Assembly (NCBI RefSeq): GCF_900475675.1
Contig: NZ_LS483403.1
Location: forward strand, 806,001 to 870,000
Direction: 5' to 3'
DNA: 64,000 nucleotides
From: Streptococcus lutetiensis
GTDB taxonomy: Bacteria > Bacillota > Bacilli > Lactobacillales > Streptococcaceae
Position 1 is the first letter of the stretch; each line of letters begins with the position of its first letter. Below, one piece after another: positions 1 to 64,000 of this stretch. A program made the translations under genes and the position numbers. The notes beneath the pieces were generated by a model. It saw only the letters and a program-made list of their open reading frames with translations, did no database searches and had not been told where the DNA came from.

Positions 1-230
1 GGTTTGTCAAAGTCATCGCAGATAGCAAGTACCATGAAATCTTGGGTGTTCATATCATTGGACCAGCAGCGGCGGAACTCATCAACGAAGCAGCAACCAT
101 CATGGAAAATGAATTGACCGTTGATGACGTGGCTCAAGCTATCCATGGGCACCCGACTTTCTCAGAAAACATGTACGAAGCCTTCTTAGACACCATCGGA
201 CAAGCCATCCATAACATGCCGAAAAAATAG
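1..230 (+). CDS. lpdA: Dihydrolipoamide dehydrogenase (E3), C-terminal end, partial
   Basis: Only the last ~75 codons are present; the first complete codon is at position 3 and the stop ends at 230. The fragment carries the E3 dimerisation domain, with GVHIIGPAAAELI and the active-site HGHPTFSE segment, whose histidine-glutamate pair is the catalytic dyad of the family. E3 reoxidises the dihydrolipoyl group of a 2-oxoacid dehydrogenase complex in the cytosol. lplA at 2.7 kb fits a lipoate-dependent pyruvate or acetoin dehydrogenase cluster extending off the left edge. The TTG at 42 is internal, not a start. Confidence 0.93.
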   Translation, partial: FVKVIADSKYHEILGVHIIGPAAAELINEAATIMENELTVDDVAQAIHGHPTFSENMYEAFLDTIGQAIHNMPKK

Positions 231-244
231 TTTGACAGACGCTG

Positions 245-597
245 TGATTCAACAAGTTAGCATAAATCAATGTTAACACTAATAAATTTTCTTTATATGT
301 TAGGTTGCTGTATTTTGTAGTATTTGTCTTTATAACGGTTCTATTTTTATTCTCACCTAGGATAATTGTGGTGCATTTTATTAATGGGATACCCGATGGG
401 TATGACAATAGAATACTTCTTTCTGTATTCTTTGTTATTTCTGTATTTATCGGTGAAGTTAGTATCTTTTTTCAAAATATTATCGAAAAAAAGAGAATAC
501 ACAAGACTTCCCGTTACTTTTCCCAGGTGAAATTAGATTTCTTCAGGTTTATTTACTGATAAATTTGGCATTTATTTGTGCCATGATTCAACAAGTT
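245..597. repeat. 14-bp direct repeat flanking a small ORF
   Basis: TGATTCAACAAGTT occurs at 245-258 and again at 584-597. The copies bracket the 305-559 reading frame directly after the lpdA stop, which looks like a duplication scar around an inserted segment. The exact match is seen directly; the origin is inference. Confidence 0.5.
305..559 (+). CDS. Small putative membrane protein, unknown
   Basis: An 84-codon frame beginning at TTG with no clear ribosome binding site. It would encode two hydrophobic stretches (about residues 2-22 and 38-58) followed by a basic tail, so a small two-pass membrane protein is possible. I recognise no family. It lies between two copies of a 14-bp direct repeat and may be the remnant of an inserted segment rather than a working gene. 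Confidence 0.3.
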   Translation: MLYFVVFVFITVLFLFSPRIIVVHFINGIPDGYDNRILLSVFFVISVFIGEVSIFFQNIIEKKRIHKTSRYFSQVKLDFFRFIY

Positions 598-619
598 CTC
601 ACCAGTTAATATAGATTAA

Positions 620-649
620 AAGGAGTATGAGATAGGATTCTCATGCTCT
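620..649 (+). terminator. Probable rho-independent terminator
   Basis: Inverted repeat GAGTATGAGA / TCTCATGCTC with a short loop followed by TTT. It could end transcription arriving from lpdA. Confidence 0.5.
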
Positions 650-673
650 TTATGTATGAATTTTTTCTAAATC

Positions 674-722
674 AAAAAAGGACTGCAGTCACAATTAAGT
701 GATTTACTGCAATCCTTTTTAG
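674..722. terminator. Bidirectional terminator before eamA
   Basis: Long hairpin with AAAAAGGACTGCAGT pairing imperfectly with ACTGCAATCCTTTTT. It carries A/T runs on both sides and lies just past the 3' end of the convergent eamA gene. Confidence 0.65.
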
Positions 723-791
723 TTGAGCATGAAAATTGAAGTGTGAATTAAGTTTTGAGGATGCTTCTGTTTTGAATGTAATATTAAAAAG

Positions 792-1685
792 CTAGGCTTT
801 TTCTTGTGCGATGTTAGTTGATGTTTGTGTTTTAGCAAAGTAAACACCTGTCAAAGTGATTAAAATAGCGATGATAGTTTGGAGATTAAAGCTCTCGTTG
901 AAAATTACCCAAGCGTATAACGCGGCAACAACTGGCTGAGATAGGGTAATTAAGGATGATAGGCAAGCATTCGCTTTTCCCAAACAATAAGCTAATAAGC
1001 CTTGCTCTAAAATTTGAGAGACGAGAGCCAGTGCCAAAAGTGGCCAAAGTTCACCAAAATTTTGTGGCACATAAAAGCCTTCGGTAAAGAAAATCACGGT
1101 AGCTAGTACTAGTAAAGTGCCAAAAGCACTGATAAACATAATGATGGTTGATGTTACCGAATCGCGCAATTTGTAAACTGTAATCATGAACATGGCGTAA
1201 AAGATAGATGAGCCAAGACTTAGTGAATCTCCAAGTAAACGGTCTGGAGACATACTCACTTTATTTGCCATGAGAACCAGCACACCAATAAGCGTAATGA
1301 GACCGCCAAACAAAAATTTAGACATCATTTTTTCTTTGAATAGGAAATAACTGACTGGAATAACGGTGAATGGGTTAAGATTCACCAAAAGATTGGCATT
1401 GGCCACACTAGTGTATGAAAAAGAGCTATTCCATAAAGTTAAATCACGCGCTAAAAATGCTCCCGCTAGAATAATTGTTGCTATTTGTTTGCGGATTAAA
1501 GCCTGTAACTCAGACTTCTTGAGAAAAGGCGTTAACATGGGAATGGAAAATAAAACACAGTAAAATCCAGTGTTGATTGGTGGTAAGGGACTGAGTTTGA
1601 CAAAGATGCCACCAGTTGCTAAAAAATAGATAGCTAGAAAAATTAAGAAAATATATTTGTTATTATTTGTACGATTTTGCTTCAT
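792..1685 (-). CDS. EamA/DMT-superfamily exporter
   Basis: A 297-residue protein with ten predicted hydrophobic segments in two repeated halves, the layout of EamA (DUF6) drug/metabolite transporters. The first helix starts at about residue 13; the second EamA repeat begins near residue 150. The substrate cannot be told from sequence. The ATG at 1685 lies only about 15 bp from the start of a decayed MocR regulator homologous segment on the other strand. MocR regulators often control divergent EamA genes, so this exporter probably lost its regulator. The gene itself looks intact. Confidence 0.85.
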   Translation of the reverse strand: MKQNRTNNNKYIFLIFLAIYFLATGGIFVKLSPLPPINTGFYCVLFSIPMLTPFLKKSELQALIRKQIATIILAGAFLARDLTLWNSSFSYTSVANANLLVNLNPFTVIPVSYFLFKEKMMSKFLFGGLITLIGVLVLMANKVSMSPDRLLGDSLSLGSSIFYAMFMITVYKLRDSVTSTIIMFISAFGTLLVLATVIFFTEGFYVPQNFGELWPLLALALVSQILEQGLLAYCLGKANACLSSLITLSQPVVAALYAWVIFNESFNLQTIIAILITLTGVYFAKTQTSTNIAQEKA

Positions 1686-1700
1686 TTTTTCGCCTCAGTC

Positions 1701-2649
1701 TAAAATGAAATCAGTCGTCATCTGGAGCGTATTCGTGGGGTAAAATGTCACCCAGACCAAATCATTATCACCAGTGGGCTTCAACAATCGCTGGATTATA
1801 TTTGTCAGTTTTTGGGGAATACGAAAAGAAGTGTTCTGATGGAAGACCCGATTTATCCCAAGGTGCGTAAAATCTTTAGGAAAAATCACTATCCTATCAT
1901 AACTGCTGATATTGATGACAAGGGCTTAGAATTGACGTAGGTAGATAGAAATGCTGAGATTGAAATGATTTACACCACACCCTCTCACCAATTTCCGCTT
2001 GGCATGATTATGCCGATTTCTAGACGCCGTGAACTCTTGAGTTTTGCTGAGGCGCATAATTCTTTTATTTTTGAGGATGACTATGACAGTGAGCTCCGTT
2101 ATTATCAACGTCCCATTCTGGCCTTGAAATCAATTGACTATCTGGATCGTGTGATTTATCTGGGGACTTTTTCAAAAATCCTTTCACCCTTTTTTCGTAT
2201 GGGCTATATGGTTTTGCCAGAACAAGTCCACTGAGAGTTTTCTAGAAAAATTCAAGTTTTACAACAGTATGGTCAATCTCTTAAATCAGATTGCTCTAGC
2301 CAATATCCTATCAAGTGGTGATTACGACCGCTTAGTTCGCAAGATGAATCATGTTTTCAAAAAGTGCTATGATGCCTTTAAAAAAGAATTTGAGCAGTTT
2401 AATACGCCTATCAAATTGTCTTCAAACGTCAGTGGACAGTATTTTTTGGTGACTTTTCTTGATAAAATCAACCAATGTGATGCCATCAAACGCGCAGAAA
2501 AAGAAGGGGTTCAGCTTTATGACACCATGCAATTTTGGCAAGAAAAAGCCGATTGCTTGCAGGAAAGTCTATTTCTTGGATTTAGTAAGATTGATTTGGA
2601 AGATATTCCAGATTGTATCAGACGGTTTAGAAAAGCTTGGGAGAATTAG
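1701..2649 (+). pseudogene. MocR/PdxR-type regulator remnant (aminotransferase part)
   Basis: Translated segments match the class-I aminotransferase-like domain of GntR/MocR regulators. They include HPDQIIITSGLQQSLD, FIFEDDYDSELRY and YLGTFSKILSPFFRMGYM, with the PLP-binding lysine in TFSK. The N-terminal winged helix is absent: homology begins at about 1701, beside the divergent eamA start. An in-frame TAG lies at 1938-1940, and a TGA at 2232 coincides with a frameshift into the frame that runs to 2649. It cannot make a regulator. It presumably once controlled eamA. Confidence 0.85.
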
Positions 2650-2719
2650 CGAGCAAATTAAAAGACGGTGGATTGAGATTCTGATATACTAAACCTAATG
2701 AAAATGAAGGAGCTTTCAG

Positions 2720-3709
2720 ATGAAGTACATCGTTAACAAGTCCCACAATCCCGCTTACAATATTGCCTTGGAAACTTATGCTTTTCGTGAATTGCGAGAC
2801 GAAGACGAGCTTTTTATTCTTTGGATAAATGAGCCAACTATTGTGATTGGAAAACACCAGAATGCAATCGAAGAGATTAATAAGGCTTACACTGATAAAT
2901 ATGGGATTCATGTCGTTCGTCGTTTGTCAGGTGGTGGTGCTGTTTATCACGACCTTAACAATCTGAATTACACAATTATTTCCAACAAAGCAGAAGAAGG
3001 GGCGTTTGATTTCAAGACGTTTTCGCAACCAGTCATTGAAACTTTAGCTGATTTAGGAGTCACAGCGACTTTCACCGGACGAAATGACCTTGAGATTAAT
3101 GGCAAGAAATTCTGTGGGAATGCACAAGCTTATTACAAAGGACGCATGATGCACCATGGGTGCCTGCTTTTTGACGTGGACATGACCGTTCTTGGTAATG
3201 CCCTGCAAGTTTCAAAAGATAAAATCGAGTCAAAAGGTGTTAAATCGGTGCGTGCGCGTGTGACCAATATTTTAGATGAATTACCAGATAAAATCACAGT
3301 TCAAGAGTTTTCAGACAGATTATTAGGCAAAATGAAAGCATCTTATCCAGATATGACCGAGTACGTCCTTTCTGATGAGGAATTAACTGAGATTAAGAAA
3401 CTTGCTGATGAGCAATTTGGCACTTGGGACTGGACTTACGGCAAATCACCCGACTACACCATCAAACGCTCAGTCCGCTACCCAGCAGGTAAGCTGACAA
3501 GTTATGTGAAAGTCGAAAAATCTATGATTACAGGACTGAAAATTTACGGTGATTTTTTTGGCATCAAAGACATTTCAGATATTGAAGAAGAACTCATCGG
3601 CCTTCGCTACGAATACCAAGACATTTTAGCCAAACTTCAAACAATCGACACCACACCATACTTCACCAACATCACCCCACAAGAAATCGCTAAAGCAATC
3701 GCGGAGTGA
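2720..3709 (+). CDS. lplA: Lipoate-protein ligase A
   Basis: A 329-residue protein of normal LplA length. It attaches free lipoate to the lipoyl domains of 2-oxoacid dehydrogenases through a lipoyl-AMP intermediate. The lipoate-binding loop RRLSGGGAVYHD is at about residues 72-83, with NLNYT following and FCGNAQAYYKGR further on. A C-terminal accessory domain (residues ~250-329) is present, so it should activate and transfer lipoate by itself. The start is supported by AAGGAG upstream. It probably belonged next to lpdA before insertion of the eamA/MocR block. Confidence 0.95.
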   Translation: MKYIVNKSHNPAYNIALETYAFRELRDEDELFILWINEPTIVIGKHQNAIEEINKAYTDKYGIHVVRRLSGGGAVYHDLNNLNYTIISNKAEEGAFDFKTFSQPVIETLADLGVTATFTGRNDLEINGKKFCGNAQAYYKGRMMHHGCLLFDVDMTVLGNALQVSKDKIESKGVKSVRARVTNILDELPDKITVQEFSDRLLGKMKASYPDMTEYVLSDEELTEIKKLADEQFGTWDWTYGKSPDYTIKRSVRYPAGKLTSYVKVEKSMITGLKIYGDFFGIKDISDIEEELIGLRYEYQDILAKLQTIDTTPYFTNITPQEIAKAIAE

Positions 3710-3717
3710 GGAAAGAA

Positions 3718-3750
3718 ATAACCCCAGCTAGAAAATACTAGCTGGGGTTT
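3718..3750. terminator. Bidirectional terminator after lplA
   Basis: Perfect stem AACCCCAGCTAG / CTAGCTGGGGTT followed by TTT. It lies between lplA (+) and the convergent lipoprotein pseudogene (-). Confidence 0.85.
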
Positions 3751-3759
3751 TGGATGATT

Positions 3760-4514
3760 TTAATTATCTTTTATTTCGATATAATCAATGTTATATTCAA
3801 TTGTTGAGAACATTTTATCAGTCCCAAATTCAACTTGATGCGTTTCGCTAGGTGTCCAGTTGTTAAGAGATAAATATTCTTCATCAACAACTACGCCTTG
3901 ATCATTTTTTAATTTTGCTACTATGCTTAAGTCTTCAATTGTAAATTCTGTGTTGTTAGTTACAGTAGCATTATATTATGCATACTCTTCGAAAGAATCT
4001 TCTTCGTTTTTAGCAAATGACAAAGAGTTAATTGGATTTAGAACTTGTTCTTTTGCATTATTATTGTTTTGAACTTCTTTACCAGAAGCTAAGAGTTCAT
4101 CTAAATTCTTTTGATTAGCTTTTGAAGTTTTTATCTTTTTGATTTTGTTAATTTTATTTAAAACTTCAGTTCTGTTATCGTAAGCATTAGACCATTTTTC
4201 ATAGAATGAATCTACTCCGAATGCTTGAGCAACTTTATTACATTCTTTTAATGAATTGATATAAGCAATAGCTTCTTCTTGTAATTTACTATCTTTGAAT
4301 GAGAGATTGCTATATTTACCGATTTGATAGCAGTAGTGTAGAATTCTTTTGATTCATCGTCGTAGCTATCTATGTAAGCTCATCTTGACTCTAAACCTTT
4401 TGCAAGAGATGACATAAATTTATCATCATAATACGTTTTTTCATCAGTCTTTTTAGAACATCCAACTAAAACTACATAAATAATGGCAATGAAACCTAAA
4501 AACCATTTGTTCAT
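3760..4514 (-). pseudogene. Lipoprotein pseudogene with FxLYD-like C-terminus
   Basis: Reading leftwards from ATG 4514-4512, the product starts with a signal peptide ending in the lipobox LVGC, so it was a lipoprotein. An in-frame TGA at 4380-4382 ends it after ~44 codons. A frameshift follows, then a long Lys/Asn-rich helical region, another in-frame stop (TAA at 3976-3978) and a C-terminal segment (NATVTNNTEFTIEDLSIVAK). That segment resembles FxLYD-type extracellular beta domains. The terminal stop is at 3760-3762. Two stops plus a frameshift make it non-functional. The original function is unknown. Confidence 0.75.
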
Positions 4515-4577
4515 GCTTTTAATTCTTCTATCAGCGTTTTACGTGGTTCAGTTTTTGCACGTGTATTCTTTATTAAT

Positions 4578-4877
4578 CTAAATGATGTGTGTGGTAATCC
4601 ATTGTTCTAGCTTGATGTTAAGCCAGAATGAATAAATACCTATTGTAATAATTGTTAGAATGAGCCATTTAATCCAGTTTCCAAAGAGTTGCGTGGCTGT
4701 GCCGTCAAAGTACAAACGATGACCGTCAATGACAGTGTGTTTGACTTTCCAATTAATCATGATACAAATCCCCCAAGGCGCACAAATGCCTAGGGTACAA
4801 ATAGTAATCAGACTAGCGATGATACGGTGGCCAACATAACTTAGCAAACCACCATCAAAATAACTTTCTTGTTTCAT
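4578..4877 (-). CDS. DUF898-like small membrane protein
   Basis: 99 residues starting MKQESYFDGG. Two long hydrophobic stretches (about 14-42 and 67-90) each begin with a W-rich turn such as APWG or IKWL. A cytosol-like segment with TVIDGHRLYFDGTA sits between them. This is the repeat unit of the YjgN/DUF898 family, whose function is unknown. The 99-residue form is short compared with the long bacterial YjgN proteins but looks complete here. AGGAG lies close upstream of the start. Confidence 0.7.
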   Translation of the reverse strand: MKQESYFDGGLLSYVGHRIIASLITICTLGICAPWGICIMINWKVKHTVIDGHRLYFDGTATQLFGNWIKWLILTIITIGIYSFWLNIKLEQWITTHII

Positions 4878-5050
4878 AAAAACTCCTATATGTGAAATTT
4901 TAAACGTTTTAATGTGATTAAAACGATATTAGTTTAACATATTAAAAATAGCTATGCAATACAGATTAAAAAATAATGAAAATCATATTTAACTACAGAA
5001 AAAAATTACATTTTTGTTATAATGTTTAAAAAAGGATTGGTGGTAGATTT

Positions 5051-5549
5051 ATGCCAGAGATGAGACGCTGTGACCGAGAAGTGACTGATTTAGCAGAAAT
5101 TCAGGCAATCATTGAGAAAAATATGATTTTACATTTAGGACTTTTTGATGAAGAGTTTCCTTATGTGGTCCTCTTCATTATGGCTGTGAATACGATGAAG
5201 AAAAGAATCAATTTATCTTTTACATGCATGGAGCAAGGCAAGGACATAAACTTGATTTGATTGCTCAAAATCCAAAAGTATGTATTCAAATTGAAGGTGA
5301 AGTGATACTTGATTACAACCATGAAATTCCATGTAAATACGGTGCCTTCTTTACGTCATTTATCGGTCGTGGAAAAGCAGAGCTCTTGGATAAATATGAT
5401 GAAAAGCACACGCTTTAGATCAATTAATGCAACATCAGACTGGAAAAAGATTTGAATTCACCGAGAAAATGACCATGTCAGTAGCTGTGATAAAAGTCGT
5501 GGTAACAGATTATTCAGCCAAAGCTAAGAAAATGATACCTAAAAAATAA
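5051..5549 (+). pseudogene. Pyridoxamine 5'-phosphate oxidase-like (NimA-type) pseudogene
   Basis: Three frames together spell one flavin-binding split-barrel protein. It begins MPEMRRCDREVTD and continues LHYGCEYDEEKNQFIFYMH and HGARQGHKLDLI, a motif order typical of small PNPOx/NimA-like proteins. One frameshift lies near 5168 and another near 5412, and the end (MIPKK, stop at 5547-5549) is in the third frame. The family uses FMN or heme and is often linked to nitro compounds or stress, but this copy is dead. Confidence 0.85.
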
Positions 5550-5552
5550 CAC

Positions 5553-5586
5553 AAAGCAACTAAACACTTTAGTTTGGTTGTTTTTA
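5553..5586 (+). terminator. Rho-independent terminator
   Basis: AAGCAACTAAAC pairs with AGTTTGGTTG around a short loop and is followed by TTTTT, just after the PNPOx-like pseudogene. Confidence 0.7.
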
Positions 5587-5618
5587 TCATTAAAATTCCA
5601 GAAAAATTAAAAAAGTTC

Positions 5619-5649
5619 TTGACTTTGAGCAGACTCCAAGGTGTAATAT
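5619..5649 (+). promoter_or_regulatory. MerR-type promoter of the MATE gene
   Basis: TTGACT (-35, 5619-5624) and TAATAT (-10, 5644-5649) are separated by 19 bp. The spacer holds a dyad CTTTGAG-CAGA-CTCCAAG. Overlong 19-bp spacers filled by an inverted repeat are the hallmark of MerR-family activated promoters. No MerR gene is in the window. Confidence 0.7.
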
Positions 5650-5679
5650 TATTAGTAGTTATCGGAATAGGAGGAAAGA

Positions 5680-7044
5680 ATGGACAGTTTTTCGGATAGG
5701 GCTATGAAAAAGGATTACTTTTTCAGTAATCGTGATTTAGCTAAATTATTTATTCCATTAATTATCGAGCAGGGCTTGGAATTTTTGGTCGGGTTAATTG
5801 CTTCCATCATGGTTTCAAGGGTGGGTGAAGCAGCGGTTTCAGGTGTATCCTTGGTTGAATTCTTGATGGCACTCTTTATCAGTATTTTTGCGGCTTTTGC
5901 GACTGGTGGTGGGATTGTTGCTGGGCAATATCTCGGTGATCGCGATAGCAAAAATGCCAATAAAGCAGTCAATCAGTTGGTGAAATTCACTTCGTACTTT
6001 AGTTTAGCGATTACGCTTTTGATTTTTGCGATTAAACCCTTTATTTTAAGTCACTTGTTTGGGGCAATCACGCCTGAAGTTCACGCGCAAGCCGATCGTT
6101 ATTTTAATATTGTCGCACTCTCAACACCGTTTATTGCTCTTTACAATTCGGGCGCAGCGATTTTCAGAACCTTAAATAAATCACGCTTGCCGATGAATAT
6201 CATGCTGGTGATGAATGGCTTGAATATTGTCATGGGCGTCAGCTTGATTTATGGTTGCGGTTGGGGCGTTGAAGGAGTGGCTGTTCCAATTCTATTTTCT
6301 CGTGTAGGAGCCATGTTTTTAATTTTGTGGTTTGCCCATCATATTAAGTCAGATTTGACTTTAGGAAACTTCTTGAAAGAAAAAGTTGATTGGCAAATGA
6401 TTAAAAAAGTTCTTGGTATTGGACTACCATTTGGTTTTGAAAATGGCATGTTTTTCCTTGGACGCTTGATTGTCTTATCTGTTGTTTCTTTGTTTGGAAC
6501 AGCAGCCATCGCAGCTAACTCAGTTGGTGGAACGATTATCATGTTTCAAGGTTTGCCAGGTATTTCAATTGTCCTTGGTTTAGCTGTTATCATTTCAAAA
6601 TGTGTTGGTGCTGGTGACTATGAGCAGGCTGAGTTTTACAAGCGAAAAGTTAGCCGAATCATTCATGCTGCAAATACTTTGTTTTCAGTTATTGTTGTTG
6701 CCTTAATGCCCTTTTTGATGATGATTTATGATTTGTCAGATCAAGCGACACATTATGTTTGGATTATTGTGCTTGCTCATGGAATTTTAGTAAGTATTTT
6801 CTGGAATTCAGGTTATGTCTTGCCGGTTGTCTTTCGTAGTGCGGGAGATGCTAATTTCCCAATGGTTATCGGTATTGCCTCAATGCTTTTAGTTCGCGTG
6901 GTATGCGCCTACTTTTTATCGGTCAATTTTGGTATGGGAATGCTCGGAACTTGGGTAGCTATGTTCTTAGACTGGATTGTTAAAGGTATCATTTATGAAA
7001 TCCGCTACCGCAAAGGCACTTGGAAAAATTACAAATTAGTATGA
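5680..7044 (+). CDS. MATE-family efflux transporter
   Basis: 454 residues with about twelve hydrophobic segments in two homologous halves, as in MATE (NorM/DinF-like) cation-coupled multidrug exporters. Internal features include GGGIVAGQYLGDRD near the end of helix 3 and GTAAIAANSVGG in the second half. GGAGG precedes the ATG. It is transcribed alone from a MerR-type promoter and ends at a terminator shared with the convergent macrodomain gene. Substrate induction through a MerR regulator encoded elsewhere is the simplest reading. The substrate is unknown. Confidence 0.9.
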   Translation: MDSFSDRAMKKDYFFSNRDLAKLFIPLIIEQGLEFLVGLIASIMVSRVGEAAVSGVSLVEFLMALFISIFAAFATGGGIVAGQYLGDRDSKNANKAVNQLVKFTSYFSLAITLLIFAIKPFILSHLFGAITPEVHAQADRYFNIVALSTPFIALYNSGAAIFRTLNKSRLPMNIMLVMNGLNIVMGVSLIYGCGWGVEGVAVPILFSRVGAMFLILWFAHHIKSDLTLGNFLKEKVDWQMIKKVLGIGLPFGFENGMFFLGRLIVLSVVSLFGTAAIAANSVGGTIIMFQGLPGISIVLGLAVIISKCVGAGDYEQAEFYKRKVSRIIHAANTLFSVIVVALMPFLMMIYDLSDQATHYVWIIVLAHGILVSIFWNSGYVLPVVFRSAGDANFPMVIGIASMLLVRVVCAYFLSVNFGMGMLGTWVAMFLDWIVKGIIYEIRYRKGTWKNYKLV

Positions 7045-7053
7045 TAAAACTAA

Positions 7054-7082
7054 AAAAGGAACTGGATTATCCAATTCCTTTT
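7054..7082. terminator. Bidirectional terminator
   Basis: AAAAGGAACTGG pairs with CCAATTCCTTTT (one mismatch) between the convergent MATE and macrodomain genes. Confidence 0.75.
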
Positions 7083-7089
7083 GGTTTGT

Positions 7090-7872
7090 TTAATGCAACA
7101 ATTCGTGATAAATAGCTGCTTCGTCATCTTGGTCAACGTTGAAAATGATTTTTTTGACATACTGACTTTGATCTAGAAATGCTTTAACAGTGTTTACAGC
7201 GATTCTAGCAGCATCTTCGTTGATAAAGCGTTTGTCGTGATTAGTTGCTAGGGATGATAGGGCAACAGATTCCAGTTTATTTTTTTCTGCTAGGGTTAAG
7301 CAAGAAAGGTAGCTTTGAGTAAGCAAATCAGCGTCAGACTCTGTTAAGTGCTCATTGATAGCAGGGCCAACGGTGTGAAGAATAAATTTGGCTGGAAGGT
7401 TGTAACCAGGAGTGATTTTTGCACTACCTTCTGGTTCATCGTGCCCTTGGTCTTTCATAAGATTATAGCATTCCAGACGTAGTTGAACACCGGCATAAGT
7501 ATGAATAGTATTGTCAGTGCATTCGTGAAGCGGTTGGAAGCAACCTAGCATTTGGCGATTAGCCGTATTGACGATAGCATCGACTTGAAGTCGTGAAATA
7601 TCACCCTTCCAGACATACAAGCGGTCGTCAGTCGCAAGTGGTTGTAAGTGATTTAAAAAAACGACCACCCGTTCAGCTTTTTTTAGTTGAAGGTAATCAT
7701 TTTGCATGATTAAAAAACGCGTTGAGACAGCCATTGGCGGTCTGACATTAAGAAGAGCACGCAAGAGAGTTTCTTGTCCAGGTGAGTCATCTGGAACATT
7801 GATGGCTTTAAATTGCGTATTCTCCATAATAAGGTAATCTAATAGGAAGTTTACCATTTCTTTCTTAGTCAT
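7090..7872 (-). CDS. Zinc-type macrodomain protein-ADP-ribose hydrolase
   Basis: 260 residues: a helical N-terminal region (~1-85), then a macrodomain. It carries DAIVNTANRQMLGCF and then PLHECTDNTIHTYAG, the Cys/His zinc-binding signature of the SirTM-linked macrodomains. GPAINEH and SSLATNHDKRF follow later. These enzymes remove ADP-ribose from proteins, typically the lipoylated GcvH-L modified by SirTM. The usual partners (SirTM sirtuin, GcvH-L, LplA2) are not adjacent; lplA lies ~3.4 kb away as part of the lpd region. It stands alone between two terminators. Confidence 0.88.
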   Translation of the reverse strand: MTKKEMVNFLLDYLIMENTQFKAINVPDDSPGQETLLRALLNVRPPMAVSTRFLIMQNDYLQLKKAERVVVFLNHLQPLATDDRLYVWKGDISRLQVDAIVNTANRQMLGCFQPLHECTDNTIHTYAGVQLRLECYNLMKDQGHDEPEGSAKITPGYNLPAKFILHTVGPAINEHLTESDADLLTQSYLSCLTLAEKNKLESVALSSLATNHDKRFINEDAARIAVNTVKAFLDQSQYVKKIIFNVDQDDEAAIYHELLH

Positions 7873-7971
7873 ATGGACTCCTTACTAATTTTAAAATCGC
7901 TTTCTCAAATGTTAGTATATCACCTTTTTAAGGAATTCGCATCAAGAAAAAGAAGTTTGAAAGTTAAAATT

Positions 7972-8012
7972 AAAAAAGTAGAGATTGCTTTTTCAGTCAA
8001 TCTCTACTTTTT
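7972..8012. terminator. Terminator hairpin
   Basis: AAAAAGTAGAGATTG pairs perfectly with CAATCTCTACTTTTT around a ten-base loop. It overlaps the stop of the minus-strand gene fragment at 8004. Confidence 0.75.
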
Positions 8013-8130
8013 AATAATCAAATCAATAGCTTTAGCAAGTTTCTCTTCTTGCTGCTTAGGGTCAGCTACTGGTTCTTCGATGACTTGATTGATTTTATTG
8101 CCGATGACAATACCAATAGTACGATTAATA
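8004..8130 (-). pseudogene. C-terminal fragment of an unrecognised gene
   Basis: Reading leftwards there are ~40 sense codons ending IDLIIKK, with TIGIVIGNKINQ before, and a TAG stop at 8004-8006. It has no start of its own. Its 5' side runs straight into the truncated CoA-disulfide-reductase remnant at ~8130. I do not recognise the family. Confidence 0.45.
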
Positions 8131-8131
8131 C

Positions 8132-8554
8132 TTGACCTTGGCAGATCTCCCAGAATTGGAATTTACTTATGCACCACCATTTGGAGCAGCAAAAGACCCA
8201 GTTAATATAGCAGGATATGCTGCGCTTAATATCATTGAAGGTGTTAGTGAAAATATTCAATGGTATGATTTGGCTAACGAATTAGCCAAAGGTAAACTCT
8301 TACTTGATGTGCGTACAAAAGCAGAAGTGCTTAATGGACATTTTGAAAATAGTATTAACATACCACTTGACGAATTACGTGAGCGTCTATCTGAATTAGA
8401 TTCTAGCAAAGAATATATCATCAGTTGTCACAGTGGTCTTCGTTCTTACATTGGAGAACGCATTTTGAAACAAAACGGCTTTAAAGTGAAGAATCTTGAT
8501 GGGGCTTACCACCTTTATAGTACTGTAAAACCAGAGGAGATTAAACGTGATTAA
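8132..8554 (+). pseudogene. CoA-disulfide reductase/NADH oxidase-rhodanese, C-terminal fragment
   Basis: The frame opens with ADLPELEFTYAPPFGAAKDP and VNIAGYAALN, which is the end of the dimerisation domain of pyridine-nucleotide-disulfide reductases of the CoADR-Rhd type. It continues into a complete rhodanese domain with the active-site loop SCHSGLRS. The FAD and NAD(P) domains (~400 residues) are missing, and homology starts at the deletion junction near 8130. The TTG at 8132 is probably not a genuine start. The rhodanese part might still be translated because the following rhodanese gene overlaps it by 8 bp. Confidence 0.8.
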
Positions 8555-8846
8555 ATACATTTTAGCTAGTCAACTACAAGAGGCTTTAAAGGAACAGCCA
8601 TTAAACATTATCGATGTTAGTGAGAGAATGGAGTTTGCCCTGGGACATGTTCCAACAGTGGTTAACCCTCCTTTAAGTGAATTTGGATCAGGCTACCAAG
8701 CACTTGATAAAGATAAAACATATCATATCATTTGCCAAAGTGGTGCCCGTTCAGAACAAGCCTGCTTTTTTCTAGATGGCCAAGGCTATAAAGTGGTAAA
8801 TGTTGATGGTGGCACATCAGCGTGGCCAGGAGTATTAGAATACTAA
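8547..8846 (+). CDS. Rhodanese-like sulfurtransferase
   Basis: A 99-residue single rhodanese domain starting with GTG at 8547 and overlapping the stop of the preceding fragment. The active-site loop is CQSGARS with the catalytic cysteine; an early DVSERMEFALGHVP segment matches the conserved rhodanese D-x-R...GHIP pattern. Such proteins carry persulfide sulfur, and tandem rhodaneses next to CoADR-Rhd are common in streptococci. Whether the gene is expressed after loss of the upstream part of the operon is unclear. Confidence 0.8.
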   Translation: MIKYILASQLQEALKEQPLNIIDVSERMEFALGHVPTVVNPPLSEFGSGYQALDKDKTYHIICQSGARSEQACFFLDGQGYKVVNVDGGTSAWPGVLEY

Positions 8847-8909
8847 TTTAAACATCTTTCTATTTTTTTGCAGGGCAAATTTGTCCTGCTTTTATGATAT
8901 AATCATCTT

Positions 8910-9560
8910 ATGATTGATAAAAATGATATTTTACAAAAGGCTGAAAAGCTTGTTTATGATAAATTACACGCAGAAGCTAGTGGCCATGACTGGTGGCATG
9001 TGGTTCGTGTGAGAAATACTGCGCGTGAATTGGCTGAAAAAGAAGGAGCAGATAGTTTTATCTGCCAGTTGACAACTTTGGTGCATGACATGGCTGATGA
9101 GAAGTTAAATGATGATCCTAAGCAAGCTTTAGCTGATTTAAAGGCTTGGCTTATTGACCAACGACTCTCTCAAACAGACGTTGACCACATCATTCAAATC
9201 ATCAATACCATGTCTTTTAAGGGAGATGGTAGCAGTGTTCCAGTAACTTTAGAAGGAAAAATTGTGCAAGATGCTGACCGTTTGGATGCTATTGGTGCAA
9301 TTGGTATTGCCAGATGCATGGCTTATTCAGGTAGCAAGGGGCGTCCGGTTCATGACCCCAACATGACTGCCCGTGAACATTTGACTGCTGAGGAGTATCG
9401 TAATGGTAAGGACACCGCAATCCTGCATTTTTACGAGAAACTGCTTAAACTCAAAGATTTGATGAACACAAGCCACGCTAGAAAAATGGCAGAGCACCGC
9501 CACGCGGTTTTGGAAGAATTTCTAAAAGAATTCTACGCAGAATGGGATGGCAAGTTGTAA
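8910..9560 (+). CDS. HD-domain phosphohydrolase
   Basis: 216 residues. The metal-binding HD pattern is visible: HDWWHVVRV at ~27-35, then LVHDMADEKL at ~60-70 and the distal aspartate in QDADRLDAIGAIG at ~122. This fits the YedJ/YpgQ-like stand-alone HD hydrolases, which act on nucleotides or related phosphoesters in the cytosol. The exact substrate is unknown. A promoter-like TATAAT lies just upstream (around 8896), and the next gene follows after a short gap with AAGGAG. Confidence 0.88.
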   Translation: MIDKNDILQKAEKLVYDKLHAEASGHDWWHVVRVRNTARELAEKEGADSFICQLTTLVHDMADEKLNDDPKQALADLKAWLIDQRLSQTDVDHIIQIINTMSFKGDGSSVPVTLEGKIVQDADRLDAIGAIGIARCMAYSGSKGRPVHDPNMTAREHLTAEEYRNGKDTAILHFYEKLLKLKDLMNTSHARKMAEHRHAVLEEFLKEFYAEWDGKL

Positions 9561-9575
9561 GAAGGAGAGACTGAT

Positions 9576-10043
9576 ATGACGATTAGACGAGCAAAAGAAA
9601 GTGATATATCAAAACTGATTGATTTACTAGAGCAAGTTCTTTTGGTTCATCACAAGGTTAGACCTGATTTGTTCCAAGAAAAGGGCGTTAAATACACGGA
9701 AGCCCAATTAGCTGAGCTGATTGCTGATGATAATCGTCCGATTTTTGTCTATGAAGACGAAGAGGGAGAAGTTCTTGGACATATGTTTACCATTATCGAG
9801 CATTCGTCAGCGCCAAAAGTACCGCAAAAGACACTTTTTATTGATGACTTGTGTGTGGATGAAGCTGCGCGTGGGTAAAAAATCGGTGAGCAGTTATATC
9901 AGTTTGCTTTGCAGTATGCCAAAGAGATTGGTTGTTACAACTTAACGTTGAATGTCTGGAGTGCTAATAAATCTGCTGTGCGCTTCTATGAACGCCAAGG
10001 CATGACACCACAAGAAACACGCATGGAACAGATGATTGATTAA
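9576..10043 (+). pseudogene. GNAT N-acetyltransferase with a nonsense codon
   Basis: 155 codons encode a GNAT fold: TIRRAKESDISKLIDLLE at the start, then FIDDLCVDEAARG, where motif A should continue RG-x-K-IGEQLY. The codon after RG is TAA (9876-9878). The frame then continues without change through KIGEQLYQFALQYA, LNVWSANKSAVRFYERQGM to the stop at 10041-10043. A single CAA-to-TAA change would explain it. The split falls in the acetyl-CoA binding loop, so the protein is inactive unless the stop is read through. Confidence 0.85.
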
Positions 10044-10050
10044 AAAATAG

Positions 10051-10076
10051 AAGTCACGAGCAATCGTGGCTTTTTA
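10051..10076 (+). terminator. Rho-independent terminator
   Basis: AGTCACGA / TCGTGGCT stem with GCAA loop followed by TTTTT. Confidence 0.75.
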
Positions 10077-10259
10077 GTAACTAAATTTCCCAAAATCAAA
10101 CGTAGAAAACGTTTTAGTTAATTATATAATTATGGGAATAGTTGTTAAATTTCTAATTTTAATAAGATACCTAAAATCTACTGCCAAATGTATAAATTTA
10201 TGCTACAATTAAAGTGAATACTGTTAGCCAAAGGGCTGACGTTAATAGAAAGGGTAATA

Positions 10260-11822
10260 ATGACTGACAAATCTACTTTGAACGATGTTCAAAAAATCAT
10301 TGTTCTTGACTATGGTAGCCAGTACAACCAATTGATTGCTCGTCGTATCCGTGAATTTGGTGTCTTCTCTGAACTACGAAGCCACAAAATCACAGCTGAT
10401 GAAGTTCGCGCAATTAACCCAATTGGTATCGTACTTTCAGGTGGTCCAAATTCAGTTTATGCTGACAATGCCTTTGGTATTGATGAAGAAATTTTTGAAT
10501 TGGGTATTCCAATTCTTGGTATCTGCTATGGTATGCAATTGTTGACTGATAAACTTGGTGGTAAAGTTGTTCCAGCCGGACAAACTGGTCACAGCGAATA
10601 CGGTCAATCAACACTTCATCTAAAAGCTAAATCAGAACTTTTTGCTGACACACCAGATGAACAAACCGTTTTAATGAGCCACGGTGATGCAGTTACCGAA
10701 ATTCCAGCAGGTTTCCACCTTGTTGGCGATTCTGCTGATTGCCCTTACGCAGCCATTGAAAATACTGAGAAAAACATTTATGGTATTCAATTCCACCCAG
10801 AAGTTCGTCACTCAGTATATGGTAATGATATTTTACGTAACTTTGCTTTCGGAATCTGTGGTGCTAAAGGCGATTGGTCAATGGATAACTTCATTGACTT
10901 GCAAATCAATGAAATCCGTCAAAAAGTTGGTGACCGTAAAGTTCTTTTGGGACTTTCAGGTGGTGTTGACTCATCAGTAGTAGGTGTCCTTCTTCAACGT
11001 GCTATCGGTGACCAATTGACATGTATCTTCGTTGATCACGGTCTTCTTCGTAAAGGAGAAGGTGACCAAGTTATGAACATGCTTGGTGGTAAATTCGGAT
11101 TGAACATCATTCGTGTTGATGCTTCAAAACGTTTCTTAGACCTTCTTGCTGGCGTTGATGACCCAGAGAAAAAACGTAAAATCATCGGTAATGAATTTGT
11201 CAGTGTATTTGACGACGAAGCAAGTAAACTTAAAGGTGTTGACTTCTTAGCACAAGGTACTCTTTACACAGACGTTATCGAATCTGGTACAGATACAGCT
11301 CAAACAATCAAATCACACCACAACGTTGGTGGTCTTCCAGAAGACATGCAATTTGAATTGATTGAACCACTTAACACACTTTTCAAAGACGAAGTTCGTG
11401 CGCTTGGTACAGCTCTTGATATGCCTGACGAAATCGTTTGGCGTCAACCATTCCCAGGACCAGGACTTGCTATCCGTGTGATGGGGGAAATCACAGCAGA
11501 ACGTCTTGAAACAGTTCGAGAATCTGATGCTATCCTTCGTGAAGAAATTGCTAAAGCTGGTCTTGATCGTGATATCTGGCAATACTTCACAGTTAACACA
11601 GGTGTGCGCTCAGTTGGTGTTATGGGTGACGGACGTACTTATGATTACACAATCGCAATCCGTGCAATCACATCAATCGACGGTATGACAGCAGACTTTG
11701 CACGTATCCCATGGGATGTTCTTCAAAAAATCTCTGTTCGTATCGTAAATGAAGTTGATCACGTTAACCGCATCGTCTACGATATTACAAGTAAACCACC
11801 TGCAACAGTTGAGTGGGAATAA
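10260..11822 (+). CDS. guaA: GMP synthase (glutamine-hydrolysing)
   Basis: 520 residues, full length. The N-terminal class I glutamine amidotransferase has GGPNSVY, the catalytic cysteine in GICYGMQLL and the histidine/glutamate in FHPEV. The ATP pyrophosphatase domain has the PP-loop LSGGVDSSV at about residues 235-243, and the C-terminal dimerisation domain ends KPPATVEWE. It converts XMP to GMP. No purine riboswitch core was seen upstream. Its 3' end is a known insertion point for genomic islands in many bacteria, and a long accessory block starts immediately downstream here. Confidence 0.98.
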
Positions 11823-11971
11823 AAAATTAGCCAAATGGCTAATTTTTTTATGTTTGACACAACGATTGATAAGCGAAGCGTCATCAGAGTTGATGTCAAC
11901 CCCTCTGCATGTGAAAGTTAACTTTGCGATTGAAGTGAGTCAAGGTTAACATGAATCGCTGAGTGGGAGTA
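11810..11971. repeat. Candidate att-like repeat at the guaA 3' end
   Basis: TGAGTGGGAATA at 11810-11821 (end of guaA) recurs as TGAGTGGGAGTA at 11960-11971, an 11/12 match 150 bp apart. This could be an attachment-site remnant left by an island at guaA. However, GAGTGGGA-type intergenic repeats are also common in streptococci, so the assignment is tentative. No integrase gene remains nearby. Confidence 0.35.
11824..11850 (+). terminator. guaA terminator
   Basis: AAATTAGCC / GGCTAATTT stem followed by a T run directly after the guaA stop. Confidence 0.85.
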
Positions 11972-12213
11972 GTACTAGATTTTTAGCGACGAAGTCGCAA
12001 TAAAAATCTTTAGTAATTAACCCTGCGATAGCTGTCTCAGAGCAAGGAGCGAAAGCCACAATATGATTAGTTAGCCACGAACTGCTGGGAGTTTAAACGA
12101 TATAACCACTTAGAGGAAAATCTTCTAGGTGGTTTTTTGTTGAATTTATCAAATCAAGTGGTATAACATCAAAGCTTATTAACGGTATTTGTTTGGAATA
12201 AAGGAGGTTTGAA
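11851..12213. other. Gene-free stretch with inverted repeats
   Basis: No coding sequence can be supported. The stretch holds a large imperfect palindrome at 11977-12009 (AGATTTTTAGCGAC / GTCGCAATAAAAATCT), a short dyad GTTGATGTCAAC near 11892, and a terminator hairpin at 12102-12139. It looks like eroded intergenic or island-edge DNA. Confidence 0.5.
12102..12139 (+). terminator. Terminator-like hairpin
   Basis: AACCACTTAGA pairs with the TCTTCTAGGTGGTT side and is followed by TTTTT. No intact gene precedes it. Confidence 0.55.
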
Positions 12214-12772
12214 ATGGAACTTTGGGATGCTTAAGATGCGCATTTGAATGTTATTGCTGGTCGAGTTTTGGTTCGTGGGGAAAAGATTCCAAAAGGTGTT
12301 TATCATTTGGTGAGTGAAGTTATCGTGAGGCATCAAGACGGGACTTATTTGTTGACACAAAGAAATTCAAAAAAATCTTGGTGGGATGTGGGAAGCGACT
12401 GCTGGTGGTTCAGCTTTGCAAGGCGAAAATCCCTTAGAGTGTGTCAAACGTGAATTGCGTGAAGAGACAGGAATTTTGATAGATGATTTTATCGAAGTGG
12501 GGCGCGTGTTGCATCAGAAACATCAGACCTATTATGTCAATTATCTCTGTCACACAGATGTCGATAAGGATAGTATCGTTTGGTATTACTTTGACGAAAA
12601 TGGTCGAGTCGTAACTGGTGACCAAGAAATCAACGTTCAAGAATTGCATTTTGATGAAAATGGTGTTCAAACTAAAGGCGGATTTGCTACAGACGCTGAA
12701 GGTCACAAACACTCTTACGATGCAAAAACTGGTGACTTGGAAGATGAAGATGGCGCTCCTGTAGAAGCTTAA
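12214..12772 (+). pseudogene. Chimeric pseudogene: NUDIX hydrolase fused to glucan-binding repeats
   Basis: GGAGG and ATG at 12214 open a NUDIX protein (MELWDA, then stop TAA at 12232-12234 in place of the usual aromatic codon). In the same frame GVYHLVSEVIVRHQDGTYLL follows. A frameshift near 12385 leads to MWEATAGGSALQGENP and the Nudix box RELREETGI. At about 12575 the sequence changes abruptly to WYYFDENGRVVTGDQEIN and HFDENGVQTKGGFATD. These are cell-wall/glucan-binding repeats like those at the C-terminus of GH70 glucosyltransferases, and they run to the stop at 12772. A deletion has joined two unrelated genes. Confidence 0.85.
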
Positions 12773-12791
12773 TCAGTCATCAAAAAGTATG

Positions 12792-12809
12792 TTAGTATTT
12801 CAATACTAA
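12792..12809. promoter_or_regulatory. Palindrome TTAGTATT-N2-AATACTAA
   Basis: Perfect 8-2-8 inverted repeat in intergenic DNA downstream of the chimeric pseudogene. A near-identical copy lies at 12949-12968 before the CPBP pseudogene, so both could be operators of one regulator. The regulator is unknown. Confidence 0.4.
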
Positions 12810-12840
12810 ACGAATTTAAACAAGCAATAACTCCATAATA

Positions 12841-12890
12841 AAAAGCTATCAAATCTAGTGATGTGCGTGCTAGTATTCGGTAGCTTTTTT
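12841..12890 (+). terminator. Rho-independent terminator
   Basis: AAAAGCTATCAAATCTAG pairs imperfectly with CTAGTATTCGGTAGCTTTT and is followed by a T run. Confidence 0.75.
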
Positions 12891-12948
12891 AAGTTTAAAA
12901 CTTTAAGCTTAGCTAGTATTGGTGTACAATTTGGGTGAAGAAAGATGT

Positions 12949-12968
12949 TTTAGTATTTTAATACTAAA
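12949..12968. promoter_or_regulatory. Palindrome TTTAGTATT-N2-AATACTAAA
   Basis: Perfect 9-2-9 inverted repeat 34 bp before the ATG of the CPBP pseudogene, at a position suited to an operator. Its twin is at 12792-12809. Confidence 0.45.
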
Positions 12969-13001
12969 TTAAATTCACATCTAAAAAGGAGGTTTCAGGA
13001 T

Positions 13002-13663
13002 ATGATGAGCGAACAGAAAAAGGCTAGTTTTAGAGATTATATTGCTTCAAATGCTATTCCTATTATGGTTGAAGCGGTCTTTGCCTTGTCATGTTTAATT
13101 GTCCCATCAAGCTATCTTATCTACACCAATGCTTTATTTTACTTTTTGCTCTTGGTTTGTTTTCTCATCTCCAAAGACCTTAACTTAAAAGAATGGTTTA
13201 GGAGTTTTAAAAGTGGAAGAAAGTAATGGATTCAGGTTTTACTGACGCTGTTAGGATTCATGCTTACCTTTTCTTTAACCATATTGTTAGAAGGATTTTT
13301 CCCAATTTTGATACTGGGAGTATCGGACTTAGAAGAGATAGCTGGCTGACTTTAACCGTATTTGCTATTTCGACTATTCTTTTGCCAGCTGTAATAAAAG
13401 AAACGTTTTACCGCAAGAACATGATTCTGTTTGATAGCAAGAAGGCAATTATCCTCACGACCTTTTTTAGTATGCTACTCTATGCTTTGGAGCATTCGCT
13501 TTCCTTTTGGGTAATTTTCTTGACCATGATTTGGGTGCTGCCGTTGAGCTTATCTTATATCAGAACTAGAAATATTTACGTTGTCATGACGGTGCATTTT
13601 ATTGGCAATCTTATCGGCAATGGCAGCGATGTGATAGCTACCTTGATTCATTGGTTATCTTAA
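13002..13663 (+). pseudogene. CPBP-family intramembrane protease pseudogene
   Basis: AAGGAGG and ATG at 13002 start a polytopic membrane protein. An in-frame TAA at 13224-13226 interrupts it, but the same frame continues with WIQVLLTLLGFMLTF and ILLEGFFPIL. Near 13345 a frameshift moves to the frame ending at 13663. That part holds the CPBP (Abi) motifs in altered form: KETFYRKNMI where EExxxR is expected, YALEHS, and HFIGNLIGN. CPBP proteins are glutamic intramembrane proteases often found with bacteriocin immunity. This copy is broken twice and its first catalytic glutamate is replaced. Confidence 0.82.
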
Positions 13664-13680
13664 CTGAAACCTTACAATAG

Positions 13681-13716
13681 GCATCCTTAGCTGAATTTGG
13701 CTGGGGTGCTTTTTTA
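13681..13716 (+). terminator. Terminator-like hairpin
   Basis: GCATCCTTAGC pairs imperfectly with GGCTGGGGTGC and is followed by TTTTTT. Confidence 0.55.
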
Positions 13717-13760
13717 GGTTTAAATGACCAAAAAGATTGTGCAGATAGACCACTAGTGAT

Positions 13761-13782
13761 ATGCAAACGTTTGCGATATAAT
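13761..13782 (+). promoter_or_regulatory. Promoter with cre-like operator (MATE gene)
   Basis: TATAAT at 13777-13782 is directly preceded by ATGCAAACGTTTGCGA (13761-13776). That 16-mer contains the perfect 12-bp palindrome GCAAACGTTTGC and matches the CcpA cre consensus with one deviation. A LacI/GalR-family regulator, possibly CcpA, would occlude RNA polymerase here. The -35 (TAGTGA) is poor. Confidence 0.5.
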
Positions 13783-13811
13783 GCACTTAGTAATAATGAT
13801 GGAGAAAAATT

Positions 13812-15137
13812 ATGGCAAAAAGAGAACATTTTTTGAGAGAAGCAATGACGATTGCAATCCCTGTAGCTTTGCAAGCCATGCTACAGTCATCTTTTTCAAT
13901 GATAGACCAATTAATGGTTGGGCAGCTTGGAAAGACTGCCATTGCAGCGGTGGAAGTTGGCGGAAAGCCACAATTTGTCTTTGCCTTTGTTAGCGGAGCA
14001 ATTGCGACAGTAACAGGTATCATGGTTTCTCAGTATATGGGAAAAAATGATCAGAAAAAGATTAATACCAGCATGTCAGTCAATCTCTTAGTTATGCTGT
14101 GCTTGGCTCTATTTACCATGGGCTTGTGTTTAATCTTGCCTGATGTGCTGGCAGGAATCTTCACTAAGGATACCGAAGTTGTGGGGACGGCTAAGCCCTA
14201 TATTGAGCTCTTAGCTTGGGTCTATCCTTTATCTGGGGTCGCAACGCTTTTAGCGGTTCAACTGCGTTGTCGAAATTACGCTAAGTATCCGCTCTACATC
14301 AGTGCAGTCGCTGCGGTGGTCAATACCTGCTTAAACTATCTCTTGATTTTTGGGCATTTTGGCTTTCCTGCCATGGGAATCAAGGGGGCTGCACTAGCTA
14401 GTTTAATGTCTCAAGTAGTGAATCTGGCTTTGATGGTTTATTTTTACCATAGAACTTGTCAATTTAGCTTTGATTTGCGGATGAAGGCTTCAGAGATTAG
14501 TCAGTACCTCATCATGCTAACACCTATTGTGGTTAATGAGCTGCTTTGGACTTTGGGGCAAAATGTCAATACCTACATTTATGGGCACATGGGAACGAGT
14601 GAGCTTGCGGGGATGTCTCTAACTAGTCCTATTCAAGGGCTCTTTATTGGGGCTTTGTTTGGGTTGTCACAAGCTGCGGGGATTTTAATTGGACGTAGGC
14701 TCGGTGAGCGTGATTACGAGCGAGCTTATCAGGATTCGAAACGTTTGTGCTTTTATGGTTTTGTAGGGTCACTCATCTTATCAATCTTCTTGGTTCTGGG
14801 TGAAAATCTCTACATTGACCTATATAATGTTGGTGCTGATGTTAGACAAGTCGGGTCACAACTCTTGTTGATTTTTGCGATTTTAGCACCGGTTAAAGTT
14901 CAAAATATGATTTTGGGTGGTGGTGTTATTCGAAGTGGTGGGAGAACCAAGTACATCATGATTATCGATATTTTAGGAACGTGGTGCATCGGAGTACCTT
15001 TGGGGCTATTTACAGGATTGGTTCTTAAACTTCCGATTGTCTGGGTTTACTTCATTTTGTCACAAGAAGAACTCTTTAGATTGATCGTTTCGGTTTTTAT
15101 GTTCCGTAGCAGAAAATGGATGAACACTATTAAATAA
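13812..15137 (+). CDS. MATE-family efflux transporter (second copy)
   Basis: 441 residues, about twelve hydrophobic segments. The first segment carries MIDQLMVGQLG, close to the MepA/NorM start, and the middle carries GAALASLMSQVVNLALM. It is only distantly related to the pump at 5680. It is transcribed alone from a promoter overlapped by a cre-like palindrome and sits inside the accessory block between guaA and gntR. The substrate is unknown. Confidence 0.9.
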   Translation: MAKREHFLREAMTIAIPVALQAMLQSSFSMIDQLMVGQLGKTAIAAVEVGGKPQFVFAFVSGAIATVTGIMVSQYMGKNDQKKINTSMSVNLLVMLCLALFTMGLCLILPDVLAGIFTKDTEVVGTAKPYIELLAWVYPLSGVATLLAVQLRCRNYAKYPLYISAVAAVVNTCLNYLLIFGHFGFPAMGIKGAALASLMSQVVNLALMVYFYHRTCQFSFDLRMKASEISQYLIMLTPIVVNELLWTLGQNVNTYIYGHMGTSELAGMSLTSPIQGLFIGALFGLSQAAGILIGRRLGERDYERAYQDSKRLCFYGFVGSLILSIFLVLGENLYIDLYNVGADVRQVGSQLLLIFAILAPVKVQNMILGGGVIRSGGRTKYIMIIDILGTWCIGVPLGLFTGLVLKLPIVWVYFILSQEELFRLIVSVFMFRSRKWMNTIK

Positions 15138-15273
15138 GCTTATTTTTGCTTTAATTGACAACTTGTCAAAAAAATGGTTATTTTACAACTTTAACTGAGA
15201 ACTTTTGTTCAAAAAGGCTTCTCTGATACCGCTTTCTTTTAGCAGTGTTTAGGATGATAAAAGGAGTATTTGT

Positions 15274-15394
15274 ATGAAGTTAGAAACTGCAAGTAGATAA
15301 TTTCATGCATTATAGAGATGATTTAAAACGTGAGGAAAATCATCTTGAAATGAAAATTGAAGCTATTCGAGTTCAGAGACGTCAGGAAAAGTAA
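15274..15394 (+). pseudogene. Small helical LXG-partner (Lap-like) remnant
   Basis: AAGGAG and ATG at 15274 begin MKLETASR, then a stop. In another frame from ~15301 about 30 codons continue with HYRDDLKREENHLEMKIEAI and end QRRQEK. A short charged helical protein immediately before an LXG toxin gene fits the Lap-type partner proteins of type VII substrates. It is far shorter than normal and frameshifted. Assignment rests mainly on position. Confidence 0.45.
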
Positions 15395-15416
15395 AGGGTA
15401 TAAGGAGACTGCGAAA

Positions 15417-16774
15417 ATGGGACTTAATATGACTTTGGAGCAAGCACAAGCCCAGTCTGCAAGTATTAGTAGTGTTTGTCAAGCTCAAGTTCAGGGATAT
15501 CAAGCTTTGCAACGAGCTATCCAAATCTTTGCAGAAGATACTGAAAATTTGCAAGGAAAAGCTTATGATTCTGCCAGAAATTATTATCAGCTAGTTTTGT
15601 TGCCGCTGGCTTAAGGTGCACAACTGTACGCGGAAACTTTAAAAAAAGCTAGTGCCGATTTTCCAACTGGCTATGAAGAAAAAGTAGATACGAAGAGTTG
15701 GAGCGAGGAACAGCTTCAAGGGTATATTCGCAAAGAAGAAGAGATGATTGCCAAGTTTAATGATTATGCAAAATCACTGGCACGTTCTAGCATGCCTTCA
15801 GAGCTTAAGTATCAACTTGAAATCAATAACACAGAATTACTGCGTGGGTACCATATGACAAAACATGTTTATGAGACAATGTTGGCTCGTTTATGGGCTT
15901 ATAGTACGGATCCTGTCCACTTATTTGATGAACTCAATGATATTGATGCCCAGTTAACGATAGGTATCTCACAGACAAAAACATGTTGGGGTGCTTCATC
16001 AGGTGCTTTTACTATTCCAAGCGATTTAGGTTGGGCGAATTATTTGTTAGCCTACTCAGCAACAAAAGATTTAAATCTTAGTCAATCTGACTGCACTTTT
16101 GTTAATACCATGATGGCTGAATACGGCTTTGATGTAACAACAGCCAAGCAATTATTGACTATTAAGAAAGGAATTGATAAGAAATTTTCCATCTTTCCTC
16201 AAAATACGAGGGACTATATCTTTTTAAGGGTAGTCGGCACAGCTAATTATGATGGTTTTCAGTGGGATGAAACAGCTGGTTATTTAACACCGTACTTCTA
16301 CATCGAAGTTCCCAGTAGCCCCATCACAGATAAAAAAGCTAGAGTTGTTAAACCATTGCTTAGCATTTATCAAGATTTAGGACTTAGCGACCAAGAAGCT
16401 AAACAATTAAATTATAACCTTAGATTGCAGCATGCTCTGGCAAATGGCGGTAAAACTATAAAAGAAATGTATAATGAGGATTCTGTTAAAGGAACTAGTT
16501 CTTATAATAATGCAAAAGAAAATTATAAAAAACTTATGAAACGGTGACCAGTGCTTCTTATTATCGTGATGTTAACAAAGACAGCACTACTCGTGAAAAA
16601 GAATTCGTCAAAAATAAGGATTGGGATGAAGTGAAAAAAACAATTTATGACAGTTTAGTTCCAAAGGAAGCACAAAAGGCGTTTGGTGAAGACGGTACAA
16701 GAAAATATATTTCTGAAAGTTATAAAGACGTTTCAATTTTTTTGAATCGCATAGAGTCCGCGACAGGCAAATAA
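15417..16774 (+). pseudogene. LXG-domain type VII secretion toxin, inactivated
   Basis: AAGGAG is followed by ATG at 15417: MGLNMTLEQAQAQSASISS and later NLQGKAYDSARNYYQLVLLP, then LA-stop-GAQLYAETL. This is the classic LXG N-terminal helical domain. TAA at 15612-15614 stands where a glutamine is expected, and the frame stays open to 16547. A second lesion near 16540 shifts the last ~75 codons (ending RIESATGK at 16774). The C-terminal part contains QWDETAGYLTPYFYIEV and has no signature I can name. Because the next gene looks like TipC, a TelC-like lipid II-targeting toxin is possible. No secretion machinery genes are in the window. Confidence 0.8.
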
Positions 16775-16784
16775 AGAAGAATTT

Positions 16785-17398
16785 ATGATTAAAAAACTAA
16801 TCGGTATTCGGGTATTGCTAGTTATAGCACTAGCATTTGGCTTCATCATTTTAGTCAACCCAAAAATATTTTGATGGAATGTATTTAGAAATGAAAAAAA
16901 CTATTTAGGGAGAATAATTTCTATAAAATAAAGGATATTGATATTAAAAACTATAAAATCTTTGACAAAGACATGAATGAAACTAATAAGTTTGAGCCGA
17001 TTATTAGTTATCCAAATTATTATCTTAATGATTATAATCCAAATTTACATCTGTCTTTTGATTTGTATCAAAAGAATAAAGGAATTCGTATGACTTTTGA
17101 AAAGCGCATCAATTCAAAGGTAACCGTTGTCTTTAATGTTTATTATTCAAAAAGAGAGAAAATATTAGATAAAACGCTTCGGCTTAATCTAGCTAACGCA
17201 GATAAATACATTGAAGGCCAATCTAAAGTCAAAACTTATCTCACAAAATATGGTATAACGGCATCTGATTTAGCTAAACATTACAATGAAATCGTAAACC
17301 AGAAAGTGTTAAAAGATTGGTGTTCTATCTATGATAGTAAGTTTTCATCTAAAGATTATGGTGATGTGACTGTCAAGACTGAGTGGGAGAATTGGTAA
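16785..17398 (+). pseudogene. TipC-like immunity protein, inactivated
   Basis: ATG at 16785 opens a basic N-terminus and one hydrophobic helix (LLVIALAFGFIILVN). A stop TGA follows at 16872-16874, then a frameshift into the frame with NFYKIKDIDIKNYKIF, running to 17398. The C-terminal part (YIEGQSKVKTYLTKYGIT, WCSIYDSKFSSKDYGDVT, final W) resembles TipC immunity proteins. Those are membrane-anchored and protect against the LXG toxin TelC on the outer face. Position directly after the LXG toxin supports the reading. Both members of the pair are dead. Confidence 0.65.
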
Positions 17399-17405
17399 TT
17401 TTTGA

Positions 17406-17428
17406 GTGGACACTTGTCCACTTTTTTA
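17406..17428 (+). terminator. Rho-independent terminator
   Basis: GTGGACA / TGTCCAC stem with a two-base loop followed by TTTTTT. Confidence 0.8.
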
Positions 17429-17437
17429 ATATAATAA

Positions 17438-17457
17438 AGTCAGTTATATAACTGACT
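17438..17457. promoter_or_regulatory. HdiR-type operator palindrome
   Basis: Perfect 20-bp palindrome AGTCAGTTATATAACTGACT about 40 bp before the ATG of the S24 repressor gene, in the position expected for autorepression. A related palindrome precedes the second S24 repressor at 36301-36318. Confidence 0.65.
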
Positions 17458-17497
17458 AAAAATCTGTGAGAGTTTAGAGATAAAAGAGGTAAGTGTA

Positions 17498-18184
17498 ATG
17501 TATTATCCTGAAAAGTTAAAAAATCGTCGTTTGGAGCTTGGTTTGAAGCAGACCGAGTTGGCAAAGGAGCTTGGCATTTCTAAGCAGTCTTATTTCACAT
17601 GGGAGAAGGGAACAACTCAGCCCACGAAGGCTAATTTGGCTAAGTTAGAAGAACTTTTGCAGGTGCCACATGGTTATTTTAGTGAGCTTGAAATTGCCAC
17701 TTTGTACAAGCAATTAACTGACCAGAATCAAGAAAAAGCTTTGACTTATGTTCAAGATTTACTCGAGGAGCGAAGCAAAGTCGTCTCAATCGTTCAAGAG
17801 CCGCGCTTTGCTTATAAGGTTTACGAGCGTTTGTCAGCTGGTGTCGGAGCTAATATCTATGACGACATGGATTACGACACGGTTTATTTTGATAAAGACT
17901 TGGCGCATGATTTTGCGTCGTGGATTGATGGGGATTCTATGGAGCCTACTTATCACAATGGCTCTGTGGCTCTCATTCGTGAGACTGGTTTTGACTACGA
18001 CGGTGCGGTTTATGCAGTCGTTTGGAACTCACAGACTTACATCAAAAAGGTCTATCGTGAGGAAAATGGGCTGCGCTTAGTGTCAATCAATAAAGATTAC
18101 GATGATAAGTTTGCGCCATATGATGAAAATCCACGTATTGTTGGAAAAATTGTCGGCAACTTCATGCCAATCATAGGAGGATAA
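17498..18184 (+). CDS. hdiR: HdiR-like XRE/S24 self-cleaving repressor
   Basis: 228 residues. An N-terminal XRE helix-turn-helix (KQTELAKELGISKQSYFTWE, ~20-40) is joined to a LexA/UmuD-type S24 domain. The catalytic serine lies in GDSMEPTY (~147), the lysine in TYIKKVYREE, and a candidate Ala-Gly cleavage site in LSAGVG (~112-117). HdiR of Lactococcus is cleaved after DNA damage and derepresses a UmuC-type polymerase, which is encoded two genes downstream here. AAGAGG precedes the ATG. It heads an SOS cassette and has a paralog at 35.6 kb. Confidence 0.9.
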   Translation: MYYPEKLKNRRLELGLKQTELAKELGISKQSYFTWEKGTTQPTKANLAKLEELLQVPHGYFSELEIATLYKQLTDQNQEKALTYVQDLLEERSKVVSIVQEPRFAYKVYERLSAGVGANIYDDMDYDTVYFDKDLAHDFASWIDGDSMEPTYHNGSVALIRETGFDYDGAVYAVVWNSQTYIKKVYREENGLRLVSINKDYDDKFAPYDENPRIVGKIVGNFMPIIGG

Positions 18185-18185
18185 G

Positions 18186-18389
18186 ATGCATTTAAAAGAT
18201 ATTTTAGATTTGGATTCATATGATTTAGCACCAGATAGCAAGGTCGAAATTTTTGATATGGATGATTTTGCAGATTCTGTCATGCATCAGCGTTTTACTA
18301 GGGTTTATTTACCAGAGGATAAAGAGAGCGAACTCTCACCTTATGCTTTCTTGGTTAATGATTCGATTTTAATCACTATGGAGACTTAG
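18186..18389 (+). CDS. Small conserved protein of the UmuC cassette
   Basis: 67 residues, acidic, no membrane segment. It starts 1 bp after the repressor stop with AGGAGG overlapping the end of that gene, and ends directly against the polymerase ATG. Its tight spacing shows it is a real operon member. Proteins of this size commonly sit between the repressor and polymerase in streptococcal SOS cassettes. The function is unknown. Confidence 0.7.
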   Translation: MHLKDILDLDSYDLAPDSKVEIFDMDDFADSVMHQRFTRVYLPEDKESELSPYAFLVNDSILITMET

Positions 18390-19805
18390 ATGGGCTATTT
18401 TGATTATTCACGAGAGCCGCGTTCTGATATCGCCTTTGTGGATATGAAGTCCTTTTATGCTAGTGTGGAGTGCGTGGACCGTGGCTTGCATCCTTTGAAA
18501 ACTTCGCTTTGCGTTATGAGCCGAGCTGAAAATGCCAGTGGCTTGATTTTAGCGTCTTCACCGACATTTAAGAAAGTTTTTGGAACGTCAAATGTCAGCC
18601 GAGCTTATGATTTGCCGTTTGATGTTCACACGCACAAGTTTTCTTATTACAATGCCAAACGTCAAGGTTTGCCTACGACGCCTGAATATGTCGCTTACAT
18701 CGAAAATTGGGCAAAGGCGACTTGGATTGTGCCACCACGAATGGACCGCTACATTGAGAAAAATCTAGAAATTCAGCATATCTTTCAAAACTATGGCAGC
18801 ATCGAAGACATCTTGCCTTACTCGATTGACGAAGGTTTTATTGATTTGACCTCATCGCTGAACTATTTTATCCCAGATAAGACCCTAGGTAAGAAAGAAA
18901 AGCTGGATAAGGTTTCTGCTATGATTCAGCGAGAAATTTGGCAAAAGACAGGCATCTACTCAACGGTTGGCATGTCAAATGCTAATCCATTGCTTGCAAA
19001 GCTTGCTCTTGATAACGAAGCCAAGCACAATCAGAACATGCGTGCCAATTGGTCTTACGAGGATGTTGAGACTAAGGTTTGGGCGATTCCTAAGATGACT
19101 GACTTCTGGGGGATTGGCAGCCGTATGGAAAAACGTCTTAATAAGCTTGGCATTTTTACCATCAAAAAACTCGCTAATTTCAATCCTGATATTCTCAAGA
19201 AAGAGCTTGGTATCGTGGGGGTTGACCTCTTCTTTCATGCTAACGGCATTGATGAAAGCAACGTTCACCAACCCTACAAGCCTAAATCTAAGAGCATTGG
19301 CAATTCTCAGGTTTTGCCACGCGATTATCGCAAGAAAGCCGATATCGAGTTAGTTTTTAGGGAAATGGCAGAGCAGGTTGCTATTCGCCTGAGAAGAGCT
19401 CACAAGAAGGCGACAAATGTGTCGATTTATGTCGGCTTTTCAAAGCAAGAGAAAAAGCACCGTATTCAGGCGCAAATGAAAATCGAGCCTAGCAATAACA
19501 CCAAGCAACTGACTGAGCACGTTTTAACTCTGCTGCGCAAAAAATATGATTCGGGTGCAGTTAGACATATCGCGGTATCTTATTCAGGCTTAGTCGATGA
19601 ATCGTACAGTACGTTTTCTTTATTTGATGACATTGAAAAAATAGAAAAAGAAGAAAGGCTCCAATCAGCTATTGATGCTATTCGTGATCAGTTTGGCTTT
19701 ACGACTATTCAAAAAGCTAATGCTCTGCAGGAAGCCTCACGCAGTTTAGAGCGCAGCAAATTGGTCGGAGGGCATTCAGCAGGAGGATTGGATGGATTAA
19801 GTTAA
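18390..19805 (+). CDS. umuC: Y-family DNA polymerase (UmuC/ImpB-MucB type)
   Basis: 471 residues. The palm starts DIAFVDMKSFYASVECVDRG with the metal-binding aspartate and the steric aromatic pair; the second acidic motif is YSIDEGFIDLT at ~148. A helix-hairpin-helix and little-finger domain follow. Near the C-terminus TFSLFDD resembles a sliding-clamp binding peptide. It performs error-prone translesion synthesis and is cotranscribed with an HdiR-like repressor, so DNA damage should induce it. Confidence 0.92.
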   Translation: MGYFDYSREPRSDIAFVDMKSFYASVECVDRGLHPLKTSLCVMSRAENASGLILASSPTFKKVFGTSNVSRAYDLPFDVHTHKFSYYNAKRQGLPTTPEYVAYIENWAKATWIVPPRMDRYIEKNLEIQHIFQNYGSIEDILPYSIDEGFIDLTSSLNYFIPDKTLGKKEKLDKVSAMIQREIWQKTGIYSTVGMSNANPLLAKLALDNEAKHNQNMRANWSYEDVETKVWAIPKMTDFWGIGSRMEKRLNKLGIFTIKKLANFNPDILKKELGIVGVDLFFHANGIDESNVHQPYKPKSKSIGNSQVLPRDYRKKADIELVFREMAEQVAIRLRRAHKKATNVSIYVGFSKQEKKHRIQAQMKIEPSNNTKQLTEHVLTLLRKKYDSGAVRHIAVSYSGLVDESYSTFSLFDDIEKIEKEERLQSAIDAIRDQFGFTTIQKANALQEASRSLERSKLVGGHSAGGLDGLS

Positions 19806-19806
19806 G

Positions 19807-20166
19807 ATGATTGACCGCAGTTATTTACCATTTCAAGCGGCGCGTGAGCACTACGACAGAGGCATGGAAAAATGGATGGGCTTTTTCTTATCAGAACACA
19901 CCAGCTCACTAAAAGCTGACAAAACCAAAGAACCCCTACACACCAACCTTACTAAAGACCAAAAAGCTCTTCTCCTAAGCCAACTCTACACCAGCCACCT
20001 CACTGGTGTTTTTACAACCGCAAAAGACAAAGACCACAGCCAACAACTCAGAGGCAAAATCACCGAAATCACCCCACAAGAAATCACCATCAAAATGAAA
20101 TCCCACTACCACCTCATCAAAACCAAGGACATCCTAGCAATCGGCGTCGAAGTCGAGGGAGTGTGA
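19807..20166 (+). CDS. YolD-like protein
   Basis: 119 residues starting MIDRSYLPFQAAREHYDRGM, then KWMGFFLSEHTS and a C-terminal beta-rich part with KGKI/ITEITPQEITIKMK-like strands. It fits the YolD-like family, usual partners of Y-family polymerases in Firmicutes. The 2-bp gap from the polymerase stop shows one operon. Codon use becomes unusually C/A-rich (ACC, CAC) from ~19900 to 20130, different from its neighbours. Confidence 0.75.
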   Translation: MIDRSYLPFQAAREHYDRGMEKWMGFFLSEHTSSLKADKTKEPLHTNLTKDQKALLLSQLYTSHLTGVFTTAKDKDHSQQLRGKITEITPQEITIKMKSHYHLIKTKDILAIGVEVEGV

Positions 20167-20186
20167 GGAGAGATAAGGAGACTACA

Positions 20187-20381
20187 ATGACCACAAAGGA
20201 AGAAGTAAAAAGAATAGTTGATAAATATAACGAAAGCTTTTCAGAGTTATCTAACAATGGCACCGCAAAAGAATTTAAAACCGTTATGAAATATATCGCA
20301 GACCAAGCTAACAAACGCCAGCGACAGTTAGTGGGGTGGAAGAGGAAGAGGATGAAGAATGTGAAGACTAACCAAGAATAA
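20187..20381 (+). CDS. Small hypothetical protein of the SOS cassette
   Basis: 64 residues from ATG 20187, chosen because AAGGAG lies 6 bp upstream; an earlier GTG at 20163 overlaps the previous gene. The sequence is a charged helix (MTTKEEVKRIVDKYNESFSE ...) with a very basic end (GWKRKRMK). No family is recognised. It is the last gene before a strong terminator. Confidence 0.6.
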   Translation: MTTKEEVKRIVDKYNESFSELSNNGTAKEFKTVMKYIADQANKRQRQLVGWKRKRMKNVKTNQE

Positions 20382-20418
20382 CTTACCTAGTTTTATAAAG
20401 AGCTAGGTAAGTTTTTTA
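20381..20418 (+). terminator. Strong rho-independent terminator of the SOS cassette
   Basis: ACTTACCTAG / CTAGGTAAGT perfect stem followed by TTTTTT. Confidence 0.88.
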
Positions 20419-20449
20419 TTTGGATGGTTAAGATTTTTTTATTTTAAGT

Positions 20450-20468
20450 GATATATAAGTGATATAAT
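20450..20468 (+). promoter_or_regulatory. Probable promoter of the restriction/Abi operon
   Basis: AAGTGATATA occurs twice in tandem, the second copy running into TATAAT about 35 bp before the TTG start at 20501. The -35 is not convincing. Confidence 0.45.
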
Positions 20469-20500
20469 AGAAAGCAACGAAACGTTTTCAGGAGGAAACT

Positions 20501-21178
20501 TTGGAAGAGAAGCTAATTAAATCAAAACATAGAGTTCAAAAACATGGTGAAGTCTTCACACCTTCTTGGATGGTGCAAAAAATGTTAGACACTCCAGGGG
20601 TGAAAGAAGCTTGTGAAAATGTTTCAACAACTTTTTTAGAGCCTGCAGCTGGTGACGGGAATTTTTTGCTTGCTATTCTTGAGAGAAAATTACAAGCAGT
20701 TGCCGACCAATATGATGAAAGGAATTGGAAAACCAAATCACTAATTGCCTTATCTTCGATTTACGGTATAGAATTTTTAGAGGATAATCTAGAAGTTGCT
20801 CGCTCAAGGATGTTTTTATATTATCTTGACTGGTATGAAAAGCATTTTGGAGAGAGACTTAGTAGCAAAAGTGACATCTACCAATCTGCTCACTATTTGA
20901 TTCATAAAAATATTATTAGAGGTAATACTCTTACGAAAGAACACCCGGTGACAGGTGAACCACTAATGTTTAATGAATGGCAGGTTGTAAAGGGGCATCC
21001 GAGTACGGTGAAAAAAATTCCTTTTGTATTTGCAGAACTGTTTGGCGAAGAGGTTGAACACGATACTAGTGTCGTTGAAGGTCAGCTAAGTTTATTTGAT
21101 TTTGATGATGAAGATGATGAACCTAAAGAAGAGATTAAAGAAATAAACATTCAAAAAGTTTATAAGTTAGGAGATTAG
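20501..21178 (+). CDS. N6-adenine DNA methyltransferase subunit (SAM-binding half)
   Basis: 225 residues from TTG 20501, supported by GGAGG nine bases upstream. KHGEVFTPSWMVQKMLD matches the N-terminal motif of HsdM/Eco57I-type methyltransferases, and FLEPAAGDGNFLLAILE (~45-61) is SAM motif I. The catalytic NPPY motif is absent here but is present in the next protein, so the two may form a split enzyme. An acidic tail contains QLSLF (~205), a canonical sliding-clamp binding pentapeptide. It is the first gene of a three-gene operon, 4 bp before the next ATG. Confidence 0.85.
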   Translation: MEEKLIKSKHRVQKHGEVFTPSWMVQKMLDTPGVKEACENVSTTFLEPAAGDGNFLLAILERKLQAVADQYDERNWKTKSLIALSSIYGIEFLEDNLEVARSRMFLYYLDWYEKHFGERLSSKSDIYQSAHYLIHKNIIRGNTLTKEHPVTGEPLMFNEWQVVKGHPSTVKKIPFVFAELFGEEVEHDTSVVEGQLSLFDFDDEDDEPKEEIKEINIQKVYKLGD

Positions 21179-21182
21179 TTTT

Positions 21183-24100
21183 ATGAATGTTGAGTCAAGT
21201 TTTGACTTTTTAACAATAGATTTAGATACAGCAGAGCTATTCAGCACTATAAACATGGCAGAAAACAACTATGTTCAAGGTGATTATGAGGGTACTTTGA
21301 CCAAGGTTAGAAAAGTAGCTGAAAATGCAGCTCGCATAATTGCAGATAGACAATACTGTGAGATTCCAGAACGTGCAACCTTTAATGATGTCTTAAGAGA
21401 AATTAAAAGAAAAATTGAATATAAAAGGATTGTAGATTATTTCTATGATATTAAAGGAAAAGGAAATAATTCTTCACATCAACTCAATCCTGAAGATGCT
21501 ACAAAAGAGAATGCTTTAAAAGCATTGAAAGAAGTTTTTGATATTCTAGCATGGATGACATTAACTTATATTGACCCTGATATTAAGCGAGAAGCTATTG
21601 GTCAATTCTTAGAACCACGCGCTCTAGAAATGTATAGTACTGCTACTCGTAAATTCATTTATATCCAAACTGTCAAAAATGAAAATGGTTTGTTTAATGC
21701 TTACGATGGTAGCCATAAAATTGGCGAAGGTTCTATTTCAGAAGATGACTTAGAGGCAGACTGGTCACCAAATAGTGATTTTTTACGAGAAGCGGCTCCA
21801 AAGCGTATTAAGCAGTATATGACAACTTCTGGTCTTCCTTATACACTTGGTTGGGTAGAGCTTGCTTACAAGAAATCAACCAAAACTTGGTTCCACGATA
21901 AAGATGTCCATAAAGTTTTAACTCGTTCTGGTATTAATCATTCTAAATACCTTGAAGGAAATGAGTGGTTTGAAACAGACTTAGAAACAGCTAAACAAGC
22001 TATTAAGGCAGTTAAAGAAGGACGTGAATATCTTCAAAATATTATCGAAGAAACACCACAAGCTGAAACAAGAATTGAACTTCGCCCTGAGCAAAAAGAA
22101 GCCGTTGCTAAAACTCAAAAAGTCTTTAAGAAAAAAGACAAAATGCTTTGGAATGCCAAAATGCGTTTTGGTAAAACAATGACTTCTTTACAATTAATCA
22201 AAGAAGAGAAATTTCAAAAAGTTCTTATCATGACTCACCGCCCTGTTGTGTCAGATTCTTGGTTTGAAGACTATCGTAAGTTAAAAATGGATGAAACAGG
22301 CTATGAGTATGGTTCGGTTAACAAAGGTGCCCATATTACTTCATTGAAAAAAGGCGATAAACCTTTTATCTATTTTGCTTCGATTCAATTATTGCGTTAT
22401 AACAATGGTGAAACAAACTTAAAAGACTTTGCTGATGTTGATTGGGATTTAATCATTATTGATGAAGCACATGAAGGTACGCAAACAGAACTTAGCGACA
22501 TTGTCCTTAAACAGCTTATTAAGGAAAATACTAAAGTTCTAGAGCTTTCTGGTACTCCGTTTAATCTTCTAGATCAATTTGATGAAGATCAAGTGTATAC
22601 ATGGGACTATACCATGGAACAACAGGCCAAGACAAAATGGAAGTATGAACATCCTGATGAACCTAATCCATATGATTCTTTGCCAAAAGTGCTCATGTAT
22701 ACTTTTGAAATGAAGAATAAAGCGAAGTTTATGGATGAAAGCAAATCCTTTAACTTTAGAGAGTTCTTCAGAACAGATGAAAATGAGCAGCTCGTCTATA
22801 AAAAAGAAGTCAATGCTTTTCTAGATAACATTACAAATAAAGATAGCAAAACAAACTATCCATTTTCAACTCCTGAATATCGTAATGAACTTCGTCATAC
22901 CCTCTGGATTATGCCAGGTGTTAAGGAAGCTAATGCTTTTGAAGATTTATTGAATGAGCACCCTATCTTTGGTAAAGAATATAAAATTGTAAATGTCGTT
23001 CGCGGAAGTTATACAGATAACGGCGTGACAAATGAAGCTGATATCGAAAAAGTTAGAAATGCTATTACAGACGATCCAACAGCAACTAAAACTATTACAC
23101 TAACTGTTCGTAAATTAACAACAGGTGTTAACGTCCCTCAATGGACAGCTGTTATGTTCTTGTCTAATACTAATAGTGCTATGAACTATCTGCAAGCAGC
23201 CTTCCGTGCACAAACACCTTACTCACATGAAAAACTAGGTAAAAAAGAACGCTGTTATATCTTTGACTTTGCTCCAGATCGTGCTTTGACTGTTATGACA
23301 GAAAGTGCCCAAATCAATACAGGAGTTGGTAAGAAAAATACTGAAGGACAAAAACAAGCCATGACAAGTCTTTTGAACTTTTTGCCAATTCTTGGTAGTT
23401 CAGAGACTGGAATGAAGACTTATAATGTAGACAATATGCTAACGCAGCTTAAGAGGGTTTATGCTGAAAAAGCGGTACGTTCAGGTTTTGAAGATGATAG
23501 CCTTTATAACGATAGATTACTTACATTAACAGCCGAAGATGCTAGCATGTTTAATAAACTAAACGCTATTGTTGGTAAGACACAAAAAACAAAGGCATCA
23601 AACAAGGTGACTGTCAATGAAAACGGCTTGACTGATGAAGAGTATAAAACTGGTGAACAAGGTCAGAAAAAGCCGGCTCGCAAGCGTACCGAAGAAGAAA
23701 AAGCTGCTATTGAAAAAATCAAAGAAGCTAAGAAAGACCGAAAAAAACTTATTTCTATTCTTCGTGGGGTATCAATCCGTATTCCAATGATGATTTACGG
23801 AATGAAAGTTGATTTTGATAAAGATATCACCATTAAAGACTTTATCAATAAAGTCGATGATGAATCTTGGAAAGAATTTATGCCAAAAGGCTTCACTAAA
23901 GGAATGTTTAGTGAAATCACTAAGTACTACGATGCTGAAGTCTTTATCGAGGCAGGGCGTATCATTCGTCAGCGCGCCAAATCCTTTGACTCACTAGACT
24001 TTATCGAACGTGCTGAAAGGGTTGCAGAGCTATTTGGGTCATTTAAAAATCCAGATAAAGAAACAGTTTTGACACCGTGGCGCGTGGTCAATATGCAGAC

Positions 24101-25553
24101 AGCAAAAAGTGTTGGTGGTCTTAATTTCTACGATGATGACTTTACATCAACAACCAACGGAGCTACTTCTAACCTTCATTGGGTAGAAAAAGATATCACA
24201 AGTGAGATTTATCATCCAGAAACTAAAATCTTAGATATTAATTCAAAAACAGGACTCTATCCGCTCCATGCAGCTATTAGTCTTTATTATCAAAAAGTCG
24301 TGGCAAACGATGATAGTCATTTTGAAGCAGATAAAGTCTATCAAGATATCTTAGCTAATAATGTTTATGCTGTTGCAAAAACACCAATGGCAAAAACAAT
24401 TACCGAACGCACATTGACAGGATATCGTGATTATAAAACTAACGTAAAATACATCGAAGACCTTACAGATACCCTTAAAAACGATATCGAAGAAGGTAAA
24501 CAAAAAGTAGAGGAGGCATTCAACCAAGTGAAATTTGACGTCGTAATCGGAAACCCTCCGTATCAGAATGAAGGAATCGGAGTGGTGGCACGTGATGAAC
24601 CGATTTACCATAAATTTATGGATTTATCGTATTCAGTTGCGGATAAAGCAGTATTGATTACTCCAGCACGTTTCTTATTTAATGCAGGTCAAACACCGAA
24701 AGCATGGAATAAACAAATGCTTGAAGATAAGCATTTAAAAGTTTTGTATTATGAACAGGATTCATCTAAGGTGTTCCCTAATACCGATATAAAAGGGGGA
24801 ATTGCTGTAACGTATCGTGATGAAAAATCTGATTTTGGTGCTATTGAAACTTTCACTAGCTTTGAAGAACTAAACTCTATTTTACATAAAGTTACTTTAT
24901 CTAATTTCGAATCATTAGCAAGGATTCATTTTGGACGTAGTAGTTATAAACTTACTAGTTTACTTTATGAGGAAAATCCTAGTTTAAAGGGAAGGGTGAA
25001 AACTAGTGAAGAAAAATCAGTCGGTTCAAATATTTTTGACAAATTACCAGAGATATTTTTGGATAGTCCTTTAAATGGAAATTATATCAGAATATATGGT
25101 CGCCAAAATAACGCTCGTGTTTATAAATGGATAAAAAGCAAGTATGTTGAACAACATCCAAACTTGAATAAGTATAAAATTTTGATACCTAAATCTAATG
25201 GAAGCGGCGCCATAGGCGAAGTGCTCTCTACACCCCTAATCGGGGAACCCCTAATCGGGTATACCCAAACGTTTATTTCTTTTGGTGCTTTTGACAATAA
25301 AGAAGAGGCAGAAAATCTTTTAAAATATATAAAAACCAAATTTGCAAGAACTATGCTTGGAACTATGAAAATTACTCAAGATAATGCAACAAAAGAAGTT
25401 TGGAAAAATGTACCAATGCAAAACTTTACGTCAACCTCTGATATTGACTGGACAAAATCAATAGCTGAGATTGACCAGCAACTATACAAAAAATATGGAC
25501 TTTCAGAAGAAGAAATCCAATTTATCGAAAGTAAAGTGAAAGAGATGAAGTAG
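21183..25553 (+). CDS. Giant restriction protein: HEPN-like, GIY-YIG-like, SF2 helicase, Eco57I-type methylase
   Basis: 1456 residues. Residues ~1-130 are helical and DUF4145/HEPN-like. About 150-290 resembles T5orf172/GIY-YIG domains (HKIGEG near 179, EWFETDLETAKQAI near 261), a possible nuclease. Residues ~295-720 are an SF2 translocase with Walker-A-like KMRFGKTMTS (~326), DEAH at 427-430 and a helicase C half (TVRKLTTGVNVPQW). A Lys-rich linker (~830-870) leads to a methylase half with LDINSKTGLYPLHAA (~1018), NPPY at 1124-1127 and a target-recognition-like tail. One polypeptide could thus translocate, cut and modify DNA, with the preceding protein giving a second SAM motif. Domain calls beyond the helicase and NPPY are inference. 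Confidence 0.8.
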   Translation: MNVESSFDFLTIDLDTAELFSTINMAENNYVQGDYEGTLTKVRKVAENAARIIADRQYCEIPERATFNDVLREIKRKIEYKRIVDYFYDIKGKGNNSSHQLNPEDATKENALKALKEVFDILAWMTLTYIDPDIKREAIGQFLEPRALEMYSTATRKFIYIQTVKNENGLFNAYDGSHKIGEGSISEDDLEADWSPNSDFLREAAPKRIKQYMTTSGLPYTLGWVELAYKKSTKTWFHDKDVHKVLTRSGINHSKYLEGNEWFETDLETAKQAIKAVKEGREYLQNIIEETPQAETRIELRPEQKEAVAKTQKVFKKKDKMLWNAKMRFGKTMTSLQLIKEEKFQKVLIMTHRPVVSDSWFEDYRKLKMDETGYEYGSVNKGAHITSLKKGDKPFIYFASIQLLRYNNGETNLKDFADVDWDLIIIDEAHEGTQTELSDIVLKQLIKENTKVLELSGTPFNLLDQFDEDQVYTWDYTMEQQAKTKWKYEHPDEPNPYDSLPKVLMYTFEMKNKAKFMDESKSFNFREFFRTDENEQLVYKKEVNAFLDNITNKDSKTNYPFSTPEYRNELRHTLWIMPGVKEANAFEDLLNEHPIFGKEYKIVNVVRGSYTDNGVTNEADIEKVRNAITDDPTATKTITLTVRKLTTGVNVPQWTAVMFLSNTNSAMNYLQAAFRAQTPYSHEKLGKKERCYIFDFAPDRALTVMTESAQINTGVGKKNTEGQKQAMTSLLNFLPILGSSETGMKTYNVDNMLTQLKRVYAEKAVRSGFEDDSLYNDRLLTLTAEDASMFNKLNAIVGKTQKTKASNKVTVNENGLTDEEYKTGEQGQKKPARKRTEEEKAAIEKIKEAKKDRKKLISILRGVSIRIPMMIYGMKVDFDKDITIKDFINKVDDESWKEFMPKGFTKGMFSEITKYYDAEVFIEAGRIIRQRAKSFDSLDFIERAERVAELFGSFKNPDKETVLTPWRVVNMQTAKSVGGLNFYDDDFTSTTNGATSNLHWVEKDITSEIYHPETKILDINSKTGLYPLHAAISLYYQKVVANDDSHFEADKVYQDILANNVYAVAKTPMAKTITERTLTGYRDYKTNVKYIEDLTDTLKNDIEEGKQKVEEAFNQVKFDVVIGNPPYQNEGIGVVARDEPIYHKFMDLSYSVADKAVLITPARFLFNAGQTPKAWNKQMLEDKHLKVLYYEQDSSKVFPNTDIKGGIAVTYRDEKSDFGAIETFTSFEELNSILHKVTLSNFESLARIHFGRSSYKLTSLLYEENPSLKGRVKTSEEKSVGSNIFDKLPEIFLDSPLNGNYIRIYGRQNNARVYKWIKSKYVEQHPNLNKYKILIPKSNGSGAIGEVLSTPLIGEPLIGYTQTFISFGAFDNKEEAENLLKYIKTKFARTMLGTMKITQDNATKEVWKNVPMQNFTSTSDIDWTKSIAEIDQQLYKKYGLSEEEIQFIESKVKEMK

Positions 25554-25564
25554 GAGGATATTGA

Positions 25565-26335
25565 ATGGATCCAATGTTAGAATTAGCTAAAGGAGTAGCT
25601 TCAGAGGTTTATAAAGATGGGTTGAAGCCGAGTGTTCAAGAAGCTGGAAAGCTTTTAGTAAGACCTCTTAAAATTATTAACACTTGTTTTCAAGGTATTG
25701 ATATTTGGTTAGAAAAAAGAGATTATAATTTAGAGAAAACGAAGGTTATTTTAGCGGAAAAAATAAAAAATATTCCTGAAGATAAATTAACTACTCCAGA
25801 GCCATATATCGCAGTTCCGGCTTTAGAAGCAATATCATATTCAATGGATAATGAGCAATTGAAGAATATGTATGCCAATCTATTAGCTAGAGCTATGTTA
25901 AAGTCAGAACAAAGTAAAGTTCATCCATCATTTGTAGAAATAATCAAACAATTAAGCCCAAATGATGCCCTTCTATTTAAAGAAATCATGGAACGTGAAT
26001 ATTCTCCTATAATTCATTTGTCTGTTGTTCAAGATATAGGTAATAACGACTATCATTACAATCTTAATTGGAAAAACAATTATAATGAGTCTAATGTTTC
26101 ACTATCAAATCTTCAAAGACTAGGATTGATTGAAATCCCTAATAAAAAGGCTTATTCTCTTGGTGATGTATATAATATTGTTCGTGAGTCAAAGGGATAT
26201 AAAAAAGTTTGTCAAGAATTAAAAGAAAAATATCCACAAAATGAACTTCATGAAGATAAAAGTTTTGTAAATACCAATGCATTATCACGGTCATTTTATG
26301 AAGTCTGTTTGGATGATGATATAAGGTACTATTAA
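25565..26335 (+). CDS. DUF4393 (Abi-alpha) protein
   Basis: 256 residues starting MDPMLELAKGVASEVYKD; then LEKRDYNLEKTKVILAEKI, PEPYIAVPALEAISYSMD and LKNMYANLLARAMLKSE, the conserved order of the DUF4393/Abi-alpha family. A winged-helix-like C-terminal part follows (SLSNLQRLGLIEIP). Members are linked to abortive phage infection. AGGAGG precedes the ATG, 11 bp after the restriction protein stop, so it belongs to that operon. The mechanism is unknown. Confidence 0.82.
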   Translation: MDPMLELAKGVASEVYKDGLKPSVQEAGKLLVRPLKIINTCFQGIDIWLEKRDYNLEKTKVILAEKIKNIPEDKLTTPEPYIAVPALEAISYSMDNEQLKNMYANLLARAMLKSEQSKVHPSFVEIIKQLSPNDALLFKEIMEREYSPIIHLSVVQDIGNNDYHYNLNWKNNYNESNVSLSNLQRLGLIEIPNKKAYSLGDVYNIVRESKGYKKVCQELKEKYPQNELHEDKSFVNTNALSRSFYEVCLDDDIRYY

Positions 26336-26424
26336 AAATATACTAACGGAGGTTCTAATTTAATATGAATGAAATTACTCCAAATTATAATTTATACTCG
26401 TAAACGATGTAATCAACTATATAG

Positions 26425-26455
26425 AAAAGTACTAACTTGGTAGTTAGTACTTTTT
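26425..26455 (+). terminator. Terminator of the restriction/Abi operon
   Basis: Perfect stem AAAAGTACTAAC / GTTAGTACTTTT with a six-base loop and a T run. Confidence 0.88.
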
Positions 26456-26728
26456 CTTTTATAGTCATCATATGGTATATTATAAAAGAGGTACTTATTA
26501 TGGGTTTAAATATTAACACTGAAAAACTCACCATTCTCTCGCCCCAATTTTTCCAGCGCTAGCTAATTTTCTCCAAACTCACAAAAAAATTCAAACAAGC
26601 ATTATTCTCTCAAAATCTTCTTTACAGCCCCGCTATTTTCCAAAAGAAATCATACCGTGACTAAAAACTTCCTTGATTTTATGCTAAAATAGAGCTAAGT
26701 TATTTAGAACAGAACGGGAGTAGAGGTT
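26456..26728. other. Gene-free stretch at the right edge of the accessory block
   Basis: Only micro-frames are seen: a 12-codon frame at 26365-26403 after GGAGG, and a ~20-codon frame from ATG 26500 (MGLNINTEKLTI...) preceded by AGAGG and a TATATTATAA element. Both look like 5' stubs of lost genes. The promoter for gntR (TAAAAT near 26691) lies at the end. Confidence 0.4.
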
Positions 26729-27427
26729 ATGATTCCAGCGTATATTAGAATTCATGATGCGTTAAAGAAAAAGATTGACGATGGTTTTTGGGAGATTAGT
26801 CAGCGTTTGCCGAGTGAGCGTGATTTGGCAGATGACTACGAGGTGAGTCGTATGACACTTCGTCAGGCGATTACGCTTTTGGTGGAAGAAGGGATTCTTG
26901 AGCGCCGTGTGGGTAGCGGGACTTATGTGGCGAGTCATCGTGTGCAAGAGAAGATGCGCGGGACAACGAGTTTCACAGAGATTGTGCGTTCGCAAGGCAA
27001 GACCCCGTCATCTCAGGTGGTTTCTTATCAGCGTAAGCCTGCCAATGAGACTGAGATTCAGCAGTTGCAACTGAAAACTAGTGATTATGTGGTTCGTATG
27101 GAGCGCGTGCGTTATGCGGATAATATGCCACTTGTTTTTGAGGTGGCGTCAATCCCAGAGAAGTTGATTCGTGAGTTTAAGCGTGAGGATATCGCGGAGC
27201 ATTTCTTCCAGACTTTGACGGATAACGGTTATGAGATTGGTAAGAGTCAGCAAACCATTTATGCCAAAAATGCGAGTGAGCGCGTGGCTAACTACCTTAA
27301 GGTTCCGAAAAATCATGCCGTGCTGGCTTTGACACAGGTCTCATATTTCACAGACGGCCGACCATTTGAGTACGTACACAGTCAGTATGTCGGCGACCGC
27401 TTCGAATTTTATTTGGAGAATAATTAA
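26729..27427 (+). CDS. GntR/HutC-family regulator with UTRA domain
   Basis: 232 residues. The winged helix-turn-helix (LPSERDLADDYEVSRMTLRQ, ~27-46, then GTYVASH) is followed by a UTRA effector domain from ~80 (GTTSFTEIVRSQGK ... FEYVHSQYVGDRFEFYLENN). This is the layout of NagR/YvoA-type regulators that sense sugar phosphates. The target is not evident since the neighbours are ylxM-ffh. AACGGGAG-like spacing and ATG support the start. Confidence 0.88.
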   Translation: MIPAYIRIHDALKKKIDDGFWEISQRLPSERDLADDYEVSRMTLRQAITLLVEEGILERRVGSGTYVASHRVQEKMRGTTSFTEIVRSQGKTPSSQVVSYQRKPANETEIQQLQLKTSDYVVRMERVRYADNMPLVFEVASIPEKLIREFKREDIAEHFFQTLTDNGYEIGKSQQTIYAKNASERVANYLKVPKNHAVLALTQVSYFTDGRPFEYVHSQYVGDRFEFYLENN

Positions 27428-27430
27428 AAT

Positions 27431-27459
27431 AAGAGAGCAAGTTTTCTTGCTCTCTTTTG
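27431..27459 (+). terminator. gntR terminator
   Basis: AAGAGAGCAAG / CTTGCTCTCTT stem with TTTT loop, directly after the stop. Confidence 0.88.
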
Positions 27460-27473
27460 TCATCAAATATAAA

Positions 27474-27588
27474 AAGGTTGAGAACCCTCGGGGATTTTCC
27501 TTGAAAAAATCGAGGCGGCAGCACCTCTACCTAGTGCAAATGCACTCTTTGGATAAATCGTCACCGATTTAAACTCAGTCTCAACCTT
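27474..27588 (-). ncRNA. Putative structured RNA, unidentified
   Basis: Perfect 10-bp arms AAGGTTGAGA (27474-27483) and TCTCAACCTT (27579-27588) enclose ~95 bases. Inside are at least three more helices: TAAATCG/CGATTTA, AGTGCA/TGCACT, and CCTCG...GATTTT/AAAATC...GAGG. On the minus strand the closing arm is followed by TTTTTA, and TACAAT lies just upstream (27596-27601), so a ~115-nt minus-strand RNA is plausible. It has no long reading frame. It does not match the riboswitch cores I know, nor the SRP RNA GGAAGGAAGCA loop. Confidence 0.45.
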
Positions 27589-27727
27589 GCTTTATTGTAT
27601 CATTTTAAAGAAAGTTACACTAATTTTTGCTTCTAAACTGATATCACTTACGACTTTTATGACTTATTGGATGTGATTAACCAATTCTGACTATTAAAAT
27701 TAGGCAAAATATGGTAAAATAAAGGCT

Positions 27728-28060
27728 ATGGAAATTGAAAAAACCAATCGTATGAATGCTCTTTTTGAGTTTTATGCTGCGCTTTTGACAGATAAGCAGA
27801 TGAATTATATCGAACTGTATTATGCGGATGACTATAGCTTGGCTGAGATTGCTGAGGAATTCGGTGTTAGCCGTCAGGCAGTTTATGATAATATCAAACG
27901 TACTGAAAAGATTTTAGAAGCTTATGAGATGAAGCTGCACATGTATTCGGATTATATTGTTCGCAGTCAGATTTTTGATGAGATTTTGGATAAATACCCA
28001 TCAGATGATTTCTTGAAAGAAAAGATTGCCATTTTGAGCAGTATTGATAACCGAGATTAA
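27728..28060 (+). CDS. ylxM: YlxM, putative SRP-associated helix-turn-helix protein
   Basis: 110 residues, sigma-70 region 4-like helix-turn-helix ([20 protein letters not shown], ~36-55). It is found directly upstream of ffh in streptococci, as here, with a 46-bp gap. YlxM of S. mutans influences SRP function. TATGGTAAAAT, a probable -10 region, precedes the ATG by ~15 bp. Confidence 0.93.
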
Positions 28061-28106
28061 TTTACAGATAATTGATAATTTATAGATTTAGGTAGGAGAA
28101 TTTATT

Positions 28107-29672
28107 ATGGCTTTTGAAAGTTTGACAGAACGCCTGCAAGGGGTTTTTAAAAATATTCGCGGAAAGAAAAAGCTATCTGAAAAAGATGTTCAAGAAGTAA
28201 CCAAGGAGATTCGCTTAGCTTTGCTTGAAGCTGACGTTGCTCTTCCGGTCGTTAAGACATTTATCAAACGTGTTCGTGAACGTGCTGTTGGTCATGAAAT
28301 CATTGATACGCTCGACCCAACACAACAAATCGTTAAAATCGTTAACGAAGAATTAACAGAAATCCTTGGTTCTGAAACAGCTGAGCTTGAAAAATCACCT
28401 AAAATTCCTACAATCATTATGATGGTCGGTCTTCAAGGTGCTGGTAAAACGACATTTGCTGGTAAATTGGCTAACAAGCTGATTAAAGAAGAAAATGCAC
28501 GTCCAATGATGATTGCGGCTGATATCTATCGTCCAGCAGCCATCGACCAATTGAAGACTCTTGGTAGCCAAATTAATGTTCCAGTCTTTGATATGGGAAC
28601 TGACCACTCAGCCGTTGAAATCGTAACAAACGGTCTTGCACAAGCCAAAGAAAACCACAACGACTACGTTATCATCGATACAGCTGGTCGTCTGCAAATC
28701 GATGAAGCTTTGATGCAAGAACTTCGTGATGTTAAAGCTCTTGCTAAACCAAATGAAATTCTTTTGGTTGTTGATAGCATGATTGGTCAAGAAGCTGCTA
28801 ATGTCGCTGACGAATTCAACAAACAATTGGATATCACTGGGGTTGTCTTGACTAAGATTGATGGTGATACACGTGGTGGTGCGGCACTTTCTATCCGCGA
28901 AATCACTGGTAAACCAATCAAATTCACTGGTACTGGTGAAAAAATCACTGATATCGAAACCTTCCACCCAGACCGTATGTCAAGCCGTATCCTTGGCATG
29001 GGTGATTTGCTCACATTGATCGAAAAAGCAAGTCAAGAATACGATGAAAAACGTTCAATGGAACTCGCTGAAAAAATGCGTGAAAACACCTTTGACTTTA
29101 ACGATTTCATCGAACAACTTGACCAAGTGCAAAATATGGGACCAATGGAAGATCTTCTTAAGATGGTTCCTGGTATGGCTAATAACCCTGCACTTAAAAA
29201 CTTTAAAGTCGATGAAAAAGCTGTCGCTCGTAAACGTGCTATCGTGTCATCAATGACACCTGAAGAACGTGAAAATCCTGATTTGCTAACACCTAGCCGT
29301 CGTCGTCGTATTGCAGCTGGTTCAGGTAACAGCTTTGTTGATGTCAACAAATTCATCAAAGATTTCAACCAAGCAAAACAAATGATGCAAGGTGTTATGT
29401 CTGGTGACATGGAAAAAATGATGAAAAAAATGGGAATCAATCCAAATAACCTTCCTAAAAACATGCCAAATGGTATGGATATGTCATCGCTTGAAGGCAT
29501 GATGGGTGGAAATGGTATGCCAGACCTATCAGCGCTTGGTGGAGACATGGATCTTAGCCAAATGATGGGTGGCGGATTCAAAGGTAAAATTGGTGAATTT
29601 GCTATGAAACAATCAATGAAACGCATGGCAAACAAAATGAAAAAAGCTAAGAAAAAACGCGGGAAGAAGTAA
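28107..29672 (+). CDS. ffh: Signal recognition particle GTPase
   Basis: 521 residues. The N domain and G domain carry GLQGAGKTTFAGKLA (~109), DTAGRLQ and TKIDGD. The M domain has the SRP-RNA-binding region (LTPSRRRRIAAGSG) and a methionine-rich tail with repeated MGG and GMD units before a lysine-rich end. It binds signal sequences and docks ribosomes at FtsY. AGGAG lies upstream. Confidence 0.97.
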   Translation: MAFESLTERLQGVFKNIRGKKKLSEKDVQEVTKEIRLALLEADVALPVVKTFIKRVRERAVGHEIIDTLDPTQQIVKIVNEELTEILGSETAELEKSPKIPTIIMMVGLQGAGKTTFAGKLANKLIKEENARPMMIAADIYRPAAIDQLKTLGSQINVPVFDMGTDHSAVEIVTNGLAQAKENHNDYVIIDTAGRLQIDEALMQELRDVKALAKPNEILLVVDSMIGQEAANVADEFNKQLDITGVVLTKIDGDTRGGAALSIREITGKPIKFTGTGEKITDIETFHPDRMSSRILGMGDLLTLIEKASQEYDEKRSMELAEKMRENTFDFNDFIEQLDQVQNMGPMEDLLKMVPGMANNPALKNFKVDEKAVARKRAIVSSMTPEERENPDLLTPSRRRRIAAGSGNSFVDVNKFIKDFNQAKQMMQGVMSGDMEKMMKKMGINPNNLPKNMPNGMDMSSLEGMMGGNGMPDLSALGGDMDLSQMMGGGFKGKIGEFAMKQSMKRMANKMKKAKKKRGKK

Positions 29673-29681
29673 GAACTTCAT

Positions 29682-30170
29682 ATGCTAATCGACTATGCTA
29701 AATTTTTCTTAGCCCCCAAATTTACAAACGGTAGGTGGCCAGCTTACCTCTTTACGGTCGATCAATTCTGTCATTACCTAGCCATTATCGGAATCTATCT
29801 AGCTATCTCACCTCAGCAAACCCAGCTGATCCTCAATCCCAATTGGCTTATTCTAGCTTTATTTTTCTTAATCATTACAAAGCCTATCAATATCATTTTC
29901 AAGCTCTATTTTGAACGCTACCAAGTAGAGCTTGAAGATACCAGCAGCATCTCAGGTGCTGGCGCCATGGTGGGAAATTTAGAAAGGCTCATCATCGGAA
30001 TCTTTCTCATTCTCGGGCAGTATGCGGCTATAGCTCTCGTTTTTACCGCAAAATCCATTGCCCGTTACGATATGATTTCCAAAAATCAAGGCTTTGCAGA
30101 ATATTACCTCATCGGATCCTTATTTAGCATGATCAGTGTCTTGGTAACCTACGCTTTATTAATCTTTTAA
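29682..30170 (+). pseudogene. Truncated SatE-like DUF3307 membrane protein
   Basis: 162 codons start MLIDYAKFFLAPK only 9 bp after ffh. They align with the second half of the paralog at 43.6 kb: both contain GAGA-x-(V/I)G-x-LER and the strikingly shared VFTAKSIARY and FAEYYLIGSLFS segments. About 75 N-terminal residues of the family are missing. In S. mutans the order is ylxM-ffh-satC-satD-satE, so a deletion that removed satC, satD and the start of satE is the likely history. It may still make a shortened membrane protein. Confidence 0.65.
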
Positions 30171-30179
30171 TATTCAAAA

Positions 30180-30218
30180 TGAGGTCGGTCTTTAAAGGTA
30201 TTCCAACCTCGTTTTTCA
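30180..30218 (+). terminator. Terminator-like hairpin
   Basis: GAGGTCGG pairs with CCAACCTC (one mismatch) and is followed by TTTTT. Confidence 0.6.
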
Positions 30219-30421
30219 TATTTATACAAGCTCCCAATAATAGTGGCTATTCTTTCTGAATCGGTTTATCTAAAAATCGAGAAAACGGAATCCTAAGCAT
30301 AACAAATGGATGGTAAACATCCTTTTCTTTACTTTAAACGGCATCTAAATAATATAGACAATTCTAATATTATCTGATAGACTATTAGAGTAATATTCCT
30401 ATTTAGAAAGAATTTATCCAA

Positions 30422-30964
30422 ATGCTGAAAGCATTATTTCCTTACAATTATGTTGAAGATGTCTTTGTGATCGATTATCAGAAATTATACGATAAAGGCT
30501 TTAGGGCAATCATCTTCGATATTGATCAAACACTCGTTCAACATGGTGAAGAAGCAACACCAGAGGTAGAAGACCTATTCAAAACACTCCAGACTATTGG
30601 CTTTAAGACCTTCATCTTATCAAATAATAGTCCAGAGCGGATTGAAGCATTTTTGACCAATATCAATGATACTGGATTTATCGGACTGGCAGACAAGCCC
30701 AGACCTGACCAGTACCTAAGCGCTATTAAACAACTTAGCTTGCCTAAGGAATGCATTATCTTTATCGGTGATCAAATTTTTACGGATGTCTTAGGAGCTA
30801 ATCGTGTTGGTATAGCAAGCATCCTAGTGAAATTTTTGCGACACCCTCACGAAATCAATATCGGAAAAAAGCGCAAGCTAGAATCGCTTTTTCTTAAAGT
30901 ATATGTTAAGAGCAAGCGTTACTATAATCGCTTAGGCACTATCACCAAGGTAAGGGAGCATTAA
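30422..30964 (+). CDS. YqeG-type HAD phosphatase
   Basis: 180 residues with the HAD-IIIA pattern: nucleophile motif FDIDQTLV at ~37-44, ILSNNSPER (~66), KPRPDQYLSA (~100) and GDQIFTDVLGAN (~118). This matches YqeG/GEP4-like phosphatases. The second aspartate of DxDxT is kept, so it should be active. It overlaps no gene and is followed 4 bp later by a vanW gene, suggesting one transcript. The physiological substrate is unknown. Confidence 0.85.
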   Translation: MLKALFPYNYVEDVFVIDYQKLYDKGFRAIIFDIDQTLVQHGEEATPEVEDLFKTLQTIGFKTFILSNNSPERIEAFLTNINDTGFIGLADKPRPDQYLSAIKQLSLPKECIIFIGDQIFTDVLGANRVGIASILVKFLRHPHEINIGKKRKLESLFLKVYVKSKRYYNRLGTITKVREH

Positions 30965-30968
30965 AAAT

Positions 30969-31805
30969 ATGGTATTTTGGAATAAAGATTTATTGTTTAG
31001 TGAAATAAGCCCAACGACGTATAAAATTTCGGTATATAAGGAAATCTTCAAACGCCACCTCAAGAATGCTAGGGAAAAGAAAGTTTTTGCCACAACAAAA
31101 TCTGATCAATTACTCCCCAATGTTGTCTCAGTTCACCAATCCAATCTTATCAAAAAAGGACCTGGTATTGACCCAGAACTACAATATAATAAAGCCCATA
31201 ATATCGATATTGCTTCACGAACCATGGATAAAATTATTATGGAACCTGGAGAGGAGTTCTCTTTTTGGCATCTTGTCGGCAAGATCAATGAGAAAAAAGG
31301 CTATATGGATGGTCGTGTCATCATTGGCGATAGTGTAGAAGCTGAAACAGGTGGGGGACTTTGTAACTTAGCAAATACGCTCAATTTACTGATTTTACAT
31401 AGCCCTCTTGAAATTACAGAACTAAATACACACTCAGATGCCTTAGCTGCAGACTTTGATCATCGTGTCCCATTTGCTAATGGGACATCAGTTGCTTATA
31501 ATTATGTTGATTACCGATTCAAAAACTCAACTGACCAAACAATTCAGATCTGTATGTCTGTCCAAGGTGAGACACTAGAAGCAGAATTACGTAGCGAGAA
31601 ACCGTTTGATAACCGTTACGAACTGTTAGAAGAAGATCATCATGTTATTCGCAAAAACGATAAATATTATCGTCGCTCACAAATTTATCGTCAAACTATC
31701 GATAAAAAATCTGAAGAAGTAACTGCTAAAGAATTAATTTGGGATAATAAATCACAAATTATGTTTGATCCAAAACTTATCCCTGCAGAAATGATTCGAT
31801 CATAA
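30969..31805 (+). CDS. VanW-family protein
   Basis: 278 residues. The VanW core is clear: GEEFSFWHLVGKINEKKGY, then GGGLCNLANTLNLLILHSPL and LNTHSDALAADFDHRVPFAN, followed by YRFKNST. No signal peptide is evident. VanW is named from vancomycin clusters but its function is unknown, and no van genes are present. It probably shares a promoter with the phosphatase upstream. Confidence 0.9.
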   Translation: MVFWNKDLLFSEISPTTYKISVYKEIFKRHLKNAREKKVFATTKSDQLLPNVVSVHQSNLIKKGPGIDPELQYNKAHNIDIASRTMDKIIMEPGEEFSFWHLVGKINEKKGYMDGRVIIGDSVEAETGGGLCNLANTLNLLILHSPLEITELNTHSDALAADFDHRVPFANGTSVAYNYVDYRFKNSTDQTIQICMSVQGETLEAELRSEKPFDNRYELLEEDHHVIRKNDKYYRRSQIYRQTIDKKSEEVTAKELIWDNKSQIMFDPKLIPAEMIRS

Positions 31806-31810
31806 TTCAA

Positions 31811-31856
31811 AAGAAGACCTAATACCTAAAATCCAAGGTATTAGGTCTTCTTTTTG
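31811..31856. terminator. Strong terminator after vanW
   Basis: AAGACCTAATACCT / AGGTATTAGGTCTT perfect stem with T run. Confidence 0.9.
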
Positions 31857-31918
31857 TCTTTTAAAACTTGGGGAACTCAAGGCATTTTACGGCAGTAACA
31901 AAACATAATCAGTTGGCA

Positions 31919-32605
31919 TCAGTTGTCCATATAGTCACAGACGATATCAATTTGCTCAGCAAAATCATCGCCAAATTTCTTCTCAAAGAAGGCACTCCCG
32001 ATTGTAAAAGCCCAGGGTTTAATCTCTTTGATATGGTCCAATTTTTCAAAACTATCGACGCTACCAGCCAAACAAACTGGTGCATCAACTGATTCTACAA
32101 CAGTCTTGTTTAGCAATTCTGCATCACCAGTATAGCGATAACCCAATAAATCAAATCCAAATATACCCTTAGCCAAATACTGATTTGCTTCATCAATGAA
32201 ACTATCGATTGAACCTTCCAAAACAGATGGACGTCCTGTAATATTACCTAAAAATGGCATATACTTCATCTTATTTTCCTGGCAAAATTTGTTTATTTTG
32301 TCGCTGAAAATAGTACCCATCAAAATATCACAGCAACATTCATGCGCTAATTTTGCACCCTCTAAGCCTTCCTCCTCACTGTAGGCGACAACCTCTAAAA
32401 ACGTAGTTTTACCACAAGCTTTCATGTAGCTAAATAGCTTTTTCATTTCCTCTAAGGGAAGTGGCTCCTCTTTAAACCCCCAATATTGAGCTTTTGAGTT
32501 TTTACATTGATCAAAAATCTCTGCAGCATTTAAGACCGTTAGGTCGTTATGTGTCAGCATAACAATTAATTCAGAATGTTCCACAATAAATACATACCCT
32601 TTCAA
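31919..32605 (-). CDS. Uncharacterised TIM-barrel-like protein
   Basis: 228 residues. Alternating beta/alpha segments end in barrel-type phosphate-binding patterns (CLAGSVDSFEKLDHI and WAFTIGSAFFEKKFG), as in phosphate-binding TIM barrels. Cys-rich HECCCDILMG is unusual. I cannot name the enzyme. The TTG start at 32605 has no clear ribosome binding site; a GTG about 21 bases downstream, after AAAGGG, is an alternative. It is one of the few minus-strand genes left of dif and stands alone. Confidence 0.6.
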   Translation of the reverse strand: MKGYVFIVEHSELIVMLTHNDLTVLNAAEIFDQCKNSKAQYWGFKEEPLPLEEMKKLFSYMKACGKTTFLEVVAYSEEEGLEGAKLAHECCCDILMGTIFSDKINKFCQENKMKYMPFLGNITGRPSVLEGSIDSFIDEANQYLAKGIFGFDLLGYRYTGDAELLNKTVVESVDAPVCLAGSVDSFEKLDHIKEIKPWAFTIGSAFFEKKFGDDFAEQIDIVCDYMDN

Positions 32606-32728
32606 AATAAATCATAATCAATTATAATACTATGTAATATTTCTATCAATATAACTCTTGGAAATTTCCTGACAATTTTCAAATTAAAATAATGGGTAGA
32701 ATTTATTTACAATCAGGAGAAACTTGGG

Positions 32729-33078
32729 TTAAGGATTAATAAATTTTCTACTAATCTCCAAAGTGGAATTACCCACTACAGAAATTATAGAGCCATTTTC
32801 GGTGGCTTTCTTTACGTCACAGAGTTTATTGAGGCAGTTGTGACATGGGCCTTTTTCTTTATTTTTAGGTTGTTTTTTAATATCGTGTGGGTAAACGCCA
32901 ACATACTTTTAAAATAAGCTTTAAAATCGGCTATGTGAAGTGTAGCCAACGGCAATAGCCACCTCTTTGGTTTCAAGTTGAGTTGTCATTAAGAGCTGCT
33001 CTGCTAGTGCCATACGACGTTTTTGAATATATTCGGTTATTGTCATATAGTATTTGGTTTTAAAGGCAGTTTTGAGCT
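32729..33078 (-). pseudogene. AraC-family regulator, C-terminal remnant
   Basis: Leftward translation gives LKTAFKTKYYMTITEYIQKR, RMALAEQLLMTTQLETKEVA and IAVGYTSHSRF, the double helix-turn-helix of AraC/XylS proteins. A frameshift leads to KAYFKSM, and another to VYPHDIKK, then a Cys-rich tail (CHNCLNKLC) and a stop at 32729. The N-terminal sensor domain is gone. It abuts the plus-strand EcfT remnant at 33079, so a deletion probably removed the N-termini of both. Confidence 0.8.
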
Positions 33079-33446
33079 ATGAGTGATTTAGTGGCATCTT
33101 TAAAGAAAATGAAATTTCTTGATAGTTTAATCATACCTTTGTCAGTCATGTTTCGATTTTTTTATACGCTAAAAGAAGATTATCAGCAGATCAAAGAAGC
33201 TATGTATTTACAAGGTTTAGTGACCAATCATTTTTTCATCATCCTTTACGCATGATAGAATACCGGTTTGTTCCGCTCTTGATGTGTTTATCCCGAACAG
33301 CAGATGACATGTCTATTTCAGCGATGACCAGAGGAATAGCTGTTGGTCAAGCAAGGTCTAGTATTTCAAGACCTCGTTTGAGTTTACTTGACTATTTTTG
33401 GATGCTGTTTATGTTGGTTATCCTAGTTTTGATGATTTGGAGTTAA
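33079..33446 (+). pseudogene. ECF transporter T component, remnant
   Basis: SDLVASLKKMKFLDSLIIP, then VMFRFFYTLKEDYQQIKEAM and, after a frameshift near 33240, PLRMIEYRFVPLLMCL and DDMSISAMTRGI. These are the coupling-helix region and Ala-Arg-Gly-type signature of EcfT/CbiQ proteins. The N-terminal membrane helices are missing. A final helix ends at 33446. Confidence 0.8.
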
Positions 33447-33902
33447 ATGATGCTAAAATTCAAACTTTTTCACTTACTTATGATAATTCCATTTTAGAAG
33501 ATATCAATCTCAGTTTTAAACCAGGAGAAATTTCTGTTTTAACAGGGCAGTTCAGGTTGCGGGAAAAGTAGTCTTTTAAAGGTTATTAATGGAGTGATTC
33601 TTTATTTTCAAACAGCTAAGTTATCTGGTGATATGACTTATGATGGAAAAAGTTTGCTTGACCGTGATATTTTTACTTTATCAGGTGGTGAAAAAAAGCG
33701 TTTGCTTTTGTCCATGGCTAAAGTATCTGATAAACCAATCATTATCTTAGATGAACCTAAAAGTGGCTTGTGTCGAGGACAAATGATTAACATGATTGAT
33801 ATTTTACAGCAAATGGTACCAAACGAAAAAATAATAATTATAGTTACTCATGATTACGAGTTAATCAAGAATTGTAAAGGCAAAATCATCGAATTTGTCT
33901 AA
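33447..33902 (+). pseudogene. ECF/ABC transporter ATPase, remnant
   Basis: ILEDINLSFKPGEISVLTG is followed by a frameshift near 33550 within the Walker A (SGCGKSSLLKVINGV). After DGKSLLDRDI there is an internal deletion: the next sequence is the signature motif LSGGEKKRLLLSMA, then Walker B IIILDEPKSGL and the switch histidine in IVTHDYELI. It is about half the normal length. Together with EcfT it was a vitamin or metal importer. Confidence 0.82.
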
Positions 33903-34343
33903 TAAAAAAGAACTCCGCATTTGAAAATATGGAGTTTGTATATTTGTATCCGTTTACAATGTCTAAAAAACAGAAAAGGGATAAAAATAGAAGATGTTTT
34001 AGACAGTAATATGACAGTTTTCCTAAAAAGTAATCAAAAAGTCTGTTTATTAGTAAATAATAATGAAAATTTATTGAAAATCACCTAAAAGTAGATAAAA
34101 TAAGGATTTATGTAAAAAATGATGAATATCAAAATTCAGATTGAGATTTTCCTGTGTAATTTATTTATCACTTAAAAAAGATAAAAAAGAAAAATTTTTC
34201 GAAAAAAAAGATTTTTTAAATAAGGGAATTGAAGAACAAGTAGTCCTAAAAAATCTAATTAGTGAAAAAAAGCATAAAATCAAGTGTTTGAGACAAATAT
34301 AAAAAATCAATATAAAGTACTTATTTCTAAAATTTCTCATTAC
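33903..34343. other. Eroded stretch between ECF remnants and dif
   Basis: A weak hairpin at about 33909-33937 (AACTCC ... GGAGTT) may end the ECF transcript. Beyond it only broken coding-like pieces are visible on the + strand, such as VLDSNMTVFLKSNQKV near 34000 and EKKDFLNKGIEEQVVLKNLI near 34200, separated by stops. I do not recognise them. Confidence 0.4.
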
Positions 34344-34375
34344 ATCTTTCCGAAAAACTGTAATTTTCTTGAAAA
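34344..34375. other. dif_SL-like chromosome dimer resolution site
   Basis: The ~31-bp element begins ATCTTTCCGAAAAACTGTAA and ends TTTTCTTGAAAA, very close to the dif_SL site recognised by XerS in streptococci and lactococci. It lies 55 bp upstream of xerS, the known arrangement. Gene orientation flips around this point, consistent with the replication terminus. Confidence 0.9.
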
Positions 34376-34429
34376 ACAAATCGGTCTATGATAAACTACT
34401 ATTATAAAGACATTTAGGGAGATTTATAG

Positions 34430-35500
34430 ATGAAACGTGAAAAATTACTCGAAAAAATTGATGAACTTAAAACAATCATGCCTTGGTATGTCCTAGACTA
34501 TTACCAATCAAAACTTTCTGTACCCTACAGTTTTACAACCTTGTACGAATACCTCAAAGAATATAGACGATTTTTCGAATGGATTCTTGAATCTGGTATT
34601 TCAAATGCTAAAAAAATTGCTGATGTTGAGTTAACGACTTTAGAGCATTTGTCTAAAAAAGATATGGAATCCTTCGTTCTTTATCTTCGTGAACGTCCTT
34701 CGTTAAATACCTATTCAACCAATCAAGGAGTTTCACAAACCACTATCAATCGTACCTTATCAGCACTTTCGAGCTTATTTAAGTACCTGACAGAAGAGGT
34801 CGAGGATGAAAATGGTGACCCCTACTTCTATCGAAATGTCATGAAAAAGATATCAACGAAGAAAAAGAAAGAAACCCTGGCAGCTCGCGCTGAAAATATT
34901 AAAGGAAAGCTCTTCTTAGGTGATGAAACAATGGCCTTTATCGAGTATATCGATAAAGAGTACCAAAATAAGCTCTCTCACCGTGCCCTCTCCTCCTTCC
35001 AGAAGAACAAGGAGCGAGATTTGGCAATTATCGCCCTTCTTCTTGCCTCTGGTGTTCGTCTTTCTGAGGCTGTTAATCTTGATTTGAAGGATTTACATCT
35101 GAATATGATGGTTATCGAAGTCACTCGTAAGGGGGGTAAACGCGATTCTGTGAATATTGCTGCTTTTGCCAAACCTTACCTTGAGGAGTATTTAAAAATT
35201 CGAGCGCCACGCTATAAAGCAGAAAAACAAGATCAGGCTTTATTTTTAACGGAATACCGTGGTGTTCCAAATCGTATCGATGCATCAAGTATCGAAAAAT
35301 TAGTAGCCAAATACTCACAAGACTTTAAAGTTCGAGTGACACCCCACAAGCTCCGTCACACTCTAGCAACGCGATTGTATGGCGCTACTAAATCTCAAGT
35401 TTTGGTCAGCCACCAATTGGGACATGCTAGCACCCAGGTAACTGACTTATATACCCACATCGTTAACGATGAACAAAAGAATGCCCTTGATAAATTGTAA
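34430..35500 (+). CDS. xerS: Tyrosine recombinase XerS
   Basis: 356 residues. A SAM-like N-terminal core-binding domain (~20-140) is followed by the catalytic domain with [11 protein letters not shown] (Arg), [10 protein letters not shown] (Lys), [14 protein letters not shown] (His-x-x-Arg), QLGHAS (His) and the nucleophile in TDLYTHI. It is longer than XerC/XerD, as typical of XerS. It resolves chromosome dimers alone at dif_SL, which sits immediately upstream. Confidence 0.97.
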
Positions 35501-35607
35501 AAAGTAATCTGGACTGTACTGTAATGAGTCCAGATTTTTATATATAAGCTTTAATTTCAAAGATAGTAAAATCTTTATTTTACATAAATAATATTACGTT
35601 TCTAAGA

Positions 35608-36288
35608 TTAAACTTCTAAAGGTTTAAAGTTTCCAATGATTTTTCCAATAATATGTGGATTTTCATCGTATGGAGCGAATTTATCAGCGTAATGATTATT
35701 AAGAGAAACCAAACGCAAACCCTCTTCTTCACGGTAAACTTTTTTGATATAGGTTTGCCCATCCCAATCAACCGCATAAATGGCACCATCGTAATCAAAT
35801 CCTGTTTGTTTGATGACAACGACTTCTTCATTAAGATAAGTTGGTTCCATTGAATCACTAAATACCCAAGAGGCAAAGTTATAATCTAGTTGCTCATCGT
35901 AAAAGACGGTATCGTAATTGCCATCCCCAAAATAAGAATAACCAGTACCTGCAGATAATTTTTCGAAGACCTTATAGGCATAAAGTTTTGGTAAAGGTTT
36001 GATGATTTCTTGTTCTTTGAGTAGTTCTTCAGCGTAATTTTCTAGTTTAACTTGGTTGTCAGGATTAAGTTTTAAGAAGATATTAACGATATCATGTTCA
36101 GAAAGAAAATACGTTGGATCAACTTTAAAAATCTGACTTAGTTGCTTTAAATTTTTTTGGTTGGGTTTTGTTTTTCCGTTCTCCCAATTAAAATACGAAG
36201 CTCTTGATAACTGTAATAACTTCGCTAAATCAGCTTGCGAATAACCTTTTTCTTGTCGTATCTTTTTTAATTTTTCTCCAGAAAACAT
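35608..36288 (-). CDS. HdiR-like XRE/S24 self-cleaving repressor (second copy)
   Basis: 226 residues, paralogous to the protein at 17498. XRE helix-turn-helix SQADLAKLLQLSRASYFNWE is followed by an S24 domain with a candidate Ala-Gly cleavage site in LSAGTG, the serine in SDSMEPTY and the lysine in TYIKKVYREE. The C-terminal DKFAPYDENP is shared with the first copy. No polymerase gene follows, so this may be the chromosomal HdiR and the other the cassette-borne one. An 18-bp palindrome lies just upstream. Confidence 0.88.
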   Translation of the reverse strand: MFSGEKLKKIRQEKGYSQADLAKLLQLSRASYFNWENGKTKPNQKNLKQLSQIFKVDPTYFLSEHDIVNIFLKLNPDNQVKLENYAEELLKEQEIIKPLPKLYAYKVFEKLSAGTGYSYFGDGNYDTVFYDEQLDYNFASWVFSDSMEPTYLNEEVVVIKQTGFDYDGAIYAVDWDGQTYIKKVYREEEGLRLVSLNNHYADKFAPYDENPHIIGKIIGNFKPLEV

Positions 36289-36300
36289 AAGTTCCTTTCT

Positions 36301-36318
36301 GTTAGTTTATAAACTAAC
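36301..36318. promoter_or_regulatory. Operator palindrome of the second HdiR-like gene
   Basis: Perfect 18-bp palindrome GTTAGTTTATAAACTAAC 13 bp upstream of the ATG at 36288. The core AGTT-TATA-AACT resembles AGTT-ATAT-AACT at 17438-17457. Confidence 0.65.
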
Positions 36319-36365
36319 AACACTATAAAAAATAATCAGAAAAAAGCAAGACAAAATCTTCTTGC

Positions 36366-37313
36366 TTAACGTTTTTTCGGAGTGATTAACACGTGCGTTC
36401 CTTGATCAATTTGGCTTTGAATATTGATATCGAGACTAAGGCTATCTAGAACTTGTTTTGTCATGTAAAGTCCCAATCCTGTAGCTTTTTGGTGTTCGTG
36501 CCCGTTAAAACCAGTAAAGCCTTCTTCAAAAATCCGTGGCAAATCTTCTTCTAGTATTCCACTACCATCATCTGATATTTCAATACTAGCTTGAGAAATG
36601 CGGATGATGATTTTGCCGTTATCTTTCGAATACTTAATGGCATTATCAATTATTTGTGTCAGTGCGAAGGTCACCCATTTTTTATCAGACTTGAGTTCCC
36701 AATCACCTGTCACCTCAACAGAGAGGTGTTTTAACAAACAAGGAATGCGGTATTTTTTGATAATTGAGATTGTAATCTCCTTGACGGACAGTCTTTCAAA
36801 ACGAAAATCATCTTTATTTTGACTGAATTTTAAATAATTTAATAGGGTGTCTAAATAGTTTTGAAGACGATTTAGTTGTTGTTCGACTTCTTTTGATTCA
36901 AGTTGATTAGTCTGTGCCATCAATGATAAAGCTGATAGAGGAACTTTCATTTGGTGAGACCACATTTTGATGAGATTCTGAGTATCTTCCATCTGTGTCT
37001 GAATAGCTAGAACATCGCTGGCATGCGCTTCTTTTTGTTTACAAATAATAGCTTTAAAAGCTTTTTCTGATGGGAGATTGAAGTCATCTAATTCTTTTAC
37101 ATAAATAAATTGTTGTAAAATTATCTGTTTCTTTTTAAATTTGAAGTACTGCCAAATGCTAATGAAAATTAGTATTGTGATACTAATGCTAAAGCTTATT
37201 CTGAAGTAAGTTACGGGCAAGTGGAATAACATAAAGGTCAGTAAAAATGAAATGGTCAATATGGCATAGGTAAGGTACCAAATACCAAATTCTTTAAAAA
37301 ATTGTCGTATCAT
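36366..37313 (-). CDS. Bce-type intramembrane-sensing histidine kinase
   Basis: 315 residues. Two transmembrane helices occupy ~12-60 with almost no extracellular loop, the hallmark of BceS-like kinases that sense through their ABC transporter. The H box is WSHQMKVPLSALSLM (~134), and N and G boxes follow (DNAIKYS, DDGSGI, GLGLYMTKQ). The start overlaps the stop of the response regulator by 4 bp. It is the last gene of the bce-like operon. Confidence 0.9.
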   Translation of the reverse strand: MIRQFFKEFGIWYLTYAILTISFLLTFMLFHLPVTYFRISFSISITILIFISIWQYFKFKKKQIILQQFIYVKELDDFNLPSEKAFKAIICKQKEAHASDVLAIQTQMEDTQNLIKMWSHQMKVPLSALSLMAQTNQLESKEVEQQLNRLQNYLDTLLNYLKFSQNKDDFRFERLSVKEITISIIKKYRIPCLLKHLSVEVTGDWELKSDKKWVTFALTQIIDNAIKYSKDNGKIIIRISQASIEISDDGSGILEEDLPRIFEEGFTGFNGHEHQKATGLGLYMTKQVLDSLSLDINIQSQIDQGTHVLITPKKR

Positions 37314-37972
37314 TTTAGAAGATAGCCGACTCCTCTCACGGTATGAATGCGATCAAATCCTAATGGTTGTACTTTTTTGCGCAAACGAGTCATGTTGACA
37401 CTTAAGGTGTTTTGGTCAATAAAACTTTCATTTTCCCACAATTTCTCTAGCAGCTCTTCCTTTGGCACCACTTGATTTTGGTGTTCAAATAAAATGCTAA
37501 GGATTTTGTTTTCAGTCGGAGAAAGATTAATTTGCTTACTCCCATTTGATAGAATTCCTTCACGGGATAACGAAAATTCATCGAGTTGATAACTGTCAGA
37601 AGTGAATTGATAAGCTCTGCGCAAAAAAGCTGATATCTTAGCATCTAAGATGGCTAATGAGAAGGGTTTAGAAATGAAATCATCTCCTCCCATATTCAAT
37701 GCCATGACGGTATCCATTTCATCATCACTGGATGAAATAAATATGATTGGCAAGGTCATGGTTTTACGAATCTCAGTCGTCCAATAGAAACCATTAAAAT
37801 AGGGCAAAGTGATATCCATTAGAATCAAATCCGGGGTGATTTCTTCGATTTCTTGCTTAATCGCACGAAAATTATTAACACTATAGACATCATAAACTTT
37901 GCTTAAATGCTGTTTTAATAAGGATACAATGGTATTGTCATCTTCTACGATATAAATTTTTCCTTGTTTCAT
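37310..37972 (-). CDS. Bce-type OmpR-family response regulator
   Basis: 220 residues. The receiver domain has the phospho-aspartate in DLILMDITLPYFNG (~52) and the lysine in FISKPFS; the winged helix ends TVRGVGYLLK. It is paired with the kinase that overlaps it and should activate the BceAB-like transporter operon. A terminator/attenuator hairpin lies between it and the permease gene upstream. Confidence 0.92.
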   Translation of the reverse strand: MKQGKIYIVEDDNTIVSLLKQHLSKVYDVYSVNNFRAIKQEIEEITPDLILMDITLPYFNGFYWTTEIRKTMTLPIIFISSSDDEMDTVMALNMGGDDFISKPFSLAILDAKISAFLRRAYQFTSDSYQLDEFSLSREGILSNGSKQINLSPTENKILSILFEHQNQVVPKEELLEKLWENESFIDQNTLSVNMTRLRKKVQPLGFDRIHTVRGVGYLLK

Positions 37973-37986
37973 AGTTTCATTTTAGC

Positions 37987-38012
37987 AAAAAATGGTCTTT
38001 ACGACCATTTTC
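37987..38012 (-). terminator. Terminator/attenuator inside the bce-like operon
   Basis: On the minus strand AATGGTC-GTAAA-GACCATT is followed by TTTT, located between the permease and the response regulator. It would reduce readthrough into the two-component genes. Confidence 0.65.
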
Positions 38013-38075
38013 AGCTGAGTTTCTTATCAAAATAATTGTATGTAGTTTTGTCTTGTTAAAGAAAGTAGTTTTTTA

Positions 38076-40064
38076 TTAACGTTCGATAATCTTGTAGTAA
38101 GTTCGACTAGTTAATTTGTAGATAAAGAAGTAAATGATAATGATACAAAATATTGTAATACCACTGATAATCAGTGTACCTGATCCTTCTACTCCAAAGA
38201 GTAAAAGCATTTGTTTTAACATAGTTAAGGCGACAATAAAGTGGACAATAGCAAAGCCGAGTGGCATAAAGAACATTAGCAATGTTTGTGAGTTAATAGC
38301 CTGTTTGACAGCTTCTTTACTCATGCCGACTTCTTGGAGAATCTTATAAGATTTTTTATCTTCAATTCCTTCGGTACGTTGCTTGTAGTAAATAATCAAG
38401 GCTGCACCAAGCAAGAAACTAAGCCCAAGCAAGAATCCAGTGAAGAGGAAACCACCTGTAACGGTATATAGGGTATCCATGTATCCTTTTCTCGTCTCAA
38501 CATCTCCCTGAATAGAGTCATCTTTTGAAGCAGAATCAATTGATTTATTAATTGTTGAGACTTCGTTTGGTGAGAGGTTAACAAAGGCTGAATAAGAATG
38601 TTGAGCCATCAACTCATGTTCTTTGAAAAGATTTATAACTTCTTGCATGACTGAATCATTACTGAAGATAATAACTCCAGGATTATAACTATTTTTAATT
38701 TCAGGGAAGTTAATGTTCTTAAAGTTTTTTACGTTTTCAAATTTTCTATCAAATAAAGTCAATGTTTCAAGTTGGCTATCACCTTTTTGTTTGTAAAAGG
38801 CAACTTGATTATCTTCTAAGTCAGGCATATCATTATCAAAAGATTTGATAACATCTTGTGTTGTAAGATAGATAGAGCCAAATTTATTAATTTCTGGATG
38901 TTTGACTAAATCATCGGTCAATGTCAGTGATTTACCAGTTGGAATGGAAAACATTGATGATACAGTTTGATAAATGATGTATTCATCGTCAGGCTTGTTG
39001 AGTTTGTCTGTAACTTGCTCTTGGAATTTTTCCTTAAGCTCCCCTTCTGAGACTACTTTGGCATTTGGATCAGTATAGCCATAATCAGCAAATGTAATTT
39101 TTGTATTTTTTGGAAACATTTCATTTGCTTGTTTCTGACTACTAAAATACAAACTTGATGTTGTGGCAATGGTTACAAAAGACATTGTAGCTAGCAAAGT
39201 GATGTTAGCAAGCCCGATAGCATTTTCTTTCATTCTGAAAATCATCTGCGATGTTGTCACAAAGTGTTTTGGTTTGTAAAAATAGTTTTTATTTTTACGA
39301 CGTCGTTTAAGATACCAAGTCATAAAGCTAACGTAAAAGAGGTAAGTACCAATAATTACCAAAACAACTGCGATAAAGAAACGATAGACAACAACTAGTA
39401 CAGTAACTGTTTGAGAGGAAATAGATAGATAATAACCTGAGCCAAGACTGATAAGACTTAGTAGGGCAAAAAGAATATTACCACGAGGTTCTTTTTCACC
39501 TTTCTCTTGGCGTTTAAACAAAGCAAGAGGTGATGAACGATAAATGATAACAATATTAATGACTTCTAGCAAAGCAAAGATAGCGGCGAAGGCTACTGAT
39601 GCCAAAATAAATGCTAGCGGCGATAATCCAATAATGAATTTATTATAGTGCAAAAGATTCACAAAGATAAGGTAAAAAACTTGTGAAAAGACTGCGGAAA
39701 GCACACTACCAAGTAAGATAACACCTATAAAAATAATTGCTAATTCGATAGATGATACCAGACCAACTTGACTTCGGTTCATTCCAAGGATATTGTAAAG
39801 ACCAAACTCTTTACTTCTTTGCTTGAGCAAGAAATTATAACTATAGATTTCCATGATGACGGTAAAAATCATCAGAACAACGATTGCAAGTCCTAAAACA
39901 GTATTACTGTACTGCATCTCCATTGATACTGGACTATAAATAAGCAATAACGTTGAACAGTCAAGGACGAAAAGTACCACACTGGCAAGTAAAAATGGTC
40001 CAAAAATATCAAGTGACTTTTTCAAATTTGACCAAGCTAATTTAGCATAGAACATCTTACTCAC
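38076..40064 (-). CDS. BceB-type ABC transporter permease
   Basis: 662 residues with about ten transmembrane helices and one long extracellular domain (~290-520) between helices 7 and 8, the BceB layout. The FtsX-like permease region spans helices 2-4 (SKEFGLYNILGMNRSQ). BceB-type permeases remove peptide antibiotics such as bacitracin or lantibiotics from lipid II-cycle targets and signal to the kinase. The start overlaps the ATPase gene by 8 bp. Confidence 0.93.
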   Translation of the reverse strand: MSKMFYAKLAWSNLKKSLDIFGPFLLASVVLFVLDCSTLLLIYSPVSMEMQYSNTVLGLAIVVLMIFTVIMEIYSYNFLLKQRSKEFGLYNILGMNRSQVGLVSSIELAIIFIGVILLGSVLSAVFSQVFYLIFVNLLHYNKFIIGLSPLAFILASVAFAAIFALLEVINIVIIYRSSPLALFKRQEKGEKEPRGNILFALLSLISLGSGYYLSISSQTVTVLVVVYRFFIAVVLVIIGTYLFYVSFMTWYLKRRRKNKNYFYKPKHFVTTSQMIFRMKENAIGLANITLLATMSFVTIATTSSLYFSSQKQANEMFPKNTKITFADYGYTDPNAKVVSEGELKEKFQEQVTDKLNKPDDEYIIYQTVSSMFSIPTGKSLTLTDDLVKHPEINKFGSIYLTTQDVIKSFDNDMPDLEDNQVAFYKQKGDSQLETLTLFDRKFENVKNFKNINFPEIKNSYNPGVIIFSNDSVMQEVINLFKEHELMAQHSYSAFVNLSPNEVSTINKSIDSASKDDSIQGDVETRKGYMDTLYTVTGGFLFTGFLLGLSFLLGAALIIYYKQRTEGIEDKKSYKILQEVGMSKEAVKQAINSQTLLMFFMPLGFAIVHFIVALTMLKQMLLLFGVEGSGTLIISGITIFCIIIIYFFIYKLTSRTYYKIIER

Positions 40065-40809
40065 CTCCTAGAAGGGCTGTCATCGCAAGTGAAATGTCTT
40101 TACTGAATTCTTGATTGGTTTTATTGCCACGGTAAATTTGGTGGAAAATACGACCGTCTTTGATGAACAACACACGTTTGGCATGACTTGCTGCATTTGC
40201 TGAGTGAGTTACCATAAGAAGTGTTTGACCATAGCTGTTAATGTCTTCGAAAAGATTTAAGATATCTTCAGAATTGCGATAATCTAGTGCTGCTGTTGGT
40301 TCATCAGCTAAAAGCAATTGCGGATTTGTTATCAAACTACGAGCAATCGCAACACGTTGTTTTTGACCACCAGAAAGTTCAAATGGACGTTTTTCTAGCA
40401 ACTCTTCAATGTGTAATTTTGGCGCTAGCCTTGTAATACGTTTTTCCATTTCTTGATAAGGAAGGCGCCCAAGTACTAGTGGCAAGAAAATATTATCCTT
40501 GACTGATAGGGTGTCCAATAAGTTAAAATCTTGAAAGACAAAGCCGAGATTTTTCAAACGGAATTCAGCAAGTTTACTTTCTTTGATTTTAGTGATTTCT
40601 TCCCCGTTTAAAATAACTGATCCATTGGTTGGCTTTTCTAGTGTTGCTAAGATATTTAGCAAGGTTGTTTTACCTGATCCTGATTCTCCCATAATGGCGA
40701 TGAACTCATTTTCATCAACCTTAAAGTCGACATCTTGCAAAGCTCGTGTCACTTCTTTTGAAAAGCGTGTGCGAAAAACTTTCTCGAGGTGATTGATTTC
40801 CAGTAACAT
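40057..40809 (-). CDS. BceA-type ABC transporter ATPase
   Basis: 250 residues. Walker A GESGSGKTTLLN (~40), Q-loop FVFQDFNLLDTLS, signature LSGGQKQRVAIAR and Walker B LLLADEPTAALD are all intact. It belongs to the MacB/LolD/BceA class. It forms a transporter with the overlapping permease. GGAG lies upstream. Confidence 0.94.
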   Translation of the reverse strand: MLLEINHLEKVFRTRFSKEVTRALQDVDFKVDENEFIAIMGESGSGKTTLLNILATLEKPTNGSVILNGEEITKIKESKLAEFRLKNLGFVFQDFNLLDTLSVKDNIFLPLVLGRLPYQEMEKRITRLAPKLHIEELLEKRPFELSGGQKQRVAIARSLITNPQLLLADEPTAALDYRNSEDILNLFEDINSYGQTLLMVTHSANAASHAKRVLFIKDGRIFHQIYRGNKTNQEFSKDISLAMTALLGGE

Positions 40810-40882
40810 AATTTCTCCTTTTTTTCATTATACCCTTTCAAGCTCAGAAATGCTTAGTTAATTTTTTGCTTTTGAAAACTTT

Positions 40883-40990
40883 TTAGCGCTTTTTTAGCAG
40901 TCTTCTACCGCTCCAGTACCAAAAAGCTAAGCTTGCTACTCCTACTATGATGATAAATAGAATGCTTATCAGACTATATAATTCAACCAT
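40883..40990 (-). CDS. Micro-protein (35 aa), single membrane helix, bce operon
   Basis: Begins MVELYSLISILFIIIVGVAS and ends SGRRLLKKR: one hydrophobic helix (~4-26) then a basic tail, giving a positive-inside orientation. A strong AAAGGAGGTG lies 7 bases before the ATG at 40990. It is co-directional with the bceA-like gene, ~74 bp upstream of it, and downstream of another micro-ORF. No family is recognised. It may be a regulatory subunit of the transporter. Confidence 0.65.
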   Translation of the reverse strand: MVELYSLISILFIIIVGVASLAFWYWSGRRLLKKR

Positions 40991-41005
40991 TTTAAGCACC
41001 TCCTT

Positions 41006-41125
41006 TTACTTTGTTATACGAAAGGCATATGAGATGATATAAACAATAGATCCCAGAAATAGCAATACAATCCAAATGAAAAAATGAATCCATAGGCTAA
41101 GATAGTGTTTAATTTCTTCTTTCAT
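41006..41125 (-). CDS. Micro-protein (39 aa), single membrane helix, bce operon
   Basis: Begins MKEEIKHYLSLWIHFFIWIV and continues with a long hydrophobic helix (~10-33), ending FRITK. AAAGGAG lies upstream of the ATG at 41125, and 15 bp separate it from the next micro-ORF. It is the first gene after the putative promoter and BceR-like box. The function is unknown. Confidence 0.65.
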   Translation of the reverse strand: MKEEIKHYLSLWIHFFIWIVLLFLGSIVYIISYAFRITK

Positions 41126-41205
41126 ATACTGCTACTCCTTTCTTATTGATATCTTTAGTTTATCGGAAATCAGCTCTTTCTTTCTTACAGTTTTGGGGAT
41201 GAAAC

Positions 41206-41221
41206 CTTACAAAAATGTAAG
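41206..41221. promoter_or_regulatory. Putative response-regulator box (TTACA-N4-TGTAA type)
   Basis: CTTACA-AAAA-TGTAAG is a perfect inverted repeat ~80 bp upstream of the first micro-ORF of the bce-like operon. Bce-type regulators bind TnACA-N4-TGTnA-like repeats. Assignment to this operon is by position. Confidence 0.55.
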
Positions 41222-41223
41222 AA

Positions 41224-41256
41224 AAACACAGAAGCTACTGCTTCTGTGTTTTATAT
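41224..41256. terminator. Terminator after the TIM-barrel gene
   Basis: AAAAACACAGAAGC / GCTTCTGTGTTTT perfect stem with TACT loop. Confidence 0.85.
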
Positions 41257-41260
41257 TATC

Positions 41261-42082
41261 TTACAAGTTTTGTGCAATCTGTTTTAGGTAAGCATGACTT
41301 TCGAGCTGTTCAACTGGATTAGTTAGGTCTTTTAAGTTAATTTCGTAGATGCTACTTGCTGTCTCATTAAAGAGTGGCAAAGCTTTCGCCCAATCAATTT
41401 TTCCGTGACCAAGTGTCAGGCTATCATGGGTTTCTCCCAGAGAATCCACTAAATGGTAATGAACGATATGATCCTTCAAAGTCTTTAGAGACTGTTGAAG
41501 GGCCTCGTTATCACCGTGAAGATAAATAAAAGCATGTGAAATATCGTAAGCTAGAGGATAACCTTTTTCAGCAAGCAAGTGATCAAAATCAGGATTTCCA
41601 TATGAATAGAGTTTTGAAATACCATTTTCAAACATGATATAGTCTTTGCCAATATGACAAAAGTGATCCATGCGAGAGAAAAGATACTGACGAGCATCCT
41701 CGATTGAAGCAAAAGGTTCTAATAGTTCAGCTTCTTCTAACTCGTAAGAGCCGTGAACCAGCACTTTACAGTCGTATTTTTTTGCTAAATCAAGTAATTT
41801 TTGTGTTGAAAAATCGATAAAGTTAACCAATTCAGCATTATTTTTTGGATGAGCTACTAATTCCAAACGCTTTCCTTGGTACTTCATAGGGTGATGAAGA
41901 ACAATAGTCTTTACACTACTTGATTTGACTTTTTGAATGGCTTCTTCAAGTTTTTCTAAACTATCAGCTGTATAATCAACTTCGCTTGTAAAAAATTCAA
42001 AAACATCTGGATGATATTTTAGACGACTAGCTACTTGCTCTGGAGCAGAGCTAGCTTTTAATCCTAATTGAATTGGAAACAT
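41261..42082 (-). CDS. Xylose-isomerase-like TIM-barrel protein
   Basis: 273 residues with the AP-endonuclease-2/sugar phosphate isomerase fold. Metal-ligand type segments include VLHHPMKYQG, VLVHGSYELEEAE, MFENGIS, AYDISHAFIYLHG and YHLVDSLGETHD, then LGHGKIDW, a typical C-terminal strand of the family. The substrate is unknown. It is 28 bp downstream of trmFO and likely cotranscribed. Confidence 0.82.
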   Translation of the reverse strand: MFPIQLGLKASSAPEQVASRLKYHPDVFEFFTSEVDYTADSLEKLEEAIQKVKSSSVKTIVLHHPMKYQGKRLELVAHPKNNAELVNFIDFSTQKLLDLAKKYDCKVLVHGSYELEEAELLEPFASIEDARQYLFSRMDHFCHIGKDYIMFENGISKLYSYGNPDFDHLLAEKGYPLAYDISHAFIYLHGDNEALQQSLKTLKDHIVHYHLVDSLGETHDSLTLGHGKIDWAKALPLFNETASSIYEINLKDLTNPVEQLESHAYLKQIAQNL

Positions 42083-42110
42083 GATGTCACCTCTTCTTTG
42101 ATTAGTAGGT

Positions 42111-43448
42111 TTAAACGTTAAGGTATTCTTCTAAGTCTTTCAAAGCACGTTCAGCAACTTTTTCGTAACGTTCTTTTTTATCACGGATACGTGGTCCTTC
42201 GAGTTCTTTAACGATACCAAAGTTAACGTTCATTGGTTGGAAATGTTTGCTTTCAGCGTGAGTGACGTAGTGTGGTAAAGCTCCAATAGCTGTTGTTTGT
42301 GGGAAGATAACAGGTTCTTCGCCTTTGAAACGACGCACAGCATTGATACCAGCTACAAGACCTGATGCAGCAGATTCAACATAACCTTCAACACCAGTCA
42401 TTTGACCAGCGAAGAAAAGATTTGGATTTTGACGTGTAGCAAATGTTTCTGTCAAAAGGTTTGGTGAATCCATGTATGAGTTACGGTGCATAACGCCGTA
42501 GCGGACAAATTCAGCATTTTCGAGGCCTGGAATCATACGGAACACACGTTTTTGTTCTCCCCATTTAAGGTGTGTTTGGAAACCAACGATGTTAAATAAG
42601 CTACCAGCTGCATTGTCTTGACGCAATTGAACAACGGCATAAGGTGTTTTAAACTCGCCATCACGTGGTCCTTTGTAATCTTCTGGGTATTCTAGTCCGA
42701 CAGGTTTCATAGGACCATAGAGCAATGTTTTAATGCCTCGTTTTGCCATGACTTCGATTGGCATACAACCTTCGAAGTATTTTTCTTTTTCAAATGAATT
42801 TAGTGGTGCTTCTTCAGCATTGACAAGTGCTTCATGGAAAGCCATGAATTCTTCTTTTGTCATTGGACAGTTTAGATAAGCTGCTTCCCCTTTATCGTAA
42901 CGTGATTTTAGGTAGATTTTGTCCATGTCGATAGAACTTTTATCAACAATCGGTGCTGCTGCATCGTAGAAATAGAAACCGTCACCACCGTTTAATTCGT
43001 GGATTTTTGCAGCTAAAGCATCTGAAGTAAGTGGTCCACTAGCGATAACTGTAATGGCATCGTCTGGGATTTCAGTGATTTCTTCGCGAATGACTTCGAT
43101 AAGTGGGTGGTTTGTGACTTCGTCAGTTACCATTTGTGAGAAACCGTCGCGGTCAACCGCAAGAGCGCCACCAGCAGGGACGCGCGTGCTTTCAGCGGCT
43201 TTCATGATAACAGAATCCAAACGGCGCATTTCTTCTTTCAAAAGACCAACAGCGTTTGTTAAACTGTCGCCACGAAGCGAATTTGAGCAGACAAGTTCAG
43301 CGAATTTATCTGTTTTATGCTGAGGTGTTGGTTTAACCCCACGCATTTCATAAAGTTTAACTGGAATACCGCGCTTAGCAATCTGATAAGCAGCTTCAGA
43401 GCCAGCTAAACCAGCTCCAATAACGTTAATGTATGATGATTGAGACAA
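42111..43448 (-). CDS. trmFO: Folate-dependent tRNA (uracil-54) methyltransferase
   Basis: 445 residues. The FAD-binding start [39 protein letters not shown], and [17 protein letters not shown] near the C-terminus are diagnostic of TrmFO (formerly Gid). It makes m5U54 in tRNA using methylenetetrahydrofolate. GGAGG precedes the start. A ~190-bp leader with two hairpins lies upstream. Confidence 0.96.
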
Positions 43449-43469
43449 TATACTAATACCTCCAAAAAT

Positions 43470-43530
43470 GAGCTTAGAGAAGCTTAAAACTCATTTTCCA
43501 GATGTGGGAGTTTGCCCATATCTGAATCTT
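43470..43530 (-). promoter_or_regulatory. Two hairpins in the trmFO leader
   Basis: AAAATGAG ... CTCATTTT and CAGATGTGGG ... CCCATATCTG lie in tandem upstream of trmFO. Neither is followed by a clear T run on the minus strand. They could be leader structure or merely intergenic repeats. Confidence 0.35.
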
Positions 43531-43646
43531 TCTATTTTTGATACCAGACTATCATAACATAAAATCAGTGAAATACAAATAAAATATTAAATCAATAGAC
43601 ATAACTAAAATTATGTAAATAATTTAACGAATTTCTTTTTTTATCG

Positions 43647-44369
43647 TTAGAAAAGGCAAATCCAAGCAGCTAGTAAAACACTAGATATGCTGAAAAGTGA
43701 TCCAATTAAGTAGTATTCTGCAAAAGTAGGACTTTCAGATATTTTATTGTAGCGAGCAATCGATTTCGCTGTAAAGACCAGCCCGATTGAGGCAAATTGA
43801 TTAAAGATGATGCAAATACTCATGATAACACGTTCTAAAAGTCCGATGGTTGCTCCTGCACCTGGAATGGTATCCAATTTTTGATTGTCTTGTGGCTGAT
43901 ATTTTTGAAAGAAAATCTTGAAAACAACATTTGTTGGCTTAGTGATGAGAACAAGAAATAAAATCAGATTTAAAACTTGTGCAGTTACAGCATTGACAGT
44001 CAGATAAGGACAAAAAATACTCCCTGTCAATAAAACGATAATCACTAAGTGAAGCATCTGATCTGCTAAAAATGTCCACATAGTACTGAGATGAAGGCAG
44101 TTAGCGACACTCGATTTTCCAAAATCAATGATAGCATGGCTAAGTAAGATAAGCAGACTCGTCAACCATAGACTTGGTAAAAAGCAAGTTAGTAAAATCA
44201 GAGGAAAAGCTACTCCTAGAAGATGAAGCAAAAGGTACTTTTTATCAGTATTTTTACGGTCAGCCACCTTTTGACTTTACAGTTGGAAATCAGATAAAAA
44301 ATGACAGATTAACAACAAGGTCAAAACAGGATGCTGTGTCAAATATTGTGAAAGTCCAGTGATAGGCAT
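43647..44369 (-). pseudogene. satE: SatE-like DUF3307 membrane protein with a nonsense codon
   Basis: The ATG at 44369-44367 overlaps the satD stop (TAATG). It reads MPITGLSQYLTQHPVLTLLL then CHFLSDFQL, where TAA replaces a probable glutamine. The same frame continues SQKVADRKNTDKKYLLLHLL to the stop at 43647. HFLSDFQ-x-Q and the histidine ~25 residues on are the DUF3307 N-terminal signature. Six or seven membrane helices follow, with VFTAKSIARY and FAEYYLIGSLFS shared with the ffh-linked copy. A GTG after the stop could restart a shortened protein. Confidence 0.78.
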
Positions 44370-45040
44370 TAAGCTAACTCCTCTCCATAGTGTTTAAGAC
44401 AATTTAAAGCTGTTTTTCGTGCACGAAGATATACTTTAATATTGCTGCTTTTAAGACGTTTTGATAAGGCGCTGGTCGTTAATGCTAAGCGTTTAGCAAG
44501 CATTTGTTGATCGAACTGCTCATTGTAAATTCCAAGTGCTAATAACTCTTTTAAGATGATTTCTTGACTTGCTCGCCAGTCTGATTTAATAGCTTCGCTG
44601 CTTGCAATCAAGGTATTAAGGATATTGACTTGATTCTCATCATCAAAAGAAACCGCAATTTGTGTATTACCGTAGTCATTTTTTTGATGAATATAGTTAA
44701 TGGCTTTTCTGGCATGCCAGTATGCTGGACCATCAGCGCCAATACTTTGTTCGGGATTGATGTCTGTTAGAATTTTTCCCATTCCAATCCCAAAACGCAC
44801 CTGGTAAGGCTTCATGGCCAGATTGATACGGTCAATGATTTGAAATAAAGGAGCATCAAGACTCAGTAATCCTTGAAATTCATCGCCTAATGTAATGGAT
44901 AATTTGGATGCCAAAACTGCTTGAAATTCATTGTTCAAATCAGCTAAGCAAGATTCCAGTGATTTTTGAACTTGGTAGCGATTATCGATTTTTTTGAACC
45001 AATAATGTCGCCAATTAATGCAAAAGAATTCATAGGCCAC
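44369..45040 (-). CDS. satD: SatD-family protein
   Basis: 223 residues from GTG 45040 with GAGAGG upstream. The N-terminal two thirds resemble a nucleotidyl-cyclase-like fold (SKLSITLGDEFQGLLS, FGIGMGKI), as in SatD. The C-terminus carries a helix-turn-helix (LLAKRLALTTSALSKRLKSS-like; here QMLAKRLALTTSALSKRL), suggesting DNA binding. S. mutans SatD belongs to the secretion and acid tolerance operon. An array of repeated half-sites lies just upstream, fitting autoregulation. Confidence 0.82.
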   Translation of the reverse strand: MAYEFFCINWRHYWFKKIDNRYQVQKSLESCLADLNNEFQAVLASKLSITLGDEFQGLLSLDAPLFQIIDRINLAMKPYQVRFGIGMGKILTDINPEQSIGADGPAYWHARKAINYIHQKNDYGNTQIAVSFDDENQVNILNTLIASSEAIKSDWRASQEIILKELLALGIYNEQFDQQMLAKRLALTTSALSKRLKSSNIKVYLRARKTALNCLKHYGEELA

Positions 45041-45051
45041 CTCTCTTATAG

Positions 45052-45117
45052 GTCTATTATAACAGACTTATTCAAAAAGTCTGTTATAACGGAAATTATT
45101 TAAAAAGTCTATTATAA
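45052..45117. promoter_or_regulatory. Operator array upstream of satD
   Basis: GTCTRTTATAA occurs at 45052, 45079 and 45107 in direct orientation, spaced 27-28 bp. In addition TTATAACAGACTT (45057-45069) and AAGTCTGTTATAA (45077-45089) form a perfect 13-bp inverted repeat with a 7-bp spacer. The array overlaps TATAAT elements of the satD promoter. Confidence 0.65.
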
Positions 45118-45135
45118 TGACAATAAAAATTGACC

Positions 45136-45169
45136 TAAAAAAACCTCGCAAAGAAAATTTGCAAGGTTT
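45136..45169 (-). terminator. topA terminator
   Basis: AACCTCGCAAA / TTTGCAAGGTT stem, followed on the minus strand by a long T run. Confidence 0.85.
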
Positions 45170-45176
45170 GAAGGAT

Positions 45177-47315
45177 TTATTTAACTTTTGCTTCTTCGTA
45201 GTCGCATTCTTCATTGCTGCAGACGACTTGTTTACCACCGCCACGAATTTTCTTCTCAACGAGGAATTGACCACATTTTGGACAAGAACGTCCGACTGGT
45301 TTGTCCCATGAAGTGAATTCACACTCAGGATATCGGTCACAGCCATAGAAAAGACGATTACGTTTTGTCTTACGTTCAATCACTTGACCTTCGCCACAAA
45401 TTGGACAAGTCACACCAATTTCTTTTGTGATGGCTTTGGTGTTGTGACATTCTGGGAAATTACTACATGCGTAGAATTTACCGTAGCGTCCTAATTTGAT
45501 TACCATTGGGTGTCCACAAACGTCACAGTCAAAACCAGCAGGCTCATCTTTGATTTGAATTTTTTCAATTTCAGTTTCTGCTTTTGCTAGTTCTTTTTCA
45601 AATGGTTTGTAGAAAGCATCAATGACTTTTTGCCATTGTTCTTTTCCTTCTTCGACTTCATCAAGTTTACCTTCCATATCAGCGGTAAATTTGACATCAA
45701 CGATATCAGGGAAGAATTCAACAATCAAGTTATTGACGATTTCACCCAATTCAGTTGGTTCGAAGCGTTTTGAAACCAAGCGAACGTAGTAACGTCTTTG
45801 GATAACATCAAGTGTTGGTGCATAAGTTGATGGACGTCCAACACCGTTTTCTTCAAGCGTTTTGATTAATGTGGCTTCAGAATAACGTGCTGGTGGTTGA
45901 GTGAAGTGTTGTTCAGGGTTTGTTGAAACTTTCTTAACAACATCACCTTCAACCATGTCAGGCAACATTTTATTCTTATCAGAATCATTATAGACAGCTA
46001 AGTAACCGTCAAATTTGACTTTACTACCGTTAGCTATGAAGCGAACGCCATTTTGCTCCAAGTTAACTTTCATGGTATCAAACACCGCAGCTGTCATTTG
46101 ACTTGCGACAAATCGATTCCAAATCAATGTGTAGAGTTTCAATTGGTCTTTGTCTAAGTGTTTTGCGATAGATTCTGGTGTTAGGTTAACGTTTGATGGG
46201 CGAATAGCCTCGTGGGCATCTTGAGCACCTGAAGCATTTTTCACACGGCTACCGTGTTTAGAATAATTTTCGCCGAAACGTTCTGTAATGAAACCTGCAG
46301 CATCATTTTGCGCAACAGGACTGATACGTGTAGAGTCAGTACGCATATAAGTAATCAAACCTTGAGTACCGCTCTTGCCAAGGTTAATCCCTTCGTATAA
46401 CTGTTGAGCAACCATCATAGTCTTACGTGTACGGAAGTTAATTTTGTTAGCAGCATCTTGTTGAAGAGATGATGTTGTATATGGAAGTGGTGCGTTACGA
46501 TGACGCTCTTTCTTTTCAACTTTTGCTACGTTAAACTCATCACTTGTAAGTCGGGTAAGGACTGCTTGCACATCTTCGTTAGTGTTGAGTTTTAATTTTT
46601 TACCATCAATGCCATAAAAGGCTGCTTGGAATTTCTTAGTTCCTTTTTTGAAGAATCCATCAATCGTCCAGTATTCTTCAGGTTTAAAGTTTTTAATCTC
46701 ATTTTCACGGTCGATAATGAGTTTCAATGCGACAGATTGAACACGACCCGCAGAAAGACCTTTTTTAACTTTTTTCCAAAGCAATGGTGAGATAGAATAA
46801 CCAACAATACGGTCAAGAACTCGACGGGCTTGTTGCGCATCTACCAAATCCATGTCAATCTGACGTGGTTCAACGAAGGCATTTTTAACAGCATCTTTAG
46901 TGATTTCATTGAAAACAACACGGTTTTTATCATTTTCGTCAAGTCCCAAAATGTGTGCCAAATGCCATGAAATAGCTTCTCCCTCACGGTCCGGGTCACT
47001 TGCAAGATAAACTTTTTTAGATTTTTTAGCCTCTTTTTTCAAATCGTTAATTAGAGGACCTTTACCACGGATATTGATATACTGCGGTTTATAGTTATTT
47101 TCAAAATCAATAGACATGCTTGATTTTTTCAAATCACGGATATGACCAACTGAAGCGACAACTTTGTAGTTGCGTCCTAGATATTTTTCAATGGTTTTTG
47201 CTTTAGCTGGTGATTCCACAATAACCAAGTTTTTCTTGGCAGCTGTTTTTTTCTTTGTTGTTTTTTTACTTGTCTTTTTAACAGCTGTTTGGGCTTTTGT
47301 AGTAGTCGTTGCCAT
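45177..47315 (-). CDS. topA: DNA topoisomerase I
   Basis: 712 residues from ATG 47315, chosen for AGGAAGTGAG upstream; upstream in-frame codons to 47435 are not conserved-looking and overlap dprA. A Lys/Thr/Ala-rich N-terminal extension (~28 residues) precedes the Toprim domain ([28 protein letters not shown]). The active-site tyrosine is in [13 protein letters not shown]. Three C-terminal zinc ribbons follow (CDVCGH, CPICGEG, CPKCGQ). It relaxes negative supercoils. Confidence 0.96.
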
Positions 47316-47409
47316 AAGCTCACTTCCTATCAGTAATAAACTTATAACATGATACCCCGCTTTTTCCAAACTGTCAATAAAAAAGTTATATTCAATAGAA
47401 AAAACTTGT

Positions 47410-48252
47410 TTACAATTGGTACTCTGAAAGGACATCTAATCCTGATGTGATGCACTTTGCGCCTTCTTTGATTAAATGATGACATCCGTCAGATTTTCCG
47501 TCTAAAATATTACCTGGAATGGCAAAAACGTCTCGTCCTTCTTCTAGGGCTCGTTCACAAGTAATTAAGCTGCCAGATCGCAATTTAGCTTCTGCTACTA
47601 TGACGCCTTGGGATAATCCTGCGATAATGCGATTGCGTTTTGGAAAATGGTATTTTAGTGGCGCTTCTGATGCTGTGTATTCGCTCAAGATTAAGTGATT
47701 TTTTCCAAGATACTCCTGCAACTGCTTATTTTCTTTGGGATAATAGACGTCAAGACCACAACCAATAACTGCTATTGTCGCTCCGCCATTTTTTAGTGCT
47801 GAAATATGTGCACTGGTATCTATCCCCCTAGCTAAGCCACTAACAATGACGAATTGATTTCCAAGTTCTTTAATGATTTTTTGAACGGACTTGGTTCCTA
47901 TCTGTGTGGCTGTGCGTGCTCCTACTACTGCTATTTTCGGACGTTTGAGCAAATCAATATTGCCTTGATAAAAAAGCAAAACAGGCGGATTATAAGAGTG
48001 TTTTAATTCCAGCGGATAGTCGTCATCTAGTATTGAAATACTAGGGTATTGATTAAAGACTTTTCGCAAAGTTTTACTATCCAAATCTTTGTATTTTTCC
48101 ATAAATAAAATAGGATTCTTACATTTGGACACAACTGCCATATCTCGCAAGGAAAGAGATTTCTTTTCTTGCTTTTGATATTCTAAAACGGCTAGAATGT
48201 TGAGATTTGTTAGTCCTGCTTGTTTTAATTTAAATAGTTCAAAGTTATTCAT
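47410..48252 (-). CDS. dprA: DNA processing protein DprA
   Basis: 280 residues. Rossmann-like core: [47 protein letters not shown] and then [20 protein letters not shown]. An N-terminal SAM-like domain is present (~1-70). It loads RecA on incoming single strands in transformation. It lies next to topA as in other streptococci. Confidence 0.95.
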
Positions 48253-48275
48253 TAGTCACCTCACTACTTTTCTAT

Positions 48276-48305
48276 TCGAAAAAAGTCCTATAACCATAGG
48301 ACTTT
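48276..48305 (-). terminator. Terminator after the acetyltransferase
   Basis: AAAGTCCTAT / ATAGGACTTT perfect stem, T run on the minus strand. Confidence 0.85.
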
Positions 48306-48322
48306 GTGAGAGTTTTTTTGAG

Positions 48323-48874
48323 TTAATCTAATGTTTTGATGATTTTAGCTGGATTTCCAGCGATAACCACATTATCTCCAAATGATTTAGTTACAACAGC
48401 GCCAGCACCAACGACGACATTATTACCTAAAGTGATACCTGGTAGAATGGTTACCCCACCACCAAGCCATACATTATCACCAATAGTGATTGGTGCTCCA
48501 TATTCCAAACCAGAAATACGTTCTTTCGCATCTAGTGGGTGAAGAGGAGTTAAAAACTGACAATTCGGACCAATCATAGCGTTGTCTCCAATGTGAATCT
48601 CGCAGACATCTAACATGGTACAGTTATAATTAGCGAAAAAGTTCTCACCAACGTAGATATTTGACCCGTAATCGCAGACAAAACGCTGCTCCATTAGTAA
48701 GTTATCGCCTGTAGAACCAAATAATGATTTGATAATTTCTTTACGTTTCTGACGGTCTTCTTCATTATTAAAGAGAGTGATTTGTTTACGGGCGTGTAAA
48801 CGCATGGCAAGTAGATCACTGTCACCCGCATCATATAGCTGACCAGCTAGCATTTTTTCTTTTTCGCTTGTCAT
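48323..48874 (-). CDS. maa: Maltose O-acetyltransferase-like hexapeptide acetyltransferase
   Basis: 183 residues. An N-terminal Mac domain (MTSEKEKMLAGQLYDAGDSD) is followed by left-handed beta-helix hexapeptide repeats with the catalytic histidine segment FLTPLHPLDAKER and IGDNVWLGGGVTILPG. It belongs to the Maa/LacA/NodL sugar O-acetyltransferases that use acetyl-CoA. The start abuts the rnhB stop by 1 bp, so both are probably cotranscribed. Confidence 0.9.
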   Translation of the reverse strand: MTSEKEKMLAGQLYDAGDSDLLAMRLHARKQITLFNNEEDRQKRKEIIKSLFGSTGDNLLMEQRFVCDYGSNIYVGENFFANYNCTMLDVCEIHIGDNAMIGPNCQFLTPLHPLDAKERISGLEYGAPITIGDNVWLGGGVTILPGITLGNNVVVGAGAVVTKSFGDNVVIAGNPAKIIKTLD

Positions 48875-49654
48875 TTAGTTCTCCTTCAACATGGATTTAA
48901 TCGGTTCAAATGTTTTACGGTGAATTGGTGTAATACCGTGTTCTTTGAGACCTGCAAGATGATCTTTAGTACCATAACCAACATTTTTTTCAAAAGCATA
49001 GCCAGGATACTCTTTGGCGTAATCTGCCATCATGCGGTCACGAGTGACTTTAGCAACGATAGAAGCTGCCGCAATTGAGAGAGAATTAGCATCTCCTTTG
49101 ATGAGTGATTGCTGTGGGATGTCAGTGTCTAAGTGCATGGCATCAATCAAAAGATAATCAGGCTTAGTCACTTGTCCCTTGATTTGGTCAATTGCTTGGA
49201 GCATACCAACTTTTGTCGCTTCATAAATGTTGATATCATCGATGATAGTATTATCAATTACACCAATACCAACTCCTAAAGCACGCGCAAGGACTTCTTC
49301 ATAAATTTCCTCGTGATGCTTTTTAGGGATTTTTTTAGAATCATTAAGATGTTTGATTTTACAATTCTTAGAAAGGATGACGCAAGCAGTCACCACTGGT
49401 CCAGCAAGAGGGCCACGGCCAACTTCATCAATTCCTGCGATAGCTTGGTAGTCTGCTTGATAAAGCTCTTTTTCGTAGCGCAGCATATGTTCTAAGCGCA
49501 AGTCTTCGTCGATATTGGCTTGAATAGCCTTTTTACGCTGGATGATAGCTTTTTGCACGCCTGCTCGGCTATCTTCCTCGTAGGCTTGCCAGCGTGTATC
49601 GTCAAGACTGTCAATGTCAGCTAGCGCTTCTTTGATTTCTTTAACGGTCGCCAT
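48875..49654 (-). CDS. rnhB: Ribonuclease HII
   Basis: About 259 residues. [14 protein letters not shown] (~76) has the first catalytic Asp/Glu pair, [13 protein letters not shown] follows, and [11 protein letters not shown] and [12 protein letters not shown] supply the later acidic and lysine residues. An N-terminal extension of ~70 residues is usual in Firmicutes. The start MATVKEI at 49654 is preferred over an ATG 6 bp upstream; both overlap the rbgA end. It removes ribonucleotides from DNA. Confidence 0.95.
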
Positions 49655-50495
49655 TTTCAACCTCTTCTACAATGTCTAATGTATAGCGTCCAAGTTTACC
49701 TTCACGAACATCTTTGACAAAAAGAGCGTAAAAACGGTCATAGTCATCACGGAAACCAAGTTTTTGTGTCATGGCTATGATAATTTCTGGTGCCTCTTCT
49801 TCCAAGTCAATGCCTTTATAACGTTCAATCAAACGTTCTGGATAATGTTCTTTGAAGAAATTAAGTCCAAAGATAGTTACTTCGTCCATTGGTAAGAGTT
49901 GGTCTTTGATGGCTCCGGTAAGAGCAAGTTTTAGACCAACCACTTCGTCTTCAAATTTTGGCCAAAGAATCCCTGGGGTGTCAAGAATTTCCAAATCTTT
50001 ATTTGATTTAAGCCATTGTTGCCCTTTAGTAACCCCTGGTTTATTTCCGACAACGGCGATTTTCTTACCAGCTAAACGGTTCATAAGAGTTGATTTACCT
50101 GCATTTGGAATACCAATAATCATCGTACGAAGGGTTTCTTTTTGAATACCACGTTCACGCAATTTAGTCAATTTGTCAGCCATTAAAGATTTAGCTGCTT
50201 CTGTAACTAATTTTACAGTAGCTTGTTCTTTTGAGTTGACAGCAAGAGTTTTAATTCCTTGGCTTTCAAAATAACGACGCCATTCTTTTGTACGATTGCT
50301 ATCAGCCAAATCAGCTTTATTTAAAATCATAAGTTTTGGTTTATCACCAACGATTTTAGTTAGCATCGGATTTTGACTTGATAGTGGCAAACGCGAATCG
50401 ACTAAAATAGTCACGAAATCCACGTGTTTAATATTTTCTTGCACTTGTCTACGAGCTTTAGACATGTGACCTGGGAACCATTGAATAGTAACCAT
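49641..50495 (-). CDS. rbgA: Ribosome biogenesis GTPase
   Basis: 284 residues with circularly permuted GTPase motifs: G4 LNKADLAD (~60), G1 [14 protein letters not shown] (~128) and G3 LDTPGIL after it. The N-terminus [13 protein letters not shown] is diagnostic of YlqF/RbgA. It promotes late 50S subunit assembly. It overlaps rnhB by 14 bp, as in other streptococci. Confidence 0.96.
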
Positions 50496-50684
50496 TAAGA
50501 TATTTATCCTTTCATAGTAAGCTTTATTTGCTTGTGTTTGATACTGTATTTATTCTTGTTTTATTAAGATTTTTAAAATCTTAAACCACGTTCTATTATA
50601 CCATAAAGTCAATTCTTGACTATCTCTTAGTAGAGCGATACAATAAAATCACATAGGAAAAAGCTTTCAATCAAGGAGATTCAA

Positions 50685-51092
50685 ATGGACGATTACAAAG
50701 GATTAACAAGTAAAACGTATCTTTCAGAGCGTTTAGAGCAAACAATTAAAAGCTATGATAAGAAAGCTCGTTTTCATCGTGCTTGGTTTATCGTGTTTAA
50801 AGTTATTCAAATCATTACCTTAGCTTTAATCCCGATTTTAGCTACTTTACCAATTCCTTGCTTTAAATTGTTGGCAGTAGTTATTGCTTCTTTAGTTCTC
50901 GTTCTCGAAGCTCTCATTGCACTTTCAAGTCATAAAGATAAATGGCAACTTTATCAAGAAACTTCAAAAACGCTCGCTTCAGAAAAATTTGCCTTTGAGA
51001 CTAAAGCTGGTATCTATCAGGAAAAATCAGATGATGAACGTTTTTCACTCTTGGTTGAACGCTGTGAAGTGATTGTTAAGTATCGCAATTAA
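50685..51092 (+). CDS. DUF4231 membrane protein
   Basis: 135 residues. The start MDDYKGLTSKTYLSERLEQT leads to two hydrophobic helices (~40-58, 66-84) and a helical C-terminal domain ending SLLVERCEVIVKYRN. This is the DUF4231 layout, part of a broad two-helix family that includes SLATT-like proteins linked to nucleotide-sensing conflict systems. AAGGAG precedes the ATG. It is a rare plus-strand gene right of dif. Confidence 0.75.
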   Translation: MDDYKGLTSKTYLSERLEQTIKSYDKKARFHRAWFIVFKVIQIITLALIPILATLPIPCFKLLAVVIASLVLVLEALIALSSHKDKWQLYQETSKTLASEKFAFETKAGIYQEKSDDERFSLLVERCEVIVKYRN

Positions 51093-51096
51093 TTAA

Positions 51097-51137
51097 AAGA
51101 ACCCTGTGTTTTCAGAAACATGGGGATTATTTTTTCT
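51097..51137. terminator. Hairpin between convergent genes
   Basis: AACCCTGTGTTT / AAACATGGGG imperfect stem followed by TTATTTTTT. Confidence 0.6.
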
Positions 51138-51357
51138 TTTGTAGTGAAATTAGTATTGGAATACTAGTAAGCGTTAGGTAATATAAAACATAAAACCATT
51201 TGTGACTTTGACCAAGCATAACGTAACTCATGATTAAATAAAAAACACAGTATCTTAGCCATAATTTCGCTATCGTTTTAGGGTGATTTCTTATAAACGA
51301 ATTGACTCTTTTAATCAATAATCTGATATTCCTTTTCAAATGTTTTTTGAGCAACAA
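51127..51357 (-). CDS. Small membrane protein, unknown
   Basis: 76 residues. A basic N-terminus (KKHLKRNIRLLIKR) is followed by two hydrophobic stretches (~34-50 and 55-72) and a KKK end. It overlaps the upstream 105-residue frame by 47 bp in another phase, so the true start may be an internal codon. No family is recognised. Confidence 0.4.
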   Translation of the reverse strand: MLLKKHLKRNIRLLIKRVNSFIRNHPKTIAKLWLRYCVFYLIMSYVMLGQSHKWFYVLYYLTLTSIPILISLQKKK

Positions 51358-51628
51358 TACGGCGATTGGTAATGTCGATATAATCGCCTAAGTATGCTAA
51401 CTCATACATACCGTAGCCAGCAAATCCTCCGCCTAGACTTCCAATCGCTCCTGTTTTAAGGCTTTTAACTGTCGATGGCTTTAAACCAGCCATTAAAACA
51501 CGAAGGTGATTATCTAACCAACAAAAATATCTTTTTGCAAAAGCTTCTTTTACCCAGTCAGGACTATTTCGATTATCTTTGCTGACTTGCCAAACATCTG
51601 CAACTTTTCCCTTATAAGTAGCTTTCAT
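51311..51628 (-). CDS. Conserved-looking small protein, unknown
   Basis: 105 residues, start MKATYKGKVADVWQVSKDNR. It is soluble at the N-terminus (NSPDWVKEAFAKRYFCWLDN), with a glycine-rich hydrophobic stretch near 70-90 (GAIGSLGGGFAGYGMYELAY) and a final acidic end. The ATG is preceded by a purine-rich tract (AAAGAGAAAA). Composition and length suggest a real gene, function unknown. It appears to form a small operon with frames on both sides. Confidence 0.55.
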   Translation of the reverse strand: MKATYKGKVADVWQVSKDNRNSPDWVKEAFAKRYFCWLDNHLRVLMAGLKPSTVKSLKTGAIGSLGGGFAGYGMYELAYLGDYIDITNRRIVAQKTFEKEYQIID

Positions 51629-51663
51629 TTTTTCTCTTTTTTTATTTCCCTTTTTATGATTTG

Positions 51664-51822
51664 CTAAAAGATTACAATAACTATCAGTTTCACTAGGACG
51701 ATGATACTTAGAGACTTTTGAATATTAGATTTAAGTTTTCTAGGCCACTTCATTAATCGCGTGATAGTTAGACAAATGCTTAAAAAACTTAAATAACTAA
51801 CTATTGTTATCAATTGTTGCAT
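51664..51822 (-). CDS. 52-residue putative membrane peptide
   Basis: From ATG 51822 it begins MQQLITIVSYLSFLSICLTI, then a basic loop (RLMKWPRKLKSN) and a second hydrophobic helix ending LIVIVIF. Two helices with positive charges between them look like a genuine small membrane protein. The ribosome binding site (TTTGGGG) is weak. Confidence 0.4.
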   Translation of the reverse strand: MQQLITIVSYLSFLSICLTITRLMKWPRKLKSNIQKSLSIIVLVKLIVIVIF

Positions 51823-51869
51823 CTAATTTACCCCAAAGTAATACTTCTATCCTCTATTTTACCAGATTA

Positions 51870-51908
51870 ATCATTAAAAAAACGACCATGTCGTAAACAG
51901 TCGTTTTT
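51870..51908. terminator. Terminator of the LanFEG-RK operon
   Basis: AAAAAACGAC / GTCGTTTTTT stem just past the kinase stop, T runs on both strands. Confidence 0.8.
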
Positions 51909-51921
51909 TCGTCGTGAACGG

Positions 51922-53259
51922 TTATTTTTTAATGGAGAGAATGACTTCTGCTCCACCCATACTAGGATTTGAAATTCTTAAACCTCCATGATGTTTTTCA
52001 GCTATGCCTTTCGCAAAAGATAGTCCAATACCATAGTGTTTTTCGCTTCTGCTATTATGTTCAGTGAAGAAAAATTTTGCGGCATTTTTAAGAGCTTCAT
52101 CTGAAAATGGTTGACCATCATTCCAAATGGAGAATATGAGATGACTATCATCTTCTGAAATGCTAAGGCGAATTTTTCCTTTTGGGGCATGTTGAGTAGC
52201 GTTTACTAGGATATTAATCAGTGCACGTTTAAGATTTAAGCTATTTGCTAAAAAAGAATTGGTAGCACAGGTATTTCTCATCTTGAAATCAATTGCATTT
52301 AGTTTTAGAATATCTTCAATTTTTACCGATAAATCAGCTAAAAAAGGCTTTAAGAATAGCTTTTCTTTATGGTCGTTATCGCTTAATCGACGACTATAGT
52401 TAAGCATTGCGTTGAAATAGTTTTCAAATACTAAAAGGCTATTATTGATTGATGTTAGAAAACTCGTTTGTTGTTCGTTAAGTGGTGTCATTTCAATCAG
52501 TTCGATATTTCCCTTAATGACCGTTAACGGAGTTTTGACATCGTGAGCTAAGGCAGCAATTTGAAAAGATAAATCTTTCTTTTCACTTCTTTCTCTTTCA
52601 ATCAGTTTAGCTAATTCATCACTTTTTTGTGCTAAAACAGTTAAGGTGTCATCAAATTCCGCAATTCTAGAATACTCTAGGAAATCTGAGTGAGACTTAG
52701 TTCCCATATTTTGAGTTGATTTTTGGATAGCATAAAAATTTGAAGTGAATTCTTTGAGCAGTCTTGTGATTGCAAAAATAAGAACCAGCAAAAAGCCGAT
52801 GATAAAGATGATGTAAGTCAGCGTATTGTACGAAATTGAGCGAAGCGCATGATTTGAAAACTCTGGTATGCTAGATTGTCGGACAACTAAAACGTAGTGC
52901 GAATTTTGGGCAAGGTAATAGGTAACCCCATTTTCGTTTAAGTTTTTTCTCTCTTTAAAAGCTTTTTGGTAATACATCAAATCCTCAGTGACATTTGTTC
53001 GCTTAATGACCTTCCCAGTCTGGTCATATAAAACGTAGTCATAAGGTACTTTCGTCATTTCTTTGACAATCATATCTTTAGAGATCTTATCTGAAAGACT
53101 AATATTTAGCTGATTGCTGAGACTAATTTGTTTAGTATAGGCAAGGACACTTGTTAAGGTTAAAATAAAACAGATAACAAGGACAATTCCGACAATCACT
53201 TCAATGACGGTTTGAAAAATGCGTTGTTTTAATGTTTTAATCTTTTTTGCTTTAATCAT
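51922..53259 (-). CDS. NisK/CprK-like histidine kinase
   Basis: 445 residues. Two membrane helices (~15-40 and ~150-172) flank an extracytoplasmic sensor of ~110 residues, as in lantibiotic-sensing kinases. H box ALAHDVKTPLTVIKGN (~237), N box NILVNATQHAP, and G boxes (IWNDGQPF, GIGLSFAKGI) are intact. It overlaps the response regulator gene by 8 bp and completes a lantibiotic immunity-type operon. Confidence 0.88.
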   Translation of the reverse strand: MIKAKKIKTLKQRIFQTVIEVIVGIVLVICFILTLTSVLAYTKQISLSNQLNISLSDKISKDMIVKEMTKVPYDYVLYDQTGKVIKRTNVTEDLMYYQKAFKERKNLNENGVTYYLAQNSHYVLVVRQSSIPEFSNHALRSISYNTLTYIIFIIGFLLVLIFAITRLLKEFTSNFYAIQKSTQNMGTKSHSDFLEYSRIAEFDDTLTVLAQKSDELAKLIERERSEKKDLSFQIAALAHDVKTPLTVIKGNIELIEMTPLNEQQTSFLTSINNSLLVFENYFNAMLNYSRRLSDNDHKEKLFLKPFLADLSVKIEDILKLNAIDFKMRNTCATNSFLANSLNLKRALINILVNATQHAPKGKIRLSISEDDSHLIFSIWNDGQPFSDEALKNAAKFFFTEHNSRSEKHYGIGLSFAKGIAEKHHGGLRISNPSMGGAEVILSIKK

Positions 53260-53947
53260 GCCACTGATATCCCACTCCTCGAACTGTTTTTATAGGATTA
53301 ATGTCATAGAGAGAAAATTTTTGACGAATTTGATAAACATATTCTGAAATAGATCTAAAAAGAGTATCCGAATCATCGTTATATACGCCTTCGTAGATAT
53401 TTTCACGTGTAAAAACTTTTTTAGGCTGGCTAGACAAGAGCTCTAGAATATGGTATTCACGACTGGTTAGAGGAACGCGTTCACCATTAATGTAAATGCT
53501 TTTTTCTTGCAAGTAAAATGTCATTGTAGAAAATTCACGTTTAAATTCTTGAAAGTCTTTTTTTGCCTGCTTAAGGCGTTCTTCCCTTTTTAAATGTGCT
53601 TCCACTTTTGCGACTAGTTGTTTAATACTAAATGGTTTGGTGATGTAGTCATCGCCACCGAGTTTGAGACCAGAAATGATATCTTCTTCGCTATCTTTAG
53701 CACTAACAAAGATAATTGGTGTTGCAATACGATGGCGAATTTCTTGGCAAAGAGCCATGCCATCCACATTTGGCATCATAACATCGAGTAAAATTAAGTC
53801 AAATCCCATAAAATCATTGATATCAATAGAAGAGTTTACTACTTGATAAGTTGTTACAGCATAATTTTGCATTTCAAAAATATTAGTCATTAGTTTTAAA
53901 ATTTCAAAATCGTCGTCCACAACTAAAATTTTGTACACTTTTGTCAC
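53252..53947 (-). CDS. NisR/CprR-like response regulator
   Basis: 231 residues. Receiver with DLILLDVMMPNVDGM (phospho-Asp ~55) and ITKPFSIKQL; a winged helix C-terminal domain ends TVRGVGYQWHD. It is encoded after the LanFEG-like transporter genes. A NisR-type TCT-N8-TCT promoter at the head of the operon is its probable target. Confidence 0.9.
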   Translation of the reverse strand: MTKVYKILVVDDDFEILKLMTNIFEMQNYAVTTYQVVNSSIDINDFMGFDLILLDVMMPNVDGMALCQEIRHRIATPIIFVSAKDSEEDIISGLKLGGDDYITKPFSIKQLVAKVEAHLKREERLKQAKKDFQEFKREFSTMTFYLQEKSIYINGERVPLTSREYHILELLSSQPKKVFTRENIYEGVYNDDSDTLFRSISEYVYQIRQKFSLYDINPIKTVRGVGYQWHD

Positions 53948-53989
53948 CTCAATTGTATTTGTTTCTATTTTACTATAAGAAACATGATT

Positions 53990-54658
53990 TCACTCATTTT
54001 TATTGCGTTTAAGTGTTAAAACGGCTATAACATCTAACATCAGTATCAAAGCTAACAAGATGAAAATGGTCTTAATCATTAGCTTTTTTTCAGGCATTAA
54101 GATAGCATTAACTGGCAAAATGATAGGAATCCAGAAATTGCCCATAAAAGCATGATTTGAAGCAAAAATGATAAAAAGACACTCCACGAATGAGATAATG
54201 AGATTAAGACCTTTTCCTGCCCATAAGCTAAGTAAATGATGAAAATGATTGAGAAAGACAAGTAAAAGCCAAGTCAAGCTTCCTGAATAAAAGGTATAAG
54301 AGATATCATTGATCACATATCCAATGCTCCCCCATAAAATAAGACAAGGCAGAATGACAATAAGATCACGCGCTAACAACTTAAGCAACCAAATTTTAGC
54401 TCTATTGTGACTACTGTTGATATTTTGGCAGTGATTAGCTTGTTCTTCTTGCTCCATTGTTAGCAGCGAGACAATAGCCAGCATTAAACAATAAGCTAGC
54501 ATGGGTAAAAAGGTCATCGCCTCTAGGGTGTAGGAGGTTTGATGATTTGATAAATAAACTGGTATGGTTAACCATTCTAAAGCAAATAAGCCAATCATCA
54601 GGTATAAAATAGCCGAATTTTTTAATTTTAAGAACTCGCTTTTTAAAATCTTAACCAC
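53990..54658 (-). CDS. LanG-like ABC transporter permease
   Basis: 222 residues with about six transmembrane helices, starting MVKILKSEFLKLKNSAILYL, typical of lantibiotic immunity permeases (LanG/MutG). QEEQANHCQNINSSHNRAKI is the conserved cytosolic loop of this class. Its start overlaps the preceding permease stop by 8 bp. Confidence 0.82.
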   Translation of the reverse strand: MVKILKSEFLKLKNSAILYLMIGLFALEWLTIPVYLSNHQTSYTLEAMTFLPMLAYCLMLAIVSLLTMEQEEQANHCQNINSSHNRAKIWLLKLLARDLIVILPCLILWGSIGYVINDISYTFYSGSLTWLLLVFLNHFHHLLSLWAGKGLNLIISFVECLFIIFASNHAFMGNFWIPIILPVNAILMPEKKLMIKTIFILLALILMLDVIAVLTLKRNKNE

Positions 54659-55370
54659 GTTTTTGCTCCTTTAGTGCTTTGATGAAGATAAGAAATAAAA
54701 GGACGGATAAACTGATTGCTACAATGCATAGTCCTACAGGATGAGGGTGATTTAGTACTTCTACTTCTCCAGAAGGTTTTAAGTGAAGAAGAGCTTGGGC
54801 GATTTTATAATGATATGTGTAGGGAAATAAATTCCAAAAAGACGTTTGTGCTAAAAATGGCGCAACGAGCAAACATAAAAAAGAATTTAGAACGAAGACC
54901 AAATAACAATTAATCCATTTTGAAAGGTAAAATAAGAGAGGGACATTCCATGCAGAAGCGATAAGCATCAATAATAGTACCCAAGCGTCACGAAAAAAGT
55001 GGACAGTCATCACACCGCAAAAAACAAATGAGACAAGATAAAGAAAAAGTAACAGAACACAATTTGCTAAAAATAGGTTCTTTAATGCCGTCATGACTTT
55101 TGCGACTTTAATTTTTCCAGTTAATTTACCTTGAAGTGTGTTTTGAAAATGTCCAGCTCCTTCTTCAGCTTTATAATCATAAACAAATAACAATCCTGCC
55201 AAAGTAAATAAAAACAATGCTTCCCACCAATAAATTGAAAAACTCTCTAGAATCGTTGGTCCGCAAAGCAAAAAAGCGATAAAGAGAGAGATAAATGGCA
55301 AGACTAAACATAATTTAAAGTAAGCACCATGTTTTTGTTTTAGGCATTCTGATTGAAGTATTTTTCTCAT
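54651..55370 (-). CDS. LanE-like ABC transporter permease
   Basis: 239 residues, six helices, starting MRKILQSECLKQKHGAYFKL. The cytosolic loop KAEEGAGHFQNTLQGKLTGK corresponds to the loop in the partner permease. This is the LanE/MutE member of a LanFEG complex that expels lantibiotics from the membrane. The start overlaps the ATPase gene by 4 bp. Confidence 0.82.
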   Translation of the reverse strand: MRKILQSECLKQKHGAYFKLCLVLPFISLFIAFLLCGPTILESFSIYWWEALFLFTLAGLLFVYDYKAEEGAGHFQNTLQGKLTGKIKVAKVMTALKNLFLANCVLLLFLYLVSFVFCGVMTVHFFRDAWVLLLMLIASAWNVPLLFYLSKWINCYLVFVLNSFLCLLVAPFLAQTSFWNLFPYTYHYKIAQALLHLKPSGEVEVLNHPHPVGLCIVAISLSVLLFLIFIKALKEQKRG

Positions 55371-56062
55371 TTTTCATAACCTCCATGGACAATAGAAAAG
55401 AAGAGTTTTTCTAAATCTTGTTTGTCTTGATTGGGCTGATTGTAATGAATTTTTCCTTGATGCAGGATAACAATATCATCTGCAATCTTACTAACTTCAT
55501 GTAATTGGTGACTTGAGATGAGAATCGTTATTCCTTTTTGCTTGAGAGAGTTGATTAAATCTAAAAGTTCTTTGATGCCATCTGGGTCTAAGCCGTTAGT
55601 TGGCTCATCTAAAATCAGAAATTCTGGATTGGTAATGATTGCCATACCAAGTCCTAAACGTTGCTTCATTCCTAAAGAAAATTTACCAGCTTTTTTGCGA
55701 CCAGTATTTGCTAAACCAATTAAGTTCAAGGTTTCTCGTATGGTTTCATCTGGAATATCATAAAGCAGTGCTTTAGTTTTTAAATTATCAAAAGCTGATA
55801 AATTCATGTAAATAGCTGGTGACTCAATTAAAGCACCAAATTTTTTATCATCTTTTATCTCTATACTCGTTTTTCCATCAAATAAAATTTCACCAGCACT
55901 CTGACTTTCTAAACCATAGAGTATTTTCATTAATGTAGATTTCCCAGCTCCATTGACTCCCAAAAGTCCACAAATCGAACCTGATTCGATGGTAAATGAA
56001 ATATCATTTAAAACTTCCTTATCCTTGAAGACTTTCTTGATATGTTTAATTTGAATTTGCAT
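55367..56062 (-). CDS. LanF-like ABC transporter ATPase
   Basis: 231 residues. Walker A GVNGAGKSTLMK (~35), signature FSLGMKQRLGLG, Walker B FLILDEPTNGLDPDG. In place of the Q-loop is FGALIESPAIY, the E-loop that marks lantibiotic-exporting LanF proteins. AAGGAGG precedes the ATG. First gene of a five-gene operon (FEG, R, K) behind a NisR-type promoter. Confidence 0.92.
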   Translation of the reverse strand: MQIQIKHIKKVFKDKEVLNDISFTIESGSICGLLGVNGAGKSTLMKILYGLESQSAGEILFDGKTSIEIKDDKKFGALIESPAIYMNLSAFDNLKTKALLYDIPDETIRETLNLIGLANTGRKKAGKFSLGMKQRLGLGMAIITNPEFLILDEPTNGLDPDGIKELLDLINSLKQKGITILISSHQLHEVSKIADDIVILHQGKIHYNQPNQDKQDLEKLFFSIVHGGYEK

Positions 56063-56084
56063 AAGCTAACCTCCTTTTTTATCA

Positions 56085-56117
56085 AGGATACATTAGTTTT
56101 TTCAGAATTAGTTCAGA
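56085..56117 (-). promoter_or_regulatory. NisR-type promoter (TCT-N8-TCT) of the LanFEG-RK operon
   Basis: On the minus strand TCT-GAACTAAT-TCT (56117-56104) is followed 13 bp later by TATCCT (-10, 56090-56085). The same TCT-N8-TCT and 13-bp spacing occurs in the nisin-inducible nisA promoter, with further identity (TCTGA, AATTCTGAA). This implies control by the NisR-like regulator encoded in the operon. Confidence 0.75.
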
Positions 56118-56120
56118 AAA

Positions 56121-56153
56121 CTAAAAAAGCTTGAGAAATTTCTCAAGCTTTTT
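56121..56153. terminator. Terminator of the ABC-F gene
   Basis: AAAAAGCTTGAGAAA / TTTCTCAAGCTTTTT perfect palindrome. Confidence 0.9.
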
Positions 56154-56155
56154 CA

Positions 56156-57694
56156 TTACATTAATTCATTGAAGTCCCAAACTTCTGTCCAACCTTCATA
56201 GAAATCAGGCTCGTGGCAAACCATTAGGACGCTACCCTTGTAGGCTTTAAGAGCACGTTTCAATTCTTCTTTAGCATCAACGTCTAAGTGGTTGGTTGGT
56301 TCGTCAAGGACAAGGACGTTATTTTCGCGGTTCATGAGCAGGCAAAAACGCACTTTGGCTTGTTCCCCACCAGAAAGTACTTGAATTTGACTTTCGATAT
56401 GTTTTGATGTCAAACCGCAACGAGCAAGAGCAGCACGCACTTCTGCTTGGTTCAATGCAGGGAAGGCATCCCAGACAGCTTCAAGTGGTGTTTGACGATT
56501 ACCAGCAGCGACTTCTTGTTCAAAATAACCAAGTTCAATGTAATCACCACGTTCAACGCTTCCTGAAATTGGCGGAATGATTCCTAGTAAGCTCTTAAGA
56601 AGTGTCGTTTTACCAATACCGTTGGCACCAATGATGGCAACTTTCTGATTACGTTCAAAAGTTAGATTAAGTGGTTCTGTCAATGGACGGTCGTAACCAA
56701 TTTCCAAATCTTGTGTTTGGAAAATAAAACGACTTGGTGTACGTGATTCTTTGAATTCAAAGGATGGTTTTGGTTTTTCAGCCTGAAGCTCAATACGGTC
56801 CATCTTATCCAATTTTTTCTGACGTGACATAGCCATATTACGTGTAGCAACACGCGCTTTGTTACGATTAACAAAGTCTTGCAAGTCAGCAATTTCTTTT
56901 TGTTGACGTTCGTAAGCAGCTTCAAGCTGTGCTTTTTTTATAGCGTAAACGGCTTGGAAATTATCATAGTCACCAGTGTAACGAACCAAATCGTGATTTT
57001 CCACATGATAAACAATATTAATCACGTCATTTAAGAATGGAATATCGTGTGAAATCAAAATGAAGGCATTTTCGTAGTTTTGAAGGTAACGTTTCAACCA
57101 TTCAATGTGCTCAGCATCAAGGTAGTTTGTTGGTTCGTCAAGAAGCAAAATATCAGGTTTTTCAAGCAAAAGTTTTGCTAACAGAACTTTGGTACGTTGA
57201 CCACCAGAAAGTTCTGTGACGTCAGACTCCATGCCAAAATCCATAACACCAAGGGCGCGTGCAACTTCATCAATTTTAGTGTCCAAAGTGTAAAAATCGC
57301 GTGATTCTAGACGGTCTTGCAACTCTCCTACTTCTTCCATTAGAGCATCCATATCTGCGTCTTCATCAGCCATAGACATGTAAATGTCATTGATACGTGC
57401 TTCTGTTGTGAAAAGCTCATCAAAAGCTGTACGTAAGACATCACGTACTGTCATCCCTGCTTCAAGTACAGTATGTTGGTCCAAGTAACCTGCAGTGACA
57501 TATTTTGACCACTCAACTTTTCCTTCATCAGGTTGCAAATGTCCAGTTACGATACTCATGAAAGTTGATTTTCCTTCACCGTTTGCCCCGACAAGACCGA
57601 TATGTTCACCTTTCAACAGACGGAAAGACACATCCTCAAAAATCGTACGCTCACCAAAGCCATGACTTAAATGTTTAACTTCTAAAATACTCAT
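56156..57694 (-). CDS. ABC-F family ATPase (YbiT/YkpA type)
   Basis: 512 residues without membrane segments. Two ABC cassettes: GANGEGKSTFMSI ... LSGGQRTKVLLA ... LLLDEPTNYLD and GANGIGKTTLLKS ... LSGGEQAKVRFC ... LVLDEPTNHLD. They are joined by a charged P-site tRNA interaction linker (~245-310), and an arm subdomain lies in the first cassette. The pattern fits YbiT/YkpA translation factors rather than antibiotic-protection ARE proteins, though that is not certain. Confidence 0.88.
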   Translation of the reverse strand: MSILEVKHLSHGFGERTIFEDVSFRLLKGEHIGLVGANGEGKSTFMSIVTGHLQPDEGKVEWSKYVTAGYLDQHTVLEAGMTVRDVLRTAFDELFTTEARINDIYMSMADEDADMDALMEEVGELQDRLESRDFYTLDTKIDEVARALGVMDFGMESDVTELSGGQRTKVLLAKLLLEKPDILLLDEPTNYLDAEHIEWLKRYLQNYENAFILISHDIPFLNDVINIVYHVENHDLVRYTGDYDNFQAVYAIKKAQLEAAYERQQKEIADLQDFVNRNKARVATRNMAMSRQKKLDKMDRIELQAEKPKPSFEFKESRTPSRFIFQTQDLEIGYDRPLTEPLNLTFERNQKVAIIGANGIGKTTLLKSLLGIIPPISGSVERGDYIELGYFEQEVAAGNRQTPLEAVWDAFPALNQAEVRAALARCGLTSKHIESQIQVLSGGEQAKVRFCLLMNRENNVLVLDEPTNHLDVDAKEELKRALKAYKGSVLMVCHEPDFYEGWTEVWDFNELM

Positions 57695-57823
57695 CTCTTA
57701 TATTCTTTCGTTTATTTTCTTTTTGAAAATAGCTGCGCAAACAGCCTATTTATAATAATCTTTTCAATTATAGCATGATTTTGATAGCTAAAGCAATGAC
57801 TTTATTCGTTGAAAACGCAAACT

Positions 57824-57848
57824 AAAAAGCCTTTATAAAAGGCTTTTG
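57824..57848. terminator. Terminator after the ECF S-component gene
   Basis: AAAAAGCCTTT / AAAGGCTTTT stem with a short loop. Confidence 0.8.
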
Positions 57849-57852
57849 TGAT

Positions 57853-58410
57853 TTATTCAGAAATCGCTTTAGTATGACTTTTTTCTGGAATGAAGAATTG
57901 TTTTAAGATTGGGTATAAAATTGGTACAGAGATGATTGTGACGAGCGCTGAACCAAATGTTCCACCGATTTTAACCAAAGCTGTCAAAAAAGCTACTTGC
58001 AAATGAAGACCACCCACAAGACTATTAATCAAAGTATATTTCACAAGATTACTAATGATTTTTGTAATGGCAGCTACGACCCCAACAATGATCACATTGC
58101 GTGTTTTGGTATCAGAATGCAAAAGTTTTTCAAAAACAAAATGAAGAACTAAACAAACAATTAATGATTCTAAAATCGTAATCCAAACTTCCGCAGCATA
58201 GCCATTAAGCACATCGAACAAGCCTAGCCCGATAGATGCAACAAGTGCTGCAATTCTTGAACCAAATAGTAGAACCGCTATTACAACCAAGGCATTACCA
58301 AAATGAACAAACTGAGCACCCAGCGGAATACGTAAAAACTGAACACTGATAAAGATTAATGCTGAATAAAAACTAAGTTCAACCAGTTGACGTGTGGTAA
58401 GATTTTTCAT
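57853..58410 (-). CDS. ECF transporter S component, probable pyridoxal/pyridoxine type
   Basis: 185 residues with six hydrophobic helices; start MKNLTTRQLVELSFYSALIF. FVHFGNALVVIAVLLFG matches S components of the PdxU2/HmpT group. Overlap of 4 bp with a pyridoxamine kinase gene strongly suggests vitamin B6 uptake followed by trapping as phosphate. It needs the shared EcfAA'T module, which is not in the window. Confidence 0.8.
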   Translation of the reverse strand: MKNLTTRQLVELSFYSALIFISVQFLRIPLGAQFVHFGNALVVIAVLLFGSRIAALVASIGLGLFDVLNGYAAEVWITILESLIVCLVLHFVFEKLLHSDTKTRNVIIVGVVAAITKIISNLVKYTLINSLVGGLHLQVAFLTALVKIGGTFGSALVTIISVPILYPILKQFFIPEKSHTKAISE

Positions 58411-59270
58411 GCTTTTTCCTCCATTAATTGTTTGAATTGTAAAGCTAAGTCAGCCAGATAAGGCTCGTACGATAGGCCGAATCGCAAATCTCGATTTAAT
58501 GACAAAGTCCTTTGTAAGGTCTTATCGATAAAGTTTAGAGCAACTTTGGCAACATCATCTAGACTTAAGTCGTGAAAATAACCAGCCCCAAGAACTGCCG
58601 TTACTAAATCCCCTGTTCCAAAGAAATGATATGGATAGGCTTTCGAAAAATGATAAGTGATTTCTCCACTCTTGCTATCATAATGCGCTAATCCAACATT
58701 ATCATCTTCAAAAGAAACTCCGGTTAAGATAATGTGTTTATTATGAAGATGGGATAAACGCTCACAGAGTTGCTCAATATCAGTTTTATCATAAGTTTCA
58801 CCAAGATAAGGATAATCAGCCAAAAGGCAAGCTTCTGTTAAATTCGGCATAATCACATCAGACTTTGTACAAAACTCACGCATGGCTTTGACAAAATCTT
58901 GCTCGTATCCAGCATACAGACGACCATTATCAGCCATAATAGGATCAACAAAGCGTGGTAAATTATGCTCACTAGCAAATTTAGCTAAATCTTCTAATTG
59001 TATTTGATTCTTAAAATATCCTGTAATCAAACCATGACATGGAAAATCAAGCGTCTCCCATTGCTTGATAAAGCCTTGTGTTGCTTGAGTTAAATCTGTA
59101 ATAGCAATCTTATCAAATCCCCCCGTATGAGATGATAGCAAGACTGTCGGCATAGGAATAACTTCGATTTGACAATTTGATAAAACGGGCAAAGCGCTTG
59201 ATAATGCCACTTTTCCAACCCCAACAACATCGTTGGCAACAATCACAGAACGTGTAATTTGATTCATCAT
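58407..59270 (-). CDS. pdxK: Pyridoxamine/pyridoxal kinase
   Basis: 287 residues of the ribokinase superfamily: VANDVVGVGKVALSSALPVL at the start, FVDPIMADNGRLY, IMPNLTEACLLAD, and the anion hole/catalytic GTGDLVTAVLGAG with the base aspartate. It phosphorylates pyridoxal or pyridoxamine. It is divergent from the PdxR-type regulator and overlaps the S-component gene. Confidence 0.92.
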   Translation of the reverse strand: MMNQITRSVIVANDVVGVGKVALSSALPVLSNCQIEVIPMPTVLLSSHTGGFDKIAITDLTQATQGFIKQWETLDFPCHGLITGYFKNQIQLEDLAKFASEHNLPRFVDPIMADNGRLYAGYEQDFVKAMREFCTKSDVIMPNLTEACLLADYPYLGETYDKTDIEQLCERLSHLHNKHIILTGVSFEDDNVGLAHYDSKSGEITYHFSKAYPYHFFGTGDLVTAVLGAGYFHDLSLDDVAKVALNFIDKTLQRTLSLNRDLRFGLSYEPYLADLALQFKQLMEEKA

Positions 59271-59344
59271 AAATGACTTTCTAATCTCGCATCAAAACCA
59301 GATTCAATAACTCGAAAAGGTTTTAAATTAAGAGTTTAGAAATA

Positions 59345-59373
59345 TTGTAAGAAAATTCAATTTATTATACAAT
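59345..59373 (+). promoter_or_regulatory. Promoter of the PdxR-type regulator
   Basis: TTGTAA (59345-59350), 17-bp spacer, TACAAT (59368-59373), ~32 bp before the ATG. Confidence 0.65.
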
Positions 59374-59405
59374 AGGAATCATAAGAAACTGTATGGGGAC
59401 AGATT

Positions 59406-60671
59406 ATGACTAGTAAATATCAAGAAATCATAACAACTATCATCGACCAGATTGAAAATGGTAAATTGCAAAAAGGTGAACGTATTCCATCCATTCGCCG
59501 TCTAAGCCAAAAATTTCACTGCAGTAAAGACACCGTTCAACGGGCTTTGCTAGAATTAAAGTTTAAAAACTACATTTATGCTGTTGAAAAAAGTGGTTAT
59601 TTTGTCCTTGAAGGAAAAAGCCAAAAGGAAACACCGCTGAATCTCAGTTTATCTGACTATAACAACATGGCTTATGAAGACTTTACAACGTGCTTAACAG
59701 AAACCCTTGTGAATCGTGAGAACTACCTCTTTAACTACTACTATCAGCAAGAAGGACTACAAGAATTAATCGATTCCTTGCAAAATTATCTTGAAAAGAG
59801 CGCCATTTACGCCAAAAAAGAAGATATTTTGGTTACTTCAGGGACCCAACAAGCCCTTTACATCCTTTCGCAGGTGCCTTTTCCAAATCACAAGAAGACG
59901 ATTCTTTTGGAACAGCCTACCTACCATCGAATGAATGATTTGGTTGCTTCTCTAAAGCTGCCTTATCAGACCATTGAACGTGATTTTGAAGGCATTGATT
60001 TAGCAAGATTAGAAGAATTGTTTAAGACTGGGGATATCAAGTTTTTCTATTCTATTTCACGCTTTTCAAATCCCCTTGGTTTATCGTATTCGACCAGTGA
60101 AAAGCAGAAAATTGTTAAATTGGCTGAATGTTATGATGTCTACATCATCGAGGATGATTACATGGGAGATTTTGCAAAATCTACGGATTTGCCTCTCCAT
60201 TATTACGACACTTCTGGTCACGTTATTTACCTTAAATCCTTTTCAATGACTATTTTTCCTGCTTTGCGTTTGGGGACCATTATCTTGCCACCAGTTTTAA
60301 CCAAAGCTTTTCTTGACCATAAAAAAATGATTGACTACGACACCAACCTTATCATGCAAAAAGCGCTATCGCTTTATCTGGATAGTGGTTTGTTTGAAAA
60401 AAATCTAAATTACCTCAAGCAAGTTTTCCAAAAACAGAGCCAGAAAATTGATACCGTTCTTGCTGACTTTCCAAGGATTCAGCATTTCAGCAGCTCTCTT
60501 CAAGGATTGGTAGTTGAACTTCCTGAGGACCAACACTTAGGTGACCTAAAATTCACTGATAAAATCAACTATCTGGAGGATAACTACCTTTCTTTGACAG
60601 AAAAACGATTCATTAAGCTTTCAAATAATCAGGATGTTTTCAGTATTTTAACAATGATAAGTGAGCGATAA
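59406..60671 (+). CDS. pdxR: PdxR/MocR-type GntR regulator with aminotransferase domain
   Basis: 421 residues. The winged helix (GERIPSIRRLSQKFHCSKDT, ~25-44) is followed by a class I aminotransferase-like domain: LVTSGTQQALYIL, IIEDDYMGDF and the PLP-binding lysine in YLKSFSMTIFPALRLG. Divergent arrangement with pdxK-pdxU2 indicates PLP-sensing control of vitamin B6 salvage. Unlike the copy at 1.7 kb it is intact. Confidence 0.88.
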   Translation: MTSKYQEIITTIIDQIENGKLQKGERIPSIRRLSQKFHCSKDTVQRALLELKFKNYIYAVEKSGYFVLEGKSQKETPLNLSLSDYNNMAYEDFTTCLTETLVNRENYLFNYYYQQEGLQELIDSLQNYLEKSAIYAKKEDILVTSGTQQALYILSQVPFPNHKKTILLEQPTYHRMNDLVASLKLPYQTIERDFEGIDLARLEELFKTGDIKFFYSISRFSNPLGLSYSTSEKQKIVKLAECYDVYIIEDDYMGDFAKSTDLPLHYYDTSGHVIYLKSFSMTIFPALRLGTIILPPVLTKAFLDHKKMIDYDTNLIMQKALSLYLDSGLFEKNLNYLKQVFQKQSQKIDTVLADFPRIQHFSSSLQGLVVELPEDQHLGDLKFTDKINYLEDNYLSLTEKRFIKLSNNQDVFSILTMISER

Positions 60672-60674
60672 AAT

Positions 60675-60708
60675 AAAAAGCCAGAGAAACAGAATCTCTG
60701 GCTTTTTA
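60675..60708. terminator. Bidirectional terminator
   Basis: AAAAAGCCAGAGA / TCTCTGGCTTTTT perfect stem between convergent pdxR and dapA. Confidence 0.9.
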
Positions 60709-60725
60709 TATCATTAATAGGAAAA

Positions 60726-61661
60726 TTAATAATCAGGACGCAAAACACCTTTGACGGTTTCTTTTGTTGCTTCCACATCTCCATCGATAACAACATCGAT
60801 GATTCGTTTAGCATCTTCTGGTGGACAGCAAACCAAAGGCAAACGTAATGGTCCAGTTTCAAATCCAAGATAATTAAGCACGGCTTTAACCGGTGCTGGA
60901 CTTGGATATGAGAATAAAGCATTAACTTTTGGAATGAATTGACGTTGGATAGCTGCAGCTTTCTTGATATCGCTGTTTTCGATAGCTGTTAGCATTTCGT
61001 GCATTTCATCACCGTTAACATGAGAAGCAACAGAAATTACCCCATCAGCACCTAAATTCATAGCGTGGAAAGCATCGCCATCTTCACCAGTATAAATCAA
61101 GAAATTATCTGGTTTGTGTTCGATAAGATAAGCCATGTTAGCAAGACTCGTACATTCTTTAACACCGATGATATTTGGGTGCTCTGCCAAACGTAACATT
61201 GTTTCTGGCGTCATTTCAACAACAACGCGTCCAGGTATGTTGTAAATAATGATTGGAAGGTCACTAGCATCAGCAATAGCTTTAAAGTGTTGATACATGC
61301 CTTCTTGTGATGGTTTGTTGTAGTATGGAACGATGGCAAGACCAGCAGCGAAACCACCAAATGCAGCAACTTCACACGCAAATTCGATAGAATCGCGGGT
61401 ATCATTGGTACCAACACCAGCAATTAATGGCACACGACCTTTAACAATCTTTTGCACTGCAGCAAAAAGTTCCAATTCTTCATCGTGTGTTAATGTTGGA
61501 CTTTCAGCAGTTGTTCCAGCAAGCAAAAGAGCGTCTGTGTGATGTGCAAGCAAATGTTCAATTAATTTTGGTAGCGCATCAAAGTTAATTGAACCGTCTT
61601 CGTTAAATGGAGTAATCATTGCGGTGATGATTTTAACATCTCTTAAATCTTCAATAGACAT
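60726..61661 (-). CDS. dapA: 4-hydroxy-tetrahydrodipicolinate synthase
   Basis: 311 residues. [14 protein letters not shown] (~46), the catalytic tyrosine in [10 protein letters not shown] (~138) and the Schiff-base lysine in [10 protein letters not shown] (~165). It condenses pyruvate with aspartate semialdehyde in lysine/peptidoglycan precursor synthesis. It follows asd in the same direction by 163 bp, and the two act in sequence. Confidence 0.96.
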
Positions 61662-61748
61662 AATACTCTCCCTCTTTGTCTAAGAATTAATACCTGTTTA
61701 ATTAAATATGCTCAAAGATCAGCTTCTAAAAGAAACTGGTTTGAGTTA

Positions 61749-62825
61749 TTATTTGAGTTCGAATTTAAGATCTTTAGTTGGGTGGACAAGACCGCGTTCG
61801 TGAAGTGTTTCAGCAATTTGAACAGAGTTCCATGCAGCGCCTTTAAGGAGGTTATCAGAAACAACCCACATGTGAATACCTTTTTCAACATCTAGGTCTT
61901 TACGGATACGTCCAACAAATGTTTCTCGTTTGCCTACAGCGTTGGCAGCTTGTGGGTATACTTGGTTAGCAACATCATCTTCAAGAACTGCACCTGGGAA
62001 GGCAGCAATGGCAGCTTTCACTTCTTCGATCGGAGCAACTTTTTTTGTTTCGATGTAAACTGCTTCAGAGTGTGAGAAAAGAACTGGCACACGAACACAT
62101 GTTGCTGAAACTGAAAGGTCTGGTTCTGCCATGATTTTCTTAGTTTCGTTTGTCATTTTCATTTCTTCGTAAGTATAGTCATTATCTGTGAAGACATCGA
62201 TTTGTGCAAGAGCGTTAAATGCGATTGGGAAGTGTTTTTTATCACCACCACATGGCAAGATGTCAGCGTGAACGTCTTTTGGTTCAAGACCATCATTAAC
62301 AACTTCTTTGATTTCACGAAGTGTTTCATTGATTGCTGATTGACCAGCACCAGATACGGCTTGATAAGTAGAGACGATGATACGACTCAAGCCCCATTTT
62401 TGACGAACGGGTTCCAAAGCAACCATCATTTGGATTGTTGAACAGTTTGGACAAGCAATGATACCATTGTGAGCATCTAAAGCGTGAGCATTGACTTCAG
62501 GTACAACAAGTGGCACATCTGGATTTTGACGGAAATAAGATGTGTTATCGACAACAACTGCTCCTGCTTTAACAGCGTAAGGAGCGAATTTCGCAGAAAC
62601 AGAACCACCTGCAGAGAAAAGAGCAATATCAACGCCTTCAAATGAATCTTCAGTTGTTAATTCAACAGTAACATCTTGTCCCTTATACTTCAAAACTTTC
62701 CCAGCAGAACGTGAAGATGACAAAAGACGTACTTTGTCAATAGGGAGTGTTGATTGTTCTAATTGTTGAATCATGCGAGTTCCAACGGCACCTGTGGCAC
62801 CAATGACAGCGACTGTATAGCCCAT
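61749..62825 (-). CDS. asd: Aspartate-semialdehyde dehydrogenase
   Basis: 358 residues from ATG 62825 ([15 protein letters not shown]), chosen for GAGG seven bases upstream; a longer frame to 62864 is not needed. NADP-binding [10 protein letters not shown], the catalytic cysteine in [11 protein letters not shown] (~129) and [11 protein letters not shown] are intact. It supplies aspartate semialdehyde to dapA and to the threonine/methionine branch. A terminator-ended asd-motif RNA lies upstream. Confidence 0.96.
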
Positions 62826-62956
62826 TTCAATACCTCTTCCTGGAAAATAGTGTACTATTCTCAATTTTCTAAAAATTTATAGTAGCTACATTATACAACT
62901 TTTTAACTCAAAAGAAAAGTCTGAATTTTATTTTGAGTTAAAAATATTTTGACAAC

Positions 62957-63123
62957 AAAAAAATCCCCACCGAATTTGGTAGGGATATGAGGCATTCAAA
63001 ACTGAATGTGGCAAAAAGGTTCACACAGATTGCCAAAGTCCGCTCCTGCGTTTCTGGTCGAACTAGAATGACCTCCTCTTGCGCAAATAAACTCTCAAAT
63101 CGAGTTAATTCGGCTCATCGCAT
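62957..63123 (-). ncRNA. asd RNA motif
   Basis: A ~165-nt transcript is bounded by a good promoter and a terminator (TCCCTACC / GGTGGGGA then TTTTTTT, 62985-62957). It contains helices such as GCCACATTC/GAATGC and GGTC/GACC and no reading frame. Position directly upstream of asd in a Streptococcus matches the asd RNA motif reported by comparative genomics in lactic acid bacteria, also seen as a small RNA. I assign it by position and structure, not by alignment. Confidence 0.65.
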
Positions 63124-63129
63124 GTTCCT

Positions 63130-63157
63130 AGTATACCATAGAAGGTAAGATTTGCAA
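63130..63157 (-). promoter_or_regulatory. Promoter of the asd-motif RNA
   Basis: On the minus strand TTGCAA (63157-63152), 16-bp spacer, TATACT (63135-63130). Confidence 0.7.
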
Positions 63158-63168
63158 GTACTTTGTTT

Positions 63169-64000
63169 CTACATCAACGGTGCGATGGTTTTGACCAGTA
63201 ATCCAATGATTTTTTCATGGGTTGGTCGACTATCAAGCGTCTCTTGAGTGACGCGTTTACTTTTTCGCATGGTTTGAATGCAATCATCGTAAATATCACG
63301 AATAGCATCAACTTTATACATATAAGTTGCACATTCAAAATGGTGATACAAACTACGATAGTCAAGGTTAATCGTTCCGACTACTGCTTTACTGTCATCG
63401 CTGATAAAGACTTTAGCATGGACAAATCCTGGTGTGTAGAGATAGATTTTAACACCTGAGCACATGAGTTTGCTAAAGTAAGTTTTTGCCAGCATATAAG
63501 GAATTTTTTTATCTGGAATTCCAGGCATGATAATTTGCACATCTACACCACGTTCCGCGGCAAAACAAAGCGCATGCTCCATTTCGCTATCAAGAATAAG
63601 ATAAGGTGTCATGATGTAGACGTATTCTCTGGCGTGGTTAAGAATATCAATATAAACATTCTCACCAATTTTATCGGTATCAAGTGGCGAATCACCATAT
63701 GGAATAACATAACCATTTGCTTTTCGTTTTTTATCATGCTTAGCAAGGTAGGGTTTGACAACCATTTGTCTTTCGGTGATTGACCACATTTGTAAGAACA
63801 GTACTAAGAAACTGTCAACTGCCTCACCCTCAAGCATCAGAGCGGAGTCTTTCCAATGACCAAAACGATTGATTTTATTGATGTACTCGTCAGCTAAGTT
63901 CACTCCGCCGGTAAAACCTACTTTACCATCAATTACAATGATTTTTCGGTGATCACGGTAATTGTAATAAGTTGAGATAAAAGGCGAAATCGGTGAAAAT
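63169..64000 (-). CDS. cls: Cardiolipin synthase, C-terminal part (partial)
   Basis: The frame runs off the right edge; the GTG at 63903 is internal. Near the edge the first HKD motif is seen as DHRKIIVIDGKVGFTGG. The second is HAKVFISDDSKAVVGTINLD, followed by RSLYHHFECATYMY. Two phospholipase-D motifs in this arrangement identify a Cls-type cardiolipin synthase, a membrane enzyme joining two phosphatidylglycerols. It ends ~10 bp before the asd RNA promoter. Confidence 0.93.
   Translation of the reverse strand, partial: FSPISPFISTYYNYRDHRKIIVIDGKVGFTGGVNLADEYINKINRFGHWKDSALMLEGEAVDSFLVLFLQMWSITERQMVVKPYLAKHDKKRKANGYVIPYGDSPLDTDKIGENVYIDILNHAREYVYIMTPYLILDSEMEHALCFAAERGVDVQIIMPGIPDKKIPYMLAKTYFSKLMCSGVKIYLYTPGFVHAKVFISDDSKAVVGTINLDYRSLYHHFECATYMYKVDAIRDIYDDCIQTMRKSKRVTQETLDSRPTHEKIIGLLVKTIAPLM

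Follow-up and report, generated by a model that had tools for sequence, protein, structure and literature searches.

Type ISP restriction-modification (R-M) enzymes such as LlaGI and LlaBIII consist of one polypeptide, in which an N-terminal Mrr nuclease is combined with an SF2 helicase-like ATPase, a gamma-class methyltransferase (MTase) and a C-terminal recognition domain. In Type IIG enzymes an N-terminal cleavage domain is placed on a gamma-MTase and cleavage occurs at a fixed distance (PMC3874165). The DnmA-YeeB-YeeC gene cluster of B. subtilis and Vibrio crassostreae is described as encoding an MTase, an SF2 helicase and a T5orf172/GIY-YIG protein (PMC9973331). M.AquI and M.EcoHK31I are presented as split C5 MTases, in which one MTase is built from two chains (PMC3404938). 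Finally, Abi-alpha has reportedly been tested as an Abi protein of E. faecalis (PMC6356687).

The window analyzed here, a stretch of 64,000 nucleotides from Streptococcus lutetiensis (contig NZ_LS483403.1), carries three genuine, tightly spaced genes on the plus strand (20501..26335), confirming the three-gene layout noticed in a sequence-only reading of this DNA; all features given below lie on the same strand. P1 (20501..21178) encodes an MTase N-half of 225 aa as a separate chain, while P2 (21183..25553) encodes 1456 aa in which a restriction subunit is fused to an MTase N-half of altered sequence, to the catalytic half and to a domain with a putative role in target recognition. P3 (25565..26335), co-oriented with them, encodes an Abi-alpha protein of 256 aa (DUF4393, PADLOC PDC-S47). 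We consider it probable that P1 and P2 form one ATP-dependent R-M system with the MTase split across both, and that P3 is an independent passenger.

P2 resembles the Type ISP enzymes in joining an SF2 helicase-like ATPase, a gamma-MTase and a C-terminal domain with a presumed recognition role in one chain. It differs from them in its N-terminus, where HEPN and T5orf172/GIY-YIG domains are found instead of Mrr, and the system has an extra, separate consensus MTase N-half. The parts list of DnmA-YeeB-YeeC is shared, but that cluster has a single MTase and encodes its helicase and its T5orf172 protein in separate genes, whereas P1-P2 has a split MTase and carries nuclease and helicase in one chain. 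M.AquI and M.EcoHK31I are cytosine-C5 enzymes broken at other places, whereas the present MTase is of the gamma class with the break between motifs III and IV, and its catalytic half is often fused to the restriction subunit. The P1-P2 type of system was not recognized in a literature search of listings and openly available passages. PADLOC already holds its parts, namely the R-CAT protein (PDLC03626), the NPPY half (PDLC03375) and the N-half (PDLC03390), and labels each MTase half as a Type II methyltransferase on its own, the label Type IIG being given to the large chain. On L055, a fused protein, the models for the two MTase halves match best on neighbouring halves (107-284 and 286-626). 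The concern that the system might already be catalogued as a standard R-M type is justified for the parts and not for the whole.

The restriction part of P2 begins with a HEPN (DUF4145-like) domain (residues 5-135; 21195..21587), and the four-helix HEPN fold was found at the P2 N-terminus. HEPN RNases have the catalytic motif Rx4-6H; the domain of P2 presents a GNxxxH-like element, with variants including KGNNSSHQ, without a clear conserved Arg ahead of it. This domain is optional and exchanged separately, and its dN/dS is approximately 0.3 against locus L067 and 0.2 against L066. It is followed by the T5orf172/GIY-YIG nuclease domain (residues 155-285; 21645..22037). The T5orf172 profile reached 20.4 bits on this P2 segment (cut-off 20), the whole-P2 match being under the cut-off, and matched all 20 members, window included, at E <= 0.1. 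The invariant GIY-YIG columns are Y160, K179-x-G181, R208, D239, H243, and E261. A fold search of a viral library returned weak matches of this domain to T5 Orf172 proteins. In a PDB fold search of P2 residues 1-300 (VIA-align) the 50 matches listed all fell inside residues 1-153, so that this search bears on the HEPN side; the top Foldseek rows for the same residues were likewise of HEPN proteins or of unrelated ones. Within the limits set, searching PDB sequences with P1, P2, and P3 gave no match, and the GIY profile found two weak OTU-domain matches only among PDB sequences. Of the Pfam families listed for residues 1-300 at E <= 1, none was Mrr. The SF2 helicase/translocase (ResIII; residues 296-800; 22068..23582) was assigned by family match, and its motifs WNAKMRFGKT, DEAHEG, and LSGTPF are invariant (33/33). 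Type IIG enzymes are not known to have a translocase, and P2 is set apart from them by this helicase. Profile matches and conserved residues agree with the HEPN, T5orf172/GIY-YIG-like and SF2 helicase parts originally read from the sequence.

Regarding the MTase, P1 contains motif X (GEVFTP), motif I (EPAAGDGNF; 20639..20665), which has its consensus form in 38 of the 39 distinct P1 proteins, motif II (YGIEF) and a motif III-like element (NIIRGNTL), while NPPY is absent from its 225 residues. In profile alignment P1 pairs with the N-half of the family's complete, fused MTases (probability 97, E 9.5e-11), and the P2 C-terminus with their C-half (E 2.5e-121). The catalytic half (CAT, residues 1112-1230; 24516..24872), supported by fold matches, has NPPY at 1124-1127, a motif present in all 86 distinct CAT. 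This motif IV and the M.TaqI-like fold place P2 among the gamma-class adenine MTases. The remaining residues, 1231-1456 (24873..25550), contain the putative target-recognition domain (TRD) and the C-terminus and are exchanged together with CAT; the fold and this exchange suggest a role in target recognition. The SAM consensus of P1, with an acidic motif II, is not repeated on the NPPY chain, as the sequence-only reading had proposed in describing SAM and catalytic motifs split over two chains. That description stands and is refined here, as a second N-half, altered but conserved, is present in P2 (psN, residues 945-1095; 24015..24467; LTPWRVV, LDINSKTGLYPL), giving two N-halves and one catalytic half.

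This type of system is widespread. An N-half and one NPPY half were found close to 105 of the 112 distinct helicase subunits, a 6.5 kb filter defining proximity. Five of the remaining seven (L014, L037, L079, L144, L148) are interrupted by a DNA edge, and at L107 the N-half is fused to the NPPY half and lies outside the filter, leaving L087 as the sole true exception. The NPPY half occurs free, fused to the N-half or fused to the helicase. Both halves make up one protein in 35 of the 105 (33 with NM-CAT beside R-psNR, two with NM-CAT beside R), and in these NPPY is joined to the NM-type N-half, not to psN. In others, the parts are spread over two genes or over three, and their order varies. 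Nearly every locus presents two MTase N-halves, of which one has the motifs of a SAM-competent half and the other is altered and attached to the motor, and a single catalytic and recognition half, which has been joined to either of them in evolution.

In a sequence-distance comparison across 31 genomes, P1 gave 0.85 with the helicase and 0.83 with psN, while CAT gave 0.86 with TRD, 0.03 with P1 and 0.05 with psN. The distances fall into two blocks that are not correlated with each other, one joining P1 to the restriction part and the other CAT to the recognition half. DNA similarity to L067 stops at 24566, in codon 1128 just past NPPY, and the C-half is too diverged from L067 for dN/dS. The swap unit starts inside the MTase fold. 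A CAT tree of 85 of the 86 distinct CAT (partial L015 left out), built by a quick method and having some long branches, required 14 context changes where the minimum possible is 2, a number that exchange within CAT could raise. The free label alone was weakly clustered, with 28 of 500 shuffles equally low.

It may be argued that P2 makes up a complete Type ISP-like enzyme by itself, its altered N-half and NPPY half forming a working MTase whose SAM pocket is unusual, and that P1 is an accessory such as a stabilizer, a regulator or a second SAM sensor. In the AlphaFold (AF2) model of P2 850-1456, psN and CAT pack as a complete gamma-MTase fold resembling CamA, M.TaqI, LlaGI, and LlaBIII. Plain trans-completion, with P1 as the sole N-half, was dropped on the basis of this model; because the modelled fold is already complete within P2, P1 is to be taken as a putative SAM half. 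The altered motif I of psN is invariant in the form K[TS]GLYP (43/43), and psN is thus functional in some way. However, the same 43 proteins all have Lys in motif I, and the acid place of motif II holds Ala or Cys in 42 by pattern, the 43rd, L083, reading ICKTPMA and so likewise having Cys; in the window the two motifs read LDINSKTG and YAVAKTPMA, without an acid. By pattern match, the exact acidic motif II is found in 33/39 P1 and 39/43 NM. Furthermore, an N-half partner lies nearby at nearly all helicase subunits, yet P2 alone is modelled as complete, and in 35 of the 105 NPPY is fused to the NM type and not to psN. We regard a self-sufficient P2 with P1 as an accessory as the less probable reading. 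Profile comparison did not support psN as a close profile relative of P1: the hhalign probabilities were 1.4 (psN against P1), 1.5 (NM against psNR), 19 (P2 850-1095 against the psNR segment) and 84 (psNR against P1), so that homology of psN and P1 rests on motif order and predicted fold.

Two further readings concern P3 and the integrity of the locus. P3 matches PF14337 with 166.9 bits (cut-off 29), in line with the DUF4393/Abi-alpha assignment made earlier, and belongs to the same family as EF2833, the Abi-alpha of the E. faecalis study; EF2833 is prophage-encoded, whereas P3 follows a restriction operon. Its start, preceded by AGGAGG, lies 11 nt past the end of P2, and consensus matches to intrinsic terminators flank the three genes (20380..20413, 15-pair stem and T run; 26424..26455, 14-pair stem and T run). 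P3 may share a transcript with P1-P2. Such features, together with the Abi activity tested in E. faecalis (PMC6356687), would suit one Abi-coupled defense system with P3 as a backup to restriction; the trio had been read as one combined system in the first, sequence-only account. However, the search for the same trio found P3 beside P1-P2 in 0/28 other Streptococcus loci (approximately 1.5 kb flanks, some cut by contig ends) and in 0/12 named-genome loci (up to 8 kb, five shared with the former set), and in two related genomes the same chromosomal slot is occupied by other genes, of the Fic/Doc kind in L002/L066 and of the Panacea kind in L067. PF14337 exceeds the cut-off in 10 of 284 Streptococcus genomes, and within the flanks examined (about 5-6 kb for four and 1.5 kb for five of the other nine matches) a P1-P2-type system accompanies only the match of the window. 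The co-occurrence and slot results led us to reject a single P1-P2-P3 system, which appears highly improbable; P3 is best taken, by inference, as an independent, exchangeable passenger. Still harder to credit is a broken restriction system with P1 as a decaying MTase remnant, despite its short length and missing NPPY. P1 and P2 are under purifying selection, with dN/dS against L067 of 0.08 for P1 and 0.06 for P2 150-1090 (P1 against L066 was left out, dS being saturated at 3.0), and their motifs are kept across genera, on which grounds decay was discarded.

Beyond the gene structure, domain families, module pairing, swapping and purifying selection observed here, the split P1-P2 system may operate as follows. 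The P2 C-terminal domain would recognize DNA, the SF2 motor would move P2 along it, and the T5orf172/GIY-YIG domain would be expected to cut it. Methylation would be carried out by the gamma-class MTase broken between motifs III and IV, and is expected at N6-adenine because of NPPY. P1 would give the SAM-binding half and the P2 C-terminus the NPPY half and target recognition, while psN, without the usual SAM residues, probably links the motor to that half. As a piece that is swapped whole between strains, the catalytic and recognition half would act as the specificity cassette. More tentatively, and as a rather improbable reading, the catalytic half may exchange partners, methylating with the SAM half and, docked on the motor through the altered half, directing cutting. 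A single reading head would in that case serve both modification and restriction through partner exchange inside the MTase fold.

If the halves form one enzyme, many annotations in Lactobacillales and on plasmids of lactococci and enterococci need to be merged. A cassette for specificity that starts midway through the MTase fold is unlike a swap of only the recognition subunit or domain, and it suggests that nature has a reading head that can be exchanged. Finally, the presence of two N-halves and one catalytic half offers a testable idea of how an enzyme might choose between marking and cutting.

The operon consists of three co-oriented genes on the forward strand. P1, a separate methyltransferase N-half (20501-21178, 225 aa, TTG start), is followed after 4 nt by P2 (21183-25553, 1456 aa), in which HEPN, T5orf172/GIY-YIG and SF2 helicase parts are joined to an altered N-half (psN), a catalytic half (CAT) and a putative target-recognition domain (TRD), and after another 11 nt by the Abi-alpha protein P3 (25565-26335, 256 aa). 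The coordinates and motifs given by the sequence-only reading were confirmed. Terminator-like hairpins lie 5' of P1 (20380-20413) and 3' of P3 (26424-26455); since five such sites were observed against 3.3 expected from shuffled sequence, this bracketing is weak evidence when taken alone. P2 is a single-copy gene in the 1.79 Mb genome. The window's kin are Streptococcus, and the nearest named relative of P2 belongs to S. equinus (95% identical). The block directly 5' of the operon (17498-20166) encodes an S24-type HTH repressor, a UmuC-like (impB/mucB/samB) polymerase and a protein of 119 aa, and is kept at 92-99% in the related L067 locus of another Streptococcus.

P1 carries GEVFTP, EPAAGDGNF, YGIEF and NIIRGNTL and lacks NPPY; P2 carries, in order, LTPWRVV, LDINSKTGLYPL, YAVAKTPMA and NPPY (1124-1127). 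In M.TaqI-type structures SAM is bound by the motif II acid and the motif I glycines. NPPY was present in 86/86 distinct catalytic halves and K[TS]GLYP in 43/43 distinct psN. The motif II position of psN lacks an acid throughout: it holds Ala or Cys in the 42 that fit the pattern and Cys (ICKTPMA) in the 43rd (L083). Among 39 distinct P1, 38 showed the consensus motif I (the exception being L013) and 33 an exact YGIE motif II, and the NM-type N-half showed LEITCGEAPY or a near form in 34/43 and YG[YF]E in 39/43. Using hhalign, P1 matched the N-halves of fused methyltransferases (probability 97, E 9.5e-11), the P2 C-terminus their C-halves (E 2.5e-121), and the P2 GIY segment that of R-type (restriction subunit) proteins (probability 96). 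In L013 (8007-12863, Lacticaseibacillus pantheris) the P2 relative is spread over two overlapping ORFs and P1 is short, reflecting recent decay or sequencing errors.

An N-half (P1 or NM-type) adjoins P2 in 32/32 non-window rows of its family, called by BLAST in 30 and by reading neighbouring ORFs in L011 and L012. All fetched loci, chosen by matches to P2 and hence not a random sample, represent 112 distinct helicase subunits after collapsing; for 105 of these, both an N-half and an NPPY half lay within 6.5 kb. With slashes for gene borders, hyphens for fusions and psNR for the altered N-half of R-type proteins, the arrangements were NM-CAT / R-psNR (33/105), the window's own P1 / HEPN-R-psN-CAT (32), NM / R-psN-CAT (9), P1 / R-psNR-CAT (6), HEPN-R-psN-CAT / P1 (5), P1 / R-psNR / CAT (5), NM / R-psNR / CAT (4), P1 / CAT / R-psNR (4), NM / CAT / R-psNR (2), NM-CAT / R (2) and three forms seen once each. 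Five of the seven incomplete loci (L014, L037, L079, L144, L148) end at a sequence edge, and L107 has a fused NM-CAT farther away in the same locus. L087 is a true exception, a shorter R-psNR-CAT with no nuclease domain or N-half detected; L160, of the same type, was merged with it on collapsing and was drawn from the order-wide sample, where 19/20 loci held all parts. Their 1291-aa helicase-psNR-CAT protein (L087:3698-7573; L160:2456-6331), with no T5orf172 domain detected and no N-half gene next to it, could result from reduction or decay. In L011, a Bacteroidia relative, a second, separate T5orf172/GIY-YIG-looking protein was recognized by reading (12329-12988; IYILTNP, VKIGYAT), its ORF overlapping the end of the R-CAT gene.

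The catalytic and recognition half appears to be swapped as a unit. Relative to the genome holding L025/L067, identity was 99% for P1, GIY and psN and 98% for the helicase, and 62% for HEPN, 40% for CAT and 14% for TRD; DNA similarity to L067 ends at 24566 (codon 1128), directly after NPPY, and returns at 26629, past P3. Pairwise-distance rank correlations for the P1-P2 pairs of 31 genomes were 0.76-0.90 within P1, HEPN, GIY, helicase and psN, 0.56-0.86 within CAT, TRD and the C-end, and -0.08 to 0.11 across the two blocks, with the same picture in the 27 Streptococcus by themselves. The tree of 85 catalytic halves required 14 changes of context (fused-to-R, fused-to-N, free), the minimum possible being 2; counting only what well-supported branches demand, the three labels change at least 7, 5 and 6 times, respectively. 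Context is also clustered on the tree, given a shuffled mean of 32.2.

Selection on P1-P2 is purifying, with dN/dS (segment limits in aligned codons) of 0.080 for P1 and 0.064 for P2 150-1090 against L067, and 0.066 for the C-half against L066. Matches were found in 61/284 Streptococcus genomes (E <= 1e-50) and 34/295 genomes at order level (E <= 1e-60), both counts including the window's own, as well as in 89 plasmid records, 31 covering at least 80% of P2, and 14 phage records, none covering 80%. PADLOC PDLC03626, PDLC03375 and PDLC03390 each match separate parts of the system. Type ISP, Type IIG and DnmA-YeeB-YeeC all have parts in common with P1-P2, but at least one tested feature of each was not matched, and searches of an open-access library brought up no paper recognizable as an account of the family.

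P3 matches the Abi_alpha profile (166.9 bits) and PADLOC PDC-S47. In E. faecalis, EF2833 of the same family makes infection by phage Idefix abortive (PMC6356687). No P3 relative was found by BLAST at 1e-5 in L016-L043, a set of 28 P2 loci from other Streptococcus (flanks about 1.5 kb, some ended by contig ends), or in 12 named-genome loci (L002-L013; flanks up to 8 kb), five of which are among the 28. PF14337 scored above cut-off in nine other Streptococcus genomes, and P1-P2 parts were not seen beside those genes within flanks of about 5-6 kb (four) or 1.5 kb (five). Linkage of P3 is possible in S. infantarius, where P0257 and P0065 come from contigs of equal length (173,549). The same chromosomal place, 5' of genes matching window 26729-27427, 27728-28060 and 28107-29672 (presumably GntR, YlxM-like and Ffh-like), is occupied in L067 by a Panacea gene and a 371-aa gene, and in L002/L066 by a Fic/Doc gene on the opposite strand. 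In L012, a Selenomonas relative, another Abi gene, AbiH (6605-7684, 1e-35), occupies the slot directly 3' of the R-M genes. Next genes downstream in other loci include GmrSD, AbiH, YobI-ATPase and MTES_1575 helicase, and 7/10 scanned downstream proteins matched a Pfam family at 1e-3. The position 3' of the R-M genes looks like a defence-gene slot.
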